A DNA stretch of 26,786 bases from a virus. The stretch is taken from positions 1 through 26,786 of IMG/VR virus record IMGVR_UViG_3300036826_000482, one strand, 5' to 3'. The first letter of the stretch is position 1; each line of letters starts with the position of its first letter. The position numbers and the translations under genes were made by a program. Shown piece by piece: positions 1 to 26,786 of the stretch. The notes under the pieces are model-generated. The model was given only the letters and a program-made list of their open reading frames with translations, was not told the DNA's origin and did no database searches.

Positions 1-2285
1 GCCTGGGTATAGGGCTGCGCGCGTTGTTGTTGCATCTGGGCCATCTGCTGTTGCTGCATGATTTGCTGGTGTTCGGCGAGGTGGCCTTCTTGGAGGCGCT
101 GGATGGGGGGGGGCCAGGCTTGTTGGTCTTCGCCCTTGGCGGTGTTGGCGTGTTCGCGGGCGTGGACCATGTGGTTGTCGACGGCTTGGCGGACGCGGGG
201 GAGCTTGAGGGTTTGCAGACCGGCTTGCTGGAGGGATTGGGCGAGAAGCGCGAGGGTTTGGGCGTAGGGGACGGGCTGGCCGATCTGCTGGGCTTGCTGG
301 TCGGTTTGTTGAAAGGCGAGGGCGACGAGCTGGACGGCTTGGGGGTTCGCGGCAAGCTGGGCGAACTGCTCGTCTTCCATGATGGCGTTCTTCGAGTCGA
401 GTTTCATGGCGGGGACGAGGTCGGTGCGCTGGTAGACCTGGAGGATCTTGTAGTTGGTGTCGGGGTCCTGGGGGTTGATGATGCCTTGTTGCACCAGGTC
501 TTGCATTTCGGCGCGATCGACGAGGGTGGAGCGGGGCATGCCGGAGCCGGCTTCGGGCTGGACGTCGACCTGGCCGGAGAGGTCGGCGCCGAGGAATTTC
601 TGGATTTGCCAGGCGCCGTCTTTGCCCTGGATCTTCGTGAGGCGCGGCTCGGTGACGAACTGGCGGAAGAGCTGGAGGAGGAGGCGGCCGGCGTGGGCCC
701 AGGCCTGTTCCCAGAGGATGAATTGTGAGCCGAAGCGGGACATGGCGCGTTCCTGGACGGCCTGGATGGCGACGGCGGCGGAGACGCCGGGGGGGCGGTT
801 GCCCTTGAGGACCTCGTAGGTGGAGGCGGCGTCTTCCATGTCCTGGTCGCACTTGTCGATGAGGGCGAGGAAGCCGGAGGGCAGGCCCTGGCCGGGGACG
901 CGTTCGGGTTTGGCGGGGTTGGGGCCCAGGGCGTTGTAGCGGATGATTTCGCCGGGGTAGCCGGTGAAGCCGGTGACGTTGCTGCCCTCGGGGAGGAACC
1001 AGACGGGGTTGCCCATGCGCATCATGATCATGAGCACGATGGACTCGAGCTGGTTGCGTTTTTCCTGGAGAAGGGCGAGGTCATCGGCGGGGGTTTTGCT
1101 CCACGCGGTGCCCGGGACGATTTGCTCGGGGAAATGCACGTGCGGCAGCAGCGGCTCCTTCTTGCCCGAGGCGGCGAGCGCGTAGTACGGCAGGGGGCCG
1201 GCTTTCGCGAGGAGGCTCCGGCCGAGGCGGACGGCGAGGAGGCCGTCGGGGAAGTCGGCAGTGGGGGCTTGCCAGAACCAGGTCTCGGAGATGCGCTGGT
1301 GCGGCATCTGGTGCATGCCGTACGGGGTGTTGTAGACGTTGCGGCGCTGATCGCCGAGATTGGGGCCGAGGGTGGGGAGGTTCGCTTCGTAGAGCTCGGA
1401 GAGCGTGCCGCCCATGTCCGGCTGCAACTGATCGGCGAACTGGGGCCAGCGCTGTTTGCAGTCGTCGAGATCGACGGCTTTCTTGCGGGCGTATTCGGTG
1501 ACCTTGGTCCAGTCGGCGACGGCGGGGTCGAAGTACATCTCGAAGCACGGGACCACTTCCGCGTACATCTTGCCGATGGGGGCCTCGTCGCCGACGGGGG
1601 CGCCCTGATCGTTCTGGGCGGGCATCAGGAGGCCACTGCCGCATTCCTCGCAGGTCGACTGGCCGGGGCCCTGCAGATTGCCGCAGTTGAGACACTGATC
1701 GGACTGCACCACGGTCATGCCGTGGGCGGGGTCGTTGTCGTAGCCGAACTCGAGCCAGGCGCCCGGGGTGAGGGCGACCCAGGCGGCCAGGTGCTGGCGC
1801 ACGAGGCGGATGTTGATTTCATCCTCGATGGCGGGCATGACTTTCGCGGCGACATCGGCGGTGGCGCGGTCGTCGGGGTCGTCGGTGGCGGGGCGGAAAT
1901 TCAGGACGGGCTCGACGCGCGCGAGGACCGCCATGTAGGCGGCGATGCAGGAGGCGAAGCGGTTGGTGACGGGGCGCGGCGTGCCGGGTTTCAGATCGCG
2001 CGGGGCGAAGCGGCCGAGGGCGCGGTTGTAGATGATCCACTGATGGCCGCGATAGAAGAGGATGTTGCGATGGGCGGAGATGATGATGTTCTCGCGCCCT
2101 TTCTCCCATTTCTGCATGCGGCGCGTGATGAGGTCGAGGATCTTCTGCTCGTTCTGGTAGGGATCGGGCGGCGCGAGCGCGCCGGGTCCGGGCGGGGCCA
2201 TGCCGCCCGTGGCCGACGGCATCGGAGGGAGCCCGAGCCCGGGACCCGACGGCGCGGCGAGACCGGGAGCGAGGGGACCAGCCAT
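1..2285 (-). CDS. Portal protein (P22-like size), C-terminus cut by window edge
   Basis: The frame opens at an ATG at 2285 and runs 761 codons without a stop to the left edge, so the true C-terminus is outside the window. Portal proteins form the dodecameric ring through which DNA enters and leaves the head. The call rests on the long acidic/aromatic body, on the N-terminal segment QKILDLITRRMQKWEKG (about residues 47-63), typical of portals, on a helical Gln-rich C-terminal part (from about residue 690), and on the position in one operon with the terminase. The first 42 residues are Pro/Gly/Ala-rich. An unusual feature is a zinc-ribbon-like insertion with Cys198, Cys201, Cys212 and Cys215 (CLNCG and CEECG). 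A TGGAGG Shine-Dalgarno lies about 7 bases before the ATG, inside the preceding mini-gene. The portal role is inferred from sequence appearance and context; confidence is good but untested by profile search. Confidence 0.82.
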   Translation of the reverse strand, partial: MAGPLAPGLAAPSGPGLGLPPMPSATGGMAPPGPGALAPPDPYQNEQKILDLITRRMQKWEKGRENIIISAHRNILFYRGHQWIIYNRALGRFAPRDLKPGTPRPVTNRFASCIAAYMAVLARVEPVLNFRPATDDPDDRATADVAAKVMPAIEDEINIRLVRQHLAAWVALTPGAWLEFGYDNDPAHGMTVVQSDQCLNCGNLQGPGQSTCEECGSGLLMPAQNDQGAPVGDEAPIGKMYAEVVPCFEMYFDPAVADWTKVTEYARKKAVDLDDCKQRWPQFADQLQPDMGGTLSELYEANLPTLGPNLGDQRRNVYNTPYGMHQMPHQRISETWFWQAPTADFPDGLLAVRLGRSLLAKAGPLPYYALAASGKKEPLLPHVHFPEQIVPGTAWSKTPADDLALLQEKRNQLESIVLMIMMRMGNPVWFLPEGSNVTGFTGYPGEIIRYNALGPNPAKPERVPGQGLPSGFLALIDKCDQDMEDAASTYEVLKGNRPPGVSAAVAIQAVQERAMSRFGSQFILWEQAWAHAGRLLLQLFRQFVTEPRLTKIQGKDGAWQIQKFLGADLSGQVDVQPEAGSGMPRSTLVDRAEMQDLVQQGIINPQDPDTNYKILQVYQRTDLVPAMKLDSKNAIMEDEQFAQLAANPQAVQLVALAFQQTDQQAQQIGQPVPYAQTLALLAQSLQQAGLQTLKLPRVRQAVDNHMVHAREHANTAKGEDQQAWPPPIQRLQEGHLAEHQQIMQQQQMAQMQQQRAQPYTQ

Positions 2286-2366
2286 TTAGGGCCTCCACAG
2301 AAAGACGATCAGGACGAAGAGCGCGGCGAGGGCCAGGCCGAGGGCGATGAGCGCCGGGGCCTCCAT
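2286..2366 (-). CDS. 26-residue predicted single-span membrane peptide
   Basis: This tiny frame reads M-E-A-P-A-L-I-A-L-G and continues as an uninterrupted hydrophobic stretch to F-L-W-R-P. Residues 4-23 carry no charge and could span a membrane once. It starts 6 bases after the upstream 90-residue gene stops, and its TAA is immediately followed by the portal ATG, so it fits the packed operon exactly. Its last codons contain the Shine-Dalgarno of the portal gene, which offers an alternative explanation for part of the sequence. No Shine-Dalgarno of its own is obvious, so translation would depend on coupling. It could be a small holin-like or membrane-regulating peptide, but no function can be assigned. 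Confidence 0.45.
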   Translation of the reverse strand: MEAPALIALGLALAALFVLIVFLWRP

Positions 2367-2372
2367 GGGCGG

Positions 2373-2645
2373 TCAGCGCGCCTCCGTCTCGATCGTCGGC
2401 GCGAAGAACTCCGGCTGGCTCAGGAGACCCTTGAGGTCTTCGGGGACGCGGGGCGGCTCCACGGGACGCGGCGGCAGGGTCACCGCGCCGAGGCCGCGCT
2501 CACTGAGGCGCTGATCCACGCTGACCTCGGCGCGCTGGCGCTCGTGGATCAGTTGACTGCGTAGCCACTGGTTCTCCACTTCCAGATGCGCGATGTGCGC
2601 CTCGTAGGCCTTCAGGGTTGCCTGACACAGCCACCGGATGATCAC
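2373..2645 (-). CDS. Hypothetical 90-residue coiled-coil protein
   Basis: The chosen start is a GTG at 2645 that overlaps the TGA of the upstream gene (GTGA, 4 bases), a normal coupling arrangement; an upstream in-frame extension is Arg/Gly-rich and lies within the neighbouring gene, so it was rejected. The N-terminal half (IIRWLCQATLKAYEAHIAHL and onwards to about residue 45) is a strongly helical, heptad-like segment. The C-terminal half is Pro-rich (PPRPVEPPRVPEDLKG) and ends acidic. There is no signal peptide or clear membrane span. It lies between other small genes of the packaging operon. Not recognised; a small virion or morphogenesis accessory factor is a guess from position only. Confidence 0.6.
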   Translation of the reverse strand: MIIRWLCQATLKAYEAHIAHLEVENQWLRSQLIHERQRAEVSVDQRLSERGLGAVTLPPRPVEPPRVPEDLKGLLSQPEFFAPTIETEAR

Positions 2646-2929
2646 CCGACGTCCCCCGCGGGGCCGAGCAGCCACTGCTGCAGCGCGCGCGTGAACGCCT
2701 CCGTATCGTCCGGCGTCATCGGGCGTCCCCCCACGTAATCTCCCGGGTCGAGCCGCTCCAGGGGGGCCGGGATATTGACGCCGTGTTGCCGCCACTGCTC
2801 CCGCATCAGGAAATAGGGGAGCAGTTGATCCATCAACGGCGCCACATCGTTCAGCGTGGACGGCTCGAGCCGCCGCGGTCGGTCGGGCACCGCCGTCGGG
2901 AACCGCAGTAACTCCTCAAGCCCCGGCAT
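2642..2929 (-). CDS. Hypothetical 95-residue protein
   Basis: Begins MPGLEELLRFPTAVPDRP. The ATG at 2929 is preceded at about 5 bases by the run GAGGAGGAG, a strong Shine-Dalgarno; an in-frame GTG at 2944 lies on that very element and is therefore less likely. The gene overlaps the upstream 75-residue gene by 14 bases and the downstream gene by 4. The protein is predicted soluble, with a helical middle (NDVAPLMDQLLPYFLMREQW) and a C-terminal helix (DDTEAFTRALQQWLLG). Not recognised as a known family. Its place between the propeller gene and the portal gene suggests a role in virion assembly, by context alone. Confidence 0.65.
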   Translation of the reverse strand: MPGLEELLRFPTAVPDRPRRLEPSTLNDVAPLMDQLLPYFLMREQWRQHGVNIPAPLERLDPGDYVGGRPMTPDDTEAFTRALQQWLLGPAGDVG

Positions 2930-3143
2930 CCGGCTCCTCCTCACTGAGCATCACCAGCCGCGCGGTCTTGAGCGCGCTCTCGAGCAGGAGACAGCGCTCC
3001 GCACTGAACCGCAGGCGATCCACGAGGCTCGCCGTGTCCACGCCCCCCTCGGCGAGAAAGAGCAGTTGCACCTCGCCGCGCCGCGCCGAGACCTCCACCG
3101 GTCGCTCGTCCACGGTGCTCACCGTCGCGATGATCTGGGGCAT
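2916..3143 (-). CDS. Hypothetical 75-residue protein
   Basis: Starts MPQIIATVSTVDERPVEV at an ATG whose A is shared with the TGA of the upstream propeller gene (TGATG), indicating translational coupling. A longer frame with an upstream start exists but falls wholly inside the neighbour and is Arg-rich, so the short form is preferred. The protein looks like a compact alpha/beta domain: two beta-strand-like segments (PQIIATVSTV, EVQLLFLAEG) and a helix (LVDRLRFSAERCLLLESALK). It ends acidic (SEEEPDAGA). No family was recognised. Confidence 0.65.
   Translation of the reverse strand: MPQIIATVSTVDERPVEVSARRGEVQLLFLAEGGVDTASLVDRLRFSAERCLLLESALKTARLVMLSEEEPDAGA
2930..2943 (-). promoter_or_regulatory. 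Shine-Dalgarno that decides the start of the 95-residue gene
   Basis: On the minus strand the sequence reads TGAGGAGGAGCCGG directly before the ATG at 2929. The GAGGAGG core is a near-perfect anti-16S match at normal spacing, and it overlaps the competing GTG start at 2944. Confidence 0.6.
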
Positions 3144-4468
3144 CACGGGACCTCGCGGAAGCGGCGCGTGGCGCCGGTGGGATCGGTCACGACCCACACG
3201 TCACTCGCGGGCGGCGTGGGCGGCGTCGGCACCAGCCACTGCGTCGGCACCTGCACCAGGAAGGCATCGAGGCGATCCCCGCCCGCATTGCTCGTCCACA
3301 GAAAATACTCGCCCATCACGTCGCAGTTGCCCTTCGGCAGTTTGTTGTAATCCTCATGGCCGCCGCCCGGCGCGTCCAGATCCGTGAGCACGGGCGCCAC
3401 CACCAGCACCTCGCACGAGCCGTCGAGCCGGAAGCCGATGATCTCGTTGTTGCGCGGCGCCTGCGTGCGGCTCGCACTCGAGCCGAGCACATACTGGGAG
3501 CCCGGCGGCCCCGGGCGCGCATTGCAGTGGCTGACGTGATTCAATTGCGCGTCCCACGACGGCGTGTAGTACACGAGCTGGCCCTGCGGCGCCTGCCCCG
3601 CCTCGAACATCCACACGCGGAACGCACTGGGCTGACTGTTCCAGTTGTCGGCCGCGACCATATAGCCGAAGCCGTTGTCGCTGTGCCCCGCCGCACCCTC
3701 CTCGTCGAGCAGCAGGCGCGGCTCGCCCGTGCCCGCGAGCGCGTAGATCAGATTGTCTTCGCCCTGGCGCGCATCCACGTTGTCCTTCGTCAGGAGATAC
3801 TGGCCCGACTTGTCGATCTGGCATTCGTCGTACTGGCCGCGCGCCTGATACAGATGCGCGCCCCCGTCGACGTACACGACGCTGCCCTCGGCCACATACG
3901 TGGTCGCGTCCTTCACCGTCGCCGAATGCACGCGCCCATCCTGACTCGTGTGCCACTGCCAGAGGATCTTGCCGGGCAACGTACACGTGACGACGGGCGT
4001 CGCCACGGCCGCGCCGCCGCCGAGCACGGGCTGGACGTCGACGCGATAGAGATGCGTCGGATCCGAGGCGTAGAGGAGCGTGGGCTCGGTGGCGCTCCAG
4101 TACCAGCCCTCGCCCGTCGCCCACGACAGCGCCGAGGACGCCGGGAAGATCGGGCCGAGCGGCGTCACGGCGCCCGTGCGCTTGTCCACGCGCCACAAAC
4201 TGGGTCCGTCGCCGCCGCGCTGCCGGTCGACGCCGAGGAAGACGAGCAGATCCGATTGATCGACGTGGCAGTTGATGTTCATCCAGTAACTGTAGCCGCA
4301 GTACCAGAGCGCATCGGCGCCATGCGTGTCGCTCGCATTGGTGAGGCGGATGCCGATGGTGTCCCAGGGTTTTGGAAACATGAATGGTCCACGATCGGGC
4401 AATGTGAATTGTGGGCATGACCGCACGGCGGTGGACGAACAGGCCTCGACAAAGCCGCCAGGGTTCAT
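3143..4468 (-). CDS. Predicted beta-propeller protein embedded in the packaging operon
   Basis: A 441-residue protein rich in short Trp/Tyr-containing beta segments separated by Gly/Asp turns, such as LWRVDKRTGAVTPLG, EGWYWSATEPTLLYASD and LIYALAGTGEPRLLLDEEG. This cadence is typical of TolB-like or lyase-like propellers. Near the C-terminus GEYFLWTSNAGGDRLDAFLV resembles the last blade of secreted bacterial propellers. His residues in SHCN (about 330) and GGHEDYN (about 379) could be ligand or metal contacts, as in oligogalacturonate-lyase-type propellers, but this is only a resemblance. No signal peptide is evident, consistent with a virion protein rather than a secreted one. The start ATG follows a short capsid-like frame by three bases; the stop overlaps the next ATG. 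A receptor-binding, glycan-processing or tail role is possible. The fold call is moderately secure, the function unknown. Confidence 0.7.
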   Translation of the reverse strand: MNPGGFVEACSSTAVRSCPQFTLPDRGPFMFPKPWDTIGIRLTNASDTHGADALWYCGYSYWMNINCHVDQSDLLVFLGVDRQRGGDGPSLWRVDKRTGAVTPLGPIFPASSALSWATGEGWYWSATEPTLLYASDPTHLYRVDVQPVLGGGAAVATPVVTCTLPGKILWQWHTSQDGRVHSATVKDATTYVAEGSVVYVDGGAHLYQARGQYDECQIDKSGQYLLTKDNVDARQGEDNLIYALAGTGEPRLLLDEEGAAGHSDNGFGYMVAADNWNSQPSAFRVWMFEAGQAPQGQLVYYTPSWDAQLNHVSHCNARPGPPGSQYVLGSSASRTQAPRNNEIIGFRLDGSCEVLVVAPVLTDLDAPGGGHEDYNKLPKGNCDVMGEYFLWTSNAGGDRLDAFLVQVPTQWLVPTPPTPPASDVWVVTDPTGATRRFREVP

Positions 4469-4471
4469 CGC

Positions 4472-4528
4472 TTACCGATACCCGTCTTTCAGGATCGCGT
4501 CCGCCGTGAGCGTCGTGGCGCCGTGCAC
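4472..4528 (-). pseudogene. Short frame resembling the major capsid N-terminus (18 residues)
   Basis: A GTG-started frame of 18 codons sits between the 72-residue gene (TAA five bases upstream) and the propeller ATG (three bases downstream). It reads VHGATTLTADAILKDGYR and stops. Residues TTLTADAILKDGYR align with TTVGADSILKDVYE at positions 5-18 of the major capsid protein at 10807, with 9 of 14 identical (TT, AD, ILKD, Y). DNA identity is lower because synonymous sites differ. It may be the remnant of a second or ancestral capsid gene truncated when the propeller gene was acquired, or a functional peptide. It is listed as a pseudogene because only the N-terminal motif is present. Confidence 0.4.
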
Positions 4529-4533
4529 GGTGT

Positions 4534-4752
4534 TTACTTGCCTTTTTTCTTCGTCGCCGCCTCGTCCTCCGGCGCCCGCAGCAGCCCCGCGATCATCCCC
4601 TCCACTCGCGCCCGGACGATCGTCCGCAGTTGCTCCTGGATCGCCGCCTCGCCCAGGATCTCCTTCGCGATTGCATGCATCGCCTCTGTCAGTTCCGTCA
4701 GCACGACGACCCCCGTGTCCTTGTGCCATGCCACGTCAACTGAAGAACTCAT
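4534..4752 (-). CDS. Hypothetical 72-residue protein with basic tail
   Basis: Starts MSSSVDVAWHKDTGVVVLTE, with the ATG 17 bases inside the terminase 3' end. The central part (ELTEAMHAIAKEILGEAAIQ to about residue 55) is predicted helical, and the protein ends in a Lys cluster (ATKKKGK). The small size, the helical core and the location beside the terminase large subunit could suggest a DNA-binding or packaging accessory, but it lacks the features that would make a small-terminase call safe. Upstream in-frame codons (MRRPRRSWWRSAPG) lie within the terminase gene and were not taken as the start. Confidence 0.65.
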   Translation of the reverse strand: MSSSVDVAWHKDTGVVVLTELTEAMHAIAKEILGEAAIQEQLRTIVRARVEGMIAGLLRAPEDEAATKKKGK

Positions 4753-6421
4753 CGTGGTGTCTCCCGGCGCCGAGCGCCACCAGCTCCGGCGTGGCCGCCT
4801 CATAGGTCGACTTGATCGCCCACGCCTCGCGCACCGCCCGCGCCGACAGCCACGGCTTCTGCTGCCGCGTCAGATACTCGAACTCCGCGCGCGCGCGCTC
4901 CTCCGGCTCGAGATGACTGAACGGGCTCGCCATCTCGCTGGGCCGCGCGCGCACCTGTAAGAGATCCACCACCGCGTCGAGCAGATCGTCGTGCGCATTC
5001 TCGCGATCCGTGCGAAAGCGCTCCGCCTCCTCGAGGAAATCGGCGAACGCGGGCACATCGTCCACCACCACCAATTGCCCATTCATCCAGATCGGCTCCA
5101 GCGCGCGAATGCGCACCTGCTTCGTCTTCAGCGTGTCCTTCTCCAGCCCCACGATCGGCAAGAAGCGCCCCGTGCGCTCGCCCTCGCTGGTGAACAGCCG
5201 CATGAAGATGCGCTGGAACCCCGTCTTCTCGAAGCCGATCGCCTTGATGCCCGGCGTGCGCCGATGCGCCTCGTAGATCTCGCGCACCAGCTCGGATTCG
5301 CGCCACTTGCCGCGGCGCAGATCGACGATGTACAGCACGTTGTCGCGATCGAACGCGCCCACGGCAATCGCACTGTAGTCCGACCACTTGTTCGTGGTGA
5401 TGGCCGGATCCACCGTCATCGCGATCCACAGCTCCTGATCCTTCGTCAACGCCTCGAACTCCAGGCGACTGATCGTGCGCAACTGCTCGCGCGGCAGCAG
5501 CGTCGTGTCCGCCGAGACGGGATTCAGCAGATACTGCGCGGCGAAGCTGCTCGGCCCCATCGTCGCGCGCTCTTGCAGCAGATGCGCGATCGTGAAGCGC
5601 TCGGGGAACACCGGCTTGACCCACCCGAAGCTCGGCACCAGCTGCGCGTGCGCACTGTCGGGCACCGCGGGCTCCCAGCACGGCTTCAGATACACGCCGA
5701 GCGGCATCCCGTGCTTGTGCTTCTGTTCGAGCAGCCACGCATACACATCGGCGTAGTGCCAGGTCGTGCCGATGTAGTCCTGCGTCGAGCCGGGGTCCAT
5801 CAGCGGCTGCGCCATCTTCAGGAACTCGATCACGCTCATCAGGAGCTCGCGCGTCGCCGAGTTCTCCTTGCCGACGATGTCGTCGAACGTCGCGTGGTCG
5901 AAGTGCTTGGACGTGAGCTCGCCCGCCACCCCGATCACCTCGATCGTGGCCTCCTTGGACTTGCGCGCGCGCTTCACCGTCACCTGGGAGCTCGTCCACT
6001 TGTCGAAGCGCTTGGCGGGCTCCTCGTCCAGGATCTCGGGGAACCCCCACAGCAGGTGCTCGTTCAGCAGATGCCCCTTCAGCTCGGTGAGCATCGCCTC
6101 CGCGTTCTCGCTCTTGTTGCTCGAGATCAGGATGCGCACCTGCGGGTTGCAGAGAATCCGCTGGATGTTCCGGGCGACCGTCAGCAGCGAGGTCTTGAAA
6201 TGCCCGCGCGGGAGCAGATAGAGGTTCCGCGCGTACGGCGTCGTCTGCACGTAGTTGCACAACGGCTTGTGGAAGTCCGGCGAGAGCAGATTGCCCCGGC
6301 CGCGCCCCGATTCCAGCATGTGGGCCAGCGCGTAGAGATCGGTCTGCATCAGCCCCCGGAAGAACAGTTTCTGTTCCCGCGTGGCCGCCGATTTCTTCTG
6401 CGTGAGGGTCGCGACGGGCAT
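4736..6421 (-). CDS. terL: Terminase large subunit (packaging ATPase and nuclease)
   Basis: A 561-residue protein of normal TerL length that would drive DNA into the prohead through the portal and cut it. The ATPase part shows a deviant Walker A, LPRGHFKTSL (about residues 70-79, with Lys76), a Walker B-like HATFDDIVG (about 176-184) and the coupling-motif-like GTTWHY (218-223). The RNase H-fold nuclease part shows MTVDPAIT (Asp338), GFEKTGF (Glu398) and HDDLLDAVVDLL (Asp478, 479 and 482), the expected acidic metal-binding trio. The usual second Gly of the P-loop is Phe here, a variation also known in phage terminases. The gene follows the HNH gene by 12 bases and overlaps the next gene by 17. 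No strong Shine-Dalgarno precedes the ATG. Confidence in the family is high. Confidence 0.95.
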   Translation of the reverse strand: MPVATLTQKKSAATREQKLFFRGLMQTDLYALAHMLESGRGRGNLLSPDFHKPLCNYVQTTPYARNLYLLPRGHFKTSLLTVARNIQRILCNPQVRILISSNKSENAEAMLTELKGHLLNEHLLWGFPEILDEEPAKRFDKWTSSQVTVKRARKSKEATIEVIGVAGELTSKHFDHATFDDIVGKENSATRELLMSVIEFLKMAQPLMDPGSTQDYIGTTWHYADVYAWLLEQKHKHGMPLGVYLKPCWEPAVPDSAHAQLVPSFGWVKPVFPERFTIAHLLQERATMGPSSFAAQYLLNPVSADTTLLPREQLRTISRLEFEALTKDQELWIAMTVDPAITTNKWSDYSAIAVGAFDRDNVLYIVDLRRGKWRESELVREIYEAHRRTPGIKAIGFEKTGFQRIFMRLFTSEGERTGRFLPIVGLEKDTLKTKQVRIRALEPIWMNGQLVVVDDVPAFADFLEEAERFRTDRENAHDDLLDAVVDLLQVRARPSEMASPFSHLEPEERARAEFEYLTRQQKPWLSARAVREAWAIKSTYEAATPELVALGAGRHHDEFFS

Positions 6422-6433
6422 CCTGGCCCGAAC

Positions 6434-6865
6434 CTATGCGCCTTCGCCGAGGTGCCGGAGATACCGGCGACGAGCGTTCTGACAGATCTGGCATGTGCGC
6501 TGCGTCCGCCAGCGCCGTCCTTTAAGCAACGTCCGGCTCACATACGGGTGCCCCAACGGACAACTGGATTTCTCCGCATTCCGAGCCGCGCGCGTCTCAC
6601 CTCGGAGAAGGTTCACGCGCATCGTCACTGGTTCTAAATGCCGTGGGTTCACACAGCTGCGTACACGACAGAGGTGGTCCAGCGTGAGCCCGCGAGGGAT
6701 CGGCCCGACGTATTGTCGGTAAACGTAACGGTGGGCGCTGGACGTGACGTTATCGCGACTGCGTAAACCGTATCCCGCCGGCGTGATTCCTCCGAGCCAT
6801 AACCAGCAGCCCGAGTTGGGTTCCGGCATGAACGACTCATCCAGGTCGCGGGGCTTCGGTCGCAT
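6434..6865 (-). CDS. HNH homing-type endonuclease
   Basis: A 143-residue protein with a classic phage HNH architecture: GCWLWLGGITPAGYG near residues 19-33, AHRYVYRQYVG at 44-54, and the HNH core LDHLCRVRSCVNPRHLEPV (Asp63-His64, Asn73, His76). The C-terminal part has CPLGHPY (Cys102, His106) and CQIC (Cys125, Cys128), a second metal-binding pair set often seen in these enzymes. It acts as a metal-dependent DNA nicking or cleaving enzyme. The gene is the first of the leftward unit and sits directly upstream of the terminase. HNH proteins next to TerL assist cos cleavage in several phages; alternatively it is a free-standing homing endonuclease. The start is the first ATG after the divergent region. 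Confidence 0.9.
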   Translation of the reverse strand: MRPKPRDLDESFMPEPNSGCWLWLGGITPAGYGLRSRDNVTSSAHRYVYRQYVGPIPRGLTLDHLCRVRSCVNPRHLEPVTMRVNLLRGETRAARNAEKSSCPLGHPYVSRTLLKGRRWRTQRTCQICQNARRRYLRHLGEGA

Positions 6866-6895
6866 CGCTATCGGCCCGAAATTAACGGAATTCAG

Positions 6896-6924
6896 TTGAC
6901 GACGCTAGGGAAATCTCCTATAGG
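6896..6924 (+). promoter_or_regulatory. Sigma70-type promoter for the rightward unit
   Basis: TTGACG at 6896-6901 is five of six to the -35 consensus, followed by exactly 17 bases and TATAGG at 6919-6924 (four of six to -10). It lies in the only divergent gap of the window and points towards the gene at 6966. The -10 element is embedded in a CCTATAGG palindrome that recurs 22 bases downstream, so a regulator could control it. No equally good leftward promoter was found in the gap. Confidence 0.6.
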
Positions 6925-6949
6925 CTGTATCGGAACGTCCTATAGGGTG
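6903..6949 (+). repeat. 22-base tandem repeat centred on CCTATAGG
   Basis: Two copies, with CCTATAGG at 6917-6924 and 6939-6946, share the pattern TA..G.AA..TCCTATAGG.TG at a 22-base period, about two helical turns. The core is self-complementary. It may be a double operator covering the promoter, or tandem start-site elements: the second copy contains CTATAGGG, identical to the initiation part of T7-class promoters. Confidence 0.5.
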
Positions 6950-6965
6950 GGGTCGGGAGGTCGCC

Positions 6966-7151
6966 ATGCCACTAGGGAAAGGTGTCCGCTACCGCGTGAA
7001 GCAGACGGCGAAGGGGCCGGTGCGCCTGGCCTTCAAGGGGTCGGGCCAGGTGATCGAGGCCAAGAACCTGAAGACCGGCGCCACGCATACGCCCCAGGAG
7101 TTCGCCGCCGAGCGCAAGAATCCGGGCGGGGGGCTCAGGAGTCTCCTATGA
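6966..7151 (+). CDS. Small basic 61-residue protein with GLRSLL tail
   Basis: First gene of the rightward unit, with GGGAGG five bases before the ATG. The protein starts MPLGKGVRYRVKQTAKGPVR and is rich in Lys, Arg and Gly; the middle (AFKGSGQVIEAKNLKTGATH) is beta-like with basic residues, suggesting a small nucleic-acid or capsid-binding protein. It ends GGGLRSLL, a tail also found on the next gene and, as GLSSLY, on the gene ending at 9829. The stop overlaps the next start (ATGA). Part of the tail DNA (AGGAG) can act as the Shine-Dalgarno of the next gene. No family was recognised. Confidence 0.7.
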   Translation: MPLGKGVRYRVKQTAKGPVRLAFKGSGQVIEAKNLKTGATHTPQEFAAERKNPGGGLRSLL

Positions 7152-7309
7152 AGGTCACGGTCCAGCTCCCGAAGGTCAGCAAGTCGGGGAAGGTGTCGCT
7201 GCCGATGCCGAAGGTGGCCGTCAAGGGCGCCGGCAAGATGAAACTGCCGGCCGTGACGATGGTCCGGATCTCGGCAGCCCCGAAAGGTGGGCTGAAGAGC
7301 CTCCTCTGA
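7148..7309 (+). CDS. Small 53-residue Lys/Val-rich protein with GLKSLL tail
   Basis: Begins MKVTVQLPKVSKSGKVSLPM, a run of alternating basic and hydrophobic residues with repeated P-K-V, and ends PKGGLKSLL. There are no acidic residues at all, so the protein is strongly basic, and the pattern of short beta-like strands separated by Pro/Gly suggests a small extended or beta-sheet protein. It overlaps the previous gene by four bases and the next by one. An AGGAG lies six bases before the start. A role in the capsid or in binding DNA is a guess from charge and position ahead of the scaffold and capsid genes. Confidence 0.7.
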   Translation: MKVTVQLPKVSKSGKVSLPMPKVAVKGAGKMKLPAVTMVRISAAPKGGLKSLL

Positions 7310-7854
7310 TGGCCTCAGGGCGCAACGAGCAGGCCGACCTTTTCGGTGTCAACCCGTACCTCCTGCCCATGAGTTTCGATTCGCTGGGCGCCGTCCCCTT
7401 CTGGATGCAGATGTGGGAGCAGACCCAGCCGAACCTCGGTCTGGATACTTCCCAGGCCACCGGGCTCAGTAGCCTCCTCTCGAGCGGCATCGTCAAGAAC
7501 CTGACCAACAACACGCCGGGCACACCCACGACACCGGGCACGCCCACGACGACCGGGACGCCGGCCAATGATCCCACGGCGCGGCCACCCACGACGCCGA
7601 ATGATCCTGGCGGCGCCGGCCAGCCCGACCCGACCCGCCCGAGCTATCCCAAGGATTCGGCGACCCAGAAGGCCGCTGAGGCGCCGGATTTCACCGGACT
7701 GATCGTGCCCGGGGTGCCGGGCATTTCCAATCCGGGCGTGGGCGTGCCCGCGGCTGACGACGCGAGTGCCACCACGGCCATCGGTGCCGAATCCCTCCTC
7801 AACGATCAGCTGTTGTGGATGCTCACGCACCCCGGCCAGCCCTACAGGAGGTGA
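7309..7854 (+). CDS. Pro/Thr-rich low-complexity protein, 181 residues
   Basis: The start overlaps the previous stop (TGATG). The N-terminal 50 residues look ordered: NPYLLPMSFDSLGAVPFW followed by MQMWEQTQPN, then TGLSSLLSSGIVKNLTNN. A disordered PGTPTTPGTPTTTGTP linker (about 69-85) and Pro/Asp-rich stretches follow. The end is a short amphipathic helix (ESLLNDQLLWMLTHPGQP). The NPYL...W..MW.Q..P motif recurs at the start of the next protein, and GLSSLL here resembles the C-terminal tails of neighbouring proteins. Probably a minor virion component; no family was recognised. Confidence 0.65.
   Translation: MASGRNEQADLFGVNPYLLPMSFDSLGAVPFWMQMWEQTQPNLGLDTSQATGLSSLLSSGIVKNLTNNTPGTPTTPGTPTTTGTPANDPTARPPTTPNDPGGAGQPDPTRPSYPKDSATQKAAEAPDFTGLIVPGVPGISNPGVGVPAADDASATTAIGAESLLNDQLLWMLTHPGQPYRR
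7846..7851 (+). promoter_or_regulatory. AGGAGG ribosome-binding site for the 333-residue gene
   Basis: A perfect AGGAGG ends seven bases before the ATG at 7859, which fixes that start over an in-frame ATG at 7766 inside the previous gene. Confidence 0.8.
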
Positions 7855-7858
7855 TGCC

Positions 7859-8860
7859 ATGGCGACTGTCACAGACAACCCTTACCTGGTGGGCACCGAC
7901 CCGGATTGGCTGAAGGTCTGGAAGCAGTACAACCCGGACGACAAAACCGGCGATGTGGCCGTCGGCCCGACTGGCTTGATGACTCTCCATGAGCAGTCGG
8001 ATACCACCGGGGTCCCGGGCACGCCTGCTGATGTCACCGGATGGGTCGGGACCGGCAACTGGGCGCCTGGCAGCGCACCAGGTAACATCGTGACGTCGCC
8101 CGGTCGTCCTCCCGCCCGCGGCCCAGTCTGGGGACCCAGTATCAGCTGGGCCCCGACGACAAAGGCGACCAGTGAACTGGCAGACCCGACCATTTCTGCG
8201 GGTCCCACGTTCTTCCGGCCGAACCTCCCGGGGGGCACAGCCCCGATCTTCGTCCTGCCGCAACAGCCGGATCCCAACGACAGCAACAAGACCCACTACT
8301 TCACCGGGGCCCCGATCTATTGGGATCCTTCCGAGGTGACCGGCGGCACGATGAGCCCGACGGGCACGTTCCAGCCCACCGGGGGTGAGGTGCATGGGTT
8401 GGGCAAGGCCTTGCGACTGCAAACGACACCGCTCGGCCCGGCCATGGACTCGGGCTACGTGCTCCCAGCCGGCTACAAGGAGGCGATTGCGTCAGGCGGA
8501 CCTGCGGCGGCCGTCGATTTTCTCCAGAGTGGCCCCCGCGGCGCTGACGGGCTCACGGATGCCCAGCGCGCGCTCGTCAGCCAGATCAAGGCCCCGCGCG
8601 TGGGCCCCGCCCGCGGCGCCAATCAGTTCCAGGAGCTCCTGGACGCCTATGGGGCGAGTCCGACGCCCACGGGCACCAGTGTCGCGGGCAACAAGGTCAC
8701 CATGCCTGGCGGGGTCGGCTGGCGCGGCGGGGCGCCGAGCACGGGGGGGCCGCAGGGGATCCGGGGCAACCCGGTGGGCTTCAACGTCAATGCAAAGACC
8801 TGGAAGGACTACGAGGCCCAGCGCCGCGCCTACGTCAACGCGCGAAAGAAAGCGGGGTAA
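7859..8860 (+). CDS. Hypothetical virion-associated protein, 333 residues
   Basis: Starts MATVTDNPYLVGTDPDWLKV behind a perfect AGGAGG. The N-terminal motif NPYL...WLKVWKQYNPDD parallels the start of the preceding protein. The body is Gly/Pro/Thr-rich with few charges (TTGVPGTPADVTGWVGTGNW, APTTKATSELADPTISAGPT). The C-terminal third contains helical pieces (DGLTDAQRALVSQIKAPRVG and NQFQELLDAYGAS) and ends with a basic helix (KTWKDYEAQRRAYVNARKKA). No signal peptide or membrane span is seen. The lack of enzyme-like motifs and the location before the scaffold gene suggest a structural or head-associated protein. The function is unknown. Confidence 0.7.
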   Translation: MATVTDNPYLVGTDPDWLKVWKQYNPDDKTGDVAVGPTGLMTLHEQSDTTGVPGTPADVTGWVGTGNWAPGSAPGNIVTSPGRPPARGPVWGPSISWAPTTKATSELADPTISAGPTFFRPNLPGGTAPIFVLPQQPDPNDSNKTHYFTGAPIYWDPSEVTGGTMSPTGTFQPTGGEVHGLGKALRLQTTPLGPAMDSGYVLPAGYKEAIASGGPAAAVDFLQSGPRGADGLTDAQRALVSQIKAPRVGPARGANQFQELLDAYGASPTPTGTSVAGNKVTMPGGVGWRGGAPSTGGPQGIRGNPVGFNVNAKTWKDYEAQRRAYVNARKKAG

Positions 8861-8863
8861 GCC

Positions 8864-9829
8864 ATGCCGACACTACAGCAGCTCCAGCAGCAAAAGCTGC
8901 GCGCCACGCGGGCGGCGGCGGGCTATCAGCCCACCCCGCGAGCGCAAGGTAATACGTTCCAGAACCTCGTCAACCAGTTGAAGGGTGGCGGCGGGATACA
9001 ACCAACCGCTCCAGCGCCGACCCGGCCCACCCAGCCGCCGGGTATGGGCGGCATGGGCGGTGCGATCGGTGGGGCGACGCCCGGGCAAGGCATGGGCGGT
9101 GCGATCGGTGGGGCGGCGCCTGGGCAAGACATGGGCGGTGCCATGGGCGGGCTCTGGGCGACACAACCGATGGGCGGCGCGATTGGGGGGGCGACCCCCG
9201 GGCAGCCGCAAGACATGGGCGGCCTGACCGAGCCTCCGCTCGCGTGGCAGATCAATGCCATGCAGCAGCAGATGAGCAATCCGAATTATCAGGATCCGCA
9301 GGTCCAGGAGAACATGCGGCAACAGATCGAGCGCATGAAACAGCAGACGGCGATGGGCGGGAACTCCGGCTGGCCCAAGGATGCCAGCGGCAACCCGACG
9401 GTCCCGGGCTACATTCAGTACGGCGCTGGTCCCGCACCCACCGGGGCCGAGGGCAACCAATACGGTCAGTACGGCGCTGGTCCCGCACCCACCGGGGACA
9501 ACCCGCTTGCTCCCTTCGGCGGTGGCCCCACCGGGCCGGTCAATCCGCCCGCCAACCCGCTCGCTCCCTCCGGCGGCGGCCCCACCGGGCCGGTCAATCC
9601 GCCCGCCAACCCGCTCGCTCCCTCCGGCGGCGGCCCCACCGGGCCGGTCAATCCGCCCGCCAACCCGCTCGCTCCCTCCGGCGGCGGCCCCACAGCCCTC
9701 CGAATGAGCCCCAATCAACGGGACTACAACCGGATCATGGCAGCGCGCGCCCAAGCGGCCCAGGCCCCGGCGCCGCGGCCTCGCATGGCGCCCCGTCCGA
9801 CCGGCCAAGGACTCTCGAGCTTGTACTGA
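8864..9829 (+). CDS. Repeat-rich Gly/Pro protein, 321 residues, GLSSLY tail
   Basis: A basic Gln-rich N-terminus (MPTLQQLQQQKLRATRAAAG) is followed by imperfect GMGGAIGGATPGQ repeats (about residues 60-120), a short helical Gln/Met-rich segment (LAWQINAMQQQMSNPNYQ and on to about 160), two copies of YGAGPAPTG (186-194, 203-211), and an 18-residue repeat NPLAPSGGGPTGPVNPPA in almost four copies (from residue 213). The C-terminus is basic and ends TGQGLSSLY, echoing the tails of the two small proteins encoded from 6966 and 7148. Such a protein is expected to be largely disordered. The start is separated from the previous stop by GCC (TAAGCCATG). It may be a flexible minor virion protein; no family was recognised. 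Confidence 0.7.
   Translation: MPTLQQLQQQKLRATRAAAGYQPTPRAQGNTFQNLVNQLKGGGGIQPTAPAPTRPTQPPGMGGMGGAIGGATPGQGMGGAIGGAAPGQDMGGAMGGLWATQPMGGAIGGATPGQPQDMGGLTEPPLAWQINAMQQQMSNPNYQDPQVQENMRQQIERMKQQTAMGGNSGWPKDASGNPTVPGYIQYGAGPAPTGAEGNQYGQYGAGPAPTGDNPLAPFGGGPTGPVNPPANPLAPSGGGPTGPVNPPANPLAPSGGGPTGPVNPPANPLAPSGGGPTALRMSPNQRDYNRIMAARAQAAQAPAPRPRMAPRPTGQGLSSLY
9041..9223 (+). repeat. Degenerate GMGGAIGG-coding repeats
   Basis: Four imperfect copies of a unit coding for (G/D/P)MGGA(I/M)GG, mostly followed by (A)(T/A)PGQ, within the 321-residue gene. Copies are irregularly spaced, indicating older or partly diverged expansion. Confidence 0.7.
9500..9693 (+). repeat. 54-base tandem repeat, about 3.6 copies
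   Basis: Units start at 9500, 9554, 9608 and 9662 and code for NPLAPSGGGPTGPVNPPA. Copies two to four are nearly identical at DNA level while the first has a few changes (TTC for TCC, GGT for GGC), which suggests recent in-frame expansion. Length would be expected to vary between relatives. Confidence 0.9.
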
Positions 9830-9987
9830 CGCCAGTCCGTTCCTTCACCACCGGGCGCGGTCTCGCGAACCGCCGTAAGTCCCGTTCCCGCGGGAGCCCG
9901 TAGGGGCGGACCACCAGCATTGAGGTGTCTGGTGGGCCCCCCGATCACCTCCGCGGTCCGGGAAGACCGCCGGGTGAGACAGCAGCA
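9830..9987 (+). promoter_or_regulatory. Structured 158-base gap before the scaffold and capsid genes
   Basis: The longest non-coding gap in the rightward unit. It holds four perfect inverted repeats: GCGGT/ACCGC at 9857-9873, the palindrome TCCCGCGGGA at 9886-9895, CCACCAG/CTGGTGG at 9911-9935 with an 11-base loop, and GCGGTC/GACCGC at 9953-9970, which ends 17 bases before the scaffold ATG. No U-tract follows any of them, so none is a standard intrinsic terminator, and no clear sigma70 promoter is visible. RNA processing, attenuation or control of the highly expressed capsid genes is a possible role. Confidence 0.45.
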
Positions 9988-10794
9988 ATGGACGAGACCT
10001 ACACGGGTGTCGACGCGGAATCACCCACCGCACCAGATGATGGCTTCTCGCAGCCGGACGCTCCGGCAGCCATTGACAATCGAATCCCCTACGACCGGTT
10101 CAAGCAAGTCATCGATGAGCGCAGCGCCTGGCAGGCCCAGGCGGCGCAAGCCCAGGCCCAGGCCCAGCAGTACGCCGCCATGCTTCAGGCGGTCGCCCAG
10201 GCCAATCGCGCCCGTCAGGCCAGCCCCAATCTCGCCAACCTGAACGAGCAGGAACGCCTGGCCTTCGCCGCTCTGCAGAAGCTCAACGCCCACGACCCGA
10301 ATTACCAGGCCATCCGCCAGGGCTTGCAGCAGATCCAGGAGCTCCGCGCCCATTACCAGCAGATGCAGGCCCAGCAGGAGGCCCTGGCCACCCAGACGCA
10401 GACCTCCCTCGTGCGCCAGGGGCAAGGCCAGATCGGCATGCTCGCCCAGCAGTCCGGCCTGCCGACCGACGTCAGCTACCTGAACCACGTCGAGAACAAC
10501 ATCGCCGCCATCATCAAGGGCAACGCCGAGGCCCATGCCCGATGGCGACAAGGGGATCCGACGATCGTCCCGTGGGCTTTCCGCGTCTACCAACAGGAAG
10601 GCATTGGCCCGATCGCGCGGCAATCCAACGCCGCCGTCGCCTACGCCAAAGCCCAGATGAGAAATCTCGCCTCCCCCATGCGGGGAGGTCCACCCGGCGC
10701 CCCGCTGTTCCCCAAGCCAATCCCCGGCCAGGAACGTGCGTACACCACCGACATGCACCGGGCCGCGGCGTCGCTCATGGACTACCGGGGCTAG
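9988..10794 (+). CDS. Scaffolding-like protein
   Basis: A 268-residue protein directly upstream of the major capsid gene, the usual place of the scaffold. An acidic disordered N-terminus is followed by NRIPYDRFKQVIDERSAW (about residues 31-48), a motif that commonly opens the helical region of capsid scaffolds, and then a long Gln/Ala-rich coiled coil (about 46-135). The C-terminal part is less acidic, with a basic region (RNLASPMRGGPPG) and MHRAAASLMDYRG at the end, as expected for the segment that touches the capsid shell. It would template head assembly and leave before maturation. The ATG at 9988 was chosen over an upstream GTG at 9925, whose extra residues lie in the hairpin region. Confidence 0.8.
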   Translation: MDETYTGVDAESPTAPDDGFSQPDAPAAIDNRIPYDRFKQVIDERSAWQAQAAQAQAQAQQYAAMLQAVAQANRARQASPNLANLNEQERLAFAALQKLNAHDPNYQAIRQGLQQIQELRAHYQQMQAQQEALATQTQTSLVRQGQGQIGMLAQQSGLPTDVSYLNHVENNIAAIIKGNAEAHARWRQGDPTIVPWAFRVYQQEGIGPIARQSNAAVAYAKAQMRNLASPMRGGPPGAPLFPKPIPGQERAYTTDMHRAAASLMDYRG

Positions 10795-10798
10795 GAGG
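10793..10798 (+). promoter_or_regulatory. Strong AGGAGG ribosome-binding site of the capsid gene
   Basis: AGGAGG ends eight bases before the ATG at 10807, starting within the stop codon of the scaffold gene. It is among the strongest Shine-Dalgarno sequences in the window, fitting high capsid expression. Confidence 0.85.
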
Positions 10799-10806
10799 AT
10801 TCGTCC

Positions 10807-12099
10807 ATGGCAGGACAAACCACCGTTGGCGCCGATTCCATCCTCAAGGACGTCTACGAGGGTGGGATCCGCGAACTGATTCCGACCAAGACCGTCGCGC
10901 TCTCGATCTTCGAGGACGGCGACAACTCGGCCTGGTCCGGCCGCGAGATCGTCTTTCCCTCGCGCGTCGGCCGCAACCAGGGCGTCGGCTCGGCGACCGA
11001 GGCCGGCAACCTGCCGACCGCGGGCTCGCAGAAGTACGCCCAGACGCGCATTCCCTGCCGCTATCTCTACGGGCGCATCACCTTCACCGCCCAGGCGATG
11101 GCGGTGTCGGAATCGAGCCGCGGCGCCTTCGCCCCGGTCATGCGTCAGGAAATGGACGGCTTGATCAAGGATCTGCAGAACGAGCGCGGCCGACAGATCT
11201 ACGGCGACGGCCGCGGCGTCCTCGCGCTCGTCAACGGCGCCTCCTCCGGCACGACCGTCACCGTCGATTCGCCGGGGAACTTTGCCGGCGCTACCAACGG
11301 CGCGCGCTTCATCAATCCCGGGGAAATCGTCGCGTTCGTCAATCCGGCCACCGGCGCGCTCCGCACCAGTTCCGTCCGCACCGTGCAGGCCATCGCTTCC
11401 GACGGCACCACCTTCACGATCGATTCCGCGCTGTCCGTCACCGACAACGACTACGTCGTGCGCGCCCAGACGACCGGCATCACGGATGTCAGCGACACCA
11501 GCTACGGCAAGGAAGTGATGGGCCTGGCGGGCAGCGTCGACGACGGGACCAACGTGCCGACCTATCACAATATCTCGCGCACCGCGTATCCCATCGCCGC
11601 CTCCACCGTCATTGCGGGCGTGGGCGCGTGGTCGCAGGAGATCGTAATGCGCGGCCTCGACGTCGCCGATCAGCGCGGCGGCGGGCAGGCCTCCGATCTC
11701 TTCGTGCATCACTCTCTGCGCCGCGCCTACATCAGCTCCACCGATCCGGACCGGCGCTACATGGCCGGTGATCTCATGCGCCCCGACGAGGGCACCGCCG
11801 CCGCCAAGCAGGCCACGCTCACCTTCGGCGGCATCCCGATGCACACCGACAAGTACGCCCCCTACAACACCATGTTCGGCATCGATCGCCAGGGCTGCAC
11901 GCGCTACACCCTCAAGGCCGGCGAGTGGGCGAACGAGGACGGCGCGATCCTCTGCCGCATCGGCACGGGCAACACGGCCACCGATGCCTTCGAGGCCTTC
12001 TATCGCATCTGGGACAACTTCCACTTCGACTATCCCAATCGCTCGTTCCGTCTCGATGGCTTTACCGGCACGACGGTCATCGTGGCCCACGTGGATTAG
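10807..12099 (+). CDS. Major capsid protein (HK97-type)
   Basis: A 430-residue protein beginning MAGQTTVGADSILKDVYEGG and continuing IRELIPTKTVALSIFEDGDN, an N-terminal arm seen in many phage major capsid proteins. A likely E-loop region follows (SAWSGREIVFPSRVGRNQGV, residues about 41-60), then the spine helix (FAPVMRQEMDGLIKDLQNER, about 108-127), a beta-rich insertion (about 140-225), and a C-terminal A/P-domain region with FGGIPMHTDKYAPYNTMFGI. The size and order of elements match HK97-fold shells. The position just after a scaffold-like gene and the strong Shine-Dalgarno support it. The arm motif TT..AD.ILKD.Y is mirrored by the mini-frame at 4472-4528. The fold is inferred by eye. Confidence 0.88.
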   Translation: MAGQTTVGADSILKDVYEGGIRELIPTKTVALSIFEDGDNSAWSGREIVFPSRVGRNQGVGSATEAGNLPTAGSQKYAQTRIPCRYLYGRITFTAQAMAVSESSRGAFAPVMRQEMDGLIKDLQNERGRQIYGDGRGVLALVNGASSGTTVTVDSPGNFAGATNGARFINPGEIVAFVNPATGALRTSSVRTVQAIASDGTTFTIDSALSVTDNDYVVRAQTTGITDVSDTSYGKEVMGLAGSVDDGTNVPTYHNISRTAYPIAASTVIAGVGAWSQEIVMRGLDVADQRGGGQASDLFVHHSLRRAYISSTDPDRRYMAGDLMRPDEGTAAAKQATLTFGGIPMHTDKYAPYNTMFGIDRQGCTRYTLKAGEWANEDGAILCRIGTGNTATDAFEAFYRIWDNFHFDYPNRSFRLDGFTGTTVIVAHVD

Positions 12100-12101
12100 C
12101 C

Positions 12102-12548
12102 ATGCCGCCGGAGATGGAAGACGGACAAGGAGAGTTTCTGGTTCTCGTCGACCGCGCGTATCAGGACGAGACCAAACCGCGCGAGTTCCGCCATGGACGC
12201 GATCGCGTCTGGAAGAAAGGCCAGCAGGAAATGGTGGTCGCGCGCGACACCGCGCTGTTCATCTTGAAAGCCGATCAGCAGAAGTATTGGACCACCGACG
12301 GGCAGTACACCTGCCGCTACGGCATCAAGGACTGTCCCGAGGAGGTGATCCAGATCCTCGGCGGCGAGAGTCAGAACGACTGCTCGCCGATCGAGATCGA
12401 CTGGTCGCGCATCGAGCAGTGGGAGATCTACCGCACGGTGCCGGTGAAGATGGTGGCCGCCAATGTCGGGGCCTATCAGCAGGCCATGCGCGAACATACC
12501 GGGGGCGTCCCCGCCGGGGCAACCGGCATGGCCCCCAAGGGGGTCTAG
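12102..12548 (+). CDS. Hypothetical 148-residue protein after the capsid gene
   Basis: Starts MPPEMEDGQGEFLVLVDRAY two bases after the capsid stop. The first half contains DRVWKKGQQEMVVARDTALF, and the second half has YTCRYGIKDCPEEVIQILGG and NDCSPIEIDWSRIEQWEIYR, with three Cys residues. The protein is compact, charged and lacks membrane segments. The C-terminal 25 residues are Gly/Pro-rich and likely flexible. Its position directly behind the capsid suggests a head completion or decoration protein, but no family was recognised. It is followed immediately by the next ATG. Confidence 0.7.
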   Translation: MPPEMEDGQGEFLVLVDRAYQDETKPREFRHGRDRVWKKGQQEMVVARDTALFILKADQQKYWTTDGQYTCRYGIKDCPEEVIQILGGESQNDCSPIEIDWSRIEQWEIYRTVPVKMVAANVGAYQQAMREHTGGVPAGATGMAPKGV

Positions 12549-12998
12549 ATGAGCAACGTCGCAACGCTCTATCAGCTCGCCTGTCAGCGCTCCTACGAGC
12601 GCGACGGCTACCAGGATCTGGTCAACGGTCTGAAGCAAGTGGCGCGGCAAGAGGTGTACTCGGACGCGATGGTCTCCTCACGCGCGGTCGGGGGGGCGAA
12701 GGCCGATCTGGTGACCAATGCCGCCGTGCGCGTGTACGCGATTCAGTGTGCGATGCCCTCGACGGCCACCACGAACTCCTACCTGCAACTGTTCAACACC
12801 AGTAGCGCGACCGTGACGCTCGGGACCACGGCGCCCGAGTTCCAAGTGATGCTCACCTCCCAGGCCAGTCGCCCGATGGAATTCCCCACGGGCATTCCCT
12901 TCTCCGCCGCGCTCAGTTGGGCCGTCACCACCCTGCCCTCGGGCTCGGTGGCGGCGAACGCGACCAACGCGCCGACGGTCACGATCCTCTATCGATGA
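12549..12998 (+). CDS. Predicted beta-sandwich virion protein, 149 residues
   Basis: The ATG abuts the TAG of the previous gene. The first 45 residues are helical (VATLYQLACQRSYERDGYQD and on). The remainder is a chain of short beta strands with Ser/Thr/Val alternation: AVRVYAIQCAMPSTATTNSY, LQLFNTSSATVTLGTT, and an end strand APTVTILYR. This resembles small jelly-roll or beta-sandwich decoration and baseplate-like phage proteins. The gene at 15428 has a comparable strand-rich C-terminal domain. It overlaps the glycosyltransferase gene by four bases. The function is unassigned, but a virion-surface component is likely. Confidence 0.68.
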   Translation: MSNVATLYQLACQRSYERDGYQDLVNGLKQVARQEVYSDAMVSSRAVGGAKADLVTNAAVRVYAIQCAMPSTATTNSYLQLFNTSSATVTLGTTAPEFQVMLTSQASRPMEFPTGIPFSAALSWAVTTLPSGSVAANATNAPTVTILYR

Positions 12999-13813
12999 TC
13001 TGGATGGAATCCGCCCATCCCCCGGGGGCTCTGGGCGTCACCTGTCAGGAGACGGCCCGGTTCCACCACTTCACGGCCAGCTGGAGCGCCGTCCAGGCGC
13101 CCGCCGAGTCCGTGGAGGTGTGGAGCATGGGCTACGACACGGCCAGCAACAGCAACGAGCTGATCGGGGAAGCGATGCTGTTCTGCGTCGCGTGCAAGCA
13201 CCTGCACACCACGGGAGGGCCCGGGAGCACTCCCCGGTTCCTGCTGCCCTCCAAGAACTGGAAGGAGGATCTCCACCCAGAGTGTCCCCACTGTGCCTGC
13301 ATCCGCTTTCGAGGTCTGGGGTGGGTGTGGCTCATGGACGATGACCACACCTTCCTCCCCCAGACGCTCCTCCGCCTCCTGGACCACCAGGCCGACGTGG
13401 TGCTGCCGCTCTACATCCAGCGGCGGGCGCCCTTCGACCCGTGCATCTACAAGGCCCAGGTGGACGGCGGCTATCATATCTACCACTGGCCTGATCTGGA
13501 CGGCCACCAGGGGCTGCTCGACGTGGTCTCCGGTGGCAAGGGCGGCGTGCTGATCCGCCGCCACGTCATCGAAAAGCTCGAGAGCCCCCGGTACTTCGAG
13601 TGGGATGGCGTCATCGGCGAGGACCACACGTTCTATCGCAAGTGCCGCGAGGCCGGCTTTCGCGTCTGCTGCGATCTCGAAACGCGCCTCGGCCACGTGA
13701 GCCCCGTCATTTTCACCCCCGACTGCGTCGACGGCAAATGGGTGCCCCAGGTGGATCTCCACCATGGCGCCACCGTCACGCTCTGGCCGTCCCGTGGCGA
13801 CGCTGACGCGTAA
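12995..13813 (+). CDS. GT-A-type glycosyltransferase with a Cys-rich insertion
   Basis: A 272-residue enzyme predicted to transfer a sugar from a nucleotide-sugar donor. The metal and donor-binding motif is WLMDDDHTF (Asp115-117). A downstream acceptor and catalytic region reads GGKGGVLIRRHVIEKL, then YFEWDGVIGEDHTFYRKC (Glu209-Asp210), and ends with LGHVSPV (His234). That spacing is typical of family 2-like GT-A enzymes found in phages. Between the first strands and the DxD motif lies a segment with Cys64, Cys67, Cys97, Cys100 and Cys102 (CVAC, CPHC), which looks like an inserted zinc-binding finger. The start overlaps the previous stop as ATGA; an internal ATG three codons later is possible. 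A likely target is a virion protein, or host surface glycans, by context only. Confidence 0.82.
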   Translation: MIWMESAHPPGALGVTCQETARFHHFTASWSAVQAPAESVEVWSMGYDTASNSNELIGEAMLFCVACKHLHTTGGPGSTPRFLLPSKNWKEDLHPECPHCACIRFRGLGWVWLMDDDHTFLPQTLLRLLDHQADVVLPLYIQRRAPFDPCIYKAQVDGGYHIYHWPDLDGHQGLLDVVSGGKGGVLIRRHVIEKLESPRYFEWDGVIGEDHTFYRKCREAGFRVCCDLETRLGHVSPVIFTPDCVDGKWVPQVDLHHGATVTLWPSRGDADA

Positions 13814-13991
13814 CGAGCAGTGGGCCTGGCTCGCAGCCAGTACCACCCACATCACGGGCAATGTCCGCGACTACCGGATCATCTGGCCGTGGCCACCTGT
13901 CGCGCAGGGGGCAGTTCCCCCTGCTCAAGTAACCCCCGACGAGGGAGGCAAGGACGACAGTGAAGAGCATCCAGGAATTCCAGCCGTTTGA
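13794..13991 (+). CDS. Possible small gene, 65 residues
   Basis: A GTG-started frame overlaps the end of the glycosyltransferase gene by 20 bases and the start of the next gene by 32, filling an otherwise empty stretch of about 145 bases. It would read VATLTRNEQWAWLAASTTHI and continue with a Trp/Pro-rich part (YRIIWPWPPVAQGAVPPAQV) and an acidic tail. The composition is protein-like, but there is no clear Shine-Dalgarno and the overlap on both sides is large. It may simply be a leader region; treat as tentative. Confidence 0.3.
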   Translation: MATLTRNEQWAWLAASTTHITGNVRDYRIIWPWPPVAQGAVPPAQVTPDEGGKDDSEEHPGIPAV

Positions 13992-14838
13992 GACGGCGCT
14001 GGCCCAGAACGGGGCCGCCGTTTCGATGTTCGGCACCACGCAGCAGAGCAGCACGCGCATCCTGCTCGTGCCGCAGCCCATGATGAATCAGCCGAGCGCC
14101 AATGTGAACCCCATCGGGGTCACGTGGACCGCGACGCCGCAGAACGGCTACAAGGTGGGCTACTTCTCGATCTACTGCTCGGCGGATGTCACCGCGGGGT
14201 TCGTCGGGATGGGCGTGAAGATCGCCAATCGCTACTGGAAAATGGGCCAGTGGACGAATGCCTCGACCACCTACACGGATGACACCGCCGATGCGCAGAA
14301 CTCGACGGCCAACGACGTCGCGCTCGAGACCCTGACCGCCAACGACGGCTTCCTCGTCGCCTGCGCGGTCCCGTTCAATGCCATCTCGGCCAATATCACG
14401 ACCGGCAGCGGCGGCACCGCCCCCGCCCGCGGGGTCGATTACTCGGTCGCCACCGGCTGGTCCTCGTTCGCCTCGATGCCCGTGACCAATGCGGCGGCGC
14501 TGACCACCGGCGAAGCCGTCTGGGCCTGGCACGCCTGGCCGGACTGGGTCCCGATGACCGCCGTGCATGGCACCAACGTCCCGCTCGGCTACTATGGCGT
14601 GCGATTCCGGTCAACCACGGCACCCGGGACGACCGCGGCCCTTGCGCAGGCGCTTGAGGTCTGTCGGCTGTTCTGGTTGACCGGAGCCTGCGCCCCGAAC
14701 TCCACCCTCAGCCAGGATTTCGGCGCCAAGGGCTTCAATTTCCCGGGCGAGGGCGACGGGCTGGTGGGCTACATCCAGACGCCGGGCACCGCCAAGATCC
14801 CCTCGCGCTTCACGGGCCTCTGGGCGCACGGATGGTAG
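13960..14838 (+). CDS. Hypothetical virion protein, 292 residues
   Basis: Starts with GTG (read as M) [28 protein letters not shown] lies about a dozen bases upstream, slightly far. The protein is rich in Thr, Ala, Asn, Trp and Tyr and alternates short beta strands, for example [20 protein letters not shown] and [18 protein letters not shown], with few charges. There is no signal peptide. This composition suits a beta-rich capsid decoration or tail-surface protein. It sits between the glycosyltransferase and the collagen-like gene, so it is also a candidate substrate of the former. Not recognised. Confidence 0.68.
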
Positions 14839-14842
14839 CCCC

Positions 14843-15424
14843 ATGGCCACCTACACGGCTCCTCCTTCGCCCCCGGTCGAGACCAAGGTCGTCAAAACCG
14901 GTCCTGAAGGCCCTCGCGGCCCCGCCGGCCCCAAAGGGGACCGCGGCCCCATCGGGGAGACCGGTCCCGTGGGCCCTGCGGGCCCCAAAGGACCTCACGG
15001 CCCGCCGGGTGCTCCGGGTCCTGCCGGCCCCGAGGGTCCCATGGGTCCAGTGGGCCCTGCCGGGGGTCCAGGACCCCGCGGAGAGGCGGGCCCGCCCGGT
15101 CCACAGGGCGTAGCGGGCCCCGTCGGTCCTCACGGCCCCCCAGGCGTCGGTGAACAGGGCATCCCGGGCACGCCAGGACCCGTAGGACCGCCTGGCGAGG
15201 CTGGCGCGACAGGTCCAGCCGGCCCGGAGGGTCCTCGCGGCTATACCGGTGAGCGGGGACCCGCGGGCAGCTGTCCAGCGGGCTCCGTCGTCTTCTGGGA
15301 CGAGGAGCATCCCCTGCCCGAGGGCTGGGAGTGGATGCCGCTGCCCCACGTGGGCCAGTACCGCCTGCTCTTCGCCAAGTTCCTGCTCACCGAGCGCTGC
15401 TACCGACCCATGGTCAAGAAATAA
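14843..15424 (+). CDS. Collagen-like virion protein with tail-collar-like C-terminus
   Basis: A 193-residue protein. After a 19-residue Pro-rich lead, residues 20-100 are 27 uninterrupted Gly-X-Y triplets, then a five-residue break (GVGEQ, 101-105), then 12 more triplets (106-141), giving 39 in total. X and Y are often Pro, with charged triplets such as GDR, GPK and GER that stabilise triple helices. The C-terminal 50 residues ([20 protein letters not shown] and on) resemble the G-[ST]-V-x-x-W...P-x-GW signature of phage tail-collar domains, which trimerise fibres. The protein likely forms a trimeric rod with a globular tip. The gene begins four bases after the previous stop. The collagen call is certain at sequence level; exact location in the virion is inferred. 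Confidence 0.9.
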
Positions 15425-15427
15425 GAC

Positions 15428-16003
15428 ATGGGCGACTACCAGAACGAGAACAAGACCGCCGCCCTGCTGTCGAGCATCCTGGCAGCCCTGGGCGGCGGCA
15501 CGTCGGACGGCGGGGCCTTTACCCCGGGGGCCACGGCGTTCACCCTCGTGGGGGGCGAGGTCGACGACACCTCAACGTCCACCGTGTCCGAGGGCAATGC
15601 GGGCGCGGCCCGGATGACGTCGTACCGAGCCCTCCACGTCAATCTCCGCGACAGCGCTGGCAACGAGGTGCCGCCCGCGCTGAGTAGCCTTCTCCAGGAG
15701 GTCAAGACCGACACCAGCGGCAACAGCACGGCCTTTTCCACCTTCGGCGCCACGGCGAACCTGCATAACCACGTCACGGCGGTCACGATCGCCAACTCCA
15801 GCGCCTCGACGTTCTGCACGGTCGATCTGCGCGACGGGACCGCCGGCAGTGTGATCTGGACCTTTCCCGTGCCCGCCAGCGGCGGCGTCACCATGAATTT
15901 CGACCCGCCGCTCCGGCAGCCGACGGCGAACACCGCGCTCGCCTTCGATCCCTCGGCCGCCGTTACCACGGTGACCATCGCCGTCCACGGGTATCAGGCA
16001 TGA
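15428..16003 (+). CDS. Predicted beta-sandwich virion protein, 191 residues
   Basis: Begins MGDYQNENKTAALLSSILAA, a helical N-terminus, then a Gly/Thr/Ser-rich linker region. The C-terminal 75 residues (HVTAVTIANSSASTFCTVDL, then SVIWTFPVPASGGVTMNF, ending VTTVTIAVHGYQA) form a clear succession of alternating strands, typical of a small jelly-roll domain found on phage heads and tails. It resembles the C-terminal part of the 149-residue protein encoded at 12549 in style, not in close identity. Its stop overlaps the next start (ATGA). It may sit on the same structure as the collagen-like protein encoded immediately upstream. Confidence 0.68.
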   Translation: MGDYQNENKTAALLSSILAALGGGTSDGGAFTPGATAFTLVGGEVDDTSTSTVSEGNAGAARMTSYRALHVNLRDSAGNEVPPALSSLLQEVKTDTSGNSTAFSTFGATANLHNHVTAVTIANSSASTFCTVDLRDGTAGSVIWTFPVPASGGVTMNFDPPLRQPTANTALAFDPSAAVTTVTIAVHGYQA

Positions 16004-16578
16004 CGGTCCTCGCCACCGACAACTTCAACCGGGCTAACAATGCGACGCTCGGGGCGAACTGGACGGCGATCTCGACGTTGTCCGGAAGCCTGATCGTGGA
16101 CGGGAACCGCGCGACGGGCCAGGGCGGCGGCGCATGGGGCAACAAATATACCGCCGTGAGCTTCCCGAACAACCAGTATGGCCAGGCCACCATCGCCCAG
16201 GCCCAATCCGGCGGGGGCATCGTCCTGCGTGTGGATGGCAGCGGGCGCTTCTATCTGTTCAACATCGACAGCCCGGGGGCGAGCGCGGCGTGCGCCATCT
16301 ACTACTACGATGGCAGCACCTTCAATCTCCTGGCCACCCAGACGCACAGCGCCGTGTTGAACGACGTGATCTCTTTCGAAGCCAATGGCACGTCGCTGAC
16401 GGGCAAGATCAACGGCAGCACTGTCACCACGACGACCCATAGTACCCTGACGGCGGGTGCCGTGGGTATCTATGCCTATGGCACCCAGACCATGTACTGG
16501 GATGACTGGGAGGGTGGCGATCTGGCGGCGGCCCCGACCGGCCGCGCCAACTTCCTCACGCTGCTGGGAGTGTCCTGA
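16000..16578 (+). CDS. Concanavalin-like (LamG-type) domain protein
   Basis: A 192-residue single-domain protein. The N-terminus ATDNFNRANNATLGANWTAI is the usual opening of concanavalin-A-like jelly rolls (aspartate, phenylalanine, then Asn-Trp), followed by alternating strands with aromatic residues (GSGRFYLFNIDSP, ACAIYYYDGSTFNLLATQTH) and a closing strand MYWDDWEGGDL. These domains bind carbohydrates or serve as adhesion modules in fibres. The last 17 residues (AAAPTGRANFLTLLGVS) look like a flexible tail. It starts as ATGA overlap with the previous gene and shares a base with the next (TGATG). A host-recognition or capsid-surface sugar-binding role is likely; substrate unknown. Confidence 0.78.
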   Translation: MTVLATDNFNRANNATLGANWTAISTLSGSLIVDGNRATGQGGGAWGNKYTAVSFPNNQYGQATIAQAQSGGGIVLRVDGSGRFYLFNIDSPGASAACAIYYYDGSTFNLLATQTHSAVLNDVISFEANGTSLTGKINGSTVTTTTHSTLTAGAVGIYAYGTQTMYWDDWEGGDLAAAPTGRANFLTLLGVS

Positions 16579-17084
16579 TGCGTCCGCCCCTCGGCTTCGT
16601 GGCAGACCTCGCGCGCTTCGATCCGGATCTGCGCGTCCGGTGGGGCCCGCACAGTCATCAATGGTTCATCGAGATCAAGTGCCGCGAGCGCATGCCGGAC
16701 TACCTCGGCGAGCGCCCGAATCCCCTGGGGACGAGCCCACGCGCGCGCGATCTCTGGGAGGGCTGGCTCGAGGGCTACCTGCACGTCCTCTCGGTGCCCC
16801 GCGAGCTCCTCGCGTGGGACCTCGTGGCGAGCTACCTGAAGATGTATCGCGTCCAGTCGCACGCCGAGGCGCGGCGGCTCTCGGACCGCCTCGACGAGCT
16901 CGACGCGCAGTGGGAGGCCTCCATCGATCGGCAGACCGACACGCTCGCCGAGGCCTTCGGCCACGATCTCTACGATCAGTTCGCGTGGGACCAAAAGCGG
17001 CGCATCTCGACCTTCGTGCCCGCCGTCACGGAAGAAGCGCACGACGGGTTCATCGTGCGCGACCGGAGGGTGAGCCTTGGCTAA
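16578..17084 (+). CDS. Hypothetical 168-residue protein
   Basis: Starts MRPPLGFVADLARFDPDLRV, with the ATG sharing its first base with the previous stop codon. The N-terminal 45 residues look like a small beta domain (RVRWGPHSHQWFIEIKCRER); the rest is a charged helical region (DLWEGWLEGYLHVLSVPREL, EARRLSDRLDELDAQWEASI) that could form a coiled coil. The C-terminus is beta-like (GFIVRDRRVSLG). Proteins of this general form are common near phage connector genes. The gene overlaps the adaptor-like gene by eight bases. The function is unassigned. Confidence 0.7.
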   Translation: MRPPLGFVADLARFDPDLRVRWGPHSHQWFIEIKCRERMPDYLGERPNPLGTSPRARDLWEGWLEGYLHVLSVPRELLAWDLVASYLKMYRVQSHAEARRLSDRLDELDAQWEASIDRQTDTLAEAFGHDLYDQFAWDQKRRISTFVPAVTEEAHDGFIVRDRRVSLG

Positions 17085-17829
17085 TCCCCAGCGACGGACT
17101 CTGCTCGAACTGCGCACCGATGTGCGCACCAACCTCGACGAGGCCTCCGCCGCGTTCTGGACGGATACGCAGCTCAACCGCTTCCTCACGCAGGCCGCCG
17201 ACGAGGTGTGGGCGGAGGTGCGCAAGGTCAAGCAGGACTACTGGACCATCAGCCGCGACTCGGGGCAGGGCATCCTCACGATCATGGGCGCGACGTGGGA
17301 TAGTAGCCAGATGAAGGTCACGCCCGGGGCGGTGAGTCTGATGCTCCCGCCGGATCTGGCCGAATTGAAGCTGATCGAAGTGGTCAACCCCGCCTACGGA
17401 ACTGTGCGCTTCGAGCACTGCGACATGACGGATCCCGCGTATCGGTATCTGCGCACGCTCACCGAGAACCAGCCGCCGACGGGCTTTCTCTTTGACGTGC
17501 AGGCGGAGCACACGCTGCTATTCACGCCCAAGTCCGATACGACGCTGGACGTGTTCGTCACCTACATGCCGCTGACGTGCATCGTGGAGACCGCGACCGA
17601 TTTCGTCACCAAGGCGGCGTTCACCGTCGATACGGACGAGCTCGTCATGCCGCACCCGCTCTATCTGGCCGTCGAGGCGATGGCCACGTGGCGGGCGCAG
17701 TACATGGACCGAGACCCGGGCGCCGATCGCTGGCTGGACATGGCGAACAAGACGATCGCGCGGTGGATGGGCGGGCATCGGCGACAGACACAGGATCCGG
17801 AGATGGTGCTGGGGGTCTTTGAAGACTGA
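17077..17829 (+). CDS. Head-tail adaptor-like protein
   Basis: Translation starts at a TTG at 17077, preceded by GGAGGGTGAG at normal spacing; it would read MANPQRRTLLELRTDVRTNL. The N-terminal helical segment with FWTDTQLNRFLTQAADEVWA (about residues 27-46) is typical of phage adaptor or connector proteins that form the ring below the portal. A middle beta-rich part (VSLMLPPDLAELKLIEVVNP) and a C-terminal helix (PHPLYLAVEAMATWRAQYMD) follow. The size, 250 residues, fits adaptor families of short-tailed phages. It is located between head-surface genes and the propeller tail gene. The TTG start is uncommon but supported by the ribosome-binding site. Confidence 0.72.
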   Translation: MANPQRRTLLELRTDVRTNLDEASAAFWTDTQLNRFLTQAADEVWAEVRKVKQDYWTISRDSGQGILTIMGATWDSSQMKVTPGAVSLMLPPDLAELKLIEVVNPAYGTVRFEHCDMTDPAYRYLRTLTENQPPTGFLFDVQAEHTLLFTPKSDTTLDVFVTYMPLTCIVETATDFVTKAAFTVDTDELVMPHPLYLAVEAMATWRAQYMDRDPGADRWLDMANKTIARWMGGHRRQTQDPEMVLGVFED

Positions 17830-17920
17830 TGTACGGGTTCTGGGAGACGTGCGTATGCAGGATCCCATAGTAGCAGAGCGGACACGTCTGCCACGGATGC
17901 ACGGCTCAGGAGTCTAGCAC
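17830..17920 (+). other. Short gap before the tail nozzle gene
   Basis: This 91-base gap contains GACGTG and CACGTC as an inverted pair about 30 bases apart, and a competing GCAGA/TCTGC hairpin, but no T-run and no tRNA-like fold. CAGGAG lies about nine bases before the ATG at 17921 and serves as the ribosome-binding site. A 13-codon ATG frame overlapping the previous stop is present but not credible as a gene. Confidence 0.4.
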
Positions 17921-19612
17921 ATGCCGCACACCGTGGTCGCCGGAGGCGGGCGCGCGGGCCAGGCCCTGCGCACCTACGAGTGCTTCGATTTTCGCGGCGG
18001 CCTCGATGTCGTGACGAGCCCGATCGTGCTCGCGATGGCCAATACGGGCGGGGCGAAAAATCGCCTCGTCGAAGCCACTAACGTCGTCTACAACATCGAC
18101 GGGTCGATCTCCAAGCGCTGGGGCACGCAACTGCTCACCACGCCCGCGGGCCTCAACGGGTTGATCCTCGGCGGCGTCTACTACCGGAAGTCCGACGGCA
18201 CGGCCCTCACCGTCGTGGGCACGCAGGGCGGGGTGCTGTGCAAGATCGTCGGGACGAGCCTCAGCGCGCTCGCCTCGCTCAGCCCCAACGTCTCCAAGCG
18301 GTATAGTTTCGCGGTCTATCAGGACAGGCTGTACATTGCCAACAGCCAGGATCCGCTCTACCAGTACGACGGGACCACGACCGGCCCGACCCTCGGTAGC
18401 TCGCCCGCCAAGCCCACGCAGGTGGTTGCGCACGCCAATCGTCTGTTCGCCACGGACTACGACGTGCGCTCGCGTCTGAGCTGGTGCAAGCTCAACAATC
18501 CCTCGGACTGGAGCGGCGTGGATGACGCGGGCTTCATGCTCGTCAACCCCGACGACGGCGGCATCATCAAGGGCCTCATCCCGTCCATCCAGGAACTGTC
18601 GGTGCTGAAGAGCTACCGCCCGTACCGGCTCCAGGGCATCGGGCCCGTGACGGGCTACACGCTCGCGAACTCGATGACGCCCGCCGCCGGCTCCATCGGC
18701 TGCACCAACATGACGGCGGCGACCTTTGCGGGCAACGACGTCTGGTACATGTCGCAGATGGGCGTGCATCGCCTCAGCGCCACCGATCAGTTCGGCGACA
18801 TCCTTTACGGGCTCGTGAGCGATGCCGTGGAGCCGTTCTTCCGGCAGGATCACGCCTACATGCCCTATGGCGTGGACTACAGCCCCTACATCGGGATGAG
18901 CTATCAGAGCTACGAGCACTTCTACAACAGCTTCATGGCCTGCCACGACCAAGGCAACAACCTGCTCTTCTTCGGCCAGGTGGGCGGGTATCCGCGCGGG
19001 CAGCAGACGGCTACCACGAATGCGATGGACCGCTTTCTGATCTACGACCTGCGTCTGAAGAATTGGGCGGTCTGGCAGACCCACGTCGACGACGGCAGCG
19101 GCAACACGGACTACCCGGGGGAGTTCTCCTCGATGTGGCCCTCCGAGCACGCGCTGAGCCTCGGGTCCACCCCGGAGCTCTGTCTCGGGGCCTATTTCCG
19201 CTCCAACAACACGACGGCCGTGGTGTCGATGCGGCGCGGGCTCACCAACGACGAGACGGCGGCGGGGACGGTGCCCGTCCGCACCTATGCCACGCATATC
19301 ACCGACCTCGGCGCCACGACCGTGCGCAAGTGCCCGCGCCACATCTTCCTCTACTTTGCGCCCGTGACGGCGTCCACCACGATCACACTCGAGATCACCT
19401 ACGACCTCCGGCCCACGCCGGATGTCACGACGAGCTTCGACATCTACGACCCCGCCGTGACGGGACCGCGCGTCGTCAAGCGCATCGATCTGGGCACGCA
19501 CCTCTGCCAGATCATGACCGTGCGGATCAGCAACGCCCGGTTGAGTGAGACCTTCCGATGGCTCGGCTACGAGGTGATGTGGTCCATGCGCCGCGAGATC
19601 ATGCGGGGCTAG
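17921..19612 (+). CDS. Predicted beta-propeller tail protein (nozzle-like)
   Basis: A 563-residue protein whose N-terminus has FDFRGGLDVVTSPIVL (about 22-37), then EATNVVYNIDGSISKRWGTQ. This GGL...N.....G.I..R.G pattern is typical of the podoviral tail nozzle or stabilisation proteins with propeller folds. The body shows repeated strand blocks (YSFAVYQDRLYIANSQDPLY, VVAHANRLFATDYDVRSRLS, GFMLVNPDDGGIIKGLIPSI). It would form the distal part of a short tail and control DNA release. It is preceded by a well-placed Shine-Dalgarno and followed by the tail fibre gene. Structural similarity is inferred by eye and should be tested by profile or model. Confidence 0.75.
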   Translation: MPHTVVAGGGRAGQALRTYECFDFRGGLDVVTSPIVLAMANTGGAKNRLVEATNVVYNIDGSISKRWGTQLLTTPAGLNGLILGGVYYRKSDGTALTVVGTQGGVLCKIVGTSLSALASLSPNVSKRYSFAVYQDRLYIANSQDPLYQYDGTTTGPTLGSSPAKPTQVVAHANRLFATDYDVRSRLSWCKLNNPSDWSGVDDAGFMLVNPDDGGIIKGLIPSIQELSVLKSYRPYRLQGIGPVTGYTLANSMTPAAGSIGCTNMTAATFAGNDVWYMSQMGVHRLSATDQFGDILYGLVSDAVEPFFRQDHAYMPYGVDYSPYIGMSYQSYEHFYNSFMACHDQGNNLLFFGQVGGYPRGQQTATTNAMDRFLIYDLRLKNWAVWQTHVDDGSGNTDYPGEFSSMWPSEHALSLGSTPELCLGAYFRSNNTTAVVSMRRGLTNDETAAGTVPVRTYATHITDLGATTVRKCPRHIFLYFAPVTASTTITLEITYDLRPTPDVTTSFDIYDPAVTGPRVVKRIDLGTHLCQIMTVRISNARLSETFRWLGYEVMWSMRREIMRG

Positions 19613-19615
19613 ACG

Positions 19616-20950
19616 ATGCCGTCTACCCCGGATTACCGCAACGTCGACGCCAACGCCGTGGTGATCGGGCCGCCGGCCATCAGCGGCGTGCTGCAGTCGG
19701 TGCGGATGAGCAACGGCCAGGTGCTGATCGGGCGCAACGGCTACCCGCCCGTGGCGGGCTCGATCGGCTCCTCAGACGGCAGTGTGGACATCGCCCTCGG
19801 CGCCGGCAGCATTGATCTCACGGTGGACCCCGCGATCCGCGACAAGACGATCTCGTCCGTCGACGGTAGCGTCGATCTGGTGACGGGCGCCACGTCGGTC
19901 GATCTCTCCGTCGACCCGACCCTGCGCGACAAGGCCATCAGCTCGCCCGACGGCTCTGTGGTGGTGACCACGGGGCCCAGCACGGTCACACTCACCGTCG
20001 CCAGTGCGCTGCGCGACAAGGCGATCGCCTCCGCGGACAACTCCGTCCAGGTGACGACGGGCGCCAGCGTGGATCTCTCGGTGGCCCGCCCGTACAACTT
20101 CATGTTCAACGGCGACGTGGAGATCTGGGGCGCCGGCACGAGCACCGTGCCCACCGGCTGGGCGGTGAGTGGTGCCGGCGCCCTGGTGTCGAAGACCACG
20201 ACCGCCGCGAATGTCAAGTTCGGCGGCGCCGCCGCGGTGCTCCAGCGGGTGGGGACAGACAGCATCCTCTATCAGAACCTGGTCACTGCCAACCCGCCGC
20301 TGGCCTCGTGGGCTGGCCAAACGATCACCTTCGGCGCCTGGGTGCTGGCCTCCGTGGCCAGCCGGGCGCAGCTATCGATCAACGACGGCGTGGGGACGAC
20401 CCAATCGGCCTTTCACACCGGCAGCAACACCTATGAGTTCCTCACGGTGACGCGCGCCCTCAGCGCCTCGGCGACTCAGCTCCTGCTGGGGCTGCAGATC
20501 GTGACGGGCAACACGACGGCGGTGATGGACGGCGCCATCGTGGTGCGCGGCAGCACCTGCGCGGGCTGGGTGCCGGCCGGCTGGCGGGGCCGCAAGGCCG
20601 TGCTGCAGTTCTCCTCCGGCGGCACCGGCATGACGGCCAACCCGAGCTATTACGGGGGCGGCTTCGCGGCGACCTCGGACCTGGCCCTTCCGTTTCTGGC
20701 CACCCCGTTCAAGGGCGTCGCGCGCAACTGCTACTTCACGAGCACCTCAGGTGGCGCCGGGAGCAACACCTCGGACATCCTGCGCGTGGTCAATTCCGGC
20801 GATACGGTCATCGGCAACACGGGCAACGTCATCTGGTCGGATCTGGTCAACGAGGTGGAGCTGGCCAAGGGGACGGCGCTCTGTATCAAGTCGACCGAGA
20901 CCGGTGGCTACAAGCACGCCGCGACGCTCGAGTTCGAAGAGGTGCCGTGA
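19616..20950 (+). CDS. Tail fibre with N-terminal repeats and carbohydrate-binding-like domain
   Basis: A 444-residue protein. Residues 20-50 contain GVLQSVRMSNGQVLIGRNGY, the anchor-like GQ-L-IG motif of many phage fibres. Residues 52-159 hold three full and one partial repeats of about 29 residues with the pattern S-DGSV.V.TGA.SV.L.V...LRDKAI, which likely form a trimeric beta-helix shaft. From about 161 (NFMFNGDVEIWGAGTS) a jelly-roll similar to carbohydrate-binding modules begins, including WAGQTITFGAWVLAS. The C-terminal 110 residues form another beta-rich tip domain. It would bind the host surface. It follows the nozzle gene by three bases, the expected order. Confidence 0.85.
   Translation: MPSTPDYRNVDANAVVIGPPAISGVLQSVRMSNGQVLIGRNGYPPVAGSIGSSDGSVDIALGAGSIDLTVDPAIRDKTISSVDGSVDLVTGATSVDLSVDPTLRDKAISSPDGSVVVTTGPSTVTLTVASALRDKAIASADNSVQVTTGASVDLSVARPYNFMFNGDVEIWGAGTSTVPTGWAVSGAGALVSKTTTAANVKFGGAAAVLQRVGTDSILYQNLVTANPPLASWAGQTITFGAWVLASVASRAQLSINDGVGTTQSAFHTGSNTYEFLTVTRALSASATQLLLGLQIVTGNTTAVMDGAIVVRGSTCAGWVPAGWRGRKAVLQFSSGGTGMTANPSYYGGGFAATSDLALPFLATPFKGVARNCYFTSTSGGAGSNTSDILRVVNSGDTVIGNTGNVIWSDLVNEVELAKGTALCIKSTETGGYKHAATLEFEEVP
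19769..20092 (+). repeat. Fibre shaft repeats of about 29 residues
   Basis: The tail fibre residues 52-159 show repeated DGSV...TG..SVDL.V...LRDKAI units. The LRDKAIS(S/A) boundary appears at 103, 132 and, as IRDKTIS, at 74. Divergence at DNA level indicates an old duplication. Confidence 0.75.
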
Positions 20951-22125
20951 TGGCGTACATCGACCCGTTCAGTCCGTATAGCCCGTTCGGCCATGCGCCG
21001 GGGCCCGGGCACTGGCCGCCGCCGGTCGACCCTGCGGAGCCCGGGTGGTTCAAGAACCTCTCGACCCTGGCGACGCCATTCATCGGGCCCGCCGTGAGCG
21101 CCGGCGTCAATGCCCTCGGGCTCGGGTCCAGTTGGCTCGGCCAACTCATCGGCCCTGGCGGCGGCCCCGCAGGACCCATCGGCTACGCCATCGGCACGTT
21201 GCTCCCGATCGGGATGGATCTGATCCGTCCGGGCGCGGCGAAGAACGAGGCCGCCGTGTCGGAGTACCTCACGAACATCAACGCCTTCAGGCGTGATGCG
21301 GCGCAGCGTGCGCTCGGCGCGAAGCAGCTCTCCGGCTTGGCGAGCCTGCATAGCGACGAGGACATCAAGACGAGCGCGGAGTGGGCGGCGCTCGGTCTCA
21401 TGGGCAACCCGGAGCAGGAGGCCGACTATATTGCGCATCGGCATAAGTGGGTGCCGGGACGTCCCGAGCTCGTGCAGGAGTTCCTCGACAAGGCGCCGGA
21501 GCTCAAGGAGCAGAACTGGCAGGCCTATCTCGACACGATGGACGCCGCCGCTAACCGCAATCTCGACATGACGCCCGTCGGCTACAAACCCGCCACGAGG
21601 TCCGAGGAGTTCGAGAGCGAGCTGAAGAGTGGCGGGAATCTCTCGGTGTATGAACCGCCGAAGTTCGACGCGCCCCGCAGTGCCTTCAACGTGATGGATC
21701 CCAACGCTGCCATCTCGGCCGCCGAGAGCTACTTCAATCTGCCTGGCGAGCGCCACAATGCCGCGGGCAGTCTCTCCGACGTGGCGCTCGGCAATACGAC
21801 CTATGGCGCGGGCGGCGGCGTGTTCTCCGAAGATGAACTGCGCACCATGGGCTTCACGCCGGGCCACTATCAGCAGGCCATCCACGATTACCTGATCGGG
21901 CGCGATCCCAGCCTGGCGAACAACCCGCAGTTCACGGCGATGCTCGGCCCCACGGTCGCGGGCGCGGATCTGACGCCGGAGCAGATCACCTCGAATGACG
22001 CCGCATTTCAGTCGCAGGTCGATGCCTGGAAACGGAATCTGCGCGAGCAGCAGAACCTGTGGAACCAGCAGTGGCAGCGCTACGCCGCCGAGGCGCAGCA
22101 AGCCTGGACGAGTGGAGGAAGCTAA
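20950..22125 (+). CDS. Internal/ejection-protein candidate 1 (391 residues)
   Basis: The ATG shares its base with the fibre stop (TGATG). Residues 36-92 are Gly/Ala/Leu-rich with little charge (LATPFIGPAVSAGVNALGLG), a membrane-active type of segment. A charged helical middle follows (NEAAVSEYLTNINAFRRDAA), and the C-terminus has the helix FQSQVDAWKRNLREQQNLWN then QQWQRYAAEAQQAW. In this helix residues F353, L364, W375 and W386 lie exactly 11 apart, as do W360 and W371, the same hendecad spacing that dominates the protein encoded at 23201. Proteins of this type after the fibre gene are usually injected virion proteins. No enzymatic motif is seen. Confidence 0.62.
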   Translation: MAYIDPFSPYSPFGHAPGPGHWPPPVDPAEPGWFKNLSTLATPFIGPAVSAGVNALGLGSSWLGQLIGPGGGPAGPIGYAIGTLLPIGMDLIRPGAAKNEAAVSEYLTNINAFRRDAAQRALGAKQLSGLASLHSDEDIKTSAEWAALGLMGNPEQEADYIAHRHKWVPGRPELVQEFLDKAPELKEQNWQAYLDTMDAAANRNLDMTPVGYKPATRSEEFESELKSGGNLSVYEPPKFDAPRSAFNVMDPNAAISAAESYFNLPGERHNAAGSLSDVALGNTTYGAGGGVFSEDELRTMGFTPGHYQQAIHDYLIGRDPSLANNPQFTAMLGPTVAGADLTPEQITSNDAAFQSQVDAWKRNLREQQNLWNQQWQRYAAEAQQAWTSGGS

Positions 22126-22128
22126 GCC

Positions 22129-23199
22129 ATGGGTGAAATACTGGGGCCGATTCTCAACTACATCGCGCAGATCGGCGGCGATGTGGGGGAGTTTCTCGCC
22201 AATCTGTTCGGCGGCGGCGGCGAGGCGGCGCTCGGGGGGGGGCTGGCCGACGCCTATGGTCCCGGGGCCGCGAGCTTCCTCGGCGATGTGGAGGGTGGCC
22301 TCGGGGACAGTGGCAGTGCCTTCGGCAGTGCGATTGGGGGGGGGGATTTTCTCGGTGGCGGCAGTCTGGATTACGGGGGTGGGATCACCGATGTGGCCGC
22401 ACTCGGCGACACGCCCTGGGACTTGCCGGCCTACGATGTCGGCTACGGCCCGACGGCGGGCTCGACGGTCTCCGACTACTACGTCAATCCCCAGGCCGTC
22501 GGCGGGGATGTGGGGGGCGATATCTGGACTCCCGACATGGCGTACGGCGCCATGGGGGGCAGCACCGGCAACGCCATGGAAGACTGGCAGATCGCCAATC
22601 CGAACAATGTCTCCACCTCGGACATGCTGCGTAGCCGCGTCATGGAGACGAGCCCCGCGGGCTCGGAGCCCTTTCACGGCCTCACGGTGGATCCCTACTC
22701 CAGCATTCCCAGCAGCACGAACGTGCCCGATTGGCTCAAGACCGCGGGCCAAATGGCGAGCAATTTCCTGAAGGGCGCTGCCAGCGGCCTTGGCGGCGGC
22801 GCCGGCGGCGGGGCCGATCCCTTTTCGCTGGCGATGGCGGGTCGTGGCGTGCCCGCCGTGGGACCGGCCGGAGCCCCGAACTATCTCGGGGTGGGGGCGG
22901 TGCCGAGCGGCGCGACCCCGCCGATGCAGCTGGCGAGCATGGGGGCACTGGCTGCCGCACCCGGCCAGCCCGGCGAGCAGACGGTGGGCGGCAATCCCCT
23001 GGCCCAGGCCATGGGCATCCCCCAGGCCGCCAATCTCGCGGGCCAGCCGGTGGGAAGCCCCAACACCTTTGGCGCCCCGACGCCGCGCAATCTCAATCCC
23101 TTTTCGCCGATGATGATCCCCTTGCCGCAGGCCCCGCTCTATCCCGGCATCCAGAACCAGCCAATGAGCGGGCTCCAGCGCCTCATGATGGCGGGGTAA
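22129..23199 (+). CDS. Internal/ejection-protein candidate 2 (Gly-rich, 356 residues)
   Basis: Starts MGEILGPILNYIAQIGGDVG, an amphipathic helix that continues to about residue 28, then very Gly-rich sequence (GEAALGGGLADAYGPGAASF) and Asp/Gly-rich stretches through about 150. The second half is Pro/Ala/Met/Gly-rich with low charge (QMASNFLKGAASGLGGGAGG, GVPAVGPAGAPNYLGVGAVP). It contains no Cys and few basic residues. It follows its neighbour by TAAGCCATG, a spacing repeated in this unit. Such flexible low-complexity proteins occur among the internal virion proteins of short-tailed phages. The function is inferred only from position and composition. Confidence 0.6.
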   Translation: MGEILGPILNYIAQIGGDVGEFLANLFGGGGEAALGGGLADAYGPGAASFLGDVEGGLGDSGSAFGSAIGGGDFLGGGSLDYGGGITDVAALGDTPWDLPAYDVGYGPTAGSTVSDYYVNPQAVGGDVGGDIWTPDMAYGAMGGSTGNAMEDWQIANPNNVSTSDMLRSRVMETSPAGSEPFHGLTVDPYSSIPSSTNVPDWLKTAGQMASNFLKGAASGLGGGAGGGADPFSLAMAGRGVPAVGPAGAPNYLGVGAVPSGATPPMQLASMGALAAAPGQPGEQTVGGNPLAQAMGIPQAANLAGQPVGSPNTFGAPTPRNLNPFSPMMIPLPQAPLYPGIQNQPMSGLQRLMMAG

Positions 23200-23200
23200 G

Positions 23201-24853
23201 ATGGCGACTTACGCCGAGAACATCGCGCGGGCGAAGGCCAACCGCGCGGGCTATGCGGCCTACAATCAGCCGAGTACGGGGCTCACCGGGCTCGCCCAAG
23301 AGCCGGCACCGAAGAGCCAGTCGATCGACCAGTTGTTCAACACCGAGGCGGCGCGCCAGGGGAAGACGGTCACCGACACTACGCCAGGCCAGCTGGGCGG
23401 CCTCAATACCTTGACGACGACGCCGACGAAGACGACCGCCACGACCAACACCACGCCGGCGAGCACGACCGCCACGACCACCAATACTCAGGAGGCCGCC
23501 CCGGTGGACCTCCGTGGCGCGCAGGCGGCGCTGTCGGCGTATCAGTCACCCGGTACCACGGTCGCCCCTGGCAGCGACACCACCGTGCCGGGCACCGGAC
23601 CCTCCGGAGGGGACATCCCGCCGACGACGCTGACCCAGTTGTCCGACGTGCCTCCGATCCAGACCGACCAGTGGGGCAACATCGTCGCCGGCCTCGCGGG
23701 CCTGGCCGAGAAGCAGTGGGGCGGCTATGGCAATACCCCGCAATACGGCGGGGCCCCGCCAGACACGGCCGGCAACGTGCCGACGGGCAGCACCTACACG
23801 CCGTACACCTTGTGGAACGATGCCACGGCGAACATCTACAATCGCAGCGTCCAGCTTCAGGGGCTCCGCGGGCTGTCGCAACTCGCTGACGATCCGCAGA
23901 ACGAGCAGCGCATCACCCAGCTCTCCCAGGATATCTACCAGCCCCAGGCGCAGGCCATCAACAAGGCAGCCGACCTGCAGCAGCAGCAGATGCTCGAGGG
24001 CACCTTCGGGCGCGGCGTCGGCAACTCCACCATGACGGCGGCCCTGGCGGGGCAACTCGGGCAGGCGCGCGAGCAGGCCCTCGGCAACGCGCAGCAGAAC
24101 GCCTACGTGGCGGCGCGCGGGCAGGCCAACCAGGACCTCGCCGCCTACCAGAATCTCGCCCAGGGGCTCTTTGGGGCCGGCACCTCGGGCCTTCAGGCCG
24201 AGGCGAATGTCGGCCTCGCGAACGCCCAGAACCAGATGGCCGCCGGCCAGTTCGGGCAGGGCATGCAGTTCACCGCCGAGCAGAACGACGCCAACCGGGC
24301 GCTCCAGCAGGCCATGCAGTCCTCGGGCTTTCAGTTCACCGGCGATCAGGCGGCGCTCCAGCGCAATTTCGACCAGAACATGGCGACGATGGGCTATGCC
24401 GTCCAGGCCGGCAGCCAGGCCTCCAACCAGCGCTTCCAGGCCGCCATGCAGCAGTCGCAGCAGAAGTGGCAGCAGGGGCAAACCACCAACAACTACGCCT
24501 TCCAGTCCGCGATGCTGACCGCCCAGCAGCAGTACGACGCCGCGCGCCTGTTGAGCCAGCAGAACTACCAGACCATCCAGGACACGCGCCAGCAGGGCTT
24601 CGAGTCCCAGATGCTCGGCAGCCAGCAGAACTTCACCGCCATCGAGAACGCCAAGAATCAGGGCTGGCAAGCCACCCAGAACGAGGCCCAGCGGCAGTTG
24701 CAGATCCTGCTGCAGACGATGCAGAACGCGCAAGCAGGCGACGCGCAGGCCAAGGCCATGCTCAACGGCAACATCTCCGCGTTCATCAAGGGCCTGGTCG
24801 GCATCTTCGGCGGCATCACCACCGGCACCACGCCGAATCAGGGGGTGGGGTAA
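23201..24853 (+). CDS. Internal/ejection-protein candidate 3 with long 11-residue repeat
   Basis: A 550-residue protein. The N-terminus (MATYAENIARAKANRAGYAA) is helical; residues 70-100 are Thr-rich and probably disordered. From Y302 a regular hydrophobic or aromatic residue recurs every 11 residues (302, 313, 324, 335, 346 and so on up to 500). From 357 these are mostly Phe, Trp or Tyr. The intervening residues are Gln/Asn/Ala-rich with QQ just before the stripe. This is a hendecad pattern, expected to give a long right-handed helical bundle. The final 25 residues are hydrophobic/Gly-rich (FIKGLVGIFGGITTGT). Such a helical rod could form part of an injected channel, by analogy with T7 internal core proteins; this is inference. 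Confidence 0.7.
   Translation: MATYAENIARAKANRAGYAAYNQPSTGLTGLAQEPAPKSQSIDQLFNTEAARQGKTVTDTTPGQLGGLNTLTTTPTKTTATTNTTPASTTATTTNTQEAAPVDLRGAQAALSAYQSPGTTVAPGSDTTVPGTGPSGGDIPPTTLTQLSDVPPIQTDQWGNIVAGLAGLAEKQWGGYGNTPQYGGAPPDTAGNVPTGSTYTPYTLWNDATANIYNRSVQLQGLRGLSQLADDPQNEQRITQLSQDIYQPQAQAINKAADLQQQQMLEGTFGRGVGNSTMTAALAGQLGQAREQALGNAQQNAYVAARGQANQDLAAYQNLAQGLFGAGTSGLQAEANVGLANAQNQMAAGQFGQGMQFTAEQNDANRALQQAMQSSGFQFTGDQAALQRNFDQNMATMGYAVQAGSQASNQRFQAAMQQSQQKWQQGQTTNNYAFQSAMLTAQQQYDAARLLSQQNYQTIQDTRQQGFESQMLGSQQNFTAIENAKNQGWQATQNEAQRQLQILLQTMQNAQAGDAQAKAMLNGNISAFIKGLVGIFGGITTGTTPNQGVG
24236..24730 (+). repeat. Hendecad repeat block coding 15 clear units
   Basis: Residues 346-510 of the protein encoded at 23201 can be cut into 15 consecutive 11-residue units, starting M, F, L, F, F, V, F, W, F, Y, Y, F, F, W and L. 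Four looser units (Y302, L313, F324, A335) precede them. The last two residues before each stripe are often Q-N, Q-G, Q-K or Q-Q. The repeat is at protein level; DNA copies have diverged. Confidence 0.85.
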
Positions 24854-24856
24854 GCC

Positions 24857-26665
24857 ATGGCTTTCGGACTGGGACTCGCGGGACTGATGGGCGGGGTGCA
24901 GGGACTGGGCCTCGGCATGTCGGACATCGCCGACCAGCGCTTCAAGCAGCAACAGTTCGACATCGAGCGTGCGCGGTTGGCTGAGCAGTCGCGGATCGCC
25001 GACGCCCAGCTCGCGATGGAGCAGCGCAAGCAGGCGTGGGCCGAGCAGGCGAACGCGCCGCTCTCGGCAGAGGAAGCCAACCAGGTGATGTCGTATCTCT
25101 ATCCGGGACGCGGTGGAGGGGCGGTGAGTGTCGGGGGCGCACCAGCCGGAGTCACTCCAAGAGATGTGGCGGTCCGGGAAGAGATCGGCGGCCCAGGACC
25201 GTTCCAATTCTCCATGCCGGCCGTCCGGCCCCCAGCCCCCGACCCAGGGGTGGATATGCCTGGGGGGATCAATCCAGCGGTCCTCACCAAGCTGCCTCGT
25301 CAAGTGGTCGTGCCGATCCTTCAGGAAGCCGTGAAGCAACGGATGCTGGATCAGGCGGATGCGATCAAGCAGCGCAACGCCATGCGGGATCGGGCTGTGC
25401 TGGCCTCGACGTTCGACATTCCAGGACCAAATCAGCTCGCCTACAATCTCATCCCTGGCGAGGATGAAGAGGCGGCGGCGTTCATTCCCCGCGTGCCGGG
25501 ACCCCCGACCCCCGAGAATGCCGCCGCCGCCAGAATGGCTCTGAGCGGGCAGCCCTTGAAGGACATTCTCGCGTGGCAGGAAGCGCAGCGGACAAAGGCC
25601 TTCATGGACGTCATCGCGGCCCGCATGAGTGGTGGTGGCCCGGGCGGGCCGTCCGGACAGGTGACGACCCGCGTCGGGGTCTCCGGGGATAAGCCGAATG
25701 TCGAGATCACGGAGTCGCCGGTCCCGGTCAATGACCCCAACACAGAAGCGCAAGCGCTCGGGTATCCAAGCTATGAGCAGGCGCCCTTGGAGGTCAAGGG
25801 CAAGATTCTGGCGACGATCGAGCAGAAGAAACTGGCCTACGCCAGGGCGCAGCAAACGAGCCAGATCGATGTGAACCTGGACAAGCCGTATTCGCCGGCG
25901 GAAGCGGGTGAGCTCAACGTGCCGATCGGCACCACGCCGCGCCAAGCAAGCGCCATGGGCATCACGCCGAAGTCGAGCCAAGAGCGCAATCGCATCGACA
26001 ATATGCGGACCGCCGCGGCCATCATCGACAATGTTGAGCGCAGCATTTTCGAGGGTGATCCGAAAACCGGCTTGCCCCCGATCACGCTGCCCAAGACCCC
26101 GGAAGACCGGCTCTGGAATGCCCCAGGTACGGCTATGGATATGTGGCTCCAGAGAGATCCTGGGCTGGTCGCCCTCAACGGGCGCATCAAGGCCAGCATG
26201 GCACCGATGATCCGGGCACTCGGTGAAGTCGGCACCCTGACGGACCAGGACATCGCCCGCGCAAACGCCTTATGGCCAACGATTGGTCCAGTCCCGGATA
26301 CCGAGCCTGTCGTGCGAGCCAAGCTCAGTGGACTGCGTGACCTCGTCAACGAGATTGCCGACCGCACGAGGGGCGGTGGAGCACCCAGAGAGGGAGGCCA
26401 GGCGCCGTCGTCGTCTTCGGAGAGGCCTGCGGATGCATGGTGGCGGTCGAGCAACCCGGCGGTCGATGACCTTCTCGCGAACACACCGGGCGCCGGCTTG
26501 CCGCTGCCAGCAAAGAGCGGCGCGGTAGTCCGCGGCAAGCCCCAGAACGAGACCAAGCCGCCCCAGCCGTTGAGCCGCACCAATCCCAACTACAAGAGTG
26601 CCAAGCAGCACGGCTGGTCGGACGAGAACATCGAGAAATACTATAACGTGCGGATCGTGGACTGA
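24857..26665 (+). CDS. Internal/ejection-protein candidate 4 (602 residues)
   Basis: The N-terminus MAFGLGLAGLMGGVQGLGLG is a Gly/Leu membrane-active-like segment. It is followed by a coiled coil (DQRFKQQQFDIERARLAEQS to about residue 66) that resembles the QQQYDAARLLSQQ part of the previous protein. A Pro/Gly-rich region and long charged helices follow (RNRIDNMRTAAAIIDNVERS). The C-terminal 90 residues are disordered and end in a small motif (SAKQHGWSDENIEKYYNVRI). It is the largest complete gene of the unit. Gene order and composition suggest a virion-internal protein. No transglycosylase or peptidase motif was seen. The gene starts after TAAGCC and ends overlapping the next ATG. Confidence 0.65.
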   Translation: MAFGLGLAGLMGGVQGLGLGMSDIADQRFKQQQFDIERARLAEQSRIADAQLAMEQRKQAWAEQANAPLSAEEANQVMSYLYPGRGGGAVSVGGAPAGVTPRDVAVREEIGGPGPFQFSMPAVRPPAPDPGVDMPGGINPAVLTKLPRQVVVPILQEAVKQRMLDQADAIKQRNAMRDRAVLASTFDIPGPNQLAYNLIPGEDEEAAAFIPRVPGPPTPENAAAARMALSGQPLKDILAWQEAQRTKAFMDVIAARMSGGGPGGPSGQVTTRVGVSGDKPNVEITESPVPVNDPNTEAQALGYPSYEQAPLEVKGKILATIEQKKLAYARAQQTSQIDVNLDKPYSPAEAGELNVPIGTTPRQASAMGITPKSSQERNRIDNMRTAAAIIDNVERSIFEGDPKTGLPPITLPKTPEDRLWNAPGTAMDMWLQRDPGLVALNGRIKASMAPMIRALGEVGTLTDQDIARANALWPTIGPVPDTEPVVRAKLSGLRDLVNEIADRTRGGGAPREGGQAPSSSSERPADAWWRSSNPAVDDLLANTPGAGLPLPAKSGAVVRGKPQNETKPPQPLSRTNPNYKSAKQHGWSDENIEKYYNVRIVD

Positions 26666-26786
26666 TGGGTCTCGAAGAGTTCAATCGCGACTTCGGCGGC
26701 AAGACGGGGGGCGGTGGCGTCGCGCAGTTCAATCGCGACTTCGGCGGCGACCAGCCGGCCATCAATCCGCGCCCCGAGGACTATGG
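26665..26786 (+). CDS. Start of a further gene with FNRDFGG repeats, cut by window edge
   Basis: An ATG overlapping the previous stop (TGATG) opens a frame of 40 codons up to the right edge: MGLEEFNRDFGGKTGGGGVA, then QFNRDFGGDQPAINPRPEDY. The motif FNRDFGG occurs twice, 16 codons apart, with a 23-base perfect repeat below it. The gene continues outside the window. Short repeated motifs at the N-terminus of large late phage proteins can serve as docking or targeting signals. No family can be assigned from 40 residues. Confidence 0.75.
   Translation, partial: MGLEEFNRDFGGKTGGGGVAQFNRDFGGDQPAINPRPEDY
26678..26748 (+). repeat. 23-base perfect direct repeat, 48-base period
   Basis: AGTTCAATCGCGACTTCGGC plus GGC occurs at 26678-26700 and again at 26726-26748. 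The period is a multiple of three, so the coded motif FNRDFGG is duplicated in frame near the start of the last gene. Confidence 0.9.

Follow-up and report, generated by a model that had tools for sequence, protein, structure and literature searches.

Analysis of a 26,786-nt window, an IMG/VR virus record, revealed a protein, P0001, in which a hydrophobic and mainly aromatic stripe recurs every 11 residues. Judged from alignment with two firm orthologues, the stripe is a module of variable length, flanked by a conserved part on either side. Sequence and gene context indicate that P0001 likely belongs to the ejection (internal virion) module of its P22-like podovirus, where it would occupy the P22 gp7 slot or one close to it. 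Given membership of this module, we consider the chance even that the stripe forms an oligomeric conduit helix; the two taken jointly, leaving aside which face lines the lumen, fall a little short of an even chance. Module membership is fairly secure, whereas we infer tube formation.

The window is a fragment of a P22-like podovirus, judging from its P22_portal match and gp10-like hub. The features that define the context of P0001 are as follows.

3..2285, minus strand: portal protein of P22 type (Pfam P22_portal 1e-13, PHROG 156 portal 4e-26), running off the left end
10807..12099, plus strand: major capsid protein (PHROG 14242 4e-48; 47% identity to podovirus ctLwi270)
17921..19612, plus strand: P22 gp10-like head-closure/hub protein (PHROG 8040 'head closure Hc3', E=5e-4)
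19616..20950, plus strand: fibre-like protein, next after the hub (role assigned from position alone, with the gene order of L002/L005 as reference)
23201..24853, plus strand: CDS of the striped protein P0001, 550 aa; orthologues share its gene position
24857..26665, plus strand: next gene, 602 aa, probably another internal virion/ejection protein (G001 conserves residues 376-503)

The P22 gene order used for comparison runs portal, coat, adaptor, gp10-type hub, needle or fibre, ejection genes. The P22-type portal and the hub are present here, and the large terminase (phrog_38 match) and the portal lie on the strand opposite to P0001. The fibre-like gene is followed by four consecutive genes, namely two without family match, the P0001 gene as the third, and the 602-aa gene, which ends close to the right end of the window. 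The initial annotation had placed P0001 after the fibre gene; this placement is correct, several genes downstream and ahead of other likely ejection proteins. The major capsid protein shares 27-29% identity with those of Arthrobacter and Microbacterium phages, and the hub shares 24% with the 'phage stabilization protein' of ctLwi270. No single-protein relatives of the hub or the 602-aa protein were found in IMG/VR and GenBank phages, and no family match was obtained for the fibre-like protein. A hub alignment across relatives was dropped as too divergent. The idea, formed by eye, that the 602-aa protein has a C-terminus like that of Sf6 gp12 was rejected as not significant (probability 5.8% against Sf6 alone; 16.7 with a combined profile against a shuffle maximum of 20.7).

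Several other elements were observed in the window. An HNH endonuclease gene (6434-6865, minus strand) adjoins the large terminase gene. ORF 8864-9829 holds a 54-bp tandem repeat at 9499-9693 (3.6 copies, 97% match, NPLAPSGGGPTGPVNPPA units) and a second, 39-bp repeat at 9050-9141. A glycosyltransferase family 2-like protein (12917-13813, plus strand; weak Pfam match, 4e-4) is encoded among the virion genes, and a collagen-like Gly-X-Y protein (14843-15424, plus strand; Pfam Collagen 7e-19) within the structural cluster. An 811-aa open frame (23546-25981, minus strand) runs antisense to the P0001 gene and its neighbour and probably just reflects the high G+C content and codon bias.

The stripe was read directly from the translation. 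Residues 302, 313 and every eleventh thereafter to 500 are YLFAMFLFFVFWFYYFFWL, of which 18 of 19 are hydrophobic and 13 aromatic, including an unbroken aromatic run of eight (F412 W423 F434 Y445 Y456 F467 F478 W489). This string is exactly that given in the initial annotation. The accompanying count of 19 consecutive hits is slightly generous, because residue 335 is Ala, and the span of 24107-24730 begins one codon too late and ends about ten codons too late; the correct span is 24104-24700. Among the aromatics of residues 300-510, 13 of 18 fell in one phase of 11, whereas the maximum over 20,000 shuffles was 9. In the whole protein, neither period 11 nor period 22 was equalled in 2000 shuffles (0/2000 each, 8-row windows), and periods 7, 10, 12 and 18 were at chance level in the same test. 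The Fourier spectrum of the aromatics had its maxima at a period of 11 and at the harmonics 5.5 and 2.75. Hydrophobics and Gln gave maxima at 3.65-3.67, i.e., 11/3.

At 3.667 residues per turn, P0001 presents three helix faces, an aromatic one at 4 degrees, a Gln/Asn one at 107 degrees and an Ala/Gly/Ser one at 247 degrees, none of which was matched in more than 4 of 2000 permutations. The Gln/Asn face (R=0.34) was reached by 0/2000, consistent with a hendecad helix bearing an amide face. AlphaFold2 with six sequences predicted helices at residues 232-269, 281-374, 383-470 and 476-536, at low confidence (pLDDT 50, pTM 0.24; pLDDT was 46 with one sequence). The hendecad-type helix suggested by the initial annotation is supported by the spectral peak at 3.65-3.67 residues per turn and by the long predicted helices 383-470 and 476-536 of this model, whose overall pLDDT is low. 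The monomer prediction yielded the long helices, but its confidence was low, and Foldseek (E<=0.001) returned no fold match in PDB; a PDB sequence search with P0001 returned no match either.

Searches with P0001 as a single protein found no relatives in Pfam, PHROG, GenBank phages or IMG/VR directly. Two true orthologues, G001 (E 1e-14, 34%) and G003 (E 6e-9, 29%), were found via capsid relatives, and in both the P0001 equivalent lies in the same gene position and order. No further orthologues of these two were found in viral or cellular genomes. The parts of P0001 are listed below.

23894..24100, plus strand: conserved helical-hairpin core (residues ~232-300; AlphaFold2 helices 232-269 and 281 onward; orthologue conservation)
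24005..24031, plus strand: hairpin-loop motif FGRGVGNST (residues 269-277; alignments A3, A5 and A6 and motif match)
24104..24700, plus strand: 11-residue aromatic stripe (residues 302-500, 19 positions)
24395..24766, plus strand: segment absent from G001 and G003 (residues ~399-522, most of the stripe; alignment A3)
24767..24820, plus strand: Gly-rich hydrophobic C-terminal segment (NGNISAFIKGLVGIFGGI), kept in orthologues

In alignment A3, G001 and G003 keep the FGRGVGxST hairpin, part of the next helix and the Gly-rich hydrophobic C-terminus and lack most of the stripe, which is why we describe the stripe as a length-variable module. The shuffle test gave no significant 11-residue stripe in G001, G003 or a candidate relative in G005. 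The G-x-G-x-S/T of the hairpin loop is common to orthologues and gut-phage relatives.

P22 gp7 and Sf6 gp11, both assigned to phrog_598 'DNA ejection', resemble P0001 in a broadly similar gene position, after hub and fibre and ahead of other known or probable ejection genes, and in having a helical region with a Gly/Ser-rich turn and a Gly-rich hydrophobic C-terminus. However, they are 230 aa long as compared with 550 aa, and the stripe is absent from both in the shuffle test. The phrog_598 HMM matched neither P0001, nor its orthologues, nor the 23 genome records; therefore, P0001 was not filed in that family. The conserved core matched a profile of P22 gp7 plus Sf6 gp11 weakly (probability 9.6%, E=0.003), with a score of 26.4 where the highest of 80 shuffles gave 24.9, and other phrog_598 members gave no profile match to the core. 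P0001 may nevertheless work like P22 gp7. The stripe would be non-essential to the core function, since P22 gp7, Sf6 gp11 and the nearest orthologues are presumably functional in its absence. P22 gp7, gp16 and gp20 are described as forming a trans-periplasmic conduit (PMC8402733), and Sf6 gp12 is a decameric channel (PMC4755594). The ctLwi270 protein at L002:28755-29816, in or near the gp7 ejection slot, ends in a Peptidase_S74 (endosialidase-chaperone) domain, as does Pseudomonas phage PAE2 protein L189:2246-3154 (PAE2_13, gp7 slot by annotation); such ends are odd for an ejection protein and suggest trimeric assembly.

Similar stripes were found in other phages. An IMG/VR DNA-pattern scan for aromatic codons every 33 bases, which also demanded K/N/Q/H at column 8, returned at least 120 stretches of mixed kinds; Gln/Asn at column 8 of these loci is no independent evidence, because the pattern required it. 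We set aside as of another kind the Cys-rich repeats (L007, L012, L109), a tape-measure-like protein (L014), simple arrays and frame echoes. The proteins of the Cys-rich loci have long arrays of alternating 11-residue Tyr/Cys units (e.g., YSTSCPGYQQA / YLEQQCSINPL) of 15 to 25 rows, a type unlike the striped ejection proteins.

The clearest functional link for the ejection role is a 14-row stripe inside a phrog_598 protein (L124/L194), downstream of an Hc3 hub and directly upstream of a homologue of phrog_2534, the Sf6 gp12 / P22 gp20 family; this phrog_598 member thus shares the 11-residue aromatic stripe with P0001. The stripe of gut phage G024 has 23 hydrophobic positions over 29 rows, and the G024/G025 stripe proteins begin with the hairpin RGMGRSS. 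The P0001-family profile matched these gut-phage proteins with E=6e-5 and probability 65%, above 80/80 shuffled controls. Microbacterium phage Shocker gp35, found independently of the scan pattern, has a stripe at 0/2000 and lies shortly before the gene of a 1743-aa protein; Jasmine gp26, at the corresponding position, has a weaker stripe (57/2000). Like P0001, the Palmer/Page group (phrog_13399), Shocker/Jasmine (phrog_34168) and G024/G025 proteins combine an 11-residue aromatic stripe, significant except in Jasmine gp26, with a comparable gene position and a Gly/Ser-rich turn ahead of the stripe. The PHROG function entry of both phrog_13399 and phrog_34168 is 'unknown'. A profile match to P0001 came only from the gut-phage proteins, whereas Palmer/Page and Shocker/Jasmine are linked by architecture and position. 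In Palmer, Shocker and the gut phages alike, the stripe gene sits between fibre genes and those of large virion proteins. In Bacillus phage Palmer, gp18 comes after a tail fibre and before two proteins, one NlpC/P60 lysozyme-like and one of 1678 aa, and the G024/G025 genes are flanked by NlpC/P60 and 2000-2500-aa proteins; stripe genes of the gut phages and Palmer thus adjoin cell-wall hydrolase genes and genes of 1678-2513-aa proteins. The face arrangement of G024 and L041 is similar to that of P0001, and a P0001-like Gln/Asn face is absent in Palmer gp18, L124 and Shocker gp35. No description of an aromatic 11-residue stripe in podoviral ejection proteins was found in the open-licence literature.

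Similar striped helices occur near DNA-delivery genes of other short-tailed viruses, which makes P0001 a probable component, adjustable in length, of the apparatus by which viral DNA crosses the cell envelope. Indirect support for the ejection role raised in the initial annotation comes from the gene context, from the conservation of the Gly-rich tail and from the stripe of the same kind in a P22 gp7-family 'DNA ejection' protein. We propose that P0001 would be packaged in the head and leave with the DNA, that its hydrophobic C-terminal end would insert in or touch a membrane, and that several copies would associate through their stripe helices in a bundle or barrel. Each helix could then pack its aromatic ridge on the Ala/Gly/Ser face of the next, and the Gln/Asn face could line the DNA passage by analogy with the amide side chains in the phiX174 H tube; for a conduit helix, whether the amide face points toward the lumen is evenly balanced. 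As a straight helix, the stripe would extend ~31 nm (209 residues x 1.5 A), and gain or loss of 11-residue units would alter its reach, such that the number of repeats would set it.

The decameric alpha-helical tube of phiX174 pilot protein H likewise consists of Gln-rich hendecad helices, with N/Q/R at 18/23 inward residues (PMC7354561). In its first three hendecads, the amide face is offset by ~78 degrees from the hydrophobic one, in the same sense as in P0001. However, H has only three hendecads, lacks the aromatic stripe and belongs to a ssDNA phage, and homology to P0001 was not supported by hhalign (probability 0.4%). We counted against the main reading the phrog_598 HMM result, the weak match of the core to the gp7 profile, the low-confidence model with no fold match, the stripe-less counterparts, the absence of a Gln/Asn face in Palmer gp18 and Shocker gp35, and the tape-measure protein (TMP) of TP901-1, in which infectivity survives the replacement of one whole 11-residue repeat by alanines (PMC5099701).

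The gene context and Gly-rich tail would suit any internal virion protein, and ejection-protein folds differ before and after release (PMC8954989). The stripe helices might bundle around or above the portal in the head and help to package or order other ejection proteins, with no transenvelope conduit. We regard this as unlikely, although it is the best of the alternatives: such a role does not obviously need variation in stripe length, and for T7 and P22 the proteins that occupy this slot have been described as parts of the conduit (PMC8954989, PMC8402733).

A long helix with a hydrophobic stripe would also suit a three-stranded coiled coil outside the virion, as in a trimeric tail needle or fibre. 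The Peptidase_S74 chaperone domain is usual in trimeric fibres, and the ctLwi270 protein, at a similar position, and PAE2_13 end in it. P0001 has no S74 domain and ends instead in the conserved Gly-rich hydrophobic C-terminus, and the slot beside the hub is already filled by 19616-20950. Furthermore, a trimer core would be poorly built from a single aromatic site per 11 residues and just 29 Leu/Ile/Met/Val among 209. A needle or fibre is thus improbable.

Slightly less probable still is passive expansion, in which unit duplication left a tolerated, flexible, low-complexity helix with no specific role. Relatives such as G024 and L041 have 11-residue units that are nearly identical; these units, the stripe-less orthologues and the tolerated alanine replacement in TP901-1 (PMC5099701) fit this explanation. 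In P0001 itself, however, the stripe DNA shows no sign of a recent repeat: TRF found no 33-bp tandem unit under it, and the lag-33 nucleotide identity was 0.40 against a background of ~0.33, indicating that the filler diverged while the stripe was kept. The divergence of the filler, together with the retained aromatic stripe and the order of the other faces, indicates selection on the pattern.

Aromatic 11-residue repeats are documented in siphophage TMPs and occur in ~5% of TMPs (PMC5099701). The TMPs of TP901-1 and p2 resemble P0001 in having an aromatic residue every 11 over hundreds of residues and a variable repeat number, and their DNA-delivery function is shared with the role proposed for P0001. 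The claim that an exact stripe of this length is unusual was thus only partly right, given these TMP repeats and the many IMG/VR stripes of similar or greater length. A tape-measure protein of a long-tailed phage is nevertheless very unlikely: although P0001 shows the aromatic 11-residue repeats known from TMPs (PMC5099701), which we reproduced on the TP901-1 TMP, its context is podoviral, with a P22-type portal and hub and no tail-tube or tail-chaperone gene recognised within the window, it had no PHROG match and hence none to TMP families, nor a sequence match to siphophage TMPs, and the TP901-1 repeat region is more hydrophobic (FWY plus LIMV 128/387 vs the sparser 47/209), with Gln/Asn on the opposite face (~156 degrees from the stripe vs ~103 in P0001).

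The 11-residue aromatic repeat is known from TMPs, and what seems new is such a stripe in a probable podoviral ejection-module context. Under the conduit reading, the finding bears on how short-tailed phages stretch the DNA path over envelopes of differing thickness, in a module whose proteins are mostly annotated as 'hypothetical'. A search for the simple signature of a G-x-G-x-S-T hairpin followed by aromatics spaced 11 residues apart would pick out candidate conduit proteins in podoviruses that are not related; it would supply a countable length variable and connect the ejection proteins of podoviruses with the siphophage TMP repeats. More broadly, and doubtfully, podoviruses of diverse hosts might share a modular transenvelope ejection helix built of TMP-like 11-residue aromatic units, with the amide face on the DNA path and the number of units tuned to envelope thickness. 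If true, the stripe would be a tape measure for an injected tube, not for a tail.
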